Assembly: GCA_016206925.1 (NCBI GenBank)
Contig: JACQQS010000028.1
Span: 1-62,514, forward strand
Source: Candidatus Omnitrophota bacterium
GTDB lineage: Bacteria; Omnitrophota; Omnitrophia; Omnitrophales; JACQQS01
Length of the DNA stretch: 62,514 nt
Reading direction: 5' to 3'
This document shows positions 1 through 62,514 of this stretch, in pieces; the stretch's first letter is position 1, and each line of letters opens with the position of its first letter. Made by a program: the position numbers and the translations under genes. The notes below the pieces were generated by a model. The model worked only from the letters and a program-made list of their open reading frames with translations, did not search any database and was not told where the DNA came from.

Positions 1-157
1 CCCTCTGTCTCTCTTTAACTTCGGCCAATTCGTTAAAAAAATTTCCTGCTTTGAGATTTTTACTTTCTCTTTTCTCTCTTTAGGTAAGGTGCCGTCGCCT
101 AAGAAAAACTTTAAAGATCGTTCACTCTTGGGGAATTTCTGCCCACCCTCACAAAAC

Positions 158-187
158 TTGCCGTAGCCATATGCACCGTGGTACTAT
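158..187 (+). promoter_or_regulatory. Possible sigma70-type promoter
   Basis: A TTGCCG box (158-163) and a TACTAT box (182-187) are separated by 18 bp, and the only downstream gene is the small membrane protein at 240. The leader would be about 45 nt. The rest of 1-157 holds no gene that I can support. The match to consensus is moderate. Confidence 0.3.
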
Positions 188-239
188 ACCTACTAGCATT
201 GATAATTAGTCCCGGTCAGTCTCCGGAAAGGAGTTAATC

Positions 240-347
240 ATGGCAGAATACGCGATAATTTTTGTTATGGTAATGAGCATAGCTGTGGGACTCATGTTCT
301 TAGTCGACCGCCTTCTTGAAAAGCATCGTAAGAAACACCCCCGTTAA
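240..347 (+). CDS. Small single-span membrane protein (35 aa)
   Basis: This short ATG-initiated frame encodes 35 residues and is preceded by a clear ribosome binding site (GGAAAGGAG, about 6 bp upstream). Residues 4-22 form one hydrophobic segment, followed by a basic tail (EKHRKKHPR), so the protein should sit in the inner membrane with its positive C-terminus in the cytoplasm. I do not recognise a family. The stop codon overlaps by 4 bp the stop of the convergent acetyltransferase gene. Good RBS, hydrophobic helix and a possible promoter upstream make it a likely real gene, but it is too short for certainty. Confidence 0.5.
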
Positions 348-880
348 GCTTTCTTAACCGCACCTCTTTCGCCAATTACTTTTGCGGGAACACCGCCAAC
401 CACCGAGTTTGCCGGAACATCCTTCGTTACCACAGCTCCGGCCGCGACGATCACATCATCGCTGATTTTTACGCCGGGCAAAATGACGACATGCGCGCCC
501 AGCCAGACATTATTTCCGATGATGATATCTTTTTCTTCAACCGGCTGATCGATCATCGGCGTGCTCCCGACATCATGCCCGTGATTGGAAGAAAAAATCC
601 CGACACTCGGCCCCATAAGACCGTTATCACCGATGACAATTTTCGAACGTTCGCTTGCCCAGAGACAGCAAAACCGGTTAATGTGGCAATTTTTACCGAT
701 GGAAACATTCTCCGGCACGTTAAAACAGGCTGTGGGCTCAATGACCGTCCCCTTCCCCAAATACCTTAGTCGCGGCACGGCAGAAATATTGTCGAGCCAT
801 AAACGGTTCAGCAAATAAGACAAATATCGCCATGTCTTCGGCGACAAGATAATTTTCAAGAAATTAATAATCCGTCTCAC
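344..880 (-). CDS. Hexapeptide-repeat O-acetyltransferase
   Basis: The 178-residue protein has the left-handed beta-helix (hexapeptide) pattern across about residues 50-170, with typical turns such as [19 protein letters not shown], and ends with the signature [17 protein letters not shown]. The family (serine/maltose/virginiamycin acetyltransferases) moves an acetyl group from acetyl-CoA to a hydroxyl, here probably on a sugar of the surface polysaccharide. The likely catalytic His lies in SNHGHDVG. The start overlaps the stop of the glycosyltransferase upstream by 4 bp, so the two are co-transcribed and translationally coupled. The exact sugar acceptor cannot be read from sequence. Confidence 0.85.
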
Positions 881-2145
881 ACACGAACCCTTTTTGTCTG
901 CAGAAGTTCTTTGTAAATGCCGGCCGTATTTTCCGCCATTCTCTCCTCATTAAAAATCTCTGCCAGCCGCGCGCGGCCCTGCGATCCCATCTCCCGGCGC
1001 CGCTCGGTTGAAGCCATCAGCTTTTCGATCAACTCGGCGCATGCACAAAAATCTCCGGACGGAAAAAGGTAACCGGAGATTCCGTCAAGTATCTGCTCGA
1101 CGTTGCCGCCCACCCGCGCGGCCACAATGGGAAGCGAAGCGGCCATCGCTTCGAGAATGGCGTTCGATAAACCTTCCGTTTTCGATGTAAATACAAAAAT
1201 ATCCATCGCGCCCAAGAAATCCTCTGTACGCTCAACCTCACCTGTGAAACGAACCTGGTCTTTTAAACCATGTTCATGAATCCAGCCGTCCATGTCTGCT
1301 TTAAGTTTTTCATCCTTAACGCGCCCCCCGTACACCAAAAGCGCATCCGGATGGCGCAGCGCGATCACTTCAAAAGCGCGAAGAAACGTCATGGGATCCT
1401 TCTCCGTACGGATATTTCCGAGCGTTCCAACAATCATTGCATTTTCCGGAAAATTCAACCGTTTCCGCAAAACGCCCTTCGGCTCGGCAGACAAAAATTC
1501 ATCGGGCCTGATGCCATTATGAACAATTCTCAACCTCTGTGGATTTAAAGCTTCTCTTTTGATCGCTTCGTCGCGAACCGCGTTTGAATTGGCCAGGACA
1601 AGATCCACAAATCTACTGGCAAACCGGCACATTCCAATCTGTCTTGCGCTCATCCAATCGCCCAGATCGCGCCGCGAAGCAATGACGGCGGGAATCTTCA
1701 AAAGCCGCGCGGCAATCGGCGAAAAGAAATTAGCGGTAAAAAGATATGAATGAACAATGTCCGGCTTAAACCTATTCATTTCATTTAAAAGCTTCGCGAA
1801 TCCGCCGATGCCACCTAAGCTATTCCAATTTGAAATGCCGATAATCCGGTAAGGAACATTCAGGCTGCGCAATTCCTCTTCGAGGGGGCCGCCGCACTCA
1901 AGCGCTATGATTTGGATATCAAACTTCTGCCGCGGCAGTGAACGCACGAGCTGGAGAAGATGCTTTTGCGATCCTGCACGCGTAAGTTTATCGATTACAT
2001 AAAGCAAACGAATGGGCGTAACGGGAAACGAGTAACGGGTAACGGGAGATGGGAAACGCGTATTTTCTTGTTCCCCGACACACCCCGTCCCTTGCTTTCT
2101 GCCTTTACCCTGTACCGCTGGAACTTGCGCTAAGTCCTGCCTCAT
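877..2145 (-). CDS. Glycosyltransferase family 4 with repeat-coded N-terminus
   Basis: From about residue 45 ([16 protein letters not shown]) to the end this is a standard GT4 retaining glycosyltransferase: an N-terminal acceptor domain, [22 protein letters not shown], and the C-terminal donor site [17 protein letters not shown] with the E-x7-E pair. It probably adds a sugar to the lipid-linked polysaccharide unit. The first 44 residues match no GT4 and are translated from a heptamer repeat array (2018-2059) and its flank, so either the start is internal (a TTG at about codon 47) or the array has been inserted across the 5' end and the ATG at 2145 is used. No strong RBS decides between them. 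Confidence 0.85.
2018..2059 (+). repeat. Degenerate heptamer array, GTAACGG type (6 units)
   Basis: Six consecutive 7-bp units are visible on the plus strand: GTAACGG, GAAACGA, GTAACGG, GTAACGG, GAGATGG, GAAACGC. The sequence 2060-2125 continues with pyrimidine-rich 7-mers that look like the inverted form (CCTTTAC, CCTGTAC). The array lies inside the 5' end of the minus-strand glycosyltransferase frame and immediately precedes the plus-strand gene pair at 2199-2829. A related array in opposite orientation lies at 2908-2956. Confidence 0.75.
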
Positions 2146-2198
2146 GGTATTATTCCGTGGTTACCTCTCAAATCATTAACTCTTGATAGAGCAGCTAC

Positions 2199-2447
2199 AT
2201 GAACATCCAAACGCAAAAAATAGAAGACATTCGTAAAAGGTACGACCATGAGTGGTTGCTCATCGCTGTAGATCAAATGAATGAAGCAACATCAACTCCT
2301 CTAACCGGACGTCTCCTTGCCCACAACCCGGATCCTCTGGAAATCCATAAGGTTGCCATGCGGCATGATGGATTTTTGGCAACGATTTATTCCAATGACT
2401 GGCCGGAAGATTTAGCTGCCTGTTTTTATGACCAAATTTCCACTTGA
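2199..2447 (+). CDS. Hypothetical protein preceding retropepsin-like protease
   Basis: The 82-residue soluble protein has no signal peptide or membrane segment. Its central part (DHEWLLIAVDQMNEAT, then GRLLAHNPDPLEIHKVA) looks like a small alpha/beta domain. I recall similar small proteins encoded directly before retroviral-type aspartic proteases, but I cannot name a function. Its stop lies 20 bp inside the protease gene (2428), so the two are translated as a coupled pair. The pair is on the opposite strand to its neighbours and lies between two heptamer arrays. Confidence 0.65.
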   Translation: MNIQTQKIEDIRKRYDHEWLLIAVDQMNEATSTPLTGRLLAHNPDPLEIHKVAMRHDGFLATIYSNDWPEDLAACFYDQIST

Positions 2448-2829
2448 CCTGGCTTCGCAGGTCATTTTGGTAAACGTGACTCTTACAGGGCCTGTTCGTT
2501 TGCACAATATCTATCTCATCCTCGATACCGGTGCAACGTTCACAATGATCTCTCCCGAAATTCTCCTGAGAATAGGTCTCGATCCGACGAAAAGCGAGAA
2601 ACGCCGCACGATATGCACAGCAAGCGGGATCGAATACGTCCCCTTTCTCACAGTTCCTTCCATTAAAGCGATAGGCGCCGAGCGGAAAAATATCGAAGTT
2701 TGTGCCCATACACTCCCGCCCAACATTCCGGCTCGAGGACTTCTCGGTCTCAATTTTCTCCGCCATTTCAATATCCCTCTCAATTTCTTGGACAATCATA
2801 TTGGTACTACATGCAAGGAAATTAACTAA
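2428..2829 (+). CDS. Retropepsin-like aspartic protease
   Basis: The 133-residue protein carries the aspartic protease signature ILDTGATFTMIS near residues 31-42 and the second-half pattern RGLLGLNFLRHFNI near residue 108, the layout of the single-domain retropepsin-like family (gag-asp_proteas / RVP type) that works as a homodimer. Bacterial members are often annotated only by homology, and their substrates are unknown. The start ATG lies within the preceding gene with a 20-bp overlap. No signal peptide is present, so it should be cytoplasmic. Family assignment is strong, the biological role is not known. Confidence 0.8.
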   Translation: MTKFPLDLASQVILVNVTLTGPVRLHNIYLILDTGATFTMISPEILLRIGLDPTKSEKRRTICTASGIEYVPFLTVPSIKAIGAERKNIEVCAHTLPPNIPARGLLGLNFLRHFNIPLNFLDNHIGTTCKEIN

Positions 2830-2896
2830 CGACCCGCGCTCTCAGCATGGCCGTCCTCTGCTTGACCGATACCTGCCTCTATCTACTTGCCGTTCG

Positions 2897-4213
2897 TTAG
2901 ACGCTGTCTTTTGCTCTCCGCTTCCTGCTTGTTACCTGTTTCTTGTTGCTTGCTACCGTCTCAAACACCCCTTCCACCGCACACGCAAACATCGCTTTTG
3001 AAAATTTCCCCCGCGGGTTCACCGAGATTTTCTCGTGAATGGCCCGCCGGCAAATCCGGAGCGGATCGAAATTCCCGCTATTCTCGCCGGGAACCGTCGA
3101 AAAAGCGAACTCGTAACCGGCACTGCGCACCGCCTCGATCATCCAATCTTCGATCTGCCCGCCGGGAAACGCAAAATGTTTAACGGCGCCGCCCAGTCTT
3201 TTATCAATGATTCTTTTGGATTCAACAATTTCTTCAAGCGCTTTCTCCCTGGAAACTTTTGTCAAAAGAACATGGTTCGCACCGTGAGATCCGATGGTTA
3301 CGCCCGAATCTGAAAGTTCCTTCGCTTCTTCCCAGGAAAGCGTCATCCGCACATCCTCGCCGTTATTGTCGTAGGCCGGGCATCCTGCCCGGCAGTCTCC
3401 GGGGCGGGACGCCGCTTGGCTAAGCGGCGGTCGGCCGCTTGGTCCGGCGGTGCCACGCGGTCGGCGCGGCGCCCCGGCTACGTTGGACACAATCGGGTGA
3501 CGTCTTGTTTCACCATTGAGCTGATTTTTCAAAATGGTTAGAATGTTTTTCTGCTCCGCATCCGTTACTCGGTTGCAAACCGCTTCCAATTCTACAAGCG
3601 CTGCGACTTTAGCAACTGGCGAGGCCATATCAAAAATTGCGCGTTGGGGCAGGCCGTCCGGTTCCTTCCAAGAAAGTTCAACATGCGGTTTATTCGATTG
3701 ATGAACCAGCCGCTCCAGCTCGTCCCACCAAAAAACTTTCTCTTTTCCAATAAGCCCGGTGCTCACAAATACCGCCGCCGGTATTTTGAATTTCTTGAGT
3801 ATTGGAAGCGCTTCCGTGTAATTGTCCAAATACCCATCATCAAACGTGACAGCCAAAGTCGTAGATTGCTTCGCCTCCTTCGGAGGCTCGCAATGACAGT
3901 CGCCCGTCATTGCGAGGAGGCTGCCTTTGGCAGCCGACGAAGCAACCCCACCACCACAAAGTGGTGGTGGGGCAATCTCAGCACAGGCAATAACGCTGTA
4001 ATTCCGCTTCACATACTCCATCTGTTTTTCAAACACCCGCGGTGAAACCGAAAGATGAAAGGGATCCGTCAAAGCGCCGCTGTTTACTTTGTGGTAACGA
4101 AGCACGATTAAACGGCTTCCCTCCGCGCGCCTCGTTTTCCACCAACGGAAAAAAGCAAGTGCGCCGCCATAGTAAACAATCACCGCCAAAATCCACCTAA
4201 CATACCGTTTCAT
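2897..4213 (-). CDS. Polysaccharide deacetylase (NodB homology) with two in-frame palindromic insertions
   Basis: The 438-residue protein begins with a membrane anchor (about residues 7-25), then VLRYHKV, the NodB metal-binding motif TFDDGYLDNY, the SHGANH motif (H-x3-H) and HFAFPGG, so it should be a metal-dependent carbohydrate esterase family 4 deacetylase acting on N-acetyl groups outside the inner membrane. Two segments are foreign to the family. About residues 79-116 (3863-3978) precede the TFDDGY motif, and about residues 245-281 (3371-3481) lie before the SHGANH motif. Both are translated from GC-rich palindromic elements without breaking the frame. The last about 20 residues come from the heptamer array at 2908-2956. 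Whether the enzyme still folds is uncertain. Confidence 0.8.
   Translation of the reverse strand: MKRYVRWILAVIVYYGGALAFFRWWKTRRAEGSRLIVLRYHKVNSGALTDPFHLSVSPRVFEKQMEYVKRNYSVIACAEIAPPPLCGGGVASSAAKGSLLAMTGDCHCEPPKEAKQSTTLAVTFDDGYLDNYTEALPILKKFKIPAAVFVSTGLIGKEKVFWWDELERLVHQSNKPHVELSWKEPDGLPQRAIFDMASPVAKVAALVELEAVCNRVTDAEQKNILTILKNQLNGETRRHPIVSNVAGAPRRPRGTAGPSGRPPLSQAASRPGDCRAGCPAYDNNGEDVRMTLSWEEAKELSDSGVTIGSHGANHVLLTKVSREKALEEIVESKRIIDKRLGGAVKHFAFPGGQIEDWMIEAVRSAGYEFAFSTVPGENSGNFDPLRICRRAIHEKISVNPRGKFSKAMFACAVEGVFETVASNKKQVTSRKRRAKDSV
2908..2956 (-). repeat. Degenerate heptamer array, inverted orientation (7 units)
   Basis: On the plus strand seven 7-bp units follow one another: CTTTTGC, TCTCCGC, TTCCTGC, TTGTTAC, CTGTTTC, TTGTTGC, TTGCTAC. 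Read on the minus strand they become GTAGCAA, GCAACAA, GAAACAG, GTAACAA and so on, the same style as the GTAACGG array at 2018-2059. Less regular 7-mers extend toward 2830. The array encodes the last residues of the polysaccharide deacetylase frame. Confidence 0.65.
3371..3481. repeat. Composite palindromic element inside deacetylase gene
   Basis: The 111-bp segment (37 codons exactly) starts with GTAGGCCGGGC and ends with GCCCCGGCTAC, so its outer ends are inverted. It contains inner modules GCCGCTTGGC/GCGGCGGTCGG and CGGTCGGCGCGGCG. The same modules recur at 4785-4842, 49793-50020 and 55670-55800. It keeps the reading frame open, which resembles in-frame palindromic elements described in Rickettsia, although the sequence is different. 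Confidence 0.75.
3863..3978. repeat. Palindromic element (GCAATGAC family) inside deacetylase gene
   Basis: The element is bounded by AGATTGC and GCAATCT. Inside are the inverted cores CTCGCAATGAC and GTCATTGCGAG around a short spacer, plus hairpins CCTCCTTCGGAGG and CCACCACAAAGTGGTGG. It is translated as part of the deacetylase just before the catalytic TFDDGY motif. A relative of the same family occurs in the MacB-like gene at 49793-50020. Confidence 0.75.
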
Positions 4214-4271
4214 AAACAGTTTTAACCTTTACAGGGTTGCATTTGATCCAAATTTCCAAATTTCCGGTCAT

Positions 4272-4309
4272 TTGACACACATACAAACCTTGTATATACT
4301 TCATACAAG
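4272..4309 (+). promoter_or_regulatory. Promoter with overlapping operator of toxin-antitoxin locus
   Basis: TTGACA (4272-4277) and TATACT (4295-4300) are 17 bp apart, a near-perfect sigma70 promoter. An inverted repeat, CTTGTAT (4289-4295) and ATACAAG (4303-4309), overlaps the -10 box, and a further half-site ATACAA lies at 4281-4286. Ribbon-helix-helix antitoxins usually repress their own promoter at such repeated half-sites, so this is the expected operator for the gene starting at 4329. Confidence 0.7.
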
Positions 4310-4328
4310 ACCGAAAGGAGAATTTCCA

Positions 4329-4577
4329 ATGCGAACTGTAACCGTTAACATTTCTTTTCCGCAACGTCTTTTGAAAGCTGTGGATCGGACGGCAAAAAAG
4401 GAAGACCGCACGCGCTCCGAGTTGCTACGCCAAGCATGCCGCATGTACCTAGAAAACAAGGACCGGCTTACGAATGCCATGAATACCCTACGGGCAGAAG
4501 CCCGCAAGGCGGGATATAAACCCGAAGATGTAGAATCTTGGATTGCTGAGGTTCGAAAGAGTCGAAGAGCTGCATGA
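4329..4577 (+). CDS. Ribbon-helix-helix (CopG-type) antitoxin
   Basis: The 82-residue protein starts with a beta strand RTVTVNISFPQRLLKAVD followed by the helix-turn-helix DRTRSELLRQACRMYL, the standard ribbon-helix-helix fold. The ATG at 4329 is chosen because AAAGGAG lies 9 bp upstream and the longer frame would begin inside the promoter. It should bind the operator at 4281-4309 and neutralise the PIN toxin encoded immediately downstream. Its TGA overlaps the ATG of the toxin remnant by 4 bp. Confidence 0.85.
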   Translation: MRTVTVNISFPQRLLKAVDRTAKKEDRTRSELLRQACRMYLENKDRLTNAMNTLRAEARKAGYKPEDVESWIAEVRKSRRAA

Positions 4578-4762
4578 CAGCTCCACACGAAATCACTAAC
4601 GTTATTACTCAAAATCCCGATGACGACAGGGTGCTCGAATGTGCTGTCACCGGAAAAGCGCACTTCATTATTTCCGGAGACAAACATCTGCTCAATCTCA
4701 AAGCATTCCGTGATATTCAAATTATTTCTCCGAAAGATTTTCTCCTCAAGCATTCGTTCTAA
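4574..4762 (+). pseudogene. Truncated PIN-domain toxin (C-terminal half only)
   Basis: The 62 residues match only the C-terminal half of PIN (VapC-type) ribonucleases: DPDDxRVLECA-type helix (here NPDDDRVLECAVTGKA), then HFIISGDKHLLNLKAF and IISPKDFL. The N-terminal strand with the first catalytic Asp and the middle of the domain are missing, about 80 residues. The start codon and its 4-bp ATGA coupling to the antitoxin are intact, so an in-frame internal deletion joined the gene start to its end. The product should lack nuclease activity. The antitoxin may persist as an orphan repressor. Confidence 0.75.
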
Positions 4763-4784
4763 GTAACCGTGCATAGGTTTTAGA

Positions 4785-4842
4785 GTCATTCCCGCCGCGC
4801 CGACCGCCGCTCGGCCAAGCGGTGCCGCTCGTTTAAGCCGAG
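4785..4842. repeat. Palindromic element, GCGGTCGG family
   Basis: GTCATTCCCGCCGCGCCGACC is followed by GCCGCTCGGCCAAGCGG, with several short inverted arms. These are the same modules as at 3371-3481 and 55670-55800. It forms the 3' end of the small frame 4786-4908. No further gene is visible between 4763 and 4961. Confidence 0.6.
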
Positions 4843-4908
4843 TTTTTTGAGGTCGGTTTGCCGCTCTTCAGGAATACTGGGAACTATATCCAGAATTTTG
4901 TCACCCAT
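4786..4908 (-). CDS. Small frame (40 aa) ending inside a palindromic element
   Basis: The ATG at 4908 is preceded by a good ribosome binding site (GAGGAAC, 5 bp spacing). The first about 26 residues (MGDKILDIVPSIPEERQTDL...) look like normal protein; the rest (arginine-rich, AERRSARRE) is coded by the palindromic element at 4785-4842. It lies 53 bp downstream of the ribbon-helix-helix gene at 4962 on the same strand, so it could be part of that operon. The most likely reading is a gene cut short by the repeat. Function is unknown. Confidence 0.4.
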   Translation of the reverse strand: MGDKILDIVPSIPEERQTDLKKLGLNERHRLAERRSARRE

Positions 4909-4961
4909 ATGTTCCTCAACAACTTATCGCTTCGTAAATTGGATATCAACGCTGCTCTGAA

Positions 4962-5270
4962 TTAATTTTCCGAATCGGTCAGGCGTGCGGAACTTAAAAG
5001 ATCTTCCAAGTCAAGATTAAGGTAAGCACCGCAGCTCTTAAGAAGGTCGAAAAATTCCCACGGATTTAGATTCAAACGCAGACACGCTGAGCTCATTGTG
5101 ATTTCTTTGGCGGCGTAGAGTTTTAAAACGGACTCCCGCTTCGCACCCTCGAGCCCGCGCCGTATCACCTCCCTAAGGAAAGCGGCTTTGTCCAGATGTT
5201 GCTCTTGGGCAAACCGATCTACTTCATGCAGCAATTTCTTGTCGACCCGGATATTAAGTGGTATAAGCAT
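4962..5270 (-). CDS. Antitoxin, ribbon-helix-helix N-terminus with UPF0175-like C-terminus
   Basis: Residues 1-45 (LNIRVDKKLLHEVDRFAQEQ, then DKAAFLREVIRRGLEG) form a ribbon-helix-helix DNA-binding unit. Residues 48-102 (VLKLYAAKEITMSSACLRLNLNPWEF) resemble the helical region of UPF0175 antitoxins. It starts 3 bp after the stop of a PIN-domain gene, so the pair is one operon with the toxin first, the reverse of the common order. It should neutralise that toxin and help repress the operon. Confidence 0.8.
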   Translation of the reverse strand: MLIPLNIRVDKKLLHEVDRFAQEQHLDKAAFLREVIRRGLEGAKRESVLKLYAAKEITMSSACLRLNLNPWEFFDLLKSCGAYLNLDLEDLLSSARLTDSEN

Positions 5271-5273
5271 AAT

Positions 5274-5798
5274 TTACTTCCTCTCCCTTTCAGCAGCTGC
5301 TTGCAGCATAATCAAAGCATCTGCAATGATGTTCGGTACATATCTGCCGATGATACTCAGTTTCTCGATGGCTTGTTTTGCACGCTCGAACGAAATTTTA
5401 CCTAGCTTAAAAAGATCTACAGCCACAACAGGCGAAATAATAAAAGGCACCCTTAAATATCTAGCCGCTCGAACGGCATCCCCATCATCCGTTAACAAAA
5501 TACTTCCCGGTAACTCCATGCATAATTCAATGGCCTCTTTCTCGCCAGGACCAAGCTTATGTAAGTAATCAATCTTCTTAACGGATTGAACTTTTTTTAT
5601 CTCGATTACCTTGTCTTGGGCCCATTGTTGAATGGCAAGGGCGTCGGGAAAATGTCTCAATGAATAGTCGCTAACGCACTCCCGATAGACATGCTCAGGA
5701 ACAACAACCTTAAACGCATCGGTCAGAGGGCTCGCCAATCCGGCTTTTGACAGCAATATAAGCGAGCTCGCATCACAAACTATCATTTTTAACGCCAT
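5274..5798 (-). CDS. PIN-domain toxin (DUF3368 type)
   Basis: The 174-residue protein has the PIN pattern: first acidic residue in IVCDASSLILLSKAG, a conserved Glu in GPGEKEAIELC, and acidic pair in ILLTDDGDAVRAA, followed by the DUF3368-type C-terminal helices. The family are metal-dependent ribonucleases. All expected acidic residues are present, so unlike the toxin at 4574 this one looks intact. It is the first gene of the operon with the antitoxin at 4962-5270, and an inverted repeat lies just upstream (5815-5832). Confidence 0.8.
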   Translation of the reverse strand: MALKMIVCDASSLILLSKAGLASPLTDAFKVVVPEHVYRECVSDYSLRHFPDALAIQQWAQDKVIEIKKVQSVKKIDYLHKLGPGEKEAIELCMELPGSILLTDDGDAVRAARYLRVPFIISPVVAVDLFKLGKISFERAKQAIEKLSIIGRYVPNIIADALIMLQAAAERERK

Positions 5799-5814
5799 GC
5801 CAAAAACTTTCGGT

Positions 5815-5832
5815 TGTATAATAATGTATACA
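5815..5832 (-). promoter_or_regulatory. Inverted repeat, likely autoregulatory operator
   Basis: TGTATA (5815-5820), six bases, then TATACA (5827-5832) form a perfect 6-bp inverted repeat 17 bp upstream of the toxin start, within an AT-rich segment that could supply the -10 box. It is the obvious binding site for the ribbon-helix-helix antitoxin. The stretch 5833-5953 holds no gene. Confidence 0.5.
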
Positions 5833-5953
5833 TTGTTACACGCTAAGTATACCTGCCCACAACATTGAAATCAAGATGGCCTTCGAGATACCGATGCCAA
5901 GCGCCATCAAGTCGTCATGGTTCTAATCGTAACCACATGCATTACATAGTGAT

Positions 5954-7492
5954 TCATGATTTTGGACCAGCTCCATCAAACCAACAGCCGTCCAGCTTGT
6001 ATCTGCGATCGAGAACCGGTCTTTGAATCGCACCGGCCGCGCCCGCAGGAATATTCTGCGGCACTCCCAAGCGCCTTTCTCTCTCATCGATAATCCTCAA
6101 GCGTACAATCATCGCAGCAAGAATCCAGAAGTAACTAAACACTTCCTGCGAATCCAAGCGCGATCCGAACATATTGTTCATTAAGAGCGCAAAAAGACCG
6201 CCGAGAAAACCCAGCGCGAGCGCTTTTGAGTACGGGTCATGCGTGGATTTATAAAGCGCGTATGTATTCCAAAACACCAAACCGATCAGCCAAAGAAAAA
6301 TAATAAGAGCGGGAATTCCCATCTCCGCGGCAATAATTAAATAAGTGTTGTGCGCATCGATGGGGCGCTCACCCGACCAATAATACTTAATCATGGGCTG
6401 GAAAAGATCATAGCCGACTCCAAAAAAGGGGTAATCCGCAACCATCTTCAGACCGCCCTTCCAAACTTCCACGCGGGATCGCGAACTGGTCTCAAGTGAA
6501 CCCTCGATGTCAGAGGTGGTTTCCACATACGAAACGGGTTGCTCCAGCGTCTGACCCATTCGATAGCGTATGCCCGCCGGAAGGAGAATCGGATTTAAAG
6601 CCGCAAGCCACGTAAAAAACAAAAGGAAAGCAAAATAAAGTTTACTTCTAAAAAAAGTGATGGCGTACATCCCTAACGCAAACGCCAGATAGCCCCCGCG
6701 GGAAAATGTCACCATAATGCCGCGAAAGCAAATCAAGAAAGGAATGAGAAGCAGCCAATATTTAAATTTTCTCATGTTCATCAAGAGAAATCCGAGGGGT
6801 AGAAACATGTAGTAGTTAAAGAAAGCCGCAAGCATATTCGGCTGATCGACGATTCCCCCTACCCTGGCTTTCTCCAAGCTGCTGACATTTCCAATTTCGA
6901 TGTAATCATAAATGGCCATCAGACCGACCAATGTCGTGACAAAAATAATGACGTTCACTATTTGTTTGATGGTCTGTTTATCTTTCACGGTATTCAAAAT
7001 CAGAAAGAAAAGAATAAACGGCGTAATCCAGCGTTTGTACTGAATGACACCGATCCACAAACGGCCGGATCCATAATACGAACCTCTGAGCACGGCGATA
7101 AAACCAATGAGTAAAAAGAGAATCAAGGGCGGATTGATAGAATTTTTTATCCAAATCGGTTCGTCCACCGCGTAGCGCCCCGTCATCCACACCAAAATCA
7201 CGAAAATCAAAAGAATGTTTGTGAGATTGAAAGCCGTTGCCAGACCTCCAAAATCACCGGCCAGCTCGCTTGAGAACGGTAAATAGGCAACCAACACATA
7301 AGTCACCATCTCAGGGTGGGAAATTCCCCGAAGAAACAAAACAATTCCGCCGGCCGCGATGCCGATGGCCATAATCCAGGTCGGAATGTAAACTTCTTTC
7401 GTAATGATGTAGCCCAGAGTTGTTGCGATAATAATCGAGAATATAAATGCTCCAGCGCCCTGTTTGGGCTGAGCTTCGGCCTGCGTGGTCAT
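5954..7492 (-). CDS. O-antigen ligase/polymerase family protein (exosortase-associated)
   Basis: The 512-residue protein has about ten or more membrane segments, a long periplasmic loop (about residues 300-370) and the Wzy_C motif region with GGYLAFALGMYAI and SRSRVEVWKGGLKM followed by GVGYDLF. This family either polymerises the repeat unit or ligates the polymer to its acceptor at the periplasmic face. The overall form resembles the O-glycosylation ligases found with exosortase A. It is the last gene of the long minus-strand series and starts with a 4-bp overlap with the glycosyltransferase before it. Confidence 0.85.
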   Translation of the reverse strand: MTTQAEAQPKQGAGAFIFSIIIATTLGYIITKEVYIPTWIMAIGIAAGGIVLFLRGISHPEMVTYVLVAYLPFSSELAGDFGGLATAFNLTNILLIFVILVWMTGRYAVDEPIWIKNSINPPLILFLLIGFIAVLRGSYYGSGRLWIGVIQYKRWITPFILFFLILNTVKDKQTIKQIVNVIIFVTTLVGLMAIYDYIEIGNVSSLEKARVGGIVDQPNMLAAFFNYYMFLPLGFLLMNMRKFKYWLLLIPFLICFRGIMVTFSRGGYLAFALGMYAITFFRSKLYFAFLLFFTWLAALNPILLPAGIRYRMGQTLEQPVSYVETTSDIEGSLETSSRSRVEVWKGGLKMVADYPFFGVGYDLFQPMIKYYWSGERPIDAHNTYLIIAAEMGIPALIIFLWLIGLVFWNTYALYKSTHDPYSKALALGFLGGLFALLMNNMFGSRLDSQEVFSYFWILAAMIVRLRIIDERERRLGVPQNIPAGAAGAIQRPVLDRRYKLDGCWFDGAGPKS

Positions 7493-8718
7493 GCGCTCAC
7501 ACTTCTGCCCGCCAGTGAGGCAAATAAATTTTCATACTGACTTATAGTCTTACCCCAGGAATAGTTCTCAAGTACAAATTTTCGGCCGAGCACCCCCATA
7601 CCTTTTCTCAACAGCCGATTTTCCAGAACGCGCGTAAGCTCACTCATGAATTCGTCCTTACCGGATGCAATGGCAACTGCATCCGAAGGCACATGATCGA
7701 TTCCTTTCACAGCAAGCGGGGTGGCGATCACCGGTAATTCCATGGCCAAAGCTTCCAGAATCTTATTCTTGATTCCACTACCCATTCTCATTGGGCAGAC
7801 AAAGGCCAAAGCGCCTGCCAGATAAGGCCGGATATCCGAAACCTTTCCGGTCACCAGAATGTTTGGATCTTCGCCGAGCTCTAAGACTTCTTCGGCCGGA
7901 TCGGCTCCGGCTATTACGAATTTAATTTCCGGCATTTTTACTTTTAATAAGGGAAAAATAGATTTTGCAAAATACGCCGCGGCATCTTGATTCGGCCTGA
8001 AACTCATATGCCCCGTAAAAACAACATACGGCTGGCTTACCTTGAACGGCTCTACGATCGCAGGATTAAAATAATCCGTATCTACCCCGTTCGGAATCAC
8101 TCGAATCTTACCGTTCTGCCCCTCATACAATCCGGCATCGTCTCTCGCTACAAAAATAGTCGCGTTTGCTTTATCCGCCATATCTTTTTCGAACCGGGTC
8201 TCCCTCATTAACCGCCAGGCCAGCTTAAACCGCTTTTCCCAATTTCCCGCAAGCCTCATCTGCCGTTTTGTCTGTAAAATCATCGAATCCCCGATATCCT
8301 GAATCCAAGGAATAACACCGGAGAGAAACGCGCCGTACTGTGCCACTTCATTATCCAATGTAATCACCAGTTCAATGCGCCACTCCGCCACGATAGTTCG
8401 TAATGCTGATTTGATTCCATCAACTCTTTTCGGAAACTTTGACTCCAAATCAAACCAGGGCTTAAACCGAACGGCTGTTTTAAGCCTGTCCAAGAGAGCG
8501 GGGCAAGACAACTCATTCAACGCTTTGATCCCGGAAAAAGTTTTCCGAGCCCACTTTTCGATTTCTTTCGCCGCGTCTTCATCCGGGCTTCGGGAAGAAG
8601 CGGTCAGGAGATAAATCTTGTTGTCTTTCGCCAGCCTCCCATAAATATTTTTCAAGCGGACGGTCTTACCCGAAAATGGAAACGAAGGAGGCGCGCTATC
8701 GATTAATAGAATATTCAC
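7489..8718 (-). CDS. Glycosyltransferase family 4 (exosortase-associated type)
   Basis: The 409-residue protein has an N-terminal GT-B half and the C-terminal donor half with VIPNGVDTDYF, VVFTGHMSFRPNQDAA, VTGKVSDIRPYLAGA and GSGIKNKILEALAMELPVIA. The FTGxMxxxPNxDAA pattern is typical of the glycosyltransferase usually linked to PEP-CTERM/exosortase loci. A GTG start at 8718 is supported by AGGAG 6 bp upstream. It overlaps the preceding GT2 gene by 23 bp and the ligase by 4 bp. Confidence 0.85.
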   Translation of the reverse strand: MNILLIDSAPPSFPFSGKTVRLKNIYGRLAKDNKIYLLTASSRSPDEDAAKEIEKWARKTFSGIKALNELSCPALLDRLKTAVRFKPWFDLESKFPKRVDGIKSALRTIVAEWRIELVITLDNEVAQYGAFLSGVIPWIQDIGDSMILQTKRQMRLAGNWEKRFKLAWRLMRETRFEKDMADKANATIFVARDDAGLYEGQNGKIRVIPNGVDTDYFNPAIVEPFKVSQPYVVFTGHMSFRPNQDAAAYFAKSIFPLLKVKMPEIKFVIAGADPAEEVLELGEDPNILVTGKVSDIRPYLAGALAFVCPMRMGSGIKNKILEALAMELPVIATPLAVKGIDHVPSDAVAIASGKDEFMSELTRVLENRLLRKGMGVLGRKFVLENYSWGKTISQYENLFASLAGRSVSA

Positions 8719-9760
8719 GCACCACTCCTGAGTCCCCGTACGGGATTAAATTCCCTTCGCCAAATTTCGGAATACCAGAATGCGCCCGAGCAAATACTCT
8801 GTCTTGCAAATAGTAAATACAACTCATCAAAACACCCCAAATCCCTCCGACAATCCCGGCGCAAGCCGCCGGCAGATATTTGAAGCTTTCATGATTAACC
8901 CGGGGCGACTTAAGGCTTCCGCCAAAAACTCGTCTGAAACAAGTAAGTAAAGGCTTGCTTAAACCTATTTTGACCATGGTCTTTCGAAATAATCCAAAAT
9001 GCTTTGCGTAAAGCCACACCGTGTTTCTCCAAACATAAAACTCAGACCTTAGGTTGAATTCCGACCTAGGTATATCAGGACGTTCCTCTGCGCGGTGGCA
9101 AACCACAGCCTTCGGTTCGAAAATTACCTTAAAGCCCATTCTCCTCACCCAGAGGCATATATCGTCTTCAACGCGGCAATTTTGCCCTCTAAATCTATGA
9201 TCAAAATAATTCATTTGTTCGAGCAAATTTCGTCTCACCGACATATTGCAACCCCGCAAAATATCCACTTCACGGCTCAGCTCAGGATCTAAATAAAGGT
9301 TACTCATAATGTCTCCGCTCGAAGAAAGAAGACCAATGGGCGCACCATCTTCTTTCTTATCAACTCTTTTATTATCCCAATTTTTTGGCAGCACTCTTCC
9401 TCCAACAGCTCCAATCTTTTGGTCGTTGTATAAAGTTTCTATGCGCTCAAGCCAAGCTGGGAAAACTATGGAGTCGTCATCAAGCATCGCAATAATTTTT
9501 CCTCGACACTGGCGCGCACCGAAAGAATACGATTGCGGTCTTGTTCCAAGAGGAAGCGAGATGCGAAAATATCGAGCCCAAGAAAACTTGCTCATGATAT
9601 TCTCCGTGTCCCTGGCCGGAGAAGAATCCACCACAACAACCTCATGTCTATTAAAATCCAATTGAGGATGGAGCGCTTCCAGACATTCACCGACCACGTA
9701 GTGCCGATCGCGTGTAATGATTAAAATGGAAATATTAACGTTTGTTTCAGCCACTGTCAT
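8696..9760 (-). CDS. Glycosyltransferase family 2
   Basis: The GT-A core shows ISILIITRDRHYVVGECLEAL at the start, VVVDSS as the nucleotide-binding strand, the metal-binding AMLDDDSIVFPAWLE, and GGRVLPKNWD followed by the acceptor-side GQNCRVEDDICLWVRRMG. The C-terminus carries helices likely to sit at the membrane (around IYYLQDRVF). It should transfer a sugar to the growing lipid-linked unit. The ATG at 9760 is preferred over 9790 because GAGGA lies 4 bp upstream of it. Confidence 0.85.
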   Translation of the reverse strand: MTVAETNVNISILIITRDRHYVVGECLEALHPQLDFNRHEVVVVDSSPARDTENIMSKFSWARYFRISLPLGTRPQSYSFGARQCRGKIIAMLDDDSIVFPAWLERIETLYNDQKIGAVGGRVLPKNWDNKRVDKKEDGAPIGLLSSSGDIMSNLYLDPELSREVDILRGCNMSVRRNLLEQMNYFDHRFRGQNCRVEDDICLWVRRMGFKVIFEPKAVVCHRAEERPDIPRSEFNLRSEFYVWRNTVWLYAKHFGLFRKTMVKIGLSKPLLTCFRRVFGGSLKSPRVNHESFKYLPAACAGIVGGIWGVLMSCIYYLQDRVFARAHSGIPKFGEGNLIPYGDSGVVREYSINR

Positions 9761-10694
9761 CCTGTCCTCTACATTGTTTTCTAAGGCCATTTAGATAACC
9801 AAATGCCTCGAAAATCTTTAGCTCATCCAAAAAAGCTCGGCGTTCGCACCGAAGCAGCTTATTCATAATCCAGTTTGGGACAGCGCACAGATACTCTTTT
9901 AAACGCCACACAGGGATTCCTAAAAGTGTGCGATAACCTTTCCCTCGATCCCGCTTTGCCAAAACCATAGTCTCTCCAGACCTGAAATGAAATTTTCGGA
10001 AATAATCTTTATTTGTTCGATCCCGATCGACCCTATGGTAAACAATGACATTAGGATCATAAATCAAACGAAAGCCCTGCGATAAAGCACGCTTACAAAA
10101 TTCCGTATCTTCGTTACCAAGCAAAAGTTTTCCTCTTCTGCCAAGATCCGTTCGGAAATTTCCGATTTTTTCAAATACCGATTTACGAAAAGCCATGTTC
10201 GCTCCATAATACGGCCTGTCAAAATCAAGATTAAATGATTCGTTTCCATAATCAATCAAAGCCAAATTTGGATAAAGTTCCTCTGAAAGCCAATCTGCCG
10301 GATCGACCATCCATCGAGGGAAAATTTTCCCGCCCACCCCATCAACACTTTGTGTTTGAAACGAAGCATTCATCGCCGAAACCCAATTATCCGGCACCAT
10401 TACATCATCATCGGTAAACAAAAGTATCCCGCCCTTAGCCGCGCCAATGGCTTGATTCAAGGCATAGGACTTCCCCAAATGGGCCTCAAAAAAATACCTA
10501 ATTTTTCCACCGCTATTCTCCGCATAATTTTGAGCGAGCTGCCCGGTCTGGTCTGTCGAAGCATTGTTAACGACAATCACTTCATATAGCCCCGAAAAAT
10601 CTTGGTTAAGCAGTGCTATAAGGCAACGATCCAACAATGACGCACGATTATGCGTACAAACAATAACTGAATACAGGCTCAAATTTGTCATCAT
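9747..10694 (-). CDS. Glycosyltransferase family 2
   Basis: The 315-residue protein has the GT-A fold: YSVIVCTHNRASLLDRCLIAL, VIVVNNASTDQT, LLFTDDDVMVPDNW (DxD metal site) and the region GNEDTEFCKRALSQGFRLIYDPNVIVYHRV with the ED pair typical of the catalytic base. The C-terminus is basic. It lies in the tightly packed glycosyltransferase series, beginning right after the stop of the preceding gene. Donor and acceptor are unknown. Confidence 0.85.
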   Translation of the reverse strand: MMTNLSLYSVIVCTHNRASLLDRCLIALLNQDFSGLYEVIVVNNASTDQTGQLAQNYAENSGGKIRYFFEAHLGKSYALNQAIGAAKGGILLFTDDDVMVPDNWVSAMNASFQTQSVDGVGGKIFPRWMVDPADWLSEELYPNLALIDYGNESFNLDFDRPYYGANMAFRKSVFEKIGNFRTDLGRRGKLLLGNEDTEFCKRALSQGFRLIYDPNVIVYHRVDRDRTNKDYFRKFHFRSGETMVLAKRDRGKGYRTLLGIPVWRLKEYLCAVPNWIMNKLLRCERRAFLDELKIFEAFGYLNGLRKQCRGQDDSG

Positions 10695-11687
10695 TTACCG
10701 AATATGGTCCTCAGCCTCAGATGTTGCTCCGGCCTCCGCTAGACATCCAACAAGCCTGCTCCAAAATGCCATAATGCCGGTGTAAAAAATTGCCAAATAC
10801 GGCTTCAAAAATCTATAGATGAAAACCTCGGATTTACTCCATCGAATACTGAAGCCGACATTTACATCACTAACAACTGCCTTACAAAAATATTTGAAAG
10901 CTATTCCCCAATCGCTCGCGTCAAGAGCACTGGAAGCTCTAAAATAATTAAACTTAGCATGATTTCTTGAAGCGATACGCTTAATAGGTCTCGGCAAAGG
11001 TTCGGCTAACAACATCTTATAAATCTGAATTGCATTAAGGTATCTCGCATCCAAATTGCTACTCGTACTCATCCCATGACGTCTATACTGCCCGACGATC
11101 TCCGGCAAAAAATCCATAGTAAAGAACCTGCTAATTCTCAGCCACATCTCATAATCGTCAGACCCTTTCAAGTCTATCCTGAATGTTCCAACCGTATCGA
11201 AACACTTCTTCCTTACAAGAACAGAATTAGGCTGAATTACACAATCGGCTACAAGACCTTCGAAATTCTTCACAGGATTATCCGGCCACGTTCTAATAAA
11301 TTTCTTATTCTCATCAACCATATCAACATATGAATAGACCATTCCAATTTTTGGATTCTTGTCTAAGAAGCAAACTTGTGATTCAATCTTTTTCGGATAA
11401 TAAAGGTCATCATCATCTAAGAAAGCGACGTAATCTCCCGAAACATAGGAAATCGCGCGGGCGCGAGCAGCCGAAATGCCGATGTTGTCTTGGAAAAAAT
11501 AACGTATTCTATTGTCTTCTTTTACAAATGATTTCACCAACATGGCCGTCTTATCGTCTGAACCATTATCAAATATCAGCAGTTCCCAATCTTCAAAGGT
11601 TTGTGACGCAACGCTCTCAATCGCTTCCTGTAAATAAGAGGGGCGATTGTGCGTCACAAGAACAATACTGACTTTTGGACTACTCAT
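10695..11687 (-). CDS. Glycosyltransferase family 2
   Basis: The 330-residue protein carries VSIVLVTHNRPSYLQEAIESV, LLIFDNGSDDKTA, VAFLDDDDLYYPKKIE (DxD) and LKGSDDYEMWLRISRFF, with a helical C-terminal extension ending in a weakly hydrophobic segment. This is a standard inverting GT2 of surface polysaccharide loci. Its start overlaps the stop of the upstream GT2 gene by 4 bp. Confidence 0.85.
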   Translation of the reverse strand: MSSPKVSIVLVTHNRPSYLQEAIESVASQTFEDWELLIFDNGSDDKTAMLVKSFVKEDNRIRYFFQDNIGISAARARAISYVSGDYVAFLDDDDLYYPKKIESQVCFLDKNPKIGMVYSYVDMVDENKKFIRTWPDNPVKNFEGLVADCVIQPNSVLVRKKCFDTVGTFRIDLKGSDDYEMWLRISRFFTMDFLPEIVGQYRRHGMSTSSNLDARYLNAIQIYKMLLAEPLPRPIKRIASRNHAKFNYFRASSALDASDWGIAFKYFCKAVVSDVNVGFSIRWSKSEVFIYRFLKPYLAIFYTGIMAFWSRLVGCLAEAGATSEAEDHIR

Positions 11688-12700
11688 GCTTTTAATTTCC
11701 CCGGCTTAACCATGGACATAGAAGCACCAAACAGAGCGGCTGTTCTTCGACGCACAGCCTTTAGAACATCGCCACACCAAAGATATCTTTTCCGAATACC
11801 TCGCTTAAGTTGAAAGAATGGAGAAACGCGGCTCAGGTGAAACTGGGCCCAAGATAATTTCTCATCGCAATATTTATCAAAAACGGGCCAGGTTGCCTTT
11901 AGCTTCTCGACCGAAGTTTTGCCCTGCACGGGATTCCATCTAAATTTGAAGAACGGTAAGTCGTACGGTTCAAAAGGAGGCCCGGCAACATAGGTGATGA
12001 CCGATCGCGGTTCAAAAACTATCTTCTCGCCGATTTCCTTGAGTTTAAAACTGTAATTAACGTCTTCGGCTAACGTAAAAGGTTCGAACTCGCTCATCTC
12101 ATCAAGCACCGACTTATGGATCAGGAACGTGTGAAATTCCAGGAAATCATCTTCAATCCTTTTAAAGTTCTGCGCTTCGCTGATATGTTGTCCAACAAAT
12201 TTCATCACGGGCTGAATAATCTGCTTGCCGTTTTTCCGGCCTTTCTTAAATTGGCCGTCTGCCATATGAATCTCCACGCGCCCTTTATGCTCAAGAAAGT
12301 ATAATGGGTGTAAAACTTTAGCCCCCGTTTCCTGGGCCGCTCTCAAGAGCCAGGTCAACCAATGCGGGCTTACTTTTACGTCATTATCAACGAACACGAT
12401 CCACCCGCTCGTATCTTTAAGATGCTCCAACGCTAAATTTTTTGCTTCGTAAGGATATAGATAGCGCGGCGAACTAATGACTTTAAAGTTAGGGTGACTT
12501 TCCCCCCAATTTTCAAACCAAAGGCGAACGGGCTTTGGACTATTTGCATCAAGAAGCAATACCTTGAACGGTTCGCTTGTAAAAGCATAGATGTGTTCCA
12601 CGCACTGCGGGATCAAACTAAACCGCTCACGAGGAACAATAACTATGGTAACTATTTCTGTTCCGGCGGTGCCGGCAGCATGGTTATGAGTTGTGGTCAT
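11684..12700 (-). CDS. Glycosyltransferase family 2
   Basis: The 338-residue protein begins with IVTIVIVPRERFSLIPQCVEHI and has VLLLDANSP, IVFVDNDVKVSPHWLTWLL as metal-binding region and FTLAEDVNYSFKLKEIGEKIVFEP as acceptor-side motif. Compared with neighbours the first motif reads VPRERF rather than THNR, but the rest matches GT2. It overlaps the Wzx gene by 17 bp upstream and the next GT2 by 4 bp. Confidence 0.8.
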   Translation of the reverse strand: MTTTHNHAAGTAGTEIVTIVIVPRERFSLIPQCVEHIYAFTSEPFKVLLLDANSPKPVRLWFENWGESHPNFKVISSPRYLYPYEAKNLALEHLKDTSGWIVFVDNDVKVSPHWLTWLLRAAQETGAKVLHPLYFLEHKGRVEIHMADGQFKKGRKNGKQIIQPVMKFVGQHISEAQNFKRIEDDFLEFHTFLIHKSVLDEMSEFEPFTLAEDVNYSFKLKEIGEKIVFEPRSVITYVAGPPFEPYDLPFFKFRWNPVQGKTSVEKLKATWPVFDKYCDEKLSWAQFHLSRVSPFFQLKRGIRKRYLWCGDVLKAVRRRTAALFGASMSMVKPGKLKA

Positions 12701-14234
12701 CGATTACTCTTCCTTTTTCGTACGGGTCACTCTTAGCGCCTGGGATCATCTTGACGCAAGGCGCATAAGGGTTATCTTTAAGGTTAAATACAAGCTGTTT
12801 TGCCTCGACTACCGATTTTCTGTCCAGCAAATAATAAGTTCCAAAATAGGTCAGCACGCCGGTGCCTCCCAGAATCAACAACTTCAGCAAATGATAGTCA
12901 GCCTGTGCAGGCGATGCGATGGGTAGAAACTCTTTAAGCAAAATAATAGAGCCGGCCATTGCGGCTCCCGACCATAGCGAAGCCGAAAGTTGACCGAACA
13001 ATTGAGCGTATTGAAAGTGAACTATCTTCTTAGCAAGCTCTAAGTTGATAGGCGCAAATAGAACGACAACGATCAACTCTGAAATTACACTTCCTATCAG
13101 ACCAAATTGTTTAAGCAAAATAACCAGCAAGGGTATTCGGATCAATAATCCACAAAGCGTCAGATTAAAGCTGTAATCCGGGCGGCCTTTAGCCATAAAA
13201 ACAGGTGTGGAACATGCCTTGATCGGCGCGATCAATTGCACGAAACCGTACAGTCTCACAAGCCTGACGATGGGCTGCCATTTAGAACCATAGAGGGTGT
13301 ACACAAATTCCTCGGACAGGAAAATGAGTCCTATGCTGAACGGAATAGAAAGTATGCTTATGAACTTAATCGTCTTTAAGTAAACACGGTGAAGTGCTTC
13401 TGCATCGTCTTGAATACGCGCGTATGCAGGAAACATGACTCCGCTTACAAGCTGCGTAAAGTGCGTATTGATAAAATTCGCCACGTTATTCGATACCGCA
13501 AAGTAACCGACCATCACGGTGCCGAGCATTTTCCCTATCACAATGTCGTCCAGATTTACCGAGAGGTACCAGAGAAAGCCCAGCCCCAGCATGAATTTCC
13601 CGAAACGGAAGAGCTCGCGGGCCGCTTTCCACTCAAAGGACCATTTAAGCCGGTAACCCGCCATACGCCAACTGATGACGGTGATGACCAGCTGTTTAAT
13701 GACATACGCCCATACCAGGCTCCATACGGTGGGTGAAATCAAAGCAAAACCAATGGCGAGCACCGAATTGGTTACGGAACCGCACAAACCCACGAAGGCA
13801 ATCTTTTTATATTCCATTTGCTTCGCAAGCAGCGCGGACGGGACTTTGGAAATGCTGTTTAAAAGAAAAATAGCCCCCAGCGCGCGCATCACAGGAGCCA
13901 CCTCTCGATTTTTAAAGAAAATCCCCACATACGGAGCTATGACCTGACAAATAAAAAAAATGACGATGCCGGAGGCGAGAACCAGAAAGAACGTGGTATC
14001 GGATGCTTCTTGAACAGATTCTTTTCTTTGGATAAGCGCCGAGTCCAGTCCGAATGAGCGGACTAAATTCAATCCGTCAATGGCAACAAACGCAAGAGCG
14101 AAAAGCCCAAAGCTGGAAGGCTCAAGAATGCGGGCAAGCACGGCAAAAGATACTACAGAGATAACTTTCTGCAGCACTTTGTTAACGATTTCCCACTTCA
14201 CTCCGGAAACTGTTTTTTGTTTAAGCGATTTCAT
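12684..14234 (-). CDS. wzx: Lipid-linked oligosaccharide flippase (Wzx family)
   Basis: The 516-residue protein has about 12-14 hydrophobic segments and the N-terminal pattern of the MOP-superfamily polysaccharide transporters (TVSGVKWEIVNKVLQKVISVVSFAVLARIL with FGLFALA). It should move undecaprenyl-diphosphate-linked repeat units across the inner membrane before polymerisation. It is embedded in the glycosyltransferase series, overlapping both neighbours by a few bases. The C-terminal about 35 residues are soluble and variable. Confidence 0.85.
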   Translation of the reverse strand: MKSLKQKTVSGVKWEIVNKVLQKVISVVSFAVLARILEPSSFGLFALAFVAIDGLNLVRSFGLDSALIQRKESVQEASDTTFFLVLASGIVIFFICQVIAPYVGIFFKNREVAPVMRALGAIFLLNSISKVPSALLAKQMEYKKIAFVGLCGSVTNSVLAIGFALISPTVWSLVWAYVIKQLVITVISWRMAGYRLKWSFEWKAARELFRFGKFMLGLGFLWYLSVNLDDIVIGKMLGTVMVGYFAVSNNVANFINTHFTQLVSGVMFPAYARIQDDAEALHRVYLKTIKFISILSIPFSIGLIFLSEEFVYTLYGSKWQPIVRLVRLYGFVQLIAPIKACSTPVFMAKGRPDYSFNLTLCGLLIRIPLLVILLKQFGLIGSVISELIVVVLFAPINLELAKKIVHFQYAQLFGQLSASLWSGAAMAGSIILLKEFLPIASPAQADYHLLKLLILGGTGVLTYFGTYYLLDRKSVVEAKQLVFNLKDNPYAPCVKMIPGAKSDPYEKGRVIDDHNS

Positions 14235-15436
14235 ACGGTTTCTTCGGTATCTTCCAAAAATGATAAAGGCGTAAGCCGTTCATATAACTTACCAAGACTC
14301 TCTGCTGAGCGGGCCGGATCGCATAGATGAAGGACATGCTCACAGGCTTCCTGACCCAATCGTTTGGCGTAAGAAGGGTCTTCAAGGAGCAAGCAAATGG
14401 CTTTGCCTAATTCATCCGCATGGCCTGGATCTACAAGGATGCCGCGCCGATTATGGTCAAAGAACTCGGCTTCGCCGCCAACGCGAGTGGCAACCACCGG
14501 CTTGGCCATTGACATCGATTGGAGGATAACAAGTCTTGTTCCTTCCGGTCTCACCGAGGCGTCAACGATCACATCAAAAATAGAAATGAGTTCCAGAAAA
14601 TCCTTATCCCATTCGGAAAAAATAACCTTGTCCTCCAATTCCAATTCAAGCGCCTGACGTTTTAATTCTTTTATCTTCCGCCTTTGACTGAATCGTTCCC
14701 TTTCAGCAATAACAAATCTTGCATTCGGAAAACGCTTTGCTGCCAGAGCCGCCGCTTTTAAGAAAATTTCATGTCCTTTGCCTTCAACGACCCGGCTTAA
14801 AATGCCCACGCACGGCCCTTCACTGCAAATACCCAGTAATTGCCGTGTTTCCTCAACATTGTGCGTACAGCCTGATTTTGCTATTGGATCGTAGAGGACA
14901 TTGATTCGATCGTTGGGAATCCCCTGCACGGCATAAAAGTGCCTTACGCCCTCTGCTAAAACTAAGAATTGATCAACAAAACAGGCAGCGAAACGTTCTG
15001 TCAAGGTGAGCCGGCGTAAATTCCTAAGATGAACGACGCAAGGCACCTTTGCTGCAAATGCTGCAAGAATTCCGGAAAGCTGAGCACCGATATGGTTGTT
15101 GAGATGAACAATGATGATATTGCGACGCTTAATAAAAAGAAGCAGCCTGATCGAATGGGGTAAAATACTAAAGATCAGTTCGCAAAGATGTATCAGATAA
15201 GAAACAGGCGGCCGGGCGGAAGAAAGAGAATCAAACAGTTCATCAAAAGGCCGCGGGGCATGGATGACCTCGACATTTAGATCTTTGAACATCACCGCAT
15301 CGGCTTTTTTTCGTTCAAGAACAATGACGGGTCGAAACGGCGAAGGGATAAAAGCCAAAAGCCGCGAAAGGCTCAAGGTCGAACCGCCGCGGCCCGAGGC
15401 AGCTTCAAGATAAAGAATGTTTTTACTAATGTTCAT
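14231..15436 (-). CDS. Glycosyltransferase family 4
   Basis: Starting at the ATG at 15436 gives 401 residues with an N-terminal GT-B half (NILYLEAASGRGGSTLSLSRL), VLYDPIAKSG, VGILSRVVEGKGHEIFLKAA and VDASVRPEGTRLVILQSMSMAKPVVATRVGG, the donor-site region. A longer frame reaching 15625 overlaps the upstream gene and lacks homology, while the chosen start has AAGGA 8 bp upstream and lies 4 bp after the preceding stop. It should add one sugar of the repeat unit. Confidence 0.85.
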   Translation of the reverse strand: MNISKNILYLEAASGRGGSTLSLSRLLAFIPSPFRPVIVLERKKADAVMFKDLNVEVIHAPRPFDELFDSLSSARPPVSYLIHLCELIFSILPHSIRLLLFIKRRNIIIVHLNNHIGAQLSGILAAFAAKVPCVVHLRNLRRLTLTERFAACFVDQFLVLAEGVRHFYAVQGIPNDRINVLYDPIAKSGCTHNVEETRQLLGICSEGPCVGILSRVVEGKGHEIFLKAAALAAKRFPNARFVIAERERFSQRRKIKELKRQALELELEDKVIFSEWDKDFLELISIFDVIVDASVRPEGTRLVILQSMSMAKPVVATRVGGEAEFFDHNRRGILVDPGHADELGKAICLLLEDPSYAKRLGQEACEHVLHLCDPARSAESLGKLYERLTPLSFLEDTEETV

Positions 15437-15440
15437 GCCG

Positions 15441-16955
15441 TTATCCTTCTTGACCGGCATCCGTACAGATGATAGACACAAGCGTACGTTCAAAATTTTC
15501 AAATGAATGCCTTTGCTTGATAAATTGCCTGCCGGCCATACCTTTTTCCCTTCTGAGGTCAGCATCGGAACAAATCCGATGGACCGCCTCCGAAAAAAGA
15601 CTAACGGTCCGCTCGTCAAATCCATCGCCCAATATTTCCCCCGTATACGCGCCGAAGTTGCTCACCAAATTGTCCGGATTTTGACAGCTGATGACCGGCT
15701 TTCCGTAAGAAAGCGATTCCAAAAAAGATACCGGTACCGCTTCGTGAACGCTTGTGTTGACGATGCCCCAAGTTTGTCTAAGAAGGTTATCCTTCGCTTG
15801 CCCTTGGACAAGTCCCAGGAATTTGAGATTAGATAATCCGACATAGCGATGGATGACCGGTTTCATAATGGAAGGAAAATGTGTTTCACCTGCTACCAAG
15901 AATTCAATATTCGGAAATCGCTTGGCCAGTTCAAAGAAAATCCACGGACGTTTAATAGGATCCAGCCTTCCTAAAAAGCAGAAGGTGGGCCTGTGGGCCC
16001 AGCTAATTTCCTCAACATCAGGAATGTCTACAGGGGTAGGCAAAAAAACGGGTTCGATATCCGACAAACCATAGGTTTTCTTGGCCAGCTCAATCAGCGA
16101 ATAAGCGGAGGCTGCAAAATAAATTTTCCTGTGAAAAACTTTGCTCATAGCGATGAGCCGCTTGATGGCTTCTCTTTTATTCCGCGCACTCTTCATCAGA
16201 CCCTCCAACCCATTCGCACTGCTTACCGCAACTTCTAGCTGTACGGTTGCGATTTTCGCCATTTCTTCTTCGGGGCGGGGATCGCGAATCCAGACCATAA
16301 GGGGCGTTCTAGGAAGAAGGAGGATGGATCTTAGATAAGCGGGGTAAAACTCGGTGGTTAAAAGGAAGTCGATCTTTCTTTGATTTAGAAACACGGAATA
16401 CCGCAAATTCTCTAAAGTATCCCACCGTTCAGGATCCGGTGCCAAAATGATACTTTGGCCGCCGATTTGTCTCACGCTGAAGTTTCTTTCTCTTCGGGTC
16501 ACGATGACATCGAATTTAATTTGACTTCCGTTAGGATTGAAATGGCTGGATATGTTCTTGGCGGTTTTTCCATATCCGCCAAATCCTCCCGTGGTCTGAT
16601 CAAAGTATTCGATGCTTAGATACCCTACCTTGGCCGTCTTCTCTGTTTTTGATACCCTTCGCCTCACCGTTTCAGACACGGCCAAAAAAGGTATCAGAAG
16701 AGCCATAACGGCTTTGAATAACCCGTGTTTGGCAATTAAAACAGCGCACAAAAACATTTCGGCGTACGGCTTCATAGTGCGGTAAGGTGCCGTAAAACGA
16801 CGCCCCTCAACCATAGAAGCGGTGTCGTCGCTCGAATGGTCATCGACAATAATCAGTTCCCAATCCTGATAGGTCTGCGCCAACACACTTTCGACAGCTT
16901 CCTTAAGGCGTATAGCGCGGTTGTGCGTTGGGATAATAACGCTGACGGTCTTCAT
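15441..16955 (-). CDS. Chimeric glycosyltransferase: truncated GT2 start fused to GT4
   Basis: Residues 1-50 are the first quarter of a GT2 enzyme (VSVIIPTHNRAIRLKEAVES, then ELIIVDDHSSDDT) but stop before the DxD metal site. From about residue 60 the chain becomes a GT4 protein with its own anchor-like helix (LFKAVMALLIPFL), GGFGGYG, LPTPVDIPD, CFLGRLDPIKRPWIFFELA and VPVSFLESLSYGKPVI. The GT4 part probably carries the activity. The join is within one continuous frame. The start at 16955 (MKTVSVIIPTHNRA) is chosen on homology; it overlaps the membrane-protein gene by 53 bp. Confidence 0.8.
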   Translation of the reverse strand: MKTVSVIIPTHNRAIRLKEAVESVLAQTYQDWELIIVDDHSSDDTASMVEGRRFTAPYRTMKPYAEMFLCAVLIAKHGLFKAVMALLIPFLAVSETVRRRVSKTEKTAKVGYLSIEYFDQTTGGFGGYGKTAKNISSHFNPNGSQIKFDVIVTRRERNFSVRQIGGQSIILAPDPERWDTLENLRYSVFLNQRKIDFLLTTEFYPAYLRSILLLPRTPLMVWIRDPRPEEEMAKIATVQLEVAVSSANGLEGLMKSARNKREAIKRLIAMSKVFHRKIYFAASAYSLIELAKKTYGLSDIEPVFLPTPVDIPDVEEISWAHRPTFCFLGRLDPIKRPWIFFELAKRFPNIEFLVAGETHFPSIMKPVIHRYVGLSNLKFLGLVQGQAKDNLLRQTWGIVNTSVHEAVPVSFLESLSYGKPVISCQNPDNLVSNFGAYTGEILGDGFDERTVSLFSEAVHRICSDADLRREKGMAGRQFIKQRHSFENFERTLVSIICTDAGQEG

Positions 16956-17667
16956 TGATAATCCCCACCCCCTTAAGTGAACGTTCATGGATGAAAAGTC
17001 CTGCCAAGAAAGTAATGGCGCCGATCATCTCAAACGATTCCTCCAGCACAATCTCTATTTGCCAAAGCCACTCTGCCGTTCGGCGGTTCATAAAATTAGC
17101 GAACCATTCAAACCCCATCGATCCCAGCAAAAATAGTACTGCACCTAAATAGAGATACTTTAACGTTTCGCCGGAGGCGCAAGTGCGGCTGCGCACAAAT
17201 GCCGCAAGAGAAATCAATCCGGCAATGATGAACGGCCCGATTCCTATAGGCCAAGTATTTGAATCGGGATTTAAAAAACTCTGCGGCCAAATGCGGAGAA
17301 TCCGCCGCGCCACTGCTTTACCCAAGGTTTCGTGGAGCATCGCTACTTCGTCAAGCGAAAGCATGAGCAGCGTAACGGCCAGTACGAACCACACGCGCCT
17401 TTCCTCCACGGCCAAACTGCCTCGTGCGCACCGGATCGCGGTCAACGCACCCAGTATCAGAACAAAACTGGAAAACCAGGTGGGCACGTTACTTTCAAAA
17501 TTCAGATGAAACAGGCGCTCTAGATGCCAAAATCGATCCCCAGCCCACAAAGCCGCAAAATGGCAAAGAACAAGAATGACCGTTACAGCCAAAAGAAGAC
17601 GGATAACGTTTTTGATATCGGTATCCGCACAAGTCATGTGAGTCTTTGTAGTCAATGTATTTTTCAT
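16903..17667 (-). CDS. Unknown membrane protein with conserved-looking acidic/His residues
   Basis: The 254-residue protein has about six to seven membrane segments. Charged residues lie within or at the edge of helices: LMLSLDEVAMLHETLG and LWQIEIVLEESFEMIGA, a pattern that could bind metal or act in catalysis, but I do not recognise the family. The start at 17667 is chosen because GGAAGG lies about 8 bp upstream. It opens the minus-strand glycosyltransferase series after the hicBA insertion, so a role in the polysaccharide is likely by context only. Confidence 0.65.
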   Translation of the reverse strand: MKNTLTTKTHMTCADTDIKNVIRLLLAVTVILVLCHFAALWAGDRFWHLERLFHLNFESNVPTWFSSFVLILGALTAIRCARGSLAVEERRVWFVLAVTLLMLSLDEVAMLHETLGKAVARRILRIWPQSFLNPDSNTWPIGIGPFIIAGLISLAAFVRSRTCASGETLKYLYLGAVLFLLGSMGFEWFANFMNRRTAEWLWQIEIVLEESFEMIGAITFLAGLFIHERSLKGVGIINEDRQRYYPNAQPRYTP

Positions 17668-17712
17668 AGCCACCACCTTCCGGAATCGGACCGGCACAAG
17701 AAATCGGCCGCA

Positions 17713-17741
17713 TTGACACCTGCAACCCCTTCAGATAAACT
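17713..17741 (+). promoter_or_regulatory. Promoter of hicBA
   Basis: TTGACA (17713-17718) and TAAACT (17736-17741) are spaced by 17 bp, and the first plus-strand gene begins at 17785 with its own RBS. The fit to the sigma70 consensus is very good. No clear operator palindrome was seen. Confidence 0.6.
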
Positions 17742-17784
17742 TAATCACAGCAGCGAAAATATTGACTTAAAGAAAGGATTGCTT

Positions 17785-18003
17785 ATGAAGATTCGAGTGC
17801 GCTTAGAATGCGACGAAGATGGTATGTTCGTTATAACATCACCGTCTCTTCCCGGCTGTATTTCACAAGGCAAAACGGAGCGCGAGGCTCTAAAAAATTT
17901 CAGGGAGGCTGTCCGCCTCCATGTTAGAACTCTGCTCGAAGACAGCCGCCCCTTGTTCCGAAAGCGTAACGTTAAAGAAACAAGTCTTGAGGTTTCTTTG
18001 TGA
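17785..18003 (+). CDS. hicB: HicB-family antitoxin
   Basis: The 72-residue protein has the HicB partial RNase-H-like fold: IRVRLECDEDGMFVITSPSLPGCISQGKTEREALKNFREAV. The ATG at 17785 is supported by AAAGGA 7 bp upstream; the longer frame to 17524 runs antisense to the membrane-protein gene and is not used. It should bind and inhibit the HicA RNase encoded next, with which it overlaps by 4 bp. No separate DNA-binding tail is visible, as in short HicB forms. Confidence 0.85.
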   Translation: MKIRVRLECDEDGMFVITSPSLPGCISQGKTEREALKNFREAVRLHVRTLLEDSRPLFRKRNVKETSLEVSL

Positions 18004-18221
18004 GCAAACTGCCCGTTGTTTCGGGGCAGAAAGTCATCAAGGCCCTCCAAACTCTTGGATACACCATCCGAAGCCAGGAAGGCAGTCACGTTCACCTACG
18101 CCACCCCGGCCGCCCTCCGCTCACCATTCCTAATCACAAGGAAATCGCCAGAGGAACGCTCCGCGCCATTATCCGGCAGGCTAACCTGAGCGTCGAAGAA
18201 TTTATCCGGCTCTTGTCTTAA
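18000..18221 (+). CDS. hicA: HicA-family mRNA interferase toxin
   Basis: The 73-residue protein matches HicA (YcfA-like): SGQKVIKALQTLGYTIRSQEGSHVHLRH with the catalytic His in the GSHVHLRH strand, then IPNHKEIARGTLRAIIRQANLS. It has a double-stranded RNA-binding-like fold that cleaves mRNA. It starts with GTG overlapping the hicB stop by 4 bp. The gene order hicB-hicA is one of the two known orders. It looks intact. Confidence 0.9.
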   Translation: MSKLPVVSGQKVIKALQTLGYTIRSQEGSHVHLRHPGRPPLTIPNHKEIARGTLRAIIRQANLSVEEFIRLLS

Positions 18222-18272
18222 TCCCATATTTAATCGCCTTTCCAGATCTCCCTCCACCAAGTTCATACTGAT

Positions 18273-18294
18273 ACTTGGCAAGCACTTGGCAAGC
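18273..18294. repeat. Perfect 11-bp tandem duplication
   Basis: ACTTGGCAAGC occurs twice head to tail (18273-18283 and 18284-18294) in the convergent gap between hicA and the UDP-sugar dehydrogenase. Each copy carries CTTG/CAAG arms. Function is unknown; it may just mark replication slippage. Confidence 0.6.
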
Positions 18295-18317
18295 AAATTA
18301 CTGCCATACGGCACACT

Positions 18318-19655
18318 CTAGATTCTTACGACGATTTTCCGGGAGTCGGAAAAGGGCCGTGTGGCGTTCCGGGTGTCGAGAATGAGAGCTGCGTGCTTTA
18401 AGATGAACTCGTAATCAAAGCATTTGTGGTTGGTAAGGATGATAGAAAGATCGCTCTCTTCAAGCGCGCTTTGAAACGCACCGTTTTTGGCCTGAGTGGA
18501 AATAGAGCGCCAGGCCTTATCATGCAGACGGACTTCGGGCACGTAGGGATCGGCAAATGAAACTTCCGCACCGCCTTTTTCGAGAAGCTCAATCACTTCA
18601 AGGGCCGGCGACTCGCGTATGTCGTCGATATTGGCTTTGTAGGTGACGCCCAGAACGAGAATTTTCGCGCCATTCAGCGCTTTCTTTTTTTCGTTTAGTA
18701 TCGCGCGTGATTTCTCCACCACAAATTCCGGCATGCTGGCGTTTACCTCACTCGCCAGTTCAATAAAGCGCGGGCTGAATCCGTGAATACGCGCTTTCCA
18801 GGCGAGGTAATGCGGATCGATGGGAATGCAGTGCCCGCCGAGGCCCGGTCCCGGATAAAAAGGCATGAATCCAAACGGCTTGGTTGCTGCCGCATCGATG
18901 ATTTCCCAAATATCCACGCCGAGCTTTGCGCTCATTTTACACAGTTCATTTACCAGACCGATATTCACGCTGCGGAATGTATTCTCGAGAAGCTTTACCA
19001 TTTCCGCCGCGCTACAGGAGGAAACGGAATGAACTTTCTCGATGGCAAGTTTGTAGAACTCTACCGCCAAGCGGGTGCATTCCTCGGTAACGCCACCGAC
19101 GACTTTGGGGATGTTTTTGGTGTTGTAAACAGGATTGCCCGGATCCACGCGCTCGGGCGAGAATGCCAGGAACACATCCTTGCCCACTTTAAATCCCTTT
19201 TCTTCTATCATGGGCAGAATAACTTCTTCGGTGGTCCCGGGATAGGTCGTGCTTTCAAGAATAACGAGCATGCCTTCGTGCAGGTACTTCACGATTTCCT
19301 GCGTGGCATTCACAATATAGGAGATGTCCGGATCCTTTGATTTCCGGAGTGGCGTGGGCACGCAGATGTTCACGGTGTCGAGATTACGTATTATCGAAAA
19401 GTCAGTTGTGGCGCGAAGCTTTTTTTGACTCACAAGATCGCTGAAGAGCTTCCCGTCCACATCCTGGATGTAACATTCCTTACGGTTAATGGCATCGACC
19501 TTGCGCGAATCGATATCGATACCGACCGTCTCTACGCCCGCACGCGCAAATTCCACCGCAAGCGGCAGGCCAACGTAACCCAGACCAATGACCCCGGCGC
19601 GAACTTGTCGGGTTGCGATCTTTTCCTCAATGGTCACGGTAACTTGTGCATCCAT
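18318..19655 (-). CDS. UDP-N-acetyl-hexosamine 6-dehydrogenase (WbpA/WecC family)
   Basis: The 445-residue protein begins with the NAD-binding GVIGLGYVGLPLAVEFARAG and has the family sequence ESTTYPGTTEEVI, AFSPERVDPGN, a central dimer helix, the catalytic Cys in GLGGHCIPIDPHYL and VLGVTYKANIDDIRESPAL. This group oxidises UDP-GlcNAc or UDP-ManNAc to the uronic acid using 2 NAD+. The PERVDPGN form is closest to UDP-GlcNAc dehydrogenases. With the epimerase at 22169 it could give UDP-GalNAcA-type donors. A good RBS (GGAGAG) precedes the ATG. Confidence 0.9.
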   Translation of the reverse strand: MDAQVTVTIEEKIATRQVRAGVIGLGYVGLPLAVEFARAGVETVGIDIDSRKVDAINRKECYIQDVDGKLFSDLVSQKKLRATTDFSIIRNLDTVNICVPTPLRKSKDPDISYIVNATQEIVKYLHEGMLVILESTTYPGTTEEVILPMIEEKGFKVGKDVFLAFSPERVDPGNPVYNTKNIPKVVGGVTEECTRLAVEFYKLAIEKVHSVSSCSAAEMVKLLENTFRSVNIGLVNELCKMSAKLGVDIWEIIDAAATKPFGFMPFYPGPGLGGHCIPIDPHYLAWKARIHGFSPRFIELASEVNASMPEFVVEKSRAILNEKKKALNGAKILVLGVTYKANIDDIRESPALEVIELLEKGGAEVSFADPYVPEVRLHDKAWRSISTQAKNGAFQSALEESDLSIILTNHKCFDYEFILKHAALILDTRNATRPFSDSRKIVVRI

Positions 19656-19675
19656 TTATCTCTCCTTTCAGAAAC

Positions 19676-19707
19676 GAGGTAACGGTGTATCGGAGTGTCG
19701 GAGTAAC
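19676..19707 (+). repeat. Octamer array, GGAGTAAC type (4 units)
   Basis: Four 8-bp units lie in tandem: GAGGTAAC, GGTGTATC, GGAGTGTC, GGAGTAAC. They sit 14 bp beyond the stop of the four-helix-bundle gene. The block AACGGTGTATCGGAGTG recurs in inverted orientation with one mismatch on the other side of that gene (AACGGAGTATCGGAGTG on the minus strand near 20173-20189). Confidence 0.75.
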
Positions 19708-19721
19708 AAAAAAACAAAAGA

Positions 19722-20141
19722 TTACGTGGCTCTGATCAACCATTTCTCCGCGCTATCAATCATTAAAACAATCTGTGAAATTATCCGATCACATTTTTGA
19801 TCAAATCGTGACGCCTCATCGGCTGGCACATAACCGCACCGACGTGCTATTTCGATCCATACCTGCGTCTCACAAGCTTCTGATTCAGCGTCGCTCAACT
19901 TGCTAATGAAGGCAGCTTTGTATCTTCTTTTTCGCCAAGCTTCTGCGATATTGCCGCACACCGAGCGTGATGATCTTCTAATTTGGTCGGTCAACGAATA
20001 CCGCTCTTCTTTCGGAAAGCCCCTGCTGCAATCAAAAATCTCCATCGCCAAGTTCATCGCACCGATGAACACGTCCAGCTCTTTGAAATTCGTTACGTAC
20101 GCTCTCGCTTTCTTGCTTTCTTTCTCTATCAGTTCCGGCAT
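19722..20141 (-). CDS. Four-helix-bundle protein (S23 / 23S rRNA intervening-sequence protein family)
   Basis: The 139-residue helical protein shows the family pattern: FKELDVFIGAMNLAMEIF, then SLTDQIRRSSRSVCGNIAEAW, YKAAFISKLSDAESEACETQVWIEIARRCGYV and a last helix. Relatives are coded in rRNA intervening sequences, as stand-alone chromosomal genes and as the Avd accessory of diversity-generating retroelements; no reverse transcriptase or rRNA is nearby here. The ATG at 20141 is preferred because upstream residues (a GTG start at 20174 is possible) are translated octamer repeat. The gene lies between inverted octamer arrays and splits glmS from the UDP-sugar dehydrogenase. Function is not established. 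Confidence 0.85.
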   Translation of the reverse strand: MPELIEKESKKARAYVTNFKELDVFIGAMNLAMEIFDCSRGFPKEERYSLTDQIRRSSRSVCGNIAEAWRKRRYKAAFISKLSDAESEACETQVWIEIARRCGYVPADEASRFDQKCDRIISQIVLMIDSAEKWLIRAT

Positions 20142-20161
20142 TTTCCATTCCCAGTTACCCC

Positions 20162-20209
20162 GCCACTCACTCACTCCGATACTCCGTTACTCCGTTACTC
20201 CATTACTCC
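20162..20209 (-). repeat. Octamer array, GTTACTCC type (6 units), inverted to 19676-19707
   Basis: Six 8-bp units run on the plus strand: GCCACTCA, CTCACTCC, GATACTCC, GTTACTCC, GTTACTCC, ATTACTCC. This is the reverse complement of the GGAGTAAC unit found beyond the other end of the four-helix-bundle gene. The array lies between that gene and the glmS stop. Confidence 0.8.
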
Positions 20210-20238
20210 CTCTCGCTCTTCCGCCGTTTCACCCATAC

Positions 20239-22077
20239 TCACTCCACGGTGACGCTTTTCGCGAGGTTCCGCGGTTGATCGACATCCGTTCCGCGGAGCG
20301 TCGCCACATAATAGGCAAGATACTGCAAAGGCAGAACGCTTAGAAAGGGCGACAAAAATTCGCTCGTTTCCGGAATGTAAATCACGTCATCAGCCAGCCT
20401 TTCAATCGCCGTATTCCCTTCTGTTGTGACAACAATAAGCTTTCCGGACCGGGCCTTCACTTCCTGAATATTTGAAACCATCTTTTCGTACACGGACGAC
20501 TCGGGCATGATGGCCACGACCGGCATGTTTTCATCGATGAGCGCAATGGGACCGTGCTTCATTTCGCCGGCCGGATGCCCCGTCGCATGAATGTAGGCAA
20601 TTTCCTTGATCTTCAGCGCACCTTCGTGTGCGTTCGGATAGTTAATGCCCCGCGCCAGGAATAGAAAATCGCGGGCCTGGAAATATTTCTCGGCGATTTC
20701 CAGTACCCGGTCCTTGGCTGAGATAATCTTCCGCATTTTATCCGGCAGCTCCCGGAATTCATCGGCCAGTCTTCTGTAAGTGCCTTCGTTGACGGAGCCG
20801 CGTTCGCGCGCCCACCAAAGGCTGAGTGCAAACAAGACCCCGAGCTGGGCCGTATAGGCTTTCGTGGAAGCCACGCCGATTTCAGGGCCTGCATGCGTGT
20901 AAATAACCGCGTCGGATTCACGCGTAACCGTACTGCCGAGCACATTGCAAATGGAAAGCGCCTTAAAGCCGCTCTGCTTCGCGTGGCGCAGGCCCATCAG
21001 CGTATCGATCGTCTCGCCCGATTGCGTGATGGAGAGAAGTAATTCTTTTTTTTGAGGAATGAGTTTGCGGTAGCGAAATTCGGAAGACACATCGACTTCC
21101 GCCGGAATGCCGGACAGGCTCTCAAAGAAAAACTTTCCGGTAAGCGCTGCGTGCCATGACGTACCGCAGGCTTGTATCACGACGCGCTCGACTTTTTTTA
21201 ACTGCGAAACGTCAAACCGCAACACGTCGAAAAGTTTGGGTTCCCCGCCATTTTCAAAACGCATACGGAAAAGACGATCGATAACAGCGGGCTGCTCCTC
21301 AATTTCCTTGAGCATAAAGTGCTCAAAACCTTCCTTGCTGACATCCTTCGCGTCCCAATCGATGCGCACCACTTTTTCTCTGATGCGTTCCCCGGCGTTG
21401 GAGGTGATCTTAACCTCATCCCTTGATACAACCGCCATTTGGTAATCCTCAAGAAAAACGGCATTTCGGGTAAAATCAACGATGGCCGGAGCATCGGAAG
21501 CGACAAAATTCTCTCCGTTGCCGAGGCCCACCACAAGCGGGCTCCCATTTCTGGCCGCTATAAAAACATTTTCTTCACGGCTGCTGACGACACAGAAGGC
21601 ATAACTGCCCTTGATTTCACCGATGGTCCTCCGGACAGATTCCTCCAATCCACAGCCCTGGATTACATGAAATCGCTCGATGAGGTGCGCCAGCACTTCG
21701 GTGTCGGTGTCCGAAGTAAACTTGTGCCCCTCCCGGATTAAATGCGATTTTAATGTATCGTGGTTTTCAATGATGCCGTTATGAACGATGGCCACCGTGT
21801 TTGTGCAATCAGAATGCGGATGGGCGTTTCGTTCGGACGGCTCGCCGTGCGTCGCCCAGCGCGTATGGCCGATGCCGAGCGTTCCTGCAACCGGATTTTC
21901 CTTGACACGCATGACGAGGCGCGTAAGTTTCCCGGGCTCTTTCAAAATCGAAAGGGTTCCTTGATTTACCGTCGCGAGTCCGGCCGAGTCGTAGCCGCGG
22001 TATTCAAGGCGCGACAACGCTTTCAAGAGAACTGTGTCGATTTTCCTGCTGCCAATGTAACCTACAATTCCGCACAT
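20239..22077 (-). CDS. glmS: Glutamine--fructose-6-phosphate aminotransferase (isomerizing)
   Basis: The 612-residue enzyme starts MCGIVGYIG, placing the catalytic Cys directly after the initiator Met; this decides the start at 22077 over the longer frame. The N-terminal glutaminase has GHTRWATHGEPSERNAHPH; two SIS domains follow (CGTSWHAALTGKFFFE, SITQSGETIDT, ALKIKEIAYIHATGHPAGEMKHGP) and the C-terminus ends DQPRNLAKSVTVE. It makes glucosamine-6-phosphate, the entry to UDP-GlcNAc for this polysaccharide and for cell wall. No glmS ribozyme core was recognised upstream. Confidence 0.97.
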   Translation of the reverse strand: MCGIVGYIGSRKIDTVLLKALSRLEYRGYDSAGLATVNQGTLSILKEPGKLTRLVMRVKENPVAGTLGIGHTRWATHGEPSERNAHPHSDCTNTVAIVHNGIIENHDTLKSHLIREGHKFTSDTDTEVLAHLIERFHVIQGCGLEESVRRTIGEIKGSYAFCVVSSREENVFIAARNGSPLVVGLGNGENFVASDAPAIVDFTRNAVFLEDYQMAVVSRDEVKITSNAGERIREKVVRIDWDAKDVSKEGFEHFMLKEIEEQPAVIDRLFRMRFENGGEPKLFDVLRFDVSQLKKVERVVIQACGTSWHAALTGKFFFESLSGIPAEVDVSSEFRYRKLIPQKKELLLSITQSGETIDTLMGLRHAKQSGFKALSICNVLGSTVTRESDAVIYTHAGPEIGVASTKAYTAQLGVLFALSLWWARERGSVNEGTYRRLADEFRELPDKMRKIISAKDRVLEIAEKYFQARDFLFLARGINYPNAHEGALKIKEIAYIHATGHPAGEMKHGPIALIDENMPVVAIMPESSVYEKMVSNIQEVKARSGKLIVVTTEGNTAIERLADDVIYIPETSEFLSPFLSVLPLQYLAYYVATLRGTDVDQPRNLAKSVTVE

Positions 22078-22168
22078 AAGAATAAATCCCTTTCGTACTA
22101 TGCAATCAAAATAGCTAGATAAGGCACAAGCGCCGACGGGGCAACCGGTTAAAGCGTGCAAGCCAAAT

Positions 22169-23134
22169 TTATTTCGAAGCGGCTATCCGTGCAAACTCGG
22201 GCTGGGTTAAAAACCAATCCACCGTTTTGTGGAGCCCTTCGCGAAAGCGGGTCTGCACCTTAAACCCCAGCTGTTTTTCCGCTTTTGTAATATCCGCGTA
22301 CGTGCGCCGGACATCGCCGGCGCGCTTGGGTTGAAAGGAGGGTTCAATATTGCGGATCTTCAGAATATCTTTAAGGCCGTTAAAGATATCGATGACCGAA
22401 AATTCTTCGTGACAGGCAACGTTGAAGATTTCACCCGCAACTCCTTTCGCCAGCGCCGCCCGAATATTGCCTTCGACCACATTATCAACATACGAAAAAT
22501 CCCTGGATTGTTTCCCATCCCAGTGGATTTCGGGCGACTTGCCTTTCAAAAGGCAGTCGATAAAAATCGGTATGACGGCGGAATATTTCGATTCGGGATT
22601 CTGGCGCGGCCCAAAAACATTAAAGTACCTAAGGCTCACCGTCTCCAGACCGTACAGTTTCGTAAATATCCTGCAGTAATACTCGCCCATGATTTTGGAT
22701 GCGGCATAGGGAGACTGTGGATTGGGTGTATCCGCTTCCTGACAGGGGAACTTCTCCGTATCGCCATAAACAGATGAGGATGAAGAAAAGATGACACGCT
22801 TTGCCTTTAAATCGCGGGCCGCCAGAAGTACATTCAGCATGCCTGTGACGTTAACGTCGGTGGTTTCTCGGGGGTCATCCACGGAACGCAAAACCGCTCT
22901 TAGCGCGGCTACGTGAAAAACGTGTTCCACTCCCCGCACGGCATCACGTACGGCCGATTCGTCCCGCAGGTCCCCGACAATAAGATCGATTTTGGAAGCG
23001 ACGCGCGCGAGATTCTCGCGCTTTCCGGTCGATAAATTATCGAAGACGCGAACATCGCACCCGCGCTCGACCAACGCATCGACAATATGGGAACCGATGA
23101 ATCCCGCTCCGCCGGTAACCAGACACTTTGGCAT
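22169..23134 (-). CDS. NAD-dependent nucleotide-sugar epimerase (extended SDR)
   Basis: The ATG at 23134 gives 321 residues beginning KCLVTGGAGFIGSHIVDALVERG. The active-site elements are SSSSVYGD, PYAASKIMGEYYC (YxxxK) and RYFNVFGPRQNPESKYSAVIP. This set fits UDP-glucose/UDP-GlcNAc 4-epimerases of the WbpP/GalE group and, with the UDP-sugar dehydrogenase nearby, suggests a GalNAc- or GalNAcA-type precursor. A longer frame to 23230 runs through the palindrome at 23162-23192 and is unlikely to be used. Confidence 0.9.
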   Translation of the reverse strand: MPKCLVTGGAGFIGSHIVDALVERGCDVRVFDNLSTGKRENLARVASKIDLIVGDLRDESAVRDAVRGVEHVFHVAALRAVLRSVDDPRETTDVNVTGMLNVLLAARDLKAKRVIFSSSSSVYGDTEKFPCQEADTPNPQSPYAASKIMGEYYCRIFTKLYGLETVSLRYFNVFGPRQNPESKYSAVIPIFIDCLLKGKSPEIHWDGKQSRDFSYVDNVVEGNIRAALAKGVAGEIFNVACHEEFSVIDIFNGLKDILKIRNIEPSFQPKRAGDVRRTYADITKAEKQLGFKVQTRFREGLHKTVDWFLTQPEFARIAASK

Positions 23135-23161
23135 TAAAGTTCCTCTATTTGAAGCACCCTC

Positions 23162-23192
23162 ACGTAGGCGGGGCAAGATGCCCCGCCTACGT
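23162..23192. repeat. Perfect palindrome, GTAGGCGGGGC family
   Basis: Two 13-bp arms, ACGTAGGCGGGGC and GCCCCGCCTACGT, flank the 5-bp loop AAGAT. It separates the BY-kinase stop from the epimerase start. On either strand the RNA would form a very stable hairpin, though without a following U-run, so a role in mRNA stability or attenuation is as likely as termination. Confidence 0.8.
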
Positions 23193-23196
23193 CCCT

Positions 23197-24165
23197 CTAT
23201 TTCTTGCTCTGCAATTTCTTTTCCCACCAAGCGGCCAATCTGTTTTCGAAACCCTGCAGCCGTTCACCCACAACTTTCACTCGCCGGCGAATCCGTTGCT
23301 TGGCCCCTTCTTGTTCTCCCGGTTTATAGTTATATGAATAGCCGTAGTCGTAGCGATACTCGGATGTTTGAAACTCCACATTGGTCAGTACATAGCCGAG
23401 CATCTTGGCGCCGGCCTGCTTAAAAAGCATGTTCGAGTGCGCAACGATGCTCTTCGGCGTCCTGCCCAGCTGAATGATCATCAGTACGCCATCAGCTTCG
23501 TGGGACAGAATTCCGGCATCGGCCACCGCCATGATAGGCGGAGAATCGATCACGATATAATCAAAATGGTTTCTAAGCTCGGCAATCAGGATTTTAAACC
23601 TGTTGGAGCTGATCAAACCGGAAGGGTTTGATAATGCCTCGCCTCTCGGCATGATGACGAGGTTTTCCTTTGCATTTCTAAACATCACTTTCTTCGGCGA
23701 AAGCCCGTTTGTGTCAGCCAAAAACTCATGCAAACCCTGCCGCTTTCCGCCGAGCCCGAGATAATCGGCAACCCTGCCGCGTCTGAGATCGCCATCGATC
23801 AAAGCCACCTTCGCGTCGCCGCTTTCGGCCAAAGACATGGCCAAATTGGCGGCCGTAACTGTCTTGCCCTCGTTATGAATAGAGCTTGAAACAAGAATAA
23901 CCTGGGCTCTTTCCTTATCCAGATTCGTTTTTAAATTCATACGCAGTATTCGATACTGCTCCGCAATCAGAGAATTCTGGAAATGATGGGTCACAATGCT
24001 GTGCTCGGGAACGGTATTCTTGACCTCTGACACCCCCTGAATCCAGGACGGGCGCCGGTCGGGCTCGGTGTCCGGCACAGAGAAAGCCGGAAGCGGTCTT
24101 CCCGGTTCGGTTTCCTCCTGCTTCAGGTCCTGAAGTTTTTCCAACGCTTTAGTAAACTTGCTCAT
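23197..24165 (-). CDS. BY-kinase / CpsD-CapB family tyrosine autokinase
   Basis: The 322-residue protein has the P-loop of bacterial tyrosine kinases (VSSSIHNEGKTVTAANLA), Walker A' (VALIDGDLRRGRVADYLG) and Walker B (YIVIDSPPIMAVADAGIL). A tyrosine cluster, YRYDYGYSYNY, near residue 280 provides the autophosphorylation sites; unusually for the family about 40 basic residues follow it. It should act with the Wzz-type protein (24984-26198) to control chain length and export. The start at 24165 has GAGGAG upstream and overlaps the ATPase gene by 17 bp. Confidence 0.9.
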   Translation of the reverse strand: MSKFTKALEKLQDLKQEETEPGRPLPAFSVPDTEPDRRPSWIQGVSEVKNTVPEHSIVTHHFQNSLIAEQYRILRMNLKTNLDKERAQVILVSSSIHNEGKTVTAANLAMSLAESGDAKVALIDGDLRRGRVADYLGLGGKRQGLHEFLADTNGLSPKKVMFRNAKENLVIMPRGEALSNPSGLISSNRFKILIAELRNHFDYIVIDSPPIMAVADAGILSHEADGVLMIIQLGRTPKSIVAHSNMLFKQAGAKMLGYVLTNVEFQTSEYRYDYGYSYNYKPGEQEGAKQRIRRRVKVVGERLQGFENRLAAWWEKKLQSKK

Positions 24166-24991
24166 ATCTTTTTTCTCCTCGAAAACGAAGTTCTGTGATG
24201 GTCTCCTCAACCATAAAGGGCGTAACCACCCTCGTTTCTTCCAGGCAGCCCGTCAACAGTGCGTGATCACATAAAAGATTTATCAAGCGCGGGATGCCGC
24301 GCGAATATCGATAGACCACCGCCACGGCGCCGGCATTAAAAATCGGGTCCATCCACTGGTCCTCGCTGCGCACGCGGTTCAGCCTATGCAGGATATAATC
24401 GCTGGTTTCGGATTCGGTCAGCGGTTGAAGGTGGTAATGGACGGCGATGCGCTGCCTCAACTGCTCCAGCTTCGGCGTATCAATCTTTTTTCTGAGTTCC
24501 GGCTGGCCCACCAAAACAACCTGAATCAATTTCTCTTTCTCTGTTTCCAGATTGGACAGCATGCGCACTTCCTCAAGACAGCGGGGTGATAGATTCTGCG
24601 CCTCATCGATCACAAGAACAACGGTCTTATCTTCGGATGCCTGGCGGATCAAATACTCATTTAATTGGAGCAAGAGTCTTTCTTTTATGCCCATCTGATA
24701 GGGAACGCCGAGGTCTTCCAGAAGCATGTACAAAATCCCCTTCGGAGAAATATGGGTATTGGTGATCAGCGCGGTTTTAACACTTTCGCCGAGGCGCCTC
24801 AGAAACGTGCGGGCTACGGTAGTCTTTCCCGAACCAATTTCACCTGTCACTACGACAAAACCCTTGCGCCGGCGAATAGCGTAAAGCAAAGCATCCAGCG
24901 CCGACTTATGTTTCTCCGATGGAAAGAAAAAACTTGAATCGGGCGTCTGATTAAACGGGTTTTCTTTAAATCCGTAAAAGCTGTTATACAC
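24149..24991 (-). CDS. ExeA/GspA-like AAA ATPase, exosortase-system type
   Basis: The 280-residue protein begins YGFKENPFNQTPDSSFFFPS, with Walker A VVTGEIGSGKTTVARTFLRR and Walker B VVLVIDEAQNLSP, and the C-terminal helical lid RGIPRLINLLCDHALL. This form is the ATPase that accompanies exosortase/PEP-CTERM polysaccharide loci. Its exact task is not known; it lies between the chain-length protein and the BY-kinase and overlaps both. Confidence 0.9.
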   Translation of the reverse strand: MYNSFYGFKENPFNQTPDSSFFFPSEKHKSALDALLYAIRRRKGFVVVTGEIGSGKTTVARTFLRRLGESVKTALITNTHISPKGILYMLLEDLGVPYQMGIKERLLLQLNEYLIRQASEDKTVVLVIDEAQNLSPRCLEEVRMLSNLETEKEKLIQVVLVGQPELRKKIDTPKLEQLRQRIAVHYHLQPLTESETSDYILHRLNRVRSEDQWMDPIFNAGAVAVVYRYSRGIPRLINLLCDHALLTGCLEETRVVTPFMVEETITELRFRGEKRYEQVY

Positions 24992-26198
24992 TGGCCATTC
25001 TCCTCAAACGGTCGCCGGCCAAAAGCTCTTCGGGCCGGATGGTACCGATCACGCCCAATATCGGAAGTTCCAGCAAGAACCGGGCTTCATCGACATTACG
25101 AATGGAGTTATCGCTCAATTCGGCAATGCACACGGCAATACTTCCCAATCCGAGGCCAACCAGAAAACCCGCAACAAGCATCAGAAAAGGATTTGGCTTT
25201 ACCGGCTTAAGCGGCAGACGGGCCGGTTCAAGAATGCGGAACTTGGTTCCTTTCTCGGAGCTTTCCAAGCGATGCGAAATCTTGGCCGCTTCCAGTTTCT
25301 GCAGAAGCGATTCATAAATACCGGCATTGACGAAGTAATCGCGCTGCAGCTTGGCCAGCTGCTGCTCCTGACGAGGTACGCTGGTAATGAGATTTGCGTA
25401 TTCGGTCGCATCGATATTTACCCCTTCTTCCTGAGCCATCTTAATTTGCTTATCACGCTGGCTTTCAAGATGCGTAATGAGGTTTCGGGTTTCGATAACG
25501 CGCGGATGCGCTTCGGTATTTTCCGTAAGCAATCGGTTGAGTTCGATCTTGAGAGCGACCAGCTGCTCATTCATGCGTGTCGCGATGGGCAGATTGGCAT
25601 TGTAGATTTCCTTGAAGTCCCGCAAGTCCTCTTCCGATTTTTCAAGATTCGTGCGGTACATTTCAAGTTCTTCCTCAATAAAACTGATGGCGCTATTCGC
25701 ATCTGTGTCCTGTGAGGTAAGACTCCCTTCTATGATAATTTCGCCAAGCGTATGGACAATATCCTGCGCCCGCTTTGGATCCGGTCCTTCAAAACTTACC
25801 GTAATGATATTCGTGCCCCGCAGTTTGATTTGAATATGCTCACGCAGATCTTTGATTAAACGCTCATATTCATAAGGCGTCTTTACGATTTTATCCAGCT
25901 TCAGTTCCTCAACCAAACGGGTTAGGCGCGTCCAGGACAAAAGCTCTTCTCGGAGCGTTCCCAAACGCTCGCTTACACGGGTCGAAATAGCCAGGCCGCG
26001 GATCAGCGGATTCAGGATTTGTTCTTCCTCTACGAGCAGAACGGTCTCGGCACGATACGTCTTGGGAAGAAACAGGCACATCACGAGCGAGAAAACAACA
26101 CATACCGCGATAGAGCCGAAGAAAATCCTCTTGTGCCGCAGAACCATGTAGTAATACTCACGAAGTCTTAATGAGCTCGAAAAATTCTGTAAATTCAT
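24984..26198 (-). CDS. Polysaccharide chain-length determinant (Wzz/GNVR family, exosortase type)
   Basis: The 404-residue protein has two membrane helices, one near residues 27-48 (IFFGSIAVCVVFSLVMCLFL) and one near residues 338-360 (NPFLMLVAGFLVGLGLGS), and a long coiled-coil periplasmic region between them, preceded by KTYRAETVLLVEEEQI. The PxxP motif before the second helix (LPLKPVKPNP) matches the family. It sets polymer length and contacts the Wza exporter and the BY-kinase. The stop overlaps the ATPase start by 8 bp. Confidence 0.9.
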   Translation of the reverse strand: MNLQNFSSSLRLREYYYMVLRHKRIFFGSIAVCVVFSLVMCLFLPKTYRAETVLLVEEEQILNPLIRGLAISTRVSERLGTLREELLSWTRLTRLVEELKLDKIVKTPYEYERLIKDLREHIQIKLRGTNIITVSFEGPDPKRAQDIVHTLGEIIIEGSLTSQDTDANSAISFIEEELEMYRTNLEKSEEDLRDFKEIYNANLPIATRMNEQLVALKIELNRLLTENTEAHPRVIETRNLITHLESQRDKQIKMAQEEGVNIDATEYANLITSVPRQEQQLAKLQRDYFVNAGIYESLLQKLEAAKISHRLESSEKGTKFRILEPARLPLKPVKPNPFLMLVAGFLVGLGLGSIAVCIAELSDNSIRNVDEARFLLELPILGVIGTIRPEELLAGDRLRRMASV

Positions 26199-26242
26199 TT
26201 AATTCTCCTCTAAACTTTCGAATTCGTCATTGCGTAAATCTC

Positions 26243-26302
26243 GTAGGCGGGGCTTCCAGCCCCGCGTCATCCCTGTTAGATCCCCGCTTGCGCGGGGATG
26301 AC
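26243..26302. repeat. Composite palindromic element
   Basis: GTAGGCGGGGCTTCCAGCCCCG is joined to GTCATCC and GATCCCCGCTTGCGCGGGGATGAC, i.e. two repeat families side by side. It lies in the gap between wzz and the small frame 26310-26420. The gap 26199-26459 also holds the element at 26433-26454. Confidence 0.7.
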
Positions 26303-26309
26303 ATCCATG

Positions 26310-26420
26310 TCAGCTTTCGATCATGTTCCATAAGTTGAGAACAATGCGCACGCCAAGCCGCGCGCCCAGGACAATCAGGGGCCAAAAAAATAGCGTATGG
26401 TAATATCTTAACTTTCTCAT
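26310..26420 (-). CDS. Putative small membrane protein (36 aa)
   Basis: This short frame (MRKLRYYHTLFFWPLIVLGA..., ending NLWNMIES) has one hydrophobic helix at residues 8-32 after a basic N-terminus, with weak AGGA upstream. It lies between the Wza and Wzz genes on the same strand, bracketed by two palindromic elements. An overlapping frame (26227-26427) reads through the repeats and looks artificial. Real expression is uncertain. Confidence 0.35.
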   Translation of the reverse strand: MRKLRYYHTLFFWPLIVLGARLGVRIVLNLWNMIES

Positions 26421-26432
26421 CATCCAAATCCT

Positions 26433-26454
26433 GTAGGCGGGGCGCCCCGGCTAC
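26433..26454. repeat. Short palindrome, GTAGGCGGGGC family
   Basis: GTAGGCGGGGC is followed directly by GCCCCGGCTAC, a 22-bp near-perfect palindrome just beyond the stop of the Wza gene. It could shape the 3' end or processing of that transcript. Confidence 0.7.
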
Positions 26455-26459
26455 AACCT

Positions 26460-27476
26460 TTAATTCAAAAAGCCGTCTTGGTTGCCGTAGGCCAGTTCAT
26501 AAACAGCAGAGGCCTGGAAAAGCGGGCCGACCAACTTCGAGAAACTATTTACAAACTTATCGAAGTATTTCTGATGTACAACAATGGTATCTCCCGGCTC
26601 CAAGAAGAAATCCTCTGCGGCATTTCCTTTAATGATCAGGTCCTTGAGATTTACCTTTTTACTTACGGCTTTGCCGTCCTCGGTTAAATTTGACGGCCTG
26701 ACGACATATACCCGCTTCATGGAGCCGTCTTCTCGAGGAAGACCGGCCGCCACGATAGCTTCCTTTACCGTAATTTGATCGCCCTTCATTGCGTATTTGC
26801 CCTGCCGATTCACATAGCCGAACACAAATACATATTTACTGCGGTAATCCGAGATCATGACGGCCACTTCCGGATAACGCACAAACTTCTTCAACGACTC
26901 ACCGATGTCTTTTCTAAGTTCATCCTTGGTTTTACCGGCAGCTTTAATATCGCCGGCAAAGCTGTACTGGATGTTTCCTTCCGGATCCACTACAAAGCGC
27001 CCGGAAAAATCAGGCTGGTTACGCACAATCACCGTAACGACATCATCAATACCCAGCGTATATTTAGCCCCTTCTCCGATCACTTCAATATAGGGAGAAT
27101 AACGCGAAAACGGAGATACCTCCTGCGCTCCGTAAGGATCCGTAGGCTGCGGACCGGCGCCCTGAACAATGCCGGGGAATCCGGGGTTGGCCGACATATA
27201 TTGCTGCTGAAGAGCTCCCGCACTGTAGGGAGACTGCATAAAACTGGCGTAAGGGCTAAATTGCGCTCCATAACCGGTTGAATACCCAACCGGCACCAGA
27301 GGTGATGCCCCCGGCGGCGTTTGGCTTGACGGACTATTTGCCGCGTAGCTCAAATCATTCGGATTGCCTGCATAGGAGAGGTCTTCGGCAAAACTATTGG
27401 CTACCGACATTAGAATGATGGAAATTAGAAACGCGAAGAAAACGCTGTGGATTTGAATTTGTTTTGGACTTTTCAT
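26460..27476 (-). CDS. Polysaccharide export protein (Wza family)
   Basis: The ATG at 27476 gives 338 residues with a Sec signal peptide (VFFAFLISIILMSVANSFAED, cleaved near residue 30). A Q/G/P/Y-rich linker (about residues 40-115) precedes the Poly_export domain (YTLGIDDVVTVIVRNQPDFSG), then SLBB domains (GYVNRQGKYAMKGDQITVKEAIVAAGL and FFLEPGDTIVVHQKYFDKF). It forms or reaches the outer-membrane export channel. No lipobox Cys is visible, unlike E. coli Wza. GAGAGGAAC upstream serves as RBS. It is the first gene of the polysaccharide series. Confidence 0.9.
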   Translation of the reverse strand: MKSPKQIQIHSVFFAFLISIILMSVANSFAEDLSYAGNPNDLSYAANSPSSQTPPGASPLVPVGYSTGYGAQFSPYASFMQSPYSAGALQQQYMSANPGFPGIVQGAGPQPTDPYGAQEVSPFSRYSPYIEVIGEGAKYTLGIDDVVTVIVRNQPDFSGRFVVDPEGNIQYSFAGDIKAAGKTKDELRKDIGESLKKFVRYPEVAVMISDYRSKYVFVFGYVNRQGKYAMKGDQITVKEAIVAAGLPREDGSMKRVYVVRPSNLTEDGKAVSKKVNLKDLIIKGNAAEDFFLEPGDTIVVHQKYFDKFVNSFSKLVGPLFQASAVYELAYGNQDGFLN

Positions 27477-27527
27477 TTGTATATGTTCCTCTCGCTTGAG
27501 CGACTCCCTTCGGGTTTCGTGCAATCC

Positions 27528-27746
27528 CTAGACTTCGTATACCGCTGTAGTAATTTTCTCGATGTCGGAAATTTCAGCTTCTGTGTAGGAACGCCAGCCC
27601 TTCCAGTCACGCTTCGCTTTTTTTATGCGACCGGCTTTTTCCCAACGAATAATTGTTTTTACCGTTACGCCGACGCGATCGGCAACCTCTGTAATCGTCA
27701 ATCGCTTGCCATTGTCATCCACGATTGAAAACCTCCGTTTGTTCAA
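27528..27746 (-). CDS. Small MerR/excisionase-type HTH protein
   Basis: The 72-residue protein is mostly one winged helix-turn-helix: RLTITEVADRVGVTVKTIIRWEKAGRIKKAKRDWKGWRSYTEAEI, the MerR-type N-terminal fold without an effector domain. Such proteins bind DNA as transcription regulators or recombination factors. It lies 51 bp upstream of the Wza start on the same strand, so it is a candidate regulator of the polysaccharide series. Confidence 0.75.
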   Translation of the reverse strand: MNKRRFSIVDDNGKRLTITEVADRVGVTVKTIIRWEKAGRIKKAKRDWKGWRSYTEAEISDIEKITTAVYEV

Positions 27747-28231
27747 TACTACTGTACTGTTCTAGCCGTTATGAACTGCTTAGTGCTCTTGCATGAAGAA
27801 TGATGCCTTGAAATATTCTGGCTGCCCTTTGTCCATTATTGACCGGGGCTGTCCGGTAGAGTCTAGGTATGAGCAGTTTCTATGCCAAAAGCCTATAAAC
27901 TGCATATAACGCAAAAAGATCTCTTAGCCACTTATAAATCGAGTAACTTCCGAATAGGATATCTCAACAACTAAATATTGACCTAAGTTCAAAAGTTAGC
28001 CTCTGTTGAATAAAAAAATAGACCATTTTAATAAAATTGTGAAATTTTTATCATAACTTATTTATTAGTAAGTTTTTATATAGCGTTTAAAAAAGTAAAC
28101 GATAAACTGCTCTTCCGTACAAAATTGGTTTCACTCTTAAAACATACGGTTTGCAGAAGTTGCCTTTTATAGGTTACTCTTATAGGCGGAACACTGTCCC
28201 TTCAAAGGGATGGTACCAAGGAAGGATGAAA
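27747..28231 (+). promoter_or_regulatory. AT-rich intergenic region with leader hairpin
   Basis: About 485 bp without a gene I can support separate divergent genes. Notable are an imperfect hairpin at 27871-27903 (GCAGTTT arms) and a perfect one at 28197-28210 (TCCCTT-CA-AAGGGA), the latter 9 bp before the RBS of the response regulator. Two TTATAGG copies lie at about 28166-28185. The region 27950-28090 is very A/T rich and likely carries promoters for both directions. I see no known riboswitch core. Confidence 0.35.
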
Positions 28232-28642
28232 ATGGCGATTGAATTAAATAGCGAGGCAGGAACGCGAATTCTCGTTGTCGATGATGATATTGACACGTTG
28301 CAACTCCTAAAAATCAGGCTCTCCGGAGCCAATTACCATGTCCTTTCAGCGTCCTCAGGTATCGAGGCATTGCGCCGGGCAAAGACGGACTCTCCCGACC
28401 TTATTCTTTTAGACGTTGTTATGAAAGACATGAGCGGCTTCGAGGTATGCTTCCTCTTAAAGCAAGACATAGCGACTCAGCATATTCCAGTGATCATGTT
28501 AACTCAAAAAGACAATCCCGAAGATATGTATAAAGGCCTTCAGTCTGGCGCAACATGCTACCATACAAAGCCTTACAATCCATCCGCTCTTCTCGAAGAG
28601 ATTCGACTCGCCATAAACTCCAGTTTTAGTCTCTGTAAGTAG
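28232..28642 (+). CDS. Single-domain response regulator (CheY-like)
   Basis: The 136-residue receiver has the acidic pair in RILVVDDDIDTLQLLKIRL, the phospho-acceptor Asp in LILLDVVMKDMSGFEV, the Thr in IPVIMLTQKD and Lys in CYHTKPYNPSALLEEI. No output domain follows. The ATG at 28232 is chosen because GGAAGG lies 6 bp upstream; another ATG at 28226 abuts that RBS. No histidine kinase gene lies in the window. Confidence 0.9.
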   Translation: MAIELNSEAGTRILVVDDDIDTLQLLKIRLSGANYHVLSASSGIEALRRAKTDSPDLILLDVVMKDMSGFEVCFLLKQDIATQHIPVIMLTQKDNPEDMYKGLQSGATCYHTKPYNPSALLEEIRLAINSSFSLCK

Positions 28643-28781
28643 ATTCAAAAAATAACTTATGTAAATTTCATAATATTTTTCTGCCACTTATATTGGTATT
28701 GCTTCATCGATTTGATACTTATCGGAACGTCTGCTAATCTTTACGTAGCAGTTCTGAGGGCCTAAATTTAACTCCTAAAGG

Positions 28782-29216
28782 ATGGGAGGTCTCGAATGCA
28801 TCATGGACGGCAAAAAGGGCAAACGCATACTCATCGTCGAAGACGAACATCAAATAGCTCACCTACTTGAGCAACGACTTAAGCGGCTTGGCTTCAATGT
28901 ACTTTTGGCTTACACAGGCGAAGCCGCGCTCAAATTAATAGAAAAAGACAAGCCCAATCTAATCCTTCTCGATGTGATGTTGCCCGGCATAGACGGATAC
29001 TCCGTTTTAAGACAAATCCGCCAGCACGAGCATTCCCACAACGCACAGAAACAAGTGCCGGTCATCATGCAGTCTGCACGCGGACTCCCGACCGAAATAC
29101 TCTGTGAAAGTGAAGGGATTTCCGGCTATGTCCGCAAGCCGTACGAAATTACCGAATTGCTCGGTGCAATTTCTGAAGCATTGGATGAAGAAGAGTACAA
29201 CCCCCAGAATGGCTAG
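28782..29216 (+). CDS. Single-domain response regulator (CheY-like)
   Basis: The 144-residue receiver has KRILIVEDEHQIAHLLEQRL, the phospho-acceptor in LILLDVMLPGIDGYSV, VPVIMQSARG and the conserved Lys in GYVRKPYEITELL. The usual Thr/Ser after the fourth strand is Ser in MQSARG. Start could be 28782 or 28803; GGGAGG lies 13 bp before the latter. It is the second receiver in tandem, 139 bp after the first, so both may belong to one phosphorelay with a distant kinase. Confidence 0.88.
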   Translation: MGGLECIMDGKKGKRILIVEDEHQIAHLLEQRLKRLGFNVLLAYTGEAALKLIEKDKPNLILLDVMLPGIDGYSVLRQIRQHEHSHNAQKQVPVIMQSARGLPTEILCESEGISGYVRKPYEITELLGAISEALDEEEYNPQNG

Positions 29217-29242
29217 ACGCTCATAAGTTGTTTTGTTATAAT
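29214..29242 (+). promoter_or_regulatory. Probable promoter of pckG
   Basis: TATAAT (29237-29242) is a perfect -10 box, and TAGACG (29214-29219) lies 17 bp upstream as a weak -35. The next start codon is at 29313, giving a leader of about 65 nt. Confidence 0.5.
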
Positions 29243-29312
29243 CCCGACCTCAGAGAGCAAGATCTCGTCATTCAGTATTAAATCCCCGTAGAACAGGTGA
29301 ATCGAGGCTGCC

Positions 29313-31112
29313 ATGACCGAAAATAACGCTCCGACCAGGAATCAAGCTGTGCTCAAGTGGGTAGATGACATGGCAAAACTCTGTAAGCCGGACAAGATCG
29401 TCTGGTGTGACGGCTCGGAAGAAGAGCGAGCTCGACTCACGAAGGAATGCCTGGCGGCTGGGGAGTTGATCGAACTCAATCAGCAAAAATTGCCGGGATG
29501 CTATCTCCATCGCTCGGATCCAAATGACGTAGCGCGCGTGGAGAAACTTACGTTTATCTGTACAAAAAATAAGGAAGATGCCGGCCCAACCAATAACTGG
29601 ATGGCGCCCGATGAAGCTTACAAAAAAGCCCGGGCTATTTTTGACGGATCTATGAAGGGGCGTACGATGTACGTCATTCCGTTCCTGATGGGTCTGCCAA
29701 ACTCGCCGTTTGCGAAGATCGGTTTCGAGCTGACCGATTCCCGGTACGTGGTTCTCAACATGAGAATAATGACGCGAATGGGCAAAATTGCGCTTGAACA
29801 GCTCGGGGATTCGCCGAATTTCACGAAGGGTCTTCACAGCAGGGCGGACTTAAATATAGAAAGGCGTTACATACTTCATTTCCCCGAGGACAACACGATC
29901 TGGAGCGTGGGGTCGGCCTACGGTGGAAACGTGCTCCTGGGGAAAAAATGCCTTGCGCTTAGAATCGGCAGCTGGCTTGGCAGAAAGGAGAGTTGGCTTG
30001 CAGAACATATGCTCATCCTCGGCATTCAAAATCCTAAGGGCGAGATCCGCTACGTTTGTGCCGCATTCCCCAGCCAATGCGGGAAGACGAACTTGGCGAT
30101 GGTCGTTGCGCCAAACGCGCTGAAGGGCTACAAAACCTGGACGGTCGGCGATGATATCTCATGGCTGCGAATCGGCCCAGATGGAAAGCTCTGGGCTGTA
30201 AATCCGGAAGCTGGATTTTTTGGCGTGGCGCCCGGCACAAGTTTAAAGACCAATCCGGCAGCGCTCCAGACCGTTCAGCGAAGTACCCTTTTCACGAACG
30301 TAGCTTTAAAGCCTGATGGAACGGTCTGGTGGGAAGGCCTTGACGGCGACCCGCCCGCCAACTGCATTGACTGGCTCGGCAAGCCCTGGACGCCGGCATC
30401 CAAAGACAAAGCGGCCCACCCCAACAGCCGTTTCACGGCGCCGGCCTCCCAGTGCCCTTCCATTTCGCCGGAATGGGAAAATCCGAAGGGTGTCCCGATC
30501 AGTGCAATTATTTTCGGCGGAAGACGTGCTAAGGTAGCGCCGCTCGTATTTGAAACTTTTAACTGGCAGCACGGTGTTTATGTCGGTTCCACGATGGCCT
30601 CTGAAACAACGGCTGCGGCAGCTGGACAAGTGGGCGTGGTTCGCCGTGACCCGATGGCCATGCTTCCCTTCCTGGGCTATCACGCGGGCGAATATTTCCG
30701 CCATTGGCTTGATATGGGAAAGAAAATAACGAAACCGCCAAAAATTTTCCATGTGAACTGGTTCCGGACAAACAACCAGGGCAAATTTATCTGGCCGGGA
30801 TTCGGCGAAAACCTGAGAGTAATACTCTGGATCCTGGACCGCTGTGAGGGTAAAGGCGATGCATTAAAGACTCCGATTGGATGCGTTCCGACACCGGATG
30901 CTATTGCGACAACCGGACTTGCCATTTCGCCGGAAACGTTTAAGGAACTGCTAAGCGTTAACCGGGAGGAGTGGAGACAGGAACTCGAACTTCAAAACGA
31001 GTGGTTCGCAAGCATCGGCCCGCGCTTACCAAAAGAGCTGTGGGATGAGCATTCTGCGCTTGCGAAACGGCTTGAAGCTAAGCCCGAGTCCGTTGTGCTT
31101 AAAGAAGGTTAA
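29313..31112 (+). CDS. pckG: Phosphoenolpyruvate carboxykinase (GTP)
   Basis: The 599-residue enzyme has the GTP-type family features: SNDPNDVARVE-like start (HRSDPNDVARVEKLTFIC), PFLMGLPNSPFAKIGFELTDS, the P-loop FPSQCGKTNLAM with the reactive Cys, the metal/substrate site VGDDISWLRIGPDGKLWAVNPEAGFFGVAPGTS, and the nucleotide-binding FGGRRAKVAPLV. It interconverts oxaloacetate plus GTP with PEP, CO2 and GDP, for gluconeogenesis or, in anaerobes, CO2 fixation into oxaloacetate. The stop overlaps that of the convergent PEP-CTERM gene by 4 bp. Confidence 0.97.
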   Translation: MTENNAPTRNQAVLKWVDDMAKLCKPDKIVWCDGSEEERARLTKECLAAGELIELNQQKLPGCYLHRSDPNDVARVEKLTFICTKNKEDAGPTNNWMAPDEAYKKARAIFDGSMKGRTMYVIPFLMGLPNSPFAKIGFELTDSRYVVLNMRIMTRMGKIALEQLGDSPNFTKGLHSRADLNIERRYILHFPEDNTIWSVGSAYGGNVLLGKKCLALRIGSWLGRKESWLAEHMLILGIQNPKGEIRYVCAAFPSQCGKTNLAMVVAPNALKGYKTWTVGDDISWLRIGPDGKLWAVNPEAGFFGVAPGTSLKTNPAALQTVQRSTLFTNVALKPDGTVWWEGLDGDPPANCIDWLGKPWTPASKDKAAHPNSRFTAPASQCPSISPEWENPKGVPISAIIFGGRRAKVAPLVFETFNWQHGVYVGSTMASETTAAAAGQVGVVRRDPMAMLPFLGYHAGEYFRHWLDMGKKITKPPKIFHVNWFRTNNQGKFIWPGFGENLRVILWILDRCEGKGDALKTPIGCVPTPDAIATTGLAISPETFKELLSVNREEWRQELELQNEWFASIGPRLPKELWDEHSALAKRLEAKPESVVLKEG

Positions 31113-32089
31113 ATCCTTCTCAAGCGCTGCGAAAAGACGGATGCCGCTGAAATGCCAGCGGCAAGAAGAATGATCGAGGACGGTTCAGGTATAGCCGGTT
31201 CCCCACCTTGATCGGGCGGCAAAAATCCTCTCACCACAACAACCCGGTCGCCACCGCCAAAAGTAGAAAACAGGAAATCCCCGGTTAATGGATCAATAAA
31301 AGCACCTTCAGCCCCGGACAACTCGGATAGAAATTCCCGGCGCGACGCCGGAATGGGATTGCCGTCCGCGTCTATTTCGTATGCCCCGACTTTACCCGCA
31401 GACCACTCTGAAAGCAGTAAACTATCTACGGGAAATCCGGCATTGCCGGCGGCAATGTACACAAATCCCTCAGGGCCCCCGGGCAGGGTTGTTTCGTGTG
31501 TCACCGAAGTGATATCGAAAGTCCCCGCCCCATCCGGGCTAAACTCAGCCGTATAAAATTGGCCGCCGGACCAGGAAACCAATTTCATTTGGCCGGCACC
31601 CGAAAATCCGGCAGGAACAAAATTAATGGCCGCGTGTGAGCTTGCAACGCCCAAGGGAACCAAGTCAATTACCTTATCCGGCGCCACACTGCCGGGCAGG
31701 TACTGGCCAAGCTTATTGACAGGCCACTGTGATGCAAAGAGAACCCCGCTTGGGCCAAACACTACCCCGCCGTCATTAAAAGGGGCTGCGGCAAAAAACG
31801 TTGCTACGCCGGAAAAACCGCTGATGTGGTTATCCGCTCCTCGCGTCACGCCAACTGTGTAAAGAGCGCCCGGAGCCGCGTTTGCTGAACCGCCTATTAA
31901 AAGAGTATTTGGATCTCCCTGAAGAAGCGTAAGGCCACCGTAACTAGGGGGAAGGCTGGGCACAGAACCCAAATCTGTGAACTCGTAATCGGCCGCAAAC
32001 TCGGCGCCGATCATAATCGCCTGGGCCGGATCTGCTGCTAAAACTAAAACGCCCACGAAAAAAATTACCATCATCAGATCTTTTCGCAT
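31109..32089 (-). CDS. Secreted PEP-CTERM anchored protein
   Basis: The 326-residue protein has a signal peptide (MMVIFFVGVLVLAADPAQA) and ends with the sorting signal: the motif PEPSS, a hydrophobic helix IILLAAGISAASV and the basic tail SQRLRRI. The middle, rich in glycine and beta-type segments (for example GDPNTLLIGGSANAAPGALYTV), looks like a beta-propeller. Exosortase cleaves near the PEP motif and the protein becomes part of the cell surface or biofilm matrix. GAGGGA precedes the ATG at 32089. No exosortase gene lies in the window. Confidence 0.85.
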   Translation of the reverse strand: MRKDLMMVIFFVGVLVLAADPAQAIMIGAEFAADYEFTDLGSVPSLPPSYGGLTLLQGDPNTLLIGGSANAAPGALYTVGVTRGADNHISGFSGVATFFAAAPFNDGGVVFGPSGVLFASQWPVNKLGQYLPGSVAPDKVIDLVPLGVASSHAAINFVPAGFSGAGQMKLVSWSGGQFYTAEFSPDGAGTFDITSVTHETTLPGGPEGFVYIAAGNAGFPVDSLLLSEWSAGKVGAYEIDADGNPIPASRREFLSELSGAEGAFIDPLTGDFLFSTFGGGDRVVVVRGFLPPDQGGEPAIPEPSSIILLAAGISAASVFSQRLRRI

Positions 32090-32367
32090 GCTTGGTTCCC
32101 TCACGAATAAGGCAAGATTTCGGCTTATAAAATATTACAAATTACAAGTGAAAGTGTTCTCACAACATGCAATATCCGTGCCGCTAAACGTGTGAACATA
32201 ATTTCGCAACTCTTCATCGGATTTTACCTCTGCATTTTAGCGAAATAAATCAGTGATACCACAAGGAGGGTTATTGCGCTGGGGTGAATAAATAATGTAA
32301 AGCGTTATAATTATGTCCTGTTTACACTACCGAGTGGAATTTTCTAAACAAAACCCGCGCAGAAATC

Positions 32368-32958
32368 TCATGTTTTAGGACGCTTTTTTTGCCCCTCCGG
32401 ATCGGAAATGATCCCTTCCAGCTCCCCAATTCTTTTCCTTACAAATGGTTTCCAAAAAAATGTGACAGGGTACGGATCCAGCTCCAGCTCTTCCGCCGCC
32501 TTCCTTGTTAATCCGTCATACTTCATGCGGTAAAGGACAGAGACAACGCCTGTGCGCTCAGCGCCGCGCTTGCAATGAAAGAAAACCGGCTTTTTGGCGG
32601 GATCGTCTATGACGGAGAAAAATTCCTTCAAAACAGCGGGGGGCACCGATTCATATATTTTCCACGGGATGCTGACATAATTTAAGCCGGTCGCGCCGGC
32701 CCACCGTCCCTCCTCGGAAATCCGGTCTTTCTCGTGCCTAAAATTAACCACCGTTCGAATGCCGAAATCCCTGAGGGGCGGAAAAGCTTCCTCCGGCGGC
32801 TGCGCGCCGCGGTATAAACCGTCGGCCACTTTTGCGAAATGTTCGATTTTATTTTTTAACATCGCTTCGTCCTGTTGTTCCGCACTCGTCTGAACATCTC
32901 CGCTGAAAATAAGCGCAAAAGCAAGGATGGCGGCACAGAAGCGGCGCGGAAAGTTCAT
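32368..32958 (-). CDS. Secreted tyrosine/dual-specificity phosphatase
   Basis: The 196-residue protein has a signal peptide (ILAFALIFSGDVQTSA) and the P-loop HCKRGAERTG (C-x5-R), with VADGLYRGAQPPEEAF and FGIRTVVNFRHEKD as seen in Siw14/DSP-like bacterial phosphatases. Secretion means the substrate is periplasmic or external, perhaps a phosphorylated sugar or inositol rather than protein. The gap 32090-32367 (about 280 bp) holds promoters but no gene I can support. Confidence 0.85.
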   Translation of the reverse strand: MNFPRRFCAAILAFALIFSGDVQTSAEQQDEAMLKNKIEHFAKVADGLYRGAQPPEEAFPPLRDFGIRTVVNFRHEKDRISEEGRWAGATGLNYVSIPWKIYESVPPAVLKEFFSVIDDPAKKPVFFHCKRGAERTGVVSVLYRMKYDGLTRKAAEELELDPYPVTFFWKPFVRKRIGELEGIISDPEGQKKRPKT

Positions 32959-33077
32959 TTTCGCTTACCTCACGAGACAAGCTTGCGCAGTTTAGAATCG
33001 ATATATTTTCGCATTGCAATGAAACCTCTCAAAAATTATTACATAAAGAGAAAGCGGCGGGAATCGCAAGCAAGTGA

Positions 33078-33782
33078 TCAGTTAGCGGATGAAGGGGCTT
33101 CGGCTTTCAATTCCTCGAAAACCGGGCAGGATCTGAATTTTTGCGCAGCGTCGAAACAATAGCGGTCAGCCTCGTTCTGCATGTCGGGACGGTCACCGAC
33201 ATGAAAACACTGCGGATTTTTTGACGGAAGATACGGGCATTCCACGGTTGTTTGAAAAGGATGCGACTCGCCGATCTGTTTCAAGAAACCTTGAGAAAAC
33301 TTGGCCCCGTTATACGCGCAGATAGCCGACGCCGGATGCGTGGAGAATAAGTCATTTACCCGTGTCTCATACAGGACAAATTCTTTCTCGGTATTCGCTC
33401 GAACCAACGAATCGCTTAACTCCACCGCTATTCTCAAACCTTTAAACCGCCGCCCCAGAAGGGCCGGCACATACGCTCGATAATAGGCCAGCATGGCCGC
33501 GCCGCTAAACATTCCAAATCCGAAATAGGTATCGCGCGTAGACAAAATTTCGAGGAGTTCCAACTTTTCATAGACCCGCGCGTCGCAACCCCGCGCGGCC
33601 AAAGCGTCCCTGACTTCATCCGGCGTCGAATCGTCAAGTGCATACATGCATTTTTCGCCCTTAGAAAGGCCGTACATCAGGTAGGGTAGAATGACGTTAA
33701 AAAGATCGCACGGGGAGAGATAAATGTGGTAAGCGTGTTCGTGTGCAACCAACGTGGCAGGTATTCGACTCGACGGCATCAT
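33078..33782 (-). CDS. MEDS-domain sensor protein with C-terminal Cys cluster
   Basis: The 234-residue protein matches the MEDS sensory domain known from DcmR and archaeal sensors: HIYLSPCDLFNVILPYLMYGLSKGEKCMYALDD, AMLAYYRAYVPALLGRRFKGLRIAVELSD and AICAYNGAKFS. The last 60 residues hold cysteines spaced as in a metal site (ECPYL, QCF, YCF, SCPVF). No output domain follows. The ATG at 33782 is chosen because AGGAG lies 8 bp upstream. It could bind a C1 or hydrophobic ligand, but that is speculation. Confidence 0.8.
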   Translation of the reverse strand: MMPSSRIPATLVAHEHAYHIYLSPCDLFNVILPYLMYGLSKGEKCMYALDDSTPDEVRDALAARGCDARVYEKLELLEILSTRDTYFGFGMFSGAAMLAYYRAYVPALLGRRFKGLRIAVELSDSLVRANTEKEFVLYETRVNDLFSTHPASAICAYNGAKFSQGFLKQIGESHPFQTTVECPYLPSKNPQCFHVGDRPDMQNEADRYCFDAAQKFRSCPVFEELKAEAPSSAN

Positions 33783-34054
33783 GCCTGTTTCTCCTGAAAA
33801 GGAATCCCGGCATACCAATCTAGAACAAGTCGCGTGAGTTTCTATGTGCGGGTTACTTAGAATAATAACTCGCTCTCCCAGAGAAGTCAAATGATGAGCG
33901 CCATGCGCCCCATGAGCGCCCAGCGCACAAGAAGACAGGCGTTGGTAAAAACCCTCAATGTTGGAGATTATCTAAGGTGGATCAAACTGTTAATTTTACC
34001 AAGCCGAGGTCGTAGCACTTGGCGATGAGGTGCTTGAACATTTCGTTTCGTCGG

Positions 34055-34282
34055 TCATTTAGCGCGCTTGAACACCTCGACCGTTTCAGAAATGACATCT
34101 AAAATTTGCTGCATCGTACCCGATATTCCAGATAGTCTGTCCCAAAGCTCGTCAGCAATAAGAATTTCATCGGGTGCGAAAAACTTCTTGAACTCAACAA
34201 GATAATCGAAAAATCGTTGTTTATCATAACCCGTTGGTGTTGGCGAAGTAGGATCGAAAGGAAAACCAACGAAATATTTTAG
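34055..34282 (-). pseudogene. Decayed gene fragment
   Basis: An open stretch of 75 codons, beginning just after a stop and lacking a start codon (CTA where ATG is expected), reads KYFVGFPFDPTSPTPTGYDK and later LWDRLSGISGTMQQILDVIS, which looks like real protein. A second short fragment (NEMFKHLIAKCYDLGL) overlaps its end in another frame at about 33978-34060. The whole 33891-34382 region appears to be remnants of one or two lost genes. I cannot name the family. Confidence 0.4.
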
Positions 34283-34382
34283 TCAATCTTCTTTTATAGC
34301 CACCAGATAAAATAAACAAATTGAAATCGGTTTTCCCGCAAAAGGTGCGGGACCGACCAGCGGGAGAACCTGGCTGGTTTAC

Positions 34383-34610
34383 TTAATCCTCCAGTTTTTC
34401 AATGATGGCTTCTGCATGAGATCGCTTATGAACAATGACCGATCCGTCACTATTTATGTCCTGATCGACCTCTTTGATTCCTGTTGGATTAATGTCGATC
34501 CATTCAAGAAATCGTCCGTCGTAATTGTTCTTTATGATGTAATCTGGAATCCTTCTACCTTTTTCATTCTTGAATTCGTAAATCTTAGCCTTGCATATCG
34601 TAAATGACAT
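34383..34610 (-). CDS. Hypothetical protein (75 aa)
   Basis: This small soluble protein (MSFTICKAKIYEFKNEKGRR..., with GTVIVHKRS-like strand SVIVHKRSHAEAIIEKLED at the end) has alternating beta/alpha segments. AAGGAGAG lies 9 bp upstream of the ATG, supporting expression. It follows the restriction endonuclease gene on the same strand with a 120-bp gap, so it could belong to that locus. No family recognised. Confidence 0.55.
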   Translation of the reverse strand: MSFTICKAKIYEFKNEKGRRIPDYIIKNNYDGRFLEWIDINPTGIKEVDQDINSDGSVIVHKRSHAEAIIEKLED

Positions 34611-34733
34611 AACTTCTCTTTTCTCTCCTTTTTTGACCTGATGCTTTTCGCACCAAAACTTCAGCAGTCGTAGAAAATACTATTTTGCTCATAAAAATCG
34701 ATGCGGCAGTTAAACTTTTTTCTTGCGTTGTGC

Positions 34734-35489
34734 TCATCCCTTGTTGTTTGTAACAATTTTCTTAAATCCTGAATTGTATTCGACCAGCTTCTCCCAATTG
34801 ATTTTTCCATCTTCGCAAAATTGCTGCGAGAATTCAAGGGTCAACTGATTGATCGCTTGGGCATAACGTTCCAAAAATGCTTCGTTGTGTTGTTTTGCTT
34901 GATAACCTATCGGCTCGATAATATCAACGTAAAGCTTCTGATCTCCTGAAACAAACCCCCAGAATATCTGACCGCACAGTTTTAAATACCCTTTTTTATC
35001 CGAACGATTATTCCTCCCAAAGCAACATCCGTTAACTGCAACGACTTTTTTCCCCGTCCTTTTCTTCAATATTTTTTCTGCTTTCTTAAAATTAATTTTC
35101 AACTGTTTAATTTGGCTTGCATTGCCCCAATTCCATCCTGCCTTTATCTCAACAATATAAACAATGCCTTCTTTTTCGAATTCTAAATCAATACCTGTTA
35201 ATTCTGATTTCCTCGCATTATAAACCTTGCCACAAACAAAAACAGCCAACCTTTCCATAAAGTCGCCAAACAACGTTTCCTCCTGGGATTGCAAAAAAGC
35301 ATCGAGGAAACCCTTAACCAAATCCTGAGCGGTTAATATATTTTTCGCTTTGGAAAGATATGGATTCTTTTGGCGCAAAATCTTCAGCAAATCCAATTTA
35401 TTCCTGACATAATCCAGACGTCTCTGATGAAAAATGGAAATATGCTCCTCAACGAATTTATAAATTTGCCTCAAACCTAATTTTTTCAT
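34734..35489 (-). CDS. Type II restriction endonuclease (PmeII-like family)
   Basis: The 251-residue protein has a PD-(D/E)xK core: GIDLEFEKEGIVYIVEIKAGWNWGN, with the Asp and the EIK pair on adjacent strands and the KAGWNWGNxxQ motif of the PmeII-type family. Helical N-terminus and C-terminus surround it. It should cut DNA at a site protected by the adjacent methyltransferase (36788-37945), but an IS element lies between them, and a promoter for this gene is not evident. AGGA lies 12 bp before the start, a weak RBS. Confidence 0.75.
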   Translation of the reverse strand: MKKLGLRQIYKFVEEHISIFHQRRLDYVRNKLDLLKILRQKNPYLSKAKNILTAQDLVKGFLDAFLQSQEETLFGDFMERLAVFVCGKVYNARKSELTGIDLEFEKEGIVYIVEIKAGWNWGNASQIKQLKINFKKAEKILKKRTGKKVVAVNGCCFGRNNRSDKKGYLKLCGQIFWGFVSGDQKLYVDIIEPIGYQAKQHNEAFLERYAQAINQLTLEFSQQFCEDGKINWEKLVEYNSGFKKIVTNNKG

Positions 35490-35512
35490 ATTGTTGCTAA
35501 GTCCTTGTTAAA

Positions 35513-36780
35513 CAATAATTACTTCATTAGGCGAGACGGTTTTGGATGAATCGTATAATTCCAATCACCATGAAATCGGTTGCGTTTCAAATGGATAGTG
35601 GCCAATTGCTCGTCCGAGATCTTCAATCCCTTTGGATACTTGCCGGGGTCGAGTTCGCATCTCACCCGCAATCCTTGACTCGTTCGTGTAGCACCAATCA
35701 AACTATGATGACCGCCACGCTCTCCAACGGACGGCCTCTCCAGTTCCGGCTGATGAAGGAAAACATCCGATGTTCGATTTTGTTCCACTTGCTCGTTCCC
35801 GGCGGAAAATGACACACCGAAATCGGCAACCCGATCCGATTGGCCAGGCGTTGAAGTTCCCATTTCCACAAACGCGTCCGCGCGCCGTTGCTCCCACCGG
35901 CATCGGCTGTGATCATCAGGGATTTGGCTTTCGGGTAAGCAGGGCATCCCATGGTCCGCCACCACCGCTGAATACTCTGAACGGCAAACGCCGCAGTGTC
36001 GTGATCGATTCCCACGCTCACCCAACCCTCGTTGCGCGTCAAATCGTACACGCCATACGGGCTCACTTTCCCATTTTCTGGAATGATGAAGTCGTGAACC
36101 AGCACAGGACGGGGATGCCCTTTCGGACGCCATTCCCTCCCTGCGTTTTTGAAGTTGCCAACCAGTTCTTTCTTCTTGGTGTCCACCGAAATCACCGGTT
36201 GATCGGCGCGTTGTTTCTCGATCACCTGCCGGTTGATGTGCTCGAATTGCGCATTGCGGTCGGAATGTTGTTTCCCTTCGCGAGTTTTGCGATTGGCTTG
36301 CAAACTGTACCTCTCCGACCGCAAAATCTTTCCCACTACCGGATGACTCACGGAATGCCCCATTTGTCGAAGTTGCGCGGACAAACGCCGGAGACTTTTG
36401 GATGTCCACCGAAGCGGCGATTGCGGATCTCCTCGCGTTGCCGATTCCACCAGCGACCGCAAATCCTTCGTCACGCGGGGATCCTTCCTGGTAACAGCTT
36501 TCCGACCGCCTCCCGCTCGGCGGATTCGCGACGGATCCACACCGGGATTGTCTCCCCGAATCTCTTTCAACCCTTGAACGATGGTGGAGCGCGCTATTCC
36601 CGATGCGGCAAAAACTGCGGTGACTCCTCCGCGGCCAAGGGCTTTCGCTTCCGTGGCTGCATAGATGCGCCGACTGCGTTCGTTCAGCGTCGGCATCAAT
36701 ACCGAAAACTTTTCTTTCAACGCTTGGATATCCACTCATATCATATCGGCAGATTCCAAAATTGGAGCAGTTATTTATTG
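35513..36780. mobile_element. ISAzo13-like insertion sequence (about 1.27 kb)
   Basis: The transposase frames fill the element. Its ends show short imperfect inverted repeats, CAATAA at 35513-35518 and TTATTG at 36775-36780. No clear target duplication was found. It lies 24 bp before the restriction endonuclease start and 7 bp after the methyltransferase stop, so it split the two-gene operon in the intergenic gap without hitting either gene. Confidence 0.7.
35519..36735 (-). pseudogene. ISAzo13-family transposase, frameshifted
   Basis: Residues 1-345 (GTG start at 36735) carry the family sequence: RIYAATEAKALGRGGVTAV, RAGGGRKAVT, the DDE catalytic core (VISVDTKKKELVGNFKNAG, LMITADAGGSNGARTRLW, PPGTSKWNKIEHRMFSFIS). 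The frame then closes after ESVAVIIV near 35700, while the typical C-terminus (LIGATRTSQGLRVRCELD, KYPKGLKISDEQLA, GDWNYTI) continues in another frame to 35519. This is a one-base frame change, so the transposase is probably inactive unless ribosomal frameshifting occurs. Confidence 0.8.
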
Positions 36781-36787
36781 ACAATTC

Positions 36788-37945
36788 CTAACGATTAATT
36801 ATCGTTTCTTTTTCTTGCACCTTTTTCTTGATAATCTCCAAATACTCGGGAACGATCTCAATGCCAATTGAGTTTCTCTCCATTCTTTGCGCCGTTTCTG
36901 CAGTTGTTCCGGAACCTAAAAAAGGATCCAACACCCAGTCGCCTTTTTTTGTAAACAGTTTAATAAACCATTCCGGCAATTCTCGCGGGAAAGGTGCGCT
37001 GTGATTTGTATTGCCACAAACAGTCGCAAAATGTAAAACATTTGTCGGGTAAACAGTCTTTCGATTAATCCAATTAGAAATGTTTTTTCCAAACCCGCTC
37101 CCACTCTTAGAAGTATCTCTGAGCTTGTCTGTGTCGCTGAGATTTCTTAATCTTCCATTCGCCCATTCACCGATCGGCACCATAACTTCTTCTTGATACA
37201 TATGGAAGATTTTTGTTTTATTAAACTGTAAAAGCTTCTCCCATGCATCTCTGAAACGATTTGGCCATTTACCAGGGTAGCAATTTTTTTTATGCCAGAT
37301 AAACTCTTCCGTCCACAACCAGCCTTGTTTTCGCAAAGCCAAAATAAGTTCAATTACATAAGTGTGTCTCTCTCCAGTTTCGGCTTTTTCCTTAATGTTC
37401 AAAATAAAAGTACCGGTGGGTTTCAGAACCCTTAATAACTGTTCACTGATCGGGAGGAACCACTCAACGTATTCTTCCGGTTTGACTCCTCCATATGTAT
37501 TTTTTCTCCTATCCGCGTATGGCGGAGAAGTTACAATTAAGTCAATGGAATTGTCATGAAGCGTCCTCAAAACTTGACCACAGTCTCCTAATATTATTTT
37601 TGTCTGAATATTTTGTACTGTTTCAACTTTACGCTTAGCACAATAGGAATCGTAATGCCTGACTAGATCTTGTTTTTGAATGAAAATGGTACCATTATGA
37701 ATGCGCTTTTTAACGCGTCCATATTGGACGAGGTAGGAAATATTGGAAGGGGTAACTTTTCGCTTTAAGTACTTGGTGGCCCACTCACTTGCTTCTTTAA
37801 TACTAAAAAGATCTGCAACTTTATCTTCGTCCGCAAATAAAATGGTGCTTGCATGGTGAAGGCTTTTTGCCACTATTTCAATCTCAGTGGTGTGAAGTAG
37901 CTGGGCTTGTTCAGGAGATTCTAAATTCTTATTTTCGTTACTCAT
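36788..37945 (-). CDS. Type II DNA methyltransferase (beta class, TSPPY) with N-terminal HTH
   Basis: The 385-residue enzyme has a helix-turn-helix type region (FSIKEASEWATKYLKRKVTP, then YLVQYGRVKKR) near residues 48-95, then motif IV TSPPYADRRKNTYGG followed by the SAM-binding DPFLGSGTTAETA near the C-terminus. The order IV before I marks the beta class; SPPY suggests N4-cytosine methylation, which is not certain. The ATG at 37945 has AGGAGG upstream; the longer frame to 38089 lacks homology. It should be the partner of the endonuclease at 34734. Confidence 0.88.
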   Translation of the reverse strand: MSNENKNLESPEQAQLLHTTEIEIVAKSLHHASTILFADEDKVADLFSIKEASEWATKYLKRKVTPSNISYLVQYGRVKKRIHNGTIFIQKQDLVRHYDSYCAKRKVETVQNIQTKIILGDCGQVLRTLHDNSIDLIVTSPPYADRRKNTYGGVKPEEYVEWFLPISEQLLRVLKPTGTFILNIKEKAETGERHTYVIELILALRKQGWLWTEEFIWHKKNCYPGKWPNRFRDAWEKLLQFNKTKIFHMYQEEVMVPIGEWANGRLRNLSDTDKLRDTSKSGSGFGKNISNWINRKTVYPTNVLHFATVCGNTNHSAPFPRELPEWFIKLFTKKGDWVLDPFLGSGTTAETAQRMERNSIGIEIVPEYLEIIKKKVQEKETIINR

Positions 37946-38171
37946 CGATTTACCCTCCTTTTGCTTGAAGGGCAAATCGTTTTTACCGATCTTTACATGA
38001 GACGATTCCTTTGGGAAGGAAACGCTCGTAACCCGATAGTTGTTAAAATGAATTCCTAAGTTTGGAAGTATTATATCCAAAGAAAGCAAATTTTTCGATA
38101 CCTAAGTTAATTTCCCAGCGCGCAAATTTCCCCGCGCGCAAGATTCGGAACGCAAGCGGCTGAGCGTATAG

Positions 38172-38519
38172 TTATCCTGCTTTTTGGCCGGATAACTCGG
38201 CTTTCTTTGCAAGAAGCTGCCGGGCATAGCCGGACTGGAAACCGCCCATTTTTTCCTGGACTTCCTTTAGTTTGGCATCTACTTCTTTAAGGGTCATGGC
38301 GGAAATCTTCGGGGCACGCTTCTTCTCGGCATCCTCTTTGGCTTCCTTCTCTCCCGCCGCTTCCGGCGCTTTACCTTTTTCCTCCGGCGGCTCCTTTCGG
38401 TCTTTTGCCTTTTTTACTTCCTTCTCAGCCGCGGCGTCCGGCCGGCTTTCCGCTTTTTTTTCGTCTTTTTCAGCTTTTGCTTCCTGCTGCGGCGTCTCTT
38501 TTTTTTCCTGTTCACTCAT
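38172..38519 (-). CDS. Lys/Glu/Ala-rich protein with short conserved C-terminus
   Basis: The 115-residue protein is dominated by charged low-complexity sequence (residues 1-75). The last 40 residues (ISAMTLKEVDAKLKEVQEKM and GGFQSGYARQLLAKKAEL) have normal composition and look like a helical domain. No signal or membrane segment. The opposite strand is open too but only as a compositional shadow. Function unknown; it might bind nucleic acid or be a histone-like tail protein. Confidence 0.6.
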   Translation of the reverse strand: MSEQEKKETPQQEAKAEKDEKKAESRPDAAAEKEVKKAKDRKEPPEEKGKAPEAAGEKEAKEDAEKKRAPKISAMTLKEVDAKLKEVQEKMGGFQSGYARQLLAKKAELSGQKAG

Positions 38520-38637
38520 AAACGTCAAAGCCTCTTTGTGTGAAATTCATTCCATGGAAGGGGCGTACGATAGCCGAATACCATCCCCCTGTCAAGATTT
38601 CGAGAAATACCCCAGAAATACCGGGGCATTCTCGCTG

Positions 38638-40287
38638 TCAAACACGTGATAAAAGACCGCGCTTTGTCTTGGCCGCAGCAACCGCAAGATAAAGTATTTC
38701 AAGGATTAAATAAAGAACTATCCACTGCCCGCCGCCGGCGCCAAAGCCGTAGCTGTGAAGCCCCCGCCCGAGCACAAAATTAACGCCGTACCAAGTCATC
38801 ACAACAAGCATAAAGCAAAGAAGAGATCCGACCGCCAGGCCGAATTCCCGGATCCAGCCGATATGCCGGGCATGCAGAAGAGCCAAATAACCCAAGAGCG
38901 AAATAAGCGCCCAGGTTTCCTTGGGATCCCAGCCCCAAAACCGGCCCCAGGATTCATTGGCCCAAACACCGCCAAGTATCGTGCCGGCAGCCAAAAGGAT
39001 GACCCCGATCTGCATACTGCGATACGTTAGCTGAGTTAGATCCTTAATTCTGCTTTGTGCACGAGAGGCCCAGATGAAATGCCCGAGCGCCACATGACCT
39101 ATTCCCATAGCGAGTGCAAATGCACCGTAACTGGAAACGATGGTAAGCACGTGAATGGTAAGCCAATAGTTGCTCCGGAGCACCGGCACCAGCACATCGA
39201 GGCTTGGATCAAAAGGCATGAGACTGCCCAGGATCAGTATCGCCGCGCCGACAAACGCAGAGACGTTGATCAAGAGCATGCGTTTTAAGATTAAAGCAAG
39301 AACCAGTGCGAATACGGAAACCATCCAGGACATAAATACCACCGACTCGAACATATTGGACACCGGCGGCCGGCTGAGCACAAGAATTCTGAGCGTAAGC
39401 CCTATCGTGTGATACACGAATGCTGCGGCAAATGCAGCGATTCCGGCGCGATTCCACCATTTACCCCGAACGCGCCACCCCGTTATCAAAAGCACACCGC
39501 TCAGCAGATAAAAAATCCACGAAATGCGAAAAGGCTCCTGCGATTGATAAGCTATTTCCAAATCCCATTTCCACGCATCCGCCCATATTTCAGGATGGGC
39601 GCTTTTGAGCGAAGCGATGAGCCGCGCGGCTTCCTCGTTAAATGCCGCCTGATTCACATTTGCGCAAAAATCCATTAATTTCCGGACGGCCACAAGTATG
39701 GATAAATTCCTTTCGCTGGGGTGTTCGGCTAATTCGCGGAGCGAGAACCACGCCTCGCTCGGCCCCGGCTCAGGAGGACCGATGCGTAAAATATCGCCGG
39801 TCAGAACCGCATTCATCATGAGAAGCGCACTGCGCACGCTTTGAGTCTTGCGGTCGAGCGGCAGAAGGTCCTCGCCGCTTTCGCTTTTCGCCTCGAGCTG
39901 GGCAAACATGCCTTGCAGGCCTTCGCTGGATTCAAGTTCCGACATGGAGAAATAATTTTGCCCGGCGTCCAAACCGGTTTCGCGCTTCAGAGGGAGGCAG
40001 CCGATCTTTAGAACCGGACGGCTGTACCACACATCGGGCCGCGACATAAGGTCAAAGAAAAATTCCAGGGCCGTAAGCCCGTCGATTGATTTCCTCCCGT
40101 GGACCGTTTCGGCAAGATTGATAGCCAGTGATTCCAAGGGCTGAACGCGGCCGTTATATTGAACGGGGAGTTTCCTAATCGCAGAAACATCAAAGGTATC
40201 GGAAGCAATCGCGAATGCAACAGCATTAAACAACACAAACAGACCCATCAATGACATTTGAACACGTGAAATCACAAGTTTATTCAT
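38638..40287 (-). CDS. ccsA: Cytochrome c biogenesis protein CcsA (System II)
   Basis: The C-terminal half (about residues 260-540) is the cytochrome c assembly domain with the heme-binding tryptophan-rich motif GGVWANESWGRFWGWDPKET and conserved His in the flanking loops (IHVLTIVSSYG, LLHARHIGWIREF). The N-terminal 250 residues are mostly periplasmic (KLPVQYNGRVQPLESLAINL) as in the long CcsA forms. With ResB it delivers heme to apocytochromes c outside the membrane. The start at 40287 has GAGGAA upstream and lies 7 bp after the resB stop. Confidence 0.9.
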   Translation of the reverse strand: MNKLVISRVQMSLMGLFVLFNAVAFAIASDTFDVSAIRKLPVQYNGRVQPLESLAINLAETVHGRKSIDGLTALEFFFDLMSRPDVWYSRPVLKIGCLPLKRETGLDAGQNYFSMSELESSEGLQGMFAQLEAKSESGEDLLPLDRKTQSVRSALLMMNAVLTGDILRIGPPEPGPSEAWFSLRELAEHPSERNLSILVAVRKLMDFCANVNQAAFNEEAARLIASLKSAHPEIWADAWKWDLEIAYQSQEPFRISWIFYLLSGVLLITGWRVRGKWWNRAGIAAFAAAFVYHTIGLTLRILVLSRPPVSNMFESVVFMSWMVSVFALVLALILKRMLLINVSAFVGAAILILGSLMPFDPSLDVLVPVLRSNYWLTIHVLTIVSSYGAFALAMGIGHVALGHFIWASRAQSRIKDLTQLTYRSMQIGVILLAAGTILGGVWANESWGRFWGWDPKETWALISLLGYLALLHARHIGWIREFGLAVGSLLCFMLVVMTWYGVNFVLGRGLHSYGFGAGGGQWIVLYLILEILYLAVAAAKTKRGLLSRV

Positions 40288-40294
40288 AGATTCC

Positions 40295-42169
40295 TCATAC
40301 GGCTGTGCCACCTTTAGTAGGGCTGGAAAACGGCTTAATATAAAACATGGTCACCATACCGGCCACCATGACGATGGCCCCCAAATAAATGATGTTCGTG
40401 CCGGGCGCCTTAGCCACCTGAAAAATCGATATTTCCGGCGCGCCGGGCGGCACTTCAACAAAGCTGGATTGGAATATGCGGAAGCCTTTGTAATCCAGCG
40501 GATGGTTCATGTAAATTTTTTTCTCGATGGCCACGCCGGCGCTACGATCGTGGAGCAGAACGTCGCTTTCATAAGCAGACGGAATTCTTGTCCCCGGATA
40601 AAAGGTTCTCCTGAAATCGATCAGCTTAAGCGAAAACGGAACAGGCTCGGTGTGATAGCGGTAGACGACATGGGCCGTCACTAGGCCCGCCGATAGGGTT
40701 CTGTCTTCGCCGAACGAAAGCCACTCGGGACCGGTTGATATCTTTTCTCCAGTTGACGGATCCGGATAGAACAGTTCCAATTGAACAGCCGGTTGACTTT
40801 CGGTGTCATTGTCATTCCCGCGCCGCTCGTTCAAACGGCGCGGGGACGACAAAAATTCCATTTCATACTGCGCCTCGGCACGCGGAAAATATTCTTTTAC
40901 CCGGAACTGAAAGTCCATCCAGCCAGCTGCCTGCCATTCGCCCTGCCGGACTTCGCCCGAAACATGCCCGCCTTTTGCCGTCTCGCTTACAAAGCGCAAT
41001 TTTTCATCTGTACCCTGGACAAAAGTGAAATCGGCCTTGGGCCCGGCGTTGGCCGCCAGGCGAGAAGCATCAAGTTCGGCACGCAATTTACTCCATCCGC
41101 CGGAGCCGGAGCCGTGAAGCGTATCAAATTCGGGAAAAAGCGCGAAAGCGGTATGCTGTTCCACCCGCCCGTCTTTCGCTTTGACTTCAAAACGAACGGC
41201 TGGATTCGGCGCGGCACCGGGTTCGTTTATCAGTTCGTTGCCAACAACCCGCGCATTTTGAAAATAATCCACGATCCGGAGCGACGCATCCAGACCCGGT
41301 AAATCAACCGGATTGTTTTTATCCGCCGCTGCGGGAATACGAATCGGCGCTTCTCGGCCGGGTAAATGAATCACCAGGTAAGGAATGTCCTCCCGGGGCT
41401 CCTTCCGATCGGGAGTTTTTAAAAGCATTTTCTCTTCCGCATCGGAAAGGGCCATCAGCAGCCTGAATGTGGCCGGCCCCAGCGACCAAGTATTGCTGTG
41501 AGGATTTGACGCATCAAAATAAACAAGTGTTCCCTCCTCATGAAAGCCGGCCATTTCGCTTTTCATTTCAAACACAACCGCAGGGTTTCTTTCCGCCTTT
41601 CCGGAATCAACGACATTCAGTTCCTTGCCGGCCTCCTCCGCAAATTGCAAAAAAGTCAGATAAGACCCGCTGCTGCCCAATTTAAGAGGCTCACCGATTT
41701 TACTTTTCAATTTAAATTCATCGGCAGGAACCCTGTACGATCCCGCTCCGCTCAAATCCAGGCTAACGACACGATCGCCGAGCGTTATTTGATCGACGCC
41801 GTCTCCCTCCGTCAAATACATCTGGCCTTCAATCCCGGCATGCCTGTTGACGGCCGACCCAAGGCAGATGATCAGGAGGCCAAGATGCGTGATGATAAAA
41901 CCCGCATGCCGGCGCTCGAAAGGGTAGCGCAGGACTACCGCACAGAACACGTTTAACGCGAACAAAGTCAGAAAAAGATCGAACCACCCGTTTGTATAAA
42001 TGAACCGCTGGGCAAGTTCCGTAGATTCAAACGACTCGTAGAAAGTCGAAAAAATCAGGATAACCGCCAAAATGGCAATCAGAAATACCGCGAGGCGCGT
42101 GGAGCCGAAATAGCGGCAAGTCTTTAAGAATATATTTTCCTTCCTTCTCGCTTGAGTACCGGCTTTCAC
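40295..42169 (-). CDS. resB: Cytochrome c biogenesis protein ResB (System II)
   Basis: The 624-residue protein has three N-terminal membrane helices (RLAVFLIAILAVILIFSTFY, WFDLFLTLFALNVFCAVVL, HAGFIITHLGLLIICLGSA), a large periplasmic domain and one final helix near IIYLGAIVMVAGMVTMFYI. The C-terminal MNHPLDYKGFRIFQSSF matches ResB. A GTG start at 42169 with AAAGGA upstream is preferred over a TTG at 42217. Around residue 440-455 the sequence (SSPRRLNERRGNDND) is coded by a palindromic element read in frame. Confidence 0.88.
   Translation of the reverse strand: MKAGTQARRKENIFLKTCRYFGSTRLAVFLIAILAVILIFSTFYESFESTELAQRFIYTNGWFDLFLTLFALNVFCAVVLRYPFERRHAGFIITHLGLLIICLGSAVNRHAGIEGQMYLTEGDGVDQITLGDRVVSLDLSGAGSYRVPADEFKLKSKIGEPLKLGSSGSYLTFLQFAEEAGKELNVVDSGKAERNPAVVFEMKSEMAGFHEEGTLVYFDASNPHSNTWSLGPATFRLLMALSDAEEKMLLKTPDRKEPREDIPYLVIHLPGREAPIRIPAAADKNNPVDLPGLDASLRIVDYFQNARVVGNELINEPGAAPNPAVRFEVKAKDGRVEQHTAFALFPEFDTLHGSGSGGWSKLRAELDASRLAANAGPKADFTFVQGTDEKLRFVSETAKGGHVSGEVRQGEWQAAGWMDFQFRVKEYFPRAEAQYEMEFLSSPRRLNERRGNDNDTESQPAVQLELFYPDPSTGEKISTGPEWLSFGEDRTLSAGLVTAHVVYRYHTEPVPFSLKLIDFRRTFYPGTRIPSAYESDVLLHDRSAGVAIEKKIYMNHPLDYKGFRIFQSSFVEVPPGAPEISIFQVAKAPGTNIIYLGAIVMVAGMVTMFYIKPFSSPTKGGTAV
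40811..40850. repeat. Palindromic element (GTCATTCCCGCG family) inside resB
   Basis: GTCATTCCCGCGCCG, a loop CTCGTTCAAA, then CGGCGCGGGGACGAC form 9-bp perfect GC arms with weaker outer arms. It encodes a short Arg/Asn/Asp-rich loop in the periplasmic domain of ResB without disturbing the frame. Confidence 0.7.
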
Positions 42170-42307
42170 GCTTTTTCCTTTGATCAGCAATGGGAGTGTT
42201 TTACCTGACTGCAGCAACGCGGACTAACGCGTATTATACGCGCATTTAATTTATTCCCTAGCGATTTCAATCGTTACGGTTTCAGCAAAAATGCTACAAT
42301 ACCGCCC

Positions 42308-43804
42308 ATGAGTTACGTGCTGGCCATTGATCAGGGCACCACCGGAACCCGCGCATTTATTTTCGATAAAAACGTCCGTCCCGTCGCAAGCGATTATCAA
42401 GAATTCCGCCAATTCTATCCCCAGCCCGGCTGGGTCGAACACGACGCCACCCAGATCTGGAAAAGCACCCGGAGCGTAATTGCCGGCGCGCTTAGAAAAG
42501 GGCGTATCCCCGCGAAGAAAATTGCGGCCATTGGAATAACCAATCAGCGCGAAACAACGGTTCTGTGGGAAAGAAAAACGTCCCGCACCGTCGGACGCGC
42601 CATTGTCTGGCAGTGCCGCCGGACCATAGAAATGTGCCAAAATCTCAAGCGTGCGGGCCACGAACCGCTCTTTAAGAAAATTACGGGTCTGGTTCTGGAT
42701 CCCTATTTTTCCGGAACGAAAATAAGCTGGTACCTGGAAAATTTCCCTGCCTTGCGCGAGCGCGCAAAGTTGGGCGATGTTTTATTCGGCACGATCGATT
42801 CCTGGCTGATTTGGAATTTAACCGGCGGACAGAGCCACGTCACGGACTTTACCAACGCTTCCCGCACGCTTTGTTACGATATCTTCAGGAAACAATGGTC
42901 TGCGCCTCTGCTCAAGATTTTAAAAATTCCCCCCGCGATGCTTCCGGAAGTCCGGGCCTCATCTTCATTATTCGGGCGGACAAGCAGATTGGGCATTCTG
43001 CCCGACGGAATTCCCATCACGGGCAACGCAGGCGATCAGCAGGCGGCCCTGTTCGGACAGGGCTGTGTCCAGCCCGGCACCATCAAGAACACGTACGGCA
43101 CCGGGTGTTTTTTGTTGTTAAATACGGGTAAACGCGGGATTCATTCGCGGAAAGGTTTTTTGACGACGCTGGCCTGTGGACCGGGCGGCGCACCCTGTTT
43201 TGCTCTGGAAGGGGCGGTCTTTATCGCCGGCGCTGCAATCCAGTGGCTTCGGGATGAAATGAAACTCATTAAAAACGCTTCCGAAACTGAAATGATCGCC
43301 GGAAAAATGAAGGGTACGGACGGTGTTTACCTGGTTCCAGCATTTGTCGGCCTGGGCGCTCCGTATTGGAACGCAAAGGCCAGGGGCATCATCACGGGCC
43401 TTACGCGCGGTGTTGGCCGGAACGCTGTCATTCGCGCCGCGCTTGAATCGCTGGCTTACCAGACCAAGGATGTCGTAGACACGATGCAGAAGGAATTGGG
43501 GAAAAGATTTCGAGTACTTAAAGTAGACGGCGGTGCGGCCGCCAATAATTTTTTGATGCAGTTCCAGGCCGATATTTTGGGAATGACCATCGAGAAACCG
43601 CGGATTTTAGAAACAACCGCAAGAGGCGCTGCCCTGCTTGCCGGCCTCGGCGTGCGGCTTTACTCAAGCAGGCAGTTTAATCCTTCCGTAGGAAAGAGAT
43701 TTAAACCGCGCCTGGGCAAGGCGAAAAAGAAGGAATTAAAGGAATTATATCAAGGCTGGCTTCATGCCGTTCGCCAGGCTACCGCTGGAACAAAGCTTTG
43801 CTAA
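42308..43804 (+). CDS. glpK: Glycerol kinase
   Basis: The 498-residue FGGY-family enzyme has IDQGTTGTRAFIFD at the phosphate-binding start, GWVEHDATQIW, GITNQRETTVLWE, the glycerol site region, ITGNAGDQQAALFGQGC, KNTYGTGCF and the C-terminal VDGGAAANNFLMQFQADILG and ARGAALLAGLGV. It makes glycerol-3-phosphate from glycerol with ATP. No glpF or glpD lies nearby. It is divergent from resB and its stop overlaps the next gene convergently by 4 bp. Confidence 0.96.
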   Translation: MSYVLAIDQGTTGTRAFIFDKNVRPVASDYQEFRQFYPQPGWVEHDATQIWKSTRSVIAGALRKGRIPAKKIAAIGITNQRETTVLWERKTSRTVGRAIVWQCRRTIEMCQNLKRAGHEPLFKKITGLVLDPYFSGTKISWYLENFPALRERAKLGDVLFGTIDSWLIWNLTGGQSHVTDFTNASRTLCYDIFRKQWSAPLLKILKIPPAMLPEVRASSSLFGRTSRLGILPDGIPITGNAGDQQAALFGQGCVQPGTIKNTYGTGCFLLLNTGKRGIHSRKGFLTTLACGPGGAPCFALEGAVFIAGAAIQWLRDEMKLIKNASETEMIAGKMKGTDGVYLVPAFVGLGAPYWNAKARGIITGLTRGVGRNAVIRAALESLAYQTKDVVDTMQKELGKRFRVLKVDGGAAANNFLMQFQADILGMTIEKPRILETTARGAALLAGLGVRLYSSRQFNPSVGKRFKPRLGKAKKKELKELYQGWLHAVRQATAGTKLC

Positions 43805-44202
43805 AAGAGTAGCCCCCACCTTACGGCAATAATGATGATGCTGATCTGAAGCGAGCTCCACACATACCAGATCACCACTTTCTTCATCAGCGGAACATCT
43901 TTCACCAGCCGGAAAACAAGAAGCAAAGCTATGGATTCCGCGATGATCGCTCCGATCTGGCGGTTAAAGAGCGGCATTCCGGGCCAAATGGCATGGCAGA
44001 CCCAGATCATCCAGAATATTGAGATGGAAAACGCATTGGCTCGAAGGGCTTTCCGGTAATCGATCAAATCCTTCGACCGCATCATTTTTGAAGCAAACAT
44101 CATAAACCACGCACCGGCAAAGATGAGTACCAATGCGAGGATCGTGGATCGAGCAAGAAGACCATAAAGATACATAAACATCTCCCGTGTTTCGAGTTTC
44201 AA
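43801..44202 (-). CDS. Hypothetical integral membrane protein (133 aa)
   Basis: Four hydrophobic segments cover most of the chain (STILALVLIFAGAWFMMFAS, FSISIFWMIWVCHAIWPG, IGAIIAESIALLLVFRLV, VVIWYVWSSLQISIIIIAV). A short basic loop (SKMMRSKDLIDYRKALRAN) lies between the first two. I do not recognise the family. It could also start at residue 9. It runs convergent to glpK, with 4 bp overlap, so it is probably a separate transcription unit. Confidence 0.6.
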   Translation of the reverse strand: MKLETREMFMYLYGLLARSTILALVLIFAGAWFMMFASKMMRSKDLIDYRKALRANAFSISIFWMIWVCHAIWPGMPLFNRQIGAIIAESIALLLVFRLVKDVPLMKKVVIWYVWSSLQISIIIIAVRWGLLF

Positions 44203-44325
44203 CTGTCTTTATATGCTACGAATTGAGTAAATATATATATGAATACGCTGTACAAGTTTATCGGCATTTCAATGCTTCGAATTAAATGAGCCCTCCGGAA
44301 AATTTTCCTAACCCTATCATTTGAA

Positions 44326-45531
44326 TCAAGATGCGTTTTCGGACATAGCTCTCCCGAAAGCCTCCGCATTCACGTGAAGTATGGTGCTGAAATCAACGTC
44401 GAAAAACCCTCTCATGTGTTCGCGCATAAAACGGGCTTGTTTGGGATCTCCATCGAGTATGAACCAAAACTGCATCTGATTTCCCAATTCAACCAGCTGC
44501 GGCCAAGTACAGAAGTCAATTCCGATCGATCCGCGCCTCAGCGGATTTTCCACACGGTCAAAAAGATATACTCTTCTTCCCAAAGGAATCCTCGATATAT
44601 AAAGCGGATCGAATTCCGGAAGGAACTCCAAGCGGTAATCGACTTCCCGTCCTCCGGCACCGGGAGGATAAATAATGTCGATCCCGCCCAAGAGCGGCTC
44701 CTTGGCCTGCCCGATGAGGTACGGTATTTCCCTGAAATCCAAAGACGCAAATCGCTGGATGCGGCTCTGTCCGTCAGAAAATAGATACGGTTGATTAGAA
44801 CGAAGGCTGAAAGCGATTCGCACGCGTCCATCCGGCGGCAAAACCAGGTCCTTGCGGCCCGCAACGTAGGTGCGAAAATGATCGTACTGCCCCAGCATCA
44901 CCGCGACAACCCGGTCCGCCTCATCCAACACGACATAAACACTTGAGTGTTCGAGTTCCCGCCATTTTTCCGGATCGAGCGCGAAAGGTACCAGCACCTC
45001 CTTGTAAGACGCGAGGCGCATAGGCAAGCCCCCGTAGAGAAAAACGTAATGATATCTTAGAAACTTGAATTTGAAGGAAGTGATTAACCCGTGAACGGTC
45101 AGGTTGACCGTTTCAAAAGAAACGCGCCCGTAGGCTTTCGGCGTAGAGGATTCCGGATGCCCGGGGCCCTGATACTCCAGATAATACTCAGGATTAAATA
45201 TGAACTCTTTCAACCGGTCCCGTTCGGGAGCGCGTTCCTTTACCAAATCTTTTTCCGTCGCCCGCCGCACGACGGTATAGGGCAAGTAGTCGGCATAAAA
45301 ATCAACGGGCTTGGCGCCTTCCGGTGCTACGTAAATTCGCGGCTTAAATTGCTCAAGCAGTTGAACATCCTCCGCGCCCGGAAAATTTCCTTCTTCGCCG
45401 GATTTCAGAGGATGCCCAAGGGACTGCGCCAGTGCATGGGTCCAAACGTTGACATCCTTCCACATGAGCGGCCCGGCAAAAGCCGTGGAGTGGACAAGAA
45501 CCGTCAGCAAGACGATCAGCCTAAAAATCAT
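44326..45531 (-). CDS. Secreted protein of unknown function (401 aa)
   Basis: A signal peptide (IVLLTVLVHSTAFAG) is followed by a soluble domain with clear globular composition: FKPRIYVAPEGAKPVDFYAD, EYYLEYQGPG, FKFLRYHYVFLYGGLPMRL, SSVYVVLDEADRVVAVMLGQYDHFRTYV. There are aromatic-rich strands and His/Asp clusters but no motif I can name. It should be periplasmic or outer-membrane associated. The CDF transporter lies 41 bp further upstream on the same strand, so both may form an operon. Confidence 0.65.
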   Translation of the reverse strand: MIFRLIVLLTVLVHSTAFAGPLMWKDVNVWTHALAQSLGHPLKSGEEGNFPGAEDVQLLEQFKPRIYVAPEGAKPVDFYADYLPYTVVRRATEKDLVKERAPERDRLKEFIFNPEYYLEYQGPGHPESSTPKAYGRVSFETVNLTVHGLITSFKFKFLRYHYVFLYGGLPMRLASYKEVLVPFALDPEKWRELEHSSVYVVLDEADRVVAVMLGQYDHFRTYVAGRKDLVLPPDGRVRIAFSLRSNQPYLFSDGQSRIQRFASLDFREIPYLIGQAKEPLLGGIDIIYPPGAGGREVDYRLEFLPEFDPLYISRIPLGRRVYLFDRVENPLRRGSIGIDFCTWPQLVELGNQMQFWFILDGDPKQARFMREHMRGFFDVDFSTILHVNAEAFGRAMSENAS

Positions 45532-45572
45532 AATTTATTCTAACCTCTCCTTTTGCTTCAACAGGCAGCCGA

Positions 45573-46496
45573 TTAAATATGCCCTTCTTCCAGCGTTGAT
45601 TCCGGCTCGATGTGAACGACAACGTCACTCACGCCCGGATAACGTTTGGAGATTCTTCCTTCCACCAAATGCGAAATCTCATGCGCGGTCTTCACATCCA
45701 TATGGTCCGCCACCAATACATGGAGATCAACCTGCGCGTCATCGCTTCTTCCCCGGCTGCGGACCATGTGGCAGCTCTTCACGCCCTTCACTTGTGTTAC
45801 GAGCGAGCGTACTTCCTCCGCGTCAAGAACGATATGATCGCAAAGCACGTCCGAACTTTGCTTAACAATATCCAGAGCAACGCGCAGAATGACTAGAGCC
45901 ACAAACATCGTTGTCAACGAATCGGCCCAAACCCAGCCAGCCCGTATGAGCACGAGTCCTGCGATGACCGAGAGCGACACCAGCACATCGCTTGCCGTAT
46001 GCATCGAATCGGAGCGCAGGAGATCGCTTTGCAACTCGCCGGCTCTTTTCCGCTCATAAAGAGCCACTGCGATATTGACCAGCATCGTGGCCAGCATCAC
46101 GGCGAAACTAAGCGGCGGAGCGCCGGGACTCGTGCGCGAACTTTTAAATAGGCGGTAGGCTTCTTCGAACAGGTGGAAGGAGACAAAAAAAAGTATGATG
46201 GCAATGGCCAGCGAAGCCAGCGTTTCATACCGCCTGTGGCCGTACGGATGATCAAAATCCTTGGGCTGGCGCGAAAGATGAATGCCGAAAAGCCCGATGA
46301 TGTTGGAAGCGCCGTCGCTAAATGAGTGGACGCCGTCGGCCAGAACACTCAGACAATTTGTGGCCCACCCCAGAATTATTTTCCCGGCTGCGACAGAGAA
46401 ATTCAGAAAGAGAACGATCCAAAGAACATCGCTGATTTTCCGGTAACGCTCCCGCCGTTCGGCGGATAATTTATCGAGAGCGAGATTTTCCTCCAT
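45573..46496 (-). CDS. Cation diffusion facilitator (CDF) family transporter
   Basis: The 307-residue protein has six membrane helices and the paired metal sites of CDF exporters: SVLADGVHSFSDGASNIIGL in helix 2 and LLRSDSMHTASDVLVSLSV in helix 5, where the H-x3-D pattern matches Zn/Fe-type members. HPYGHRRYETLASLA precedes helix 3, and the C-terminal cytoplasmic domain (VKGVKSCHMVRSRGRSDDAQ, VHIEPE) is complete. It exports divalent metal ions in exchange for protons. Confidence 0.92.
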   Translation of the reverse strand: MEENLALDKLSAERRERYRKISDVLWIVLFLNFSVAAGKIILGWATNCLSVLADGVHSFSDGASNIIGLFGIHLSRQPKDFDHPYGHRRYETLASLAIAIILFFVSFHLFEEAYRLFKSSRTSPGAPPLSFAVMLATMLVNIAVALYERKRAGELQSDLLRSDSMHTASDVLVSLSVIAGLVLIRAGWVWADSLTTMFVALVILRVALDIVKQSSDVLCDHIVLDAEEVRSLVTQVKGVKSCHMVRSRGRSDDAQVDLHVLVADHMDVKTAHEISHLVEGRISKRYPGVSDVVVHIEPESTLEEGHI

Positions 46497-46583
46497 GGCC
46501 GATCGGTCCTTTTCCCTGTTAAGCTTGCAAAAACGCTAAATTCTCGCAATCTTTTACTCAAACCGCAAGAGCAAAGAAAAAAC

Positions 46584-47636
46584 TTACTTTTCCCAATCGA
46601 GAAGAGAAAATTTGTCCTTGCGGACGGCGAAACCTTTTTCGAGCAAGAGATTGTTCAGAAAGATCTCCTTGGCGTCCTTCATTTTTAGAAAGACATCCGA
46701 AAGATAGCGGTCCCATTTATCGGGTTTGGTGGTGGTAATTGTAACAGCAACGGCTTTCTTAAAGAGCGCTTCCACGGAACGTTTTGCCCGGCGGCCGGCA
46801 ACCGTGTTGAGCTCGGGCGCGTCCAGACCGCGCAGGCGGAGTTTTTCCTCAAGCCAATGCGGTTTCTCAAGCCAAATTTTCATCCAGTATGTGTCGGCAT
46901 CAATAACGCGCACCAGCTCGGCTTCGTAGGTGAAAAGGTCTGCCGTCTTCGCATCCTTCACCTTCTCTATTTTACCGGCGGAAAATCGAATGAAATCGCC
47001 GGCTTTTAAATTTTTTTTGCCATTCCCCGACTTGTCCGGCAGCGCCACGTAAGCCGTAAACCCGAGATCGATATTTAATCCGCCTCTCTTATCAACAATC
47101 TGGAAAATTCCGATCCTGCCTTTTTTGGGCTCGAGCAGATTCAGCTTCGAAACGGCTTTACCGTTGCTGCCGGCTTTTATCGGAGGCTTTACCATCGCCC
47201 TAACTTTCTTTTCAAGCTCATTCGTTGTCCAACCGTCTTTCTCTGCTCTGACTTCTAATTCCAACCGTTTCTTCTTGTTGGAAATTCTCGCTAGTGCGTC
47301 ATAATGCCTTGCCGTCAATTTCCGCGCTGGCGCGGAAATTGGATAAGCCTCGTAGATATGCTTTGCCTTATAAAGAACATCGTCACTAATCCCAAGATCG
47401 TGAGCAAGTTTTAGAATTACTTCTTTACCGTAAGCAGCGCGGCCTCCATTTTGATAAACGTGGGCATAGAGAGACCTCCCTGTTTCCCAATCCATTGTTA
47501 ATTTGATCTCTTTTATTCTCAGCCAACCTAGAGCAAGAATTTTCCTTACCCGCGCGCGGAGGGCGGCGTACGTTTTCACGTTCGGCAGATTCGCCGGCAG
47601 CCTGTTTTTAACAACGGTAATTTTTTTCGTTTTCAT
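46584..47636 (-). CDS. DUF1016 N-terminal domain fused to thermonuclease (SNase) domain
   Basis: Residues 20-150 match the DUF1016 N-terminal (YhcG-type) domain: WETGRSLYAHVYQNGGRAAYGKEV, AHDLGISDDVLYKAKHIYEAYP, LTARHYDALARI. Residues about 235-345 are a staphylococcal-nuclease-like domain: VRVIDADTYWMKIWL, LRLRGLDAPELNTVAGRRAKRS and DKWDRYLSDVFL, with the Asp and Arg typical of the Ca2+-dependent active site (the Glu after RLRGLD is in DAPEL). Together they suggest a DNA/RNA-binding nuclease in which the usual PD-(D/E)xK part of DUF1016 proteins has been replaced. Confidence 0.8.
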   Translation of the reverse strand: MKTKKITVVKNRLPANLPNVKTYAALRARVRKILALGWLRIKEIKLTMDWETGRSLYAHVYQNGGRAAYGKEVILKLAHDLGISDDVLYKAKHIYEAYPISAPARKLTARHYDALARISNKKKRLELEVRAEKDGWTTNELEKKVRAMVKPPIKAGSNGKAVSKLNLLEPKKGRIGIFQIVDKRGGLNIDLGFTAYVALPDKSGNGKKNLKAGDFIRFSAGKIEKVKDAKTADLFTYEAELVRVIDADTYWMKIWLEKPHWLEEKLRLRGLDAPELNTVAGRRAKRSVEALFKKAVAVTITTTKPDKWDRYLSDVFLKMKDAKEIFLNNLLLEKGFAVRKDKFSLLDWEK

Positions 47637-47803
47637 TTCTGCTCCTTAACTCTTGCTTAAACCACCGTAGTTTTGATTCCTATTTTGTCGGATTGTAAGG
47701 TGCCATTAACAAATTGTAAATAACTTCGAATAAAGGATAGATGCATTCAAAAATAGTTTATGCTATCATTCGTGACGCTGTGCCTTAATCAAGGAGAATG
47801 AGC

Positions 47804-48124
47804 GTGAGCGATCAAGTACGAATTATAATCAATGAACTTCATAATTACCTGGAACAGGCATACGGCCCCCGCCTCAATCAAGTCATTTTATACGGCTCGC
47901 AAGCCAGAGGCGATGCAGAGGAAGGATCTGATATCGATGTATTGGTCGTATTAAACGACCGCGTTGACGCCGGGGATGAAATCGCTAAAACAAGCAAAAC
48001 CATTTCGCGCTTATCGCTGAAATACGATACGCTTGTTTCTTGCACGTTTGTTTCTCGCGACCGTTTTACTAAAGAGCAAAGTCCTTTGTTCCTTAATGTG
48101 CGGCGAGAAGGAATCGCTGCATGA
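47804..48124 (+). CDS. MNT-type minimal nucleotidyltransferase (antitoxin)
   Basis: The 106-residue protein has the nucleotidyltransferase signature VILYGSQARGDAEEGSDIDVLVVL with the two catalytic Asp in SDID, and a third acidic position after LSLKYDTLVS. Such MNT proteins pair with HEPN toxins and can AMPylate or otherwise silence them. The GTG at 47804 is chosen because AAGGAG lies 7 bp upstream; the ATG at 47798 abuts it. The stop overlaps the HEPN gene start (ATGA). Confidence 0.85.
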   Translation: MSDQVRIIINELHNYLEQAYGPRLNQVILYGSQARGDAEEGSDIDVLVVLNDRVDAGDEIAKTSKTISRLSLKYDTLVSCTFVSRDRFTKEQSPLFLNVRREGIAA

Positions 48125-48499
48125 ATTCCGAACAAGCAGCATTGTTACATAAAGCTCAGGAGAGTTTGGAAGCAGCCAAACTGCTTTCAGAAATACTACA
48201 ATTTTTCCGTTTCGCGAGCCTATTACACAATGTTCTATCTTGCAGAAGCTTTGCTTTTGAGTGAAGGTCTGTCGTTTTCCAAACATTCGGGTGTATTAGC
48301 GGCTTTTGGAAAGCAATTTGTTAAAAGCAGAAAAATATCCGAAGAGTTTCATCAATACTTGGTTGAGGGCCATCAAAACCGAAATATTAGCGATTACGAC
48401 TCCGGTCCTGGCCTATCTAAAGAGCAAGCAGAAAAACAAATTATTCACGCCGACTATTTTCTTCAACTCGCCCAAAAATTTCTTGGTGCCTTTCCCTAA
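48121..48499 (+). pseudogene. HEPN-domain toxin gene, frameshifted
   Basis: The first frame from ATG 48121 reads EQAALLHKAQESLEAAKLLSE as in HEPN proteins, then goes out of phase near 48190. The correct continuation (KYYNFSVSRAYYTMFYLAEA, then EEFHQYLVEGHQNRN and SDYD) lies in another frame to 48499. A one-base gain or two-base loss explains this. As it stands no full HEPN protein can be made, leaving the MNT partner alone, unless the base is a sequencing error. Confidence 0.8.
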
Positions 48500-48544
48500 A
48501 TTAATTCCAATCGTCGACAAATTGTCGATAGTTATTCCATTAAT

Positions 48545-50698
48545 TTATTCGTAGCGAAGGGATTCAATCGGGTCGAGCCGGCTAGCGCGGTAGGCGGGCC
48601 AGACGCCGAATCCAATACCCAGCAAGGCGGAAAAAAGGAAACCCAAAAAGTTGGATTGAACGGAAATCAGCACCGGCCAGTCCGCCGCAGCCGCAATCGC
48701 CCAGGACACCAGAATGCCGAGTATAACGCCGGAAATTCCGCCGACCCCGCTCAGCACCGTGGACTCCACCAGAAATTGCGAAAGCACATCCCGGTTCCGT
48801 GCACCCACCGCTTTTCGTATGCCGATTTCACGTGTACGTTCCGTGACGGAAACCAGCATAACATTCATAATTCCAATCCCTCCGACCAGAAGTGAAACAG
48901 CCGCCACCGCACCGAGCAGCGTGGAGAAAATCCGCGTGCTCTGAGACATGGCTTCCTGAATATCTGCCATATTGCGCACATAAAAAGCCTCCGCATTCTC
49001 ATCCGACGTCTTTATCCGGTGCCTTCTCTTCAGTAATTCCTTCAACGATTCCATGACATGATAAATATCATCGCTCGTGGCCGCTTCCACCTGAATCTGA
49101 TCGAGATACCGCGTGCCCTTTAGGCGGGAAAGGGCCGTGTAGAGCGGAACGAGCAAAACATCATCCCGATCCCGGAATGAACTGCCGCCTTTTTCCGCAA
49201 GCACGCCGAGCACCTGAAATTCGAGCCGGTCAATGCGGATGGTTTTTCCGACCGGATCCTCGCTGCCGAATAATTCACGGTAAACGGTCGGCCCAAGCAG
49301 TGCCACTCTTTCTCTTCTGAGATCTTCTTCCCTGGTAAACCGCCGTCCGATCGTCGGCTCCAAAGAAAGCATATCAATGTATTCCGTCGACACACCGGTG
49401 ACTTCGGTTTTCCAGTTCTTGCTCTTGTAAGTAATGCGGCTGTACTTACCGACATAGCCGGATACCGCACGGATTCCGGAAATTTTCTCTCGAATGGCGG
49501 CGAGATCGTCCATCGTGAACCTGGCCACCTCGCCAACCATCATTCGCACCGAACCCCGGACGCTTCCGGAGCCGGGCCTGACCGAAAGCAGGTTTGATCC
49601 CAGAGAAGAAAGTTCTTCGGCTATCTGCGCCTTCGCCCCCTCGCCGATGGAAAGCATCGAGATAAGGCAGGCCACGCCGATCATCACGCCCAGCATGGAG
49701 AGAAATGAACGCATGCGATGCGCCTTGAGCATAATCAGCGCCTGCCGAAAATGGTCGGCAATCTCGTTCCAGGTAAGACCGGCGATTTCGGTCATTGCGA
49801 GCCCCGTAAGGGGCAAAGCAGTCCGCGAAGCGTCGCGAGACTCCGAAGGAGTCGTGGCGATCTCCGTCTCAGAACGGAGACTGCTTCGGGCGCTCTGCGC
49901 CCTCGCAGCGACATCCTTGTCGGATTGCTTCGCCGAACCGACCGTTCGGTGCCGCTGGTCCAAGCGCCCGACCGGCGCTTGATCAAGCGGCGTCGCGCCT
50001 TCGGCGCTCCTCGCAATGACGGCGGACAAATTGTTTTTCTTATCTTCGACAATATGGCCGTCCTTCATGCGGATGATGCGGTCGGCTCTCCGGCTCACTT
50101 CCTCTTCATGCGTAACGATGATCAGGGTAAACCCGTTACGATGAAGCCGCTCAAATATCGAAAGAATTTCGTCGCGGGCGGATGAATCCAGATTACCCGT
50201 AGGCTCGTCCGCAAGAATGATCTTGGGCTTATTAACGAGCGAACGCGCGATAGCCACGCGCTGCTGCTGTCCGCCGGAAAGCTGGTTGGGAAAATGATGC
50301 CGGCGGTCCGACAGGCCGACGTCATCCAAAAGGCTGCGCGCGCGGTGAATGCCGCTCCGGCGGCCTGAATACATGAGCGGAAGAGCGACATTTTGCTCCG
50401 CCGTAGTTCGCGGAAGAAGGCTGAACTGCTGGAATACGAATCCGATCGCGCGGCTCCTGAGCGCCGTACGTTCGTCATCACTTAACGAGCTGATTTCCCT
50501 TCCGTCAAACAGATAGGTTCCCCCGCTCGGCCGGTCCAGAAGGCCCAGCAAATGAAGCAACGTAGATTTGCCCGACCCTGACGGGCCCGTTATGGCCGCA
50601 AACTCCCCCTGCCGGATTTCCAAATCGACGGACTTTAAAGCCTCAACTCGAACCAAGCCTAATCGATAGACTTTGGATATGCCTTTTAACTGGATCAC
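48545..50698 (-). CDS. MacB-type ABC transporter (ATPase plus permease) with in-frame repeat insertion
   Basis: Residues 1-225 are the ATPase: Walker [21 protein letters not shown], signature [15 protein letters not shown], Walker [13 protein letters not shown]. Residues about 310-717 are the MacB permease: first helix [20 protein letters not shown], a periplasmic MacB_PCD domain, and three helices near the C-terminus ([20 protein letters not shown]). Between them about 75 residues are coded by a palindromic element (49793-50020). The permease segment after it begins with an internal Met ([12 protein letters not shown]), so the two halves may once have been separate genes. It works with the adaptor and TolC-like genes that precede it in the operon. 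Confidence 0.88.
49793..50020. repeat. Long composite palindromic element inside MacB-like gene
   Basis: The 228-bp (76-codon) block is bounded by GTCATTGCGAG and CTCGCAATGAC. Inside are hairpins GCCCCGTAAGGGGC, GACTCCGAAGGAGTC, CTCCGTCTCAGAACGGAG and GGGCGCTCTGCGCCC, and modules of the GCGGTCGG type. The length keeps the frame, and the whole block is translated between ATPase and permease parts. Confidence 0.75.
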
Positions 50699-51696
50699 GA
50701 ACCGCCGCGCCTGCGTCCGCCAAACGCGCTGAAACTGCGTTGGCCGGAACCTTTCTCGTTCTTCTTTTTCCGTAACGCCAGAACGGTTTCGCTCTCCTTA
50801 AGCCCGGAATTTACTTCAACGATGGAACCGGTGAGAAGCCCGATGTCGATTTCCTTCCAAACGGGTTGTCCCTTTTTCACTCCGGAGGCAACGCAGTTCG
50901 CGCCGGTGCGGAATCGGCCGGTCTCCGGACAGACCAACACAGCCTCCTGTGGAAGCGTCAAAACATCGTGCTTCTCCGCCGCGCGAATCGTAACCTGCGC
51001 CGTCATGCCGGACCGAAATATCGGATCCAAATCCTCTGGGAGCACGTCAACATGGTAAATATTCACATTTTGCTCAAGCACCGCTTCAAAAGCAATATGA
51101 TCTACCTTTCCCGAAAACGAGCGCTCCGGATAAGCGTCCAGAATGACGGCGGCTTCTTGCCCGATTTTAACGTAGCCGACATCCGTTTCATTCACGGAGG
51201 CATCTACAATCAGCCGGTCTGAAATGACCACGACCGCAACGCCATCGTCAACCGTTTGGCCCGGCTCCACAGCCCGCACAATGATCGTGCCGTCAATAGG
51301 AGCAATCAAAGGTGTGGGGCGATACGTTTCCTTCCAATATTCCATCGCCTCTCCCCCTTTTGCACGCGCGGCATCCAGCATCGCAGCTCTCTCGGTTGAA
51401 CTCAGTTCAGCCAGCAGATCCCCCTTTTTTACTTCATTGCCTTCCTTCACATAAATTTCCTCAACCCGCCCGGCGATCGGTGGCCTTACTTCAAGACGGT
51501 TCTGCGGCTTGATCTCGCCCGTAGCCGATATATTCAGGATAACCGACCCCTTCTCAACGCGGACTTTTCTCACAACCTCCCAGGTAAATTCACCCTCGGC
51601 CGATTTTTTGGAGCAGCTTCTTATCACGAAAAACACAACCAGTACGGCCAGCACAAAGCGCCAATATTTTTTGGCGTAATTAAGCACGGTAGGCAT
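50695..51696 (-). CDS. Periplasmic adaptor (MacA/HlyD membrane-fusion protein)
   Basis: The 333-residue protein has one N-terminal membrane helix (WRFVLAVLVVFFVI), a biotinyl-lipoyl domain (ISATGEIKPQNRLEVRPPIAGRVEEIYVKEGNEVKKGDLLAEL), a short helical hairpin, and the second lipoyl half with PLIAPIDGTIIVRAVEPGQTV. The hairpin is shorter than in E. coli MacA. The adaptor links the ABC permease to the outer-membrane channel. The stop overlaps the MacB-like start by 4 bp and it starts within the TolC-like gene (17 bp overlap). The tail is Arg/Gly-rich. Confidence 0.9.
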   Translation of the reverse strand: MPTVLNYAKKYWRFVLAVLVVFFVIRSCSKKSAEGEFTWEVVRKVRVEKGSVILNISATGEIKPQNRLEVRPPIAGRVEEIYVKEGNEVKKGDLLAELSSTERAAMLDAARAKGGEAMEYWKETYRPTPLIAPIDGTIIVRAVEPGQTVDDGVAVVVISDRLIVDASVNETDVGYVKIGQEAAVILDAYPERSFSGKVDHIAFEAVLEQNVNIYHVDVLPEDLDPIFRSGMTAQVTIRAAEKHDVLTLPQEAVLVCPETGRFRTGANCVASGVKKGQPVWKEIDIGLLTGSIVEVNSGLKESETVLALRKKKNEKGSGQRSFSAFGGRRRGGS

Positions 51697-53011
51697 CGAA
51701 CGAAAGACCTTGACTGCGGAGCCAGTCCGCTTCCGCTAAAACGGCATCACGCAATGCGTTTAGCAGAGCAATGCGGCTGTTCACCAGCTCCTGTTCGATA
51801 TCATCCCAATCCTTAAATGAAACGAGGCCGTCCTGATATTGAATACTCGATATCTCGGCACGCTCGACCGAAGCACCGAGAAACTTTTTACGCACCTCGA
51901 CAAATTCAACGGCATTCAGGAATTCCGTCCACTTTTCTATCAGATCCGCATAAGCCGAATCGCGCACATCCTTAAGCGTGTAGAAAGCTTCGCGCTGGTC
52001 GGAGCGCGCCGAATAGAGACCGGCCAATTCCTCACCGCCGCTGAAGATAGGAAAGTTAATGCTGAAACCGGCATCCCAGGTGCGCGTGTTCATATCTGGA
52101 GTCCGGCCTGAATTGGCATAACTGGCGGAACCCGTAACCGTCGGCCAAAAATCGGATTGTTCTGCGATCACATTGGCACCCGCAGCGTCTTTTAGCTCTC
52201 TCCTTCTTAAAACGGACGGGATGATTTCGGCAAGCGCGGCAAAATCAGGCCGGCTTTCGGGTGCGGAGGAAATCATGATCTCAAGATCTCCGGAAACAGC
52301 CGGCTCCATTTCGTACCGGCCTCCCAGCTCGCGCGCCAGCGCATTTCGTTCAGTGATAATACTCCGCTCCGCTTCGCGCACATCGAACATCGCTTCGTTA
52401 TATATCGCTTCGGCCCGTTTCAATGATCCGCGGTGCTCCCGTCCGCCCTCGTAGCGAAGCCGTACGATTTCCTCATTCAACTTCCTGCGCTCGGCAATAA
52501 AATTCCGCAGCACAGCCAGTTCCTGGGCATGCAGCAATCGGACGAATGCCTGCCTTGTCTCTAGTGCAATTCGTGATTCTATATCGTCGTAATTGAATTT
52601 CTCGGCGCGGAAATTTCGCCTTGCCCTGAGCACCTCCGCCGTATTTTCAAATCCGGAAAACCATTCTTCGGAAACGGAGGTGGCAAACGAAAAGCTGTTC
52701 GTTGCTTTGGCGTCGTCCACCTGTCTCCTGGTTCGTTCAAATTCAGCGCTGGCGTCGGGAAGAAAACCCTCGAAAGATTGCATCCAGGCCGCCCGGGCTT
52801 GTTTGACCGCCTCTCTAGCCGCAAGAAGCTCCGGATGGTCTTTTTCCGAGAAGGCGGCGCATTCGGACCAATTGAGGATTGCGGGGAGCTTGCCTTCTTC
52901 CGTAAGAAGAGAGACCGGCTCAAGCCTGAGACAGCCGGTCAGCATAATAAAGGCAACGGATGATAAAAAACGTAGGCGCATTCGAGATGGGTTCAAAACT
53001 CCGGAAGGCAT
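51680..53011 (-). CDS. TolC-family outer-membrane efflux lipoprotein
   Basis: A lipoprotein signal with lipobox LTGC (residues 27-30 from the chosen start) is followed by two long helical repeats of the OEP family (EAVKQARAAWMQSFEGFLPDASAEFERT; SIQYQDGLVSFKDWDDIEQELVNSRIALLNA) and a beta-barrel strand (FWPTVTGSASYANSG). The ATG at 53011 has AAGGA 8 bp upstream; an alternative ATG is at 52981. It provides the exit channel for the ABC-type efflux system and is the first gene of the operon. Confidence 0.88.
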   Translation of the reverse strand: MPSGVLNPSRMRLRFLSSVAFIMLTGCLRLEPVSLLTEEGKLPAILNWSECAAFSEKDHPELLAAREAVKQARAAWMQSFEGFLPDASAEFERTRRQVDDAKATNSFSFATSVSEEWFSGFENTAEVLRARRNFRAEKFNYDDIESRIALETRQAFVRLLHAQELAVLRNFIAERRKLNEEIVRLRYEGGREHRGSLKRAEAIYNEAMFDVREAERSIITERNALARELGGRYEMEPAVSGDLEIMISSAPESRPDFAALAEIIPSVLRRRELKDAAGANVIAEQSDFWPTVTGSASYANSGRTPDMNTRTWDAGFSINFPIFSGGEELAGLYSARSDQREAFYTLKDVRDSAYADLIEKWTEFLNAVEFVEVRKKFLGASVERAEISSIQYQDGLVSFKDWDDIEQELVNSRIALLNALRDAVLAEADWLRSQGLSFDAYRA

Positions 53012-53116
53012 TTGCTCATCCTTAGTAATCAAAATTCCTTATCCTGAAAGCAATGTTGATGGCGGGGTATTTTAATACATTAGGGGTTAGAGGAGAACCT
53101 AAAATTTTATACGAAA

Positions 53117-53186
53117 GTCATTCCCGCGCAAGCGGGAATCTGTAGTAGACTGGATTCCCGCCCACGCAAGACCCGCTCTTTTCGAG
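53117..53186. repeat. Palindromic element (GTCATTCCCGCG family)
   Basis: GTCATTCCCGCGCAAGCGGG has perfect ATTCCCGC/GCGGGAAT arms with a GCAA loop. A second partial copy (GGATTCCCGCCCACGC) follows at about 53151-53168. It lies in the divergent gap between the TolC-like and SDR genes. Confidence 0.65.
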
Positions 53187-53207
53187 GTGCCTGTGCGGGA
53201 CGAGAAA

Positions 53208-54053
53208 ATGCCAAAACAATTGCAAAAAAAAGTCGCACTCATCACCGGCGGAACAAGCCGCATCGGCCAATCCATCGCCATGAAACTGGGCAGCGCGGGC
53301 GCACGTTTGGCATTAACCTATCATTCCTCACGCCAGCACGCGGAGGAGGCCGTCAAGGAAATTGAGTCGGCAGGCATTTCTGCAAAACTATATTCGTATG
53401 ATCTCGCCAAGCCCGGCAGCGCTTCCAAACTTATTGAGCAGGTCATCCGTGAATTTGGTTTGCTCGATATCCTCATCAATAACGCTTCGGTTTTTACGGA
53501 AACCCCGCTGGGCAATATCAACGAGACAGACTGGGATCAAATCCTCAATACGAACGCGCGCGGGCCTTTCTTTTTAATTCAAGCCGCTTCAGAAGCGCTG
53601 AAAAAAACCGGCGGCGCGATTGTCAATATCAGCGATCTCTACGGAAATCAACCACTTTTAAGGGACCGTATCCCGTACTGCGTTTCCAAGGCGGCTTTGA
53701 ATGCGATCACAAAAGGCCTCGCACTTGCGCTCGCGCCGCAAATACGCGTCAATGCGGTCGCGCCCGGCGCCATTACTTTTCCGGAGAATTACACCGATGA
53801 TAAAAAAGGCGGGCTTCTAAAAGAGATTCCGCTGGGCCGGCCGGGAAATGCAACCGATATCGCGGAAGCCGTAGCGTTTTTATTGATGGATGCACCCTAC
53901 GTAACGGGACAAATTCTCGCCGTGGACGGCGGCCGCTCGATGAAAAATCAGGAACGCGAAACTTTTTGGACGGCCCCCGAACAAACTTCTGCCCAATCAC
54001 CCAAGCGTCTAACCGGTTCTTCGGCAAATGCCTTTGATGCCAAATGTTCCTGA
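53208..54053 (+). CDS. Short-chain dehydrogenase, pteridine reductase-like
   Basis: The 281-residue SDR has the NADP-binding TGGTSRIGQSIAMKL with a following RLALTYHSSRQHAEEA, NASV in LINNASVFTETPLG, catalytic YCVSKAALNA (YxxxK) and the C-terminal TGQILAVDGGRSM. Its neighbour is a folate-pathway fusion, which favours a FolM-like dihydromonapterin/pteridine reductase. The last 35 residues extend beyond the normal SDR end and are coded by DNA that overlaps the convergent folBK gene by 106 bp. Start chosen at 53208; a GTG at 53187 is also possible. Confidence 0.8.
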   Translation: MPKQLQKKVALITGGTSRIGQSIAMKLGSAGARLALTYHSSRQHAEEAVKEIESAGISAKLYSYDLAKPGSASKLIEQVIREFGLLDILINNASVFTETPLGNINETDWDQILNTNARGPFFLIQAASEALKKTGGAIVNISDLYGNQPLLRDRIPYCVSKAALNAITKGLALALAPQIRVNAVAPGAITFPENYTDDKKGGLLKEIPLGRPGNATDIAEAVAFLLMDAPYVTGQILAVDGGRSMKNQERETFWTAPEQTSAQSPKRLTGSSANAFDAKCS

Positions 54054-54868
54054 ATTGTTGATCCGGTTCCCGGCTCAATCAAATCTGGCCTAATCTCCGC
54101 AAGCGGTACCAAAATAAACGCCCTGTCAACAAGTGAAGACTCTTCCGAAGCGCTCCCGGTGTGCCAATGCTTGCCAAAAATCAAAATGTCGATATCGATA
54201 TTTCTCGAAGCAAACTTATCTTCCGAGCGGATACGGCCCAAGTGGTTTTCCAGATGCAACAACTGGTCTTTCAGTTCCGTTTCAGACAGCTCGGTCCGGA
54301 GCTCCATGATTAAATTCCAGTACTTCGGCTGATTTGCCGCACCGTAAGGCAGTGTTTCATAAATTTGAGAGACTTCGTTAACAAAAAAAGATTCTTGAAG
54401 CAGCCGGATGGCTTCGCCGATGTTTCTTTCCGGATCAATATTTGATCCGATGCTCAAATAGACGGTCGTTGCCGCATCCGGGAGATAGTCGGAAATTTCC
54501 CGGAAAACGGTAACGCTGACATTTTCGGCACCGCGAAGCGCTCCGGGCTTGCTCACGCGGACTTTAATATGTTTGACTCGAAACTTGTTTATGCAAAAGG
54601 AGGCAATGTTCTCGGCCAGCGTTTCAACCAGATAAAATCTGCTTTGCTCGACAAATGAAATGACCGATTTTGAGATCCTCTTGTAGTCAAGCGTGTCTTC
54701 GATACGATCGTTTTGAGAAGCTCGGCGGGCATCGCAGGGCAGTTCGAGATCGATTACAACTTTTTGACTCACGGCCCGTTCCCAGTCAAAAATGCCGACA
54801 ATGCAGCCGGCGGCAAGACCTTGAATAGCGATCAGATCGTTTCTTGGATGATCTCCGGATTCGTCCAC
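53948..54868 (-). CDS. Bifunctional dihydroneopterin aldolase / HPPK (FolB-FolK fusion)
   Basis: Residues 10-130 are FolB: IAIQGLAAGCIVGIFDWERA, DTLDYKRISKSVISFVEQSRFYLVETLAENI and VRVSKPGALRGAENVSVTVFR, with the catalytic Lys in VSKPGAL and Tyr in LDYKRI. Residues 135-300 are HPPK: VYLSIGSNIDPERNIGEAIRLL, ETLPYGAANQPKYWNLIMEL, RNIDIDILIF and VDRAFILVPLAEI. It makes 6-hydroxymethylpterin diphosphate from dihydroneopterin. The start overlaps the upstream protease gene by 37 bp, so it is translationally coupled. Confidence 0.92.
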   Translation of the reverse strand: MDESGDHPRNDLIAIQGLAAGCIVGIFDWERAVSQKVVIDLELPCDARRASQNDRIEDTLDYKRISKSVISFVEQSRFYLVETLAENIASFCINKFRVKHIKVRVSKPGALRGAENVSVTVFREISDYLPDAATTVYLSIGSNIDPERNIGEAIRLLQESFFVNEVSQIYETLPYGAANQPKYWNLIMELRTELSETELKDQLLHLENHLGRIRSEDKFASRNIDIDILIFGKHWHTGSASEESSLVDRAFILVPLAEIRPDLIEPGTGSTIQEHLASKAFAEEPVRRLGDWAEVCSGAVQKVSRS

Positions 54869-55416
54869 ACGTCCTCCTGGAGCGGCAGATAAACGGGCAT
54901 GGCTTTGGGCCCTTCCTTTTCAAGAATCTTTCTCGCCTCCTGGAAACCTTTAAGAAGGGCTTGCGCCGGAACATAGCGGCGGGTGTAAGGATCGAGGATT
55001 TGGGGATCAATGGGGCCCAGCGCGGACTTTTCGCTTAATCCAATCTCATCGCCGGAAAGGACGAGCAGCGTCGCGGCACTGTAAGCCGAATGCGGGACGA
55101 GGAAACGAACAGCCTTAAAATTGGAACGAAGAAGATTGACGATTCGTTCCGCGGCCTCGGCAGAACCGCCCGGGCTGTGAATGAAGACATCAATGGCATC
55201 GCTCGAAATGCCTTCGATCAAATCGGAGAAGCCCACGATATCGGCTTCATCCATACTTGCCAGCATGGCCGCGGGCGAAGGTTTTAAAAAACTTGAAGCG
55301 TAAACAATGAGCGGGCGTTCCGTATGTCCTTCGATTTTTCTAATCAGACCGATCCGCAATTGCTGCGCCTCTTTGGGATCTTTGAGGCCGTCAATGAGTT
55401 GCTGATACGTCGGCAT
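54832..55416 (-). CDS. Clp-fold serine protease (SDH/SppA-like)
   Basis: The 194-residue protein shows the Clp/crotonase serine protease fold: RPLIVYASSFLKPSPAAMLASMDE, VFIHSPGGSAEAAERIVNLL, VPHSAYSAATLLVLSGDEIGLSEKSALGPIDPQI. The Ser in SAATLL is the likely nucleophile, and Lys in SEKSALG its possible base, the layout of the SDH proteinase (SppA-like) family. It lacks a signal peptide and is shorter than the about 280-residue members: the chain ends soon after the core. Start 55416 (ATG) is chosen on homology, 26 bp into the upstream gene. Confidence 0.75.
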   Translation of the reverse strand: MPTYQQLIDGLKDPKEAQQLRIGLIRKIEGHTERPLIVYASSFLKPSPAAMLASMDEADIVGFSDLIEGISSDAIDVFIHSPGGSAEAAERIVNLLRSNFKAVRFLVPHSAYSAATLLVLSGDEIGLSEKSALGPIDPQILDPYTRRYVPAQALLKGFQEARKILEKEGPKAMPVYLPLQEDVWTNPEIIQETI

Positions 55417-55603
55417 TAAACTGAACTTCGGCAGAGTTGGAGGGTTCCAGGCGGAGGTCTTCAAAAGGCAGGATGCCCATATGCCTCAAAGCTTCGTAAT
55501 ATTCTTTCTCAGAGGTCTGGAAAAGTTCAAAAATGTCCTTCTCTTCCGGATGCTTTTTCCAGTACCGATCTGCGTACTCCAAAATGTCTTTCCCGTTCTT
55601 CAT
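55391..55603 (-). CDS. Hypothetical protein (70 aa) upstream of protease
   Basis: The small soluble protein (DILEYADRYWKKHPEEKDIFELF, then SEKEYYEALRHMG) is helical and charged. It overlaps the following protease gene, which suggests coupling and supports it as a real gene. No clear RBS and no family that I recognise. It could be a partner or adaptor for the protease. Confidence 0.5.
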   Translation of the reverse strand: MKNGKDILEYADRYWKKHPEEKDIFELFQTSEKEYYEALRHMGILPFEDLRLEPSNSAEVQFNADVSATH

Positions 55604-55669
55604 GGCTGCACCGCCGCAAATTGTACTCGATTCTTCCTGTTGAGAAAAGCGCTAAAATTTCAAAACGTA

Positions 55670-55800
55670 GCCGGTTGTTCAAGCGGCGGTCGGGCGCTCG
55701 GTCCGACGGCACCGCGCGGTCGGCGCGGCGAACGGTCGGTTCGGCGCACGGTCGGCGCGGCGGGAATGACGCGGGGCGAGACGCCCCGCCTACGCGATCG
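55670..55800. repeat. Cluster of GC-rich palindromic modules
   Basis: AAGCGGCGGTCGGGCGCTCGG is followed by GCGCGGTCGGCGCGG repeated three times with small changes (including GAACGGTCGGTTCGGCG) and ends in GGGAATGACGCGGGGCGAGACGCCCCGCC and TAC. It joins modules seen singly at 3371, 4785 and 56149, and fills most of the 55604-55816 gap. No gene lies here. Confidence 0.7.
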
Positions 55801-55816
55801 TCACGCCAACCGGAGC

Positions 55817-56029
55817 TTACGAAACCAGTGAGGGATAACGGGGAGCGGGGGCTTTCTCAGCGGGTTTAATCTTTGCCCGGGCTTGCAGAGATGCTAATTG
55901 CCAAAGACAGGGGCTGCAGTATTTAATGTGCTCAAGAATACTCACATTGTGCGAACCGAAGAGGCGGTTCTCAAGATAGGCGTGCAGGAGTGTTCGATCG
56001 GGACATTGTTCTTGTGATTTGCGCTCCAT
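55817..56029 (-). CDS. Small zinc-finger (anti-sigma zf-HC2-like) protein
   Basis: The 70-residue protein has LLHAYLENRLFGSHNVSILEHIKYCSPCLWQLASLQ, i.e. H-x3-C-x2-C after an alpha helix, as in the zinc-binding anti-sigma fold (zf-HC2). It lacks a membrane segment, and no sigma factor gene is adjacent, so a partner is unknown. A Pro/Lys-rich tail follows. It may be an orphan ZAS-type regulator. Confidence 0.6.
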   Translation of the reverse strand: MERKSQEQCPDRTLLHAYLENRLFGSHNVSILEHIKYCSPCLWQLASLQARAKIKPAEKAPAPRYPSLVS

Positions 56030-56148
56030 GTTTTTCCCCTTGGTGTTTTTTTACCCCACGTCTTAAATCTGCCATACCGAAATGCTCCTGTCAAAATTTC
56101 GGTAAAATTAATCCGGCTTATAACCCCAGAAATTGCCATCGCGAAGGC

Positions 56149-56190
56149 GTAGGCGGGGCTTCTAGCCCTGCAGCGAGACGCCCCGGCTAC
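56149..56190. repeat. Palindromic element, GTAGGCGGGGC family
   Basis: GTAGGCGGGGCTTCTAGCCC is joined to GCGAGACGCCCCGGCTAC. Outer arms GTAGGCGGGGC/GCCCCGGCTAC match the elements at 23162, 26243 and 26433. It lies about 60 bp before the membrane-protein gene at 56252. Confidence 0.7.
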
Positions 56191-56251
56191 TAAATTAGCT
56201 CTGTTTCAAGGACGATAATCCTTCAATAGGACGATTGGAAACTTAATAAAC

Positions 56252-58138
56252 ATGATTCTTTCAGCGCTCATATTCCCTTTCTGGACAGGTTATCAACTGA
56301 CTTTTTCTTTGAACCAACGCTTGAGTTTTAAAGAGCGCCTCGTCTGGGGTTTTCTGATGGGCCACGTCCTATTCACCTGGCTCGTGTACTTGCTTTCCCT
56401 GGCTCTGGGCTTCAATTTTGTTTCGATGACAACCGCCCTCGCGATGACCCTCGGAACCGGAATCCGGTTTGCCTTGAAAAACAAGCAGTGGGAATCCGAT
56501 TTCAGGAATGCCGTCAAGAATGGCAAAAAGGCGCTGGGGCAGCCGAAAACCTGGATGCACATCGCGGCCGCCGGCGCGATCCTCTTGCTCATTTTTCGAC
56601 TGGCATCCAAAGTTGCCATCGTCAAACCGATAGGCTTGCTGACCGGTATTCCGAATAACGGCGGCGATCTGGTCTGGCACCTGGCCCAAATAACATCTTT
56701 TGCTTCCGGCAACAACTTCCCGCCCGAAGACCCCTCTTTTGCGGGCACCGCTCTTTATTATCCGTTTCTAGCAAATCTTTTCTCCGCCGTATTCGTAAAA
56801 TTTGGAGCCCCGGTATTTCAATTTCTGAACGTACAATCGTTTGTCTTTATTTTAATCACGCTGGCGGCGCTGGCCTTTTACACCGCGCATCTCACCAAGA
56901 ACACCGGTTCCACTCCCTGGCTGGGCATCGCACTCCTGCTTTTTAACGGCGGACTGGGGTTTGTGCACCTGATCATCGGTCACGAGCTGGATATTCCATA
57001 TCTGCTTCGGACGCTTCTCCCGCCCCCCTACGATCTGACCGGAAACATTCCGGGTCAGCATTTCCATTGGATGAATTTCATCTCGGCGCTGATCGTCCCC
57101 CAACGCACGCTCCTTTTCGGCCTGCCGATGACCCTTTTTATTCTCTGCCTCCTGTGGTGGGGAATTCACATCGGCAGAAAAGAAGAATTCATCTGGGCGG
57201 GACTTTTTGCCGGCGGCCTCCCTTTTTTCCACGGTCATACCTATATTTCCGTCATGATCTACGCGGCAGCACTCATGATGTTGTTTCCTTCAAGGAAATG
57301 GCTTTACTTTTTCCTGCCGGCCGTTGTCCTGGCGCTGCCCCAGTGGATCCATATTATTCTGGCCCCGAATAAACTTGGCGGGGCGCTTAAGTTTAATTTC
57401 GGATGGATGGCCAAGGGAGAAAACATTCTGGTCTTCTGGGCAAGAAACTTGGGGGCGTTCCTGCCGATCTATGTCCTGAGCGTGTGGAAGGCGAAATTAC
57501 CCAAAAAAAGCCGCCTGTTCATGGCGGGAGCGCTTGCCGTATTCATCGCCGCAAACCTGATCCAGTTTGCCCCGTGGGATTGGGACAATATTAAAATCAT
57601 ACTTACCTGGTATGTGGCGTCGATTCCGCTGGTTGCGCAGTTTTTCTCCCAGACGCTCATCTCAAATAAAATTCCGAAAGTCTTTCTTACCGCTCTGGCA
57701 TTCCTCCTCACTACCCTTTCCGGTGCGTTGACTGTTTACCGGCTTTCCATTCCCGACCTGGATGCAGGGCTGATCTATTCGCGGGAGGAAATGATGATCG
57801 GTGAATCGCTCGGCAAGCTGACGCCGGCTGGCTCCGTTATTCTAGGCGGGCCGGTTACAAACCAAATTACATTTTTAGCGGGGCGAAAGTCCTACGCCGG
57901 TTATCCCGGCTGGCTTTGGTCGCACGGAATCGACGACACCTGGCGGGAGGCCGAAGTTAAGCAGTTTTACTTGAACCCGAAAGAAAACGAAGACCGCCTG
58001 AAGCAGGCAGGAATTGATTACGTTATTTTCGGGCCGGCCGAGAAAAAAGAATTTAAAATGGAAAACTGGGAACCCCCGCCTTCTTTTGCGAGGCTATTTA
58101 AAGCGAAAAACTATGAAATCTTCAGACGCGCCGGTTGA
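56252..58138 (+). CDS. Large polytopic membrane protein, GT-C glycosyltransferase-like
   Basis: The 628-residue protein has about 12 membrane helices (for example IHAAGAILLLIFRL-like, FYTAHLTKNT loop, LFVFGLPMTLFILCLLWWG region) and a soluble C-terminal about 120 residues (AGRKSYAGYPGWLW, GIDYVIFGPAEKKEF). This resembles membrane proteins of the DUF2298/GT-C kind that use polyprenyl-phosphate sugars. An acidic residue pair expected for GT-C catalysis is not obvious, so the assignment is tentative. The next gene overlaps its end by 26 bp, so they form an operon. Confidence 0.65.
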   Translation: MILSALIFPFWTGYQLTFSLNQRLSFKERLVWGFLMGHVLFTWLVYLLSLALGFNFVSMTTALAMTLGTGIRFALKNKQWESDFRNAVKNGKKALGQPKTWMHIAAAGAILLLIFRLASKVAIVKPIGLLTGIPNNGGDLVWHLAQITSFASGNNFPPEDPSFAGTALYYPFLANLFSAVFVKFGAPVFQFLNVQSFVFILITLAALAFYTAHLTKNTGSTPWLGIALLLFNGGLGFVHLIIGHELDIPYLLRTLLPPPYDLTGNIPGQHFHWMNFISALIVPQRTLLFGLPMTLFILCLLWWGIHIGRKEEFIWAGLFAGGLPFFHGHTYISVMIYAAALMMLFPSRKWLYFFLPAVVLALPQWIHIILAPNKLGGALKFNFGWMAKGENILVFWARNLGAFLPIYVLSVWKAKLPKKSRLFMAGALAVFIAANLIQFAPWDWDNIKIILTWYVASIPLVAQFFSQTLISNKIPKVFLTALAFLLTTLSGALTVYRLSIPDLDAGLIYSREEMMIGESLGKLTPAGSVILGGPVTNQITFLAGRKSYAGYPGWLWSHGIDDTWREAEVKQFYLNPKENEDRLKQAGIDYVIFGPAEKKEFKMENWEPPPSFARLFKAKNYEIFRRAG

Positions 58139-59669
58139 TCCGGATATTCGGAAAAGCAGTTTTATTTTTTTCTCTGCCGTCATTCTAATTCTGGCCGCTG
58201 ACCTCCGGCTGTGCCTCCTGTGGCTCAAACCGTTTCATAATGACGAAGGGGTGAATGCGCATTTCCTGCTCGAGCTCCTCCGGCACGGCAAATACGCCTA
58301 CGATCCCGAAAATTACCACGGCCCTTTCATTTACTTTTTCACTGTCCTGCTGGTGAAGCTGTTCGGATTCTCAGATTTTGTCCTGCGACTTTCTCCCGTA
58401 CTCTTCAGCGTGGCTCAACTGACTTTGCTTTTCTGCCTGAAAAACCGCTTAAAGAAGCCGGGGGTGCTGACGGCGCTTGTACTCATGGGATTTTCGCCGA
58501 ATATCATTTACTTTTCGAGAACTTTCATCCATGAAATTTATTTCACGGCGGCGACCTTGGCCTTGTTCGTCTCCATTTATTATCTTTGCGAAAAGCGCAA
58601 CACACGTTTCCTGATACCGGCCGCATTGTCAATGGCGCTTCTCATCACCATCAAGGAAACTTTTGTAATCACGCTGGCCTGCCTCTCGGCTGCCGGAGCC
58701 GTCTCCTGGCTGGCCCGCCGGAGGGACGCACCACCGGGCCGCAAATCCATTAAACTTCCAGACGCGGTTGATGCGGCCATACTGGCTATTTATGCAGGGC
58801 TTGGGCTTTGCGTATTTCTGTTGATTTACCTGCTGCTCTATTCATCCTTCTTTCAAAATCCAAGCGGGCCCTGGGCTGCCGGTGAAAGCTTGTTTCATTG
58901 GCGGGACCGAAGCCGTTATGATCACGTTAAAGGTTTTCTTTATTACTTCAAAATCATTCTGCAATTCGAACTTCCCGTGCTGGCTTTAACGCTCTTCGGA
59001 TTGGCGCGCGCTGTTCAAAAGCGGGGTTTTTTTCTTCTCTTTCTATCCGGCTGGACTGTTCTCACTTTTCTGGCCTATTCTTTGATTCCCTACAAAACGC
59101 CCTGGCTCGTGCTCAATATCCTGCTGCCCGCAATCCTCACAGCAGGAGCGGCCGTCGGCGATGCGGCGGGCATTTGGATAACCACAAAGACCGGCCAAAG
59201 GATTTTTGCCGTCGTTCTATGGATCCTTATAGCGGGAGGCGGCATTCGCAGCGCCGAAGTCAATTTCTTGCGGTACGATGATGATGCTTTGCCGATGGTT
59301 TACGTCCAAACCCATCGTTCTTACCGGAATTTTTTTCCGATTTGGAATGTTTTCAGAGCGAAATATGGCGACGAGACCAAGACTGCGATATTTTCGCCCA
59401 GTTATTGGCCGCTTCCCTGGGATTTGAGAGATCACAAAACAGTCGGTTATTACGCCAAGCTGACTCCCGGCCTCGAGGACCACCCTTTCCTCATTACCGA
59501 AGACACCCAGCATGTCGAAACAAAGAAAATCTATGGAGTTACCCATCACAAACTGGAAATGCCTTTCGCCCTCCGTCCCGGATTTAACCTCTATCTGTGG
59601 ATTCGAAAAGATATGTGGGAAGACACATTTGGCGACGAGAATTGGCGGCCCATTTCGCCTCAACCTTAA
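58113..59669 (+). CDS. GT-C family membrane glycosyltransferase (Agl23-like, TIGR03663 type)
   Basis: From ATG 58113 the 518-residue protein has about 10-11 membrane helices and begins with LRLCLLWLKPFHNDEGVNAHFLLELL, where the first-loop Asp-Glu is the GT-C (GT39/GT83) catalytic pattern, followed by YHGPFIYFFTVLLVKLFG. The remainder (FLAYSLIPYKTPWLVLNILLP, later periplasmic SPSYWPLPWDLRD) matches the TIGR03663 'flippase activity-associated' family. It would transfer a sugar from a polyprenyl carrier at the periplasmic face. Confidence 0.75.
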   Translation: MKSSDAPVDPDIRKSSFIFFSAVILILAADLRLCLLWLKPFHNDEGVNAHFLLELLRHGKYAYDPENYHGPFIYFFTVLLVKLFGFSDFVLRLSPVLFSVAQLTLLFCLKNRLKKPGVLTALVLMGFSPNIIYFSRTFIHEIYFTAATLALFVSIYYLCEKRNTRFLIPAALSMALLITIKETFVITLACLSAAGAVSWLARRRDAPPGRKSIKLPDAVDAAILAIYAGLGLCVFLLIYLLLYSSFFQNPSGPWAAGESLFHWRDRSRYDHVKGFLYYFKIILQFELPVLALTLFGLARAVQKRGFFLLFLSGWTVLTFLAYSLIPYKTPWLVLNILLPAILTAGAAVGDAAGIWITTKTGQRIFAVVLWILIAGGGIRSAEVNFLRYDDDALPMVYVQTHRSYRNFFPIWNVFRAKYGDETKTAIFSPSYWPLPWDLRDHKTVGYYAKLTPGLEDHPFLITEDTQHVETKKIYGVTHHKLEMPFALRPGFNLYLWIRKDMWEDTFGDENWRPISPQP

Positions 59670-59774
59670 ATTTCTTTTCCAAATGTGCGGGGATAGATTG
59701 CTCCGTCATCTTTGCGCAGACGTTATGACATTCACTATGAAATTCATGTACTTGGCCGGCCAGTTATAATCATG

Positions 59775-59812
59775 TTGACAGTAAGCATTCAATACGTATA
59801 CTGCTGTATACA
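59775..59812 (+). promoter_or_regulatory. Promoter and operator of lexA-like gene
   Basis: TTGACA (59775-59780), 16 bp, TATACT (59797-59802) form a strong promoter. GTATAC occurs twice (59796-59801 and 59806-59811), so an inverted element GTATAC-TGCT-GTATAC covers the -10 box and the expected start site. The first ATG of the gene lies at 59814, only a few bases after the likely transcript start. This suggests autorepression and a leaderless or nearly leaderless mRNA. Confidence 0.6.
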
Positions 59813-59813
59813 T

Positions 59814-60434
59814 ATGAAGTACGTGGTAACTGAAAAAGAATTGCAAGCTATTCGTGAAATCCGGAACACTTTTGTTCACAGAGGCAAATTTCCGTCAACC
59901 CGGGATCTTATGAAGACGCTTGGTTATAGGTCTCCACGATCCTCTGCTTTGATTATTGAACGTTTAATTCTGAAAGGATTTCTACGGCGCAGGCAAAACG
60001 GAAGCCTGCAGCTTGTGAAAGCCACAGAAGGCGATACAACGAGCGCGAAAACGGTCAATGTTCCGCTGGTCGGAACAGTTGCGTGTGGTATCCCAATTTT
60101 GGCAGATGAAAATATCGAAGCCATGATTCCTGTTTCGACCGACCTGGCTAAACCACCGGCAAAGTATTTTTTATTAAGGGCCAAAGGGGATTCTATGGAT
60201 TTGAGCGGAATTAACGACGGAGATATTGTATTGGTTCGCCAACAGGCCACGGCCACAGCGGGCGATTCAGTTGTCGCGCTAATTGATGATGAAGCGACGA
60301 TCAAAGAATTACACCCATCTCCTCACGCGATTGTCTTAAAACCAAAATCAAAAAACAGACAACACAAACCTATTGTTCTAACAAAGAATTTTCGCATTCA
60401 AGGAATCGTTGTTACTGCAATACCAAATCTATAA
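59814..60434 (+). CDS. lexA: LexA-type repressor (S24 autoprotease)
   Basis: The 206-residue protein has an N-terminal winged helix (FPSTRDLMKTLGYRSPRSSA), the cleavage site VACGIPIL (Cys-Gly rather than the common Ala-Gly), the nucleophile Ser in LRAKGDSMDLSGINDGDIVLV, and the Lys in LIDDEATIKEL. It represses its targets until RecA-stimulated self-cleavage. It may be the host's SOS repressor or a phage/island homologue; the neighbouring methylases suggest an island. No RBS precedes the ATG. Confidence 0.85.
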   Translation: MKYVVTEKELQAIREIRNTFVHRGKFPSTRDLMKTLGYRSPRSSALIIERLILKGFLRRRQNGSLQLVKATEGDTTSAKTVNVPLVGTVACGIPILADENIEAMIPVSTDLAKPPAKYFLLRAKGDSMDLSGINDGDIVLVRQQATATAGDSVVALIDDEATIKELHPSPHAIVLKPKSKNRQHKPIVLTKNFRIQGIVVTAIPNL

Positions 60435-60445
60435 TGAGGTAAGTG

Positions 60446-60649
60446 ATGGCTAAGTACATAAGGAATGCTGGAAAGCATTGGTCCGCACAGGAAGTAAGAT
60501 CATTGAAAAATCTGGCAAATCAAAATACACCTACGCGCGTTATCGGGTTAAAACTTGGCAGGCCGGTCGCAGGGGTATACGCTAAGGCATTGGAAAAGAG
60601 CATCTCTCTTGCTCCGACGAACCAGTCGCCCTATAACCGCCGTAAGTGA
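60446..60649 (+). CDS. Small HTH/SANT-like protein
   Basis: The 67-residue protein has the Myb/SANT-like pattern HWSAQEVRSLKNLANQNTP followed by IGLKLGRPVAGVYAKALEK, seen in small bacterial DNA-binding proteins of the GcrA-like kind. The ATG at 60446 is chosen over GTG 60443 because TGAGGT lies 5 bp upstream. It follows the LexA-like gene closely, so they are likely co-transcribed. Confidence 0.65.
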   Translation: MAKYIRNAGKHWSAQEVRSLKNLANQNTPTRVIGLKLGRPVAGVYAKALEKSISLAPTNQSPYNRRK

Positions 60650-60747
60650 TTTGTCAGGCCAAGCGGTTTTTAGCCGATAAAATTGATGTAAATTGTTTTT
60701 TAAAAAGCATCCAGTGGTAATGCATATTTCAAAGTAGAGGCAACCGA

Positions 60748-61644
60748 ATGCGACGCGCAATTCTTGATCAGCCGGAACTTTTTGACCCAATAGCATCTCT
60801 ATCCCATACGAAGATTCCTACCGGAGTAAAACCATTCATAAAATGGGCGGGAGGGAAATCTCAGCTTCTGCCCGTGTTGCGAAAAATGATTCCCAATTCT
60901 TTTAACCGTTATTTCGAGCCATTTCTAGGGGGTGGCGCATTATTTTTTGATACAGGCCCATCTTCAGCAATTCTCGCTGATGCTAATGAAGAATTGGTTA
61001 ATTGTTATCGCATTGTTCAAACCTCCCCTAAAAAGTTGCTTCTGGCGTTGGTTGAATTCAAGGTTGGAGAAAATGAATACTATAAAATCAGAGCTATGGA
61101 TCCTACCAAGCTTTCGAATATAGAAAGGGCTGCGAGGTTTTTGTATTTGAATAAAACCTGTTTCAACGGCTTATACCGTGTTAACAAACAAGGGCGATTT
61201 AACACGCCTTTTGGCCATTTCAAGAATGTGAACTTGGCAGACGAAGAAAATTTATTCAGGGCGAGTGATTTATTGCAATTTGCCGAGGTTCGTTGCATTG
61301 ATTACCATCAACTACTAATGGTAGAAGCAAAGCATGGAGATTTTATCTACCTGGATCCGCCTTATTTGCCCATTAGTAAGTATTCCGATTTTAAACGCTA
61401 TACGAAGAATTTTTTTTATGAAGAGGATCACGTGCGCCTAGCCTCTTTATTCAAAAATCTGCACCGGCGCGGTTGTAAAATTCTGTTGAGTAATTCCTAT
61501 CACCCGGTTGTCGTGGATTTATACGAAGGATTTAATACGCGCATTGTAGAGGCATCGCGTTTTATAAACTGCAAAGGTAACAAGAGAGGCGCTGTTAGGG
61601 AACTCATAGTTTCAAATTTTTACGCGCCGTTGGAAATGTCATGA
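60748..61644 (+). CDS. DNA adenine methylase (D12 class, Dam-like)
   Basis: The 298-residue enzyme has the D12 class motifs in order: KPFIKWAGGKSQLLPVL (motif X), FEPFLGGGALFF (motif I), ADANEELVNCYRIV, NKTCFNGLYRVNKQGRFNTPFG and the catalytic DPPY in IYLDPPYLPIS. It methylates adenine N6 in a site that could be GATC or another, not decided from sequence. A weak RBS (AGAGG) precedes. The 4-bp ATGA overlap with the next methylase gene makes them a pair, as in restriction-modification loci with asymmetric sites. Confidence 0.92.
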   Translation: MRRAILDQPELFDPIASLSHTKIPTGVKPFIKWAGGKSQLLPVLRKMIPNSFNRYFEPFLGGGALFFDTGPSSAILADANEELVNCYRIVQTSPKKLLLALVEFKVGENEYYKIRAMDPTKLSNIERAARFLYLNKTCFNGLYRVNKQGRFNTPFGHFKNVNLADEENLFRASDLLQFAEVRCIDYHQLLMVEAKHGDFIYLDPPYLPISKYSDFKRYTKNFFYEEDHVRLASLFKNLHRRGCKILLSNSYHPVVVDLYEGFNTRIVEASRFINCKGNKRGAVRELIVSNFYAPLEMS

Positions 61645-62471
61645 CATTTCCAGATACGAAATACATGGGCAGTAAACAAAATTTACTCCCATTCATAACG
61701 CAGAACACTAAAAATTTGAAGTTTAATACAGCACTCGATGCGTTTTCGGGCAGCGGATGTGTTGCGTATGCTTTCAAAGAAATGGGCAAAAGGGTTTTAA
61801 CGAACGATTTTTTAAAATTCTCTTATCACACCACGCGCGCTCTTGTGGAGAACAATTCAACGACTCTATCTGATCAAGATATTACGGAGTTGTTGCGCAA
61901 ACCTAGACAAGCACCAGATTTTGTTCGCCGAACTTTTAACAATTTATATTTTGACCAGGAAGATTGTGAGTTTTTAGACAATTTATGGGCTAATGCATCC
62001 CAGTTTAATGGGTCTTTGAAACGCTCATTGGTTCTTGCCGCTGCGGCTCGTGCCTGCATGAAAAAGAGACCGCGGGGAATCTTCACTTTTACGGGGAAAA
62101 AAGGGTGGGATGGCCGGAAGGATCTTAAACTGACCATGAGGGACCAATTCCTGCAAGCGGTAAAACTTTTCAATCAGGCCGTTTTCTCCAACGGGAAACA
62201 AAACAAATCCTTCTGCAAGGACGTTTTCGACTTGGATCCTAAAGATACGGACTTGGTTTATATTGATACGCCTTACATTAGCCCTTATTCAGATTGTGAT
62301 TACACAAGGAGATATCATTTCGTAGAAGGTTATTCCGTATATTGGAAGGGCCTTGAAGTCTTGCTGATACCAACTCATTTTCGACACTTCGGCGTTGGCG
62401 ATTTTCGTCTACTGGGTTTTCGTGAGAGGCCAGATCTGAAATTAAGGAAGGGTACGTTGTTCTTTGAATAA
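61641..62471 (+). CDS. D12-class DNA adenine methylase, C-terminus altered
   Basis: The first about 240 residues follow the second type of D12 enzyme: YMGSKQNLLPFI, ALDAFSGSGCVAYAFKEMGKRVLTND (SAM site), VYIDTPYISPYSDCDYTRRYHFVEGYSVYW. The catalytic motif is DTPY where DPPY is usual. After VYWKGLEV (about 62360) the sequence no longer resembles the family and runs 37 residues to a stop. It may be a frameshift, a recombination point or an assembly break near the contig end. The gene 5' to it is its partner methylase. Confidence 0.7.
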   Translation: MTFPDTKYMGSKQNLLPFITQNTKNLKFNTALDAFSGSGCVAYAFKEMGKRVLTNDFLKFSYHTTRALVENNSTTLSDQDITELLRKPRQAPDFVRRTFNNLYFDQEDCEFLDNLWANASQFNGSLKRSLVLAAAARACMKKRPRGIFTFTGKKGWDGRKDLKLTMRDQFLQAVKLFNQAVFSNGKQNKSFCKDVFDLDPKDTDLVYIDTPYISPYSDCDYTRRYHFVEGYSVYWKGLEVLLIPTHFRHFGVGDFRLLGFRERPDLKLRKGTLFFE

Positions 62472-62514
62472 CCAGAAGCGCGGATGTTTCAGCCCCAGTC
62501 TTTTTAAGATACGG

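Follow-up and report, generated by a model that had tools for sequence, protein, structure and literature searches.

The S23 gene (23S_rRNA_IVP) of the window, that is, of the whole 62,514-nucleotide stretch of Candidatus Omnitrophota DNA analysed here (assembly GCA_016206925.1, contig JACQQS010000028.1), is enclosed by inverted arrays of octamers, and we consider it probable, with appreciable reservations, that this arrangement represents a widespread selfish mobile element of the intervening-sequence (IVS) type, which is bounded by inverted arrays of 7- or 8-nt units, inserts just past the stop codon of a gene with the same orientation and encodes an S23 protein inferred to recognise its own array. 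IVSs of 23S rRNA with an S23 ORF are known from Coxiella, Leptospira and Salmonella. The S23 protein folds as a four-helix bundle and is related to Avd (PMC10053308); IVSs with S23 have been placed in rRNA genes (PMC4990558, PMC11270868), and that of Coxiella is 428 nt long, forms a stem around the S23 ORF and is cut by RNase III (PMC4990558).

Anatomy of the S23 cassette in the window

The S23 gene occupies positions 19722 to 20141 on the minus strand (139 aa, ATG at 20141), and its ORF is open further upstream to a GTG at 20174, within the right array. Profile searches matched the protein to PF05635 (E=7e-30; 103.7 bits, cut-off 33.8) and to bAvd PF22296 with E = 7e-5, under the cut-off of the latter profile. 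Its relatives in the PDB, 2gsc (XCC0516) and 2rld, comprise five chains in each entry, which fits a pentameric S23. The left, gene-downstream array (19670 to 19707, AGAAACGAGGTAACGGTGTATCGGAGTGTCGGAGTAAC) consists of roughly 3.5 repeats of the octamer (A/G)(A/T)CGGAGT, and the right, gene-upstream array (20165 to 20212, ACTCACTCACTCCGATACTCCGTTACTCCGTTACTCCATTACTCCCTC), which is its inverted-repeat partner, of about 5, with TRF reporting period 8, 4.6 copies and 93% matches at 20173-20209 (no strand is assigned to either array). The preliminary description had already placed the gene between inverted octamer arrays, with four copies on one side and six on the other; the arrays were confirmed and the copy numbers were not (about 3.5 and 4.6–5). 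Positions 19670-19704 are complementary to 20165-20199 at 80% across 35 nt, and the local arm score of 21 was reached by none of 2000 dinucleotide shuffles (maximum 16) and was unique among 3091 window positions with the same spacing. The flank blocks AACGGTGTATCGGAGTG (plus strand) and AACGGAGTATCGGAGTG (minus strand) do, as originally noted, differ by one base in 17. Chance or low complexity as the source of the arms was ruled out by the shuffles together with the control ORFs and arm permutations reported below.

The whole cassette (19670 to 20212, minus strand, about 540 bp) is predicted, as gene-strand RNA, to fold so that the arrays pair into a stem and the ORF is looped out between them (-163 kcal/mol; z = -2.0 relative to shuffles, a modest value). 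Upstream and co-directional lies glmS (20239 to 22161, minus strand), with its stop codon about 27 bp ahead of the array, and downstream, also co-directional, a wecC-type UDP-sugar dehydrogenase gene (18318 to 19655, minus strand), which starts about 15 bp beyond the left array; both names derive from sequence reading. The terminal inverted repeats, which are predicted to be able to pair around the ORF, satisfy the stem expected of an IVS, and the location between these two genes, not in a 23S rRNA gene, does not satisfy the position. The feature is accordingly filed as an S23 element, IVS-like and outside rRNA, and by position it is not a 23S rRNA IVS.

Elsewhere in the window, a perfect 11-bp tandem duplicate (ACTTGGCAAGC, 18273-18295) lies directly past the UDP-sugar dehydrogenase gene, and a plus-strand ORF at 17524-18003, on the strand opposite to the polysaccharide genes, has an end resembling a HicB antitoxin by eye. 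Heptamer stretches of the form AAC(G/A)(G/A)GN also occur, inverted, at 2020-2049 and 2930-2952, around plus-strand ORFs at 2199-2447 and 2428-2829, the latter with a resemblance by eye to retropepsin-like proteases. A second cassette at 2020-2952 is not claimed, the arm score of 12 being within the shuffle range (maximum 15).

Occurrence across genomes and phyla

Five PF05635 genes were found in this Omnitrophota genome and all five have inverted arrays, with a different unit in each: AAGTnnT (L001), the window octamer, AAGTAGC (L003) and AT-rich units (L004, L005). Among 34 S23 loci of this genome and others of its order, 25 had arms with z > 4. Scanning GTDB species genomes provided 80 further S23 loci from about 20 phyla, and overall z>4 was obtained at 75 of the 112 S23 loci (a few of which are one locus drawn from two collections) compared with 9 of 173 control ORFs from the same loci (medians 5.4 vs 0.2), three of the nine control positives being additional PF05635 genes. 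As a positive control for the arm method, the RAYT genes of Omnitrophota relatives (L292-L321), which have long REP-type inverted ends, gave z>4 in 17/26. S23 loci of cyanobacterial and Riemerella plasmids had inverted arms in nine of nine (z 6–11). Convincing arms were absent at some S23 loci (L018, L032, L084, L107), and phages yielded no S23 matches.

In two cyanobacterial plasmids (L323, L325) the S23 element sits within a CRISPR locus, with cas6 on one side and cas4 on the other; the locus of L325 is type I-D from its Cas1d annotation. A statistical association of the 23S rRNA IVP with CRISPR has reportedly been noticed, and S23 elements within CRISPR loci may explain it.

The array unit and its match to the S23 lineage

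Upstream arms had a period of 7 (or 14) in 67 of 84 and of 8 in 16, with other periods nearly absent, and within the unit certain positions are near-constant and the rest variable. Units of opposite arms resemble each other nearly as closely as those of a single arm, with 2.03 differences against 1.76. An element's own arms scored 21.8 on average. When arms were permuted among elements the score was 10.8 +/- 0.30 and never rose above 12.0 in 10,000 permutations. Own arms match far better than foreign ones, and the two arms are thus held similar even though the unit varies by element. Unit similarity climbed with S23 identity even when cross-phylum pairs alone were considered (Mantel r = 0.25, 0/999 permutations), and the unit was common to 55/142 cross-phylum pairs above 60% S23 identity against approximately 2% below 50%. 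As far as comparison of sequences can establish it, the array unit is passed on together with the S23 lineage, phylum boundaries included. Arrays survive near synonymous saturation (L089/L091 and L076/L077, dS above 1.5), and the S23 gene itself is under purifying selection (dN/dS 0.05–0.35). Recognition of its own array by the S23 protein is an inference, for which there are no binding data.

Empty, filled and exchanged sites

The comparison of occupied and unoccupied sites in Prevotella was confined to one genus, with 60 genomes drawn, and to the sdhA-sdhB junction. About 30 genomes were empty at this junction, usually with a few tens of nt between the two genes and without an array; 14 were filled with array, S23 gene and array. 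In a pair with 93.7% identical sdhA, the empty junction (L192) reads ...aacTAA / AATGGC... and the filled one (L183) ...aacTAG / TTGACGAGTTGAC...S23...ACTTGTCAACT / AAAACATAATACAATGGC...; no target-site duplication was evident at this pair, the single one read in detail. Three further pairs (L152/L153, L160/L162, L159/L161) have sdhA genes 91–94% identical and unrelated elements at the junction (S23 nucleotide identity 64–68%), and the S23 proteins found at this site do not form a single clade. In the order to which the window belongs, the leuB-asd junction is filled in this genome and the two genes are directly adjacent in several relatives. The same junction in G004 (L266) holds an array hairpin without a gene (score 31, shuffle maximum 17); gene-less arrays at leuB-asd of L276, L279 and L287 were below significance.

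Nearly identical elements were also found at unrelated sites, with 92% identity over 463 bp (L064/L068), 91% over 491 bp (L040/L045) and 87% over 461 bp (L056/L059), in each case from array to array between unrelated flanking genes; homology between such element pairs ends at the arrays. In a filtered all-against-all blastn, just 37 of the 680 pairs that shared an S23 core in their DNA also had flanks in common, and phyla are intermixed in the S23 tree. The family thereby combines terminal inverted repeats with empty sites, as expected of MITEs. These comparisons show that array, gene and array together form the unit that has been gained, exchanged and spread between sites and phyla. The case for mobility rests on sister copies and on other taxa, and does not include the glmS-wecC site of the window.

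The suggestion of a mobile cassette in the preliminary description is thus supported by elements of about 90% identity, both arrays included, between unrelated genes. It was held there that the idea would fail if relatives kept the gene at the same site without arrays, or if arrays were equally common near unrelated genes. Both conditions were examined and each favoured the cassette: relatives lacked array and gene together at sdhA-sdhB and leuB-asd, and arrays were far from equally common at the control ORFs.

Position and orientation

Where the neighbouring genes were large and close (71 loci), the upstream one was co-directional at 69, and at 57 the downstream one was too, while adjacent genes of the same loci agree in orientation in 97/124. 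The element lies just past a stop codon and apparently lives on read-through. Such a placement is compatible with either an RNA step or selection for expression, without discriminating between the two.

Arrays without S23 genes

The control for arrays without S23 comprised about 840 kb of stretches, not whole genomes. No inverted array pairs were detected in 379 kb from three S23-less relatives; G000 and G032 had inverted array pairs, gene-less hairpins among them, and the S23-less pairs in the remaining loci were mostly arrays of neighbouring S23 genes or short hairpins. Gene-less inverted array hairpins were observed in S23-carrying genomes (L209:9577-9757, L248:1516-1626, L253:7282-7475 and the leuB-asd gap of L266). 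Gene-less hairpins are possibly MITE-like deletion derivatives.

Proposed mechanism and alternatives

In the mechanism that we propose, the S23 protein, as an oligomeric relative of Avd, would recognise its own array as a single strand or hairpin, of DNA or RNA, and together with host enzymes would bring about copying and insertion of the element. The element is inserted as a whole immediately past the stop codon of a gene read in the same direction, mostly within an operon, and would depend on read-through from that gene. In the RNA, the arrays would pair into a stem enclosing the ORF, and RNase III could cut this stem as it does in the 23S rRNA IVS, with the result that the host operon would suffer little harm. 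The element contains no recombinase, and a partner enzyme was not identified; with no reverse transcriptase found in this genome and no tie between Y1 transposases and the element, the joining enzyme remains unidentified. The G-U wobble asymmetry predicted if a sense-RNA stem were selected was not significant (170 vs 150, p = 0.29), so sense-RNA pairing was not retained as the selected feature, and whether RNA or DNA is involved is unresolved.

The arrays might instead have come first, as independent heptamer hairpin repeats that serve as landing sites for S23, a view for which the gene-less inverted arrays at L209:9577-9757, in G032 and at leuB-asd of G004 could be cited. We regard it as unlikely, because array and gene are both missing from empty sdhA-sdhB sites, the unit tracks the S23 lineage across phyla, the 379 kb of S23-less relatives held no inverted pair and the gene-less forms can be explained by deletion. 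It is quite unlikely, too, that array and S23 constitute a stationary device for RNA processing or attenuation, passed down with the operon. Co-directionality at 69/71 loci, the stem-loop fold, conserved arrays, purifying selection and retention of the site in Dysgonomonas and Prevotella would all be expected of such a module, but its presence is patchy, unrelated elements replace each other in hosts 91–94% identical, one element occurs at unrelated sites and the neighbours are of unrelated kinds (sdh, leuB, CRISPR, plasmid transfer). A stationary module is contradicted as a full account, and a secondary role of this kind may still exist.

REPs are single palindromes that a Y1 transposase moves. 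The S23 element could be a MITE-like sequence mobilised in trans by a Y1/RAYT transposase, with S23 as cargo or helper. Inverted ends, small size and gene-less derivatives are consistent with this, Y1_Tnp was found in 30/39 genomes searched, and in G012 the leuB-asd junction (L285) holds a RAYT-like ORF remnant next to a single heptamer array. Against this, six S23 carriers (G011, G012, G019, G026, G034, G035) have no Y1_Tnp match, the match in this genome is weak only, and the RAYT genes of relatives bear REP-type palindromes and not heptamer arrays; a Y1/RAYT mover is not supported and we strongly doubt it. Retrotransposition by a host reverse transcriptase, with S23 in an Avd-like role, appears very improbable: RVT_1 was unmatched in this genome (86% complete) despite five S23 copies. 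In its favour are the kinship of S23 with Avd (PMC10053308), the sub-threshold PF22296 match and an orientation bias compatible with an RNA step. A more general suggestion, offered only tentatively and quite possibly wrong, is that one small oligomeric nucleic-acid-binding protein, S23, with cognate tandem heptamer or octamer ends and the help of housekeeping enzymes, suffices for movement between genes and phyla by an element that lacks a recombinase of its own, and that such elements are the source of much unexplained 7-mer repeat DNA in bacteria.

Relation to known systems and significance

The S23 element and the 23S rRNA IVS have in common an ORF in a loop, a terminal inverted-repeat stem, a similar size, patchy occurrence and horizontal spread. 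The S23 element differs in lying past protein genes in operons and in its tandem 7–8-nt array ends, with a unit particular to each element that follows the lineage, which are not reported in the cited IVS papers. Avd of diversity-generating retroelements belongs to the same fold family, whereas the window S23 resides in a genome without an RVT_1 match and shows no sign of template or variable repeats, so that it does not qualify as such a retroelement. With REP/RAYT systems and MITEs, S23 elements share small size, inverted repeats, gene-less derivatives and intergenic location; unlike REP/RAYT, they could not be tied to a transposase in searches that covered the Y1 family. The heptamer repeats of Xanthomonas, Nostoc, Microcystis and Beggiatoaceae resemble S23 arrays in their unit of 7, their constant core with variable positions and their intergenic location past ORFs, although the window unit is 8 nt in comparison with the 7 nt of STRR-type bacterial heptamer repeats. 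Arrays resembling such heptamer repeats were seen here beside S23 genes of cyanobacterial plasmids. Published accounts of the Xanthomonas (GGGAATC; 70–75 convergent pairs) and Nostoc heptamers (PMC4692102) and of the TAACTGA repeats of Beggiatoaceae and cyanobacteria (PMC4679880) do not mention S23. No literature linking S23 genes to heptamer arrays was found, in a search that left out most subscription papers and all preprints.

Genes for S23, annotated as 'four helix bundle protein', are common in bacteria and their role is unknown, and the way in which 23S rRNA IVSs spread is unresolved; a cassette whose ends can be recognised, for which empty sites exist and whose protein and array are matched makes both testable. 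Where an S23 gene stands next to a CRISPR system or another operon, it may merely be hitch-hiking, as L323 and L325 caution. S23 elements also offer one origin for the over-represented heptamer repeats of cyanobacteria, perhaps of Xanthomonas as well, and may be behind many of the unexplained short repeats in bacterial genomes.
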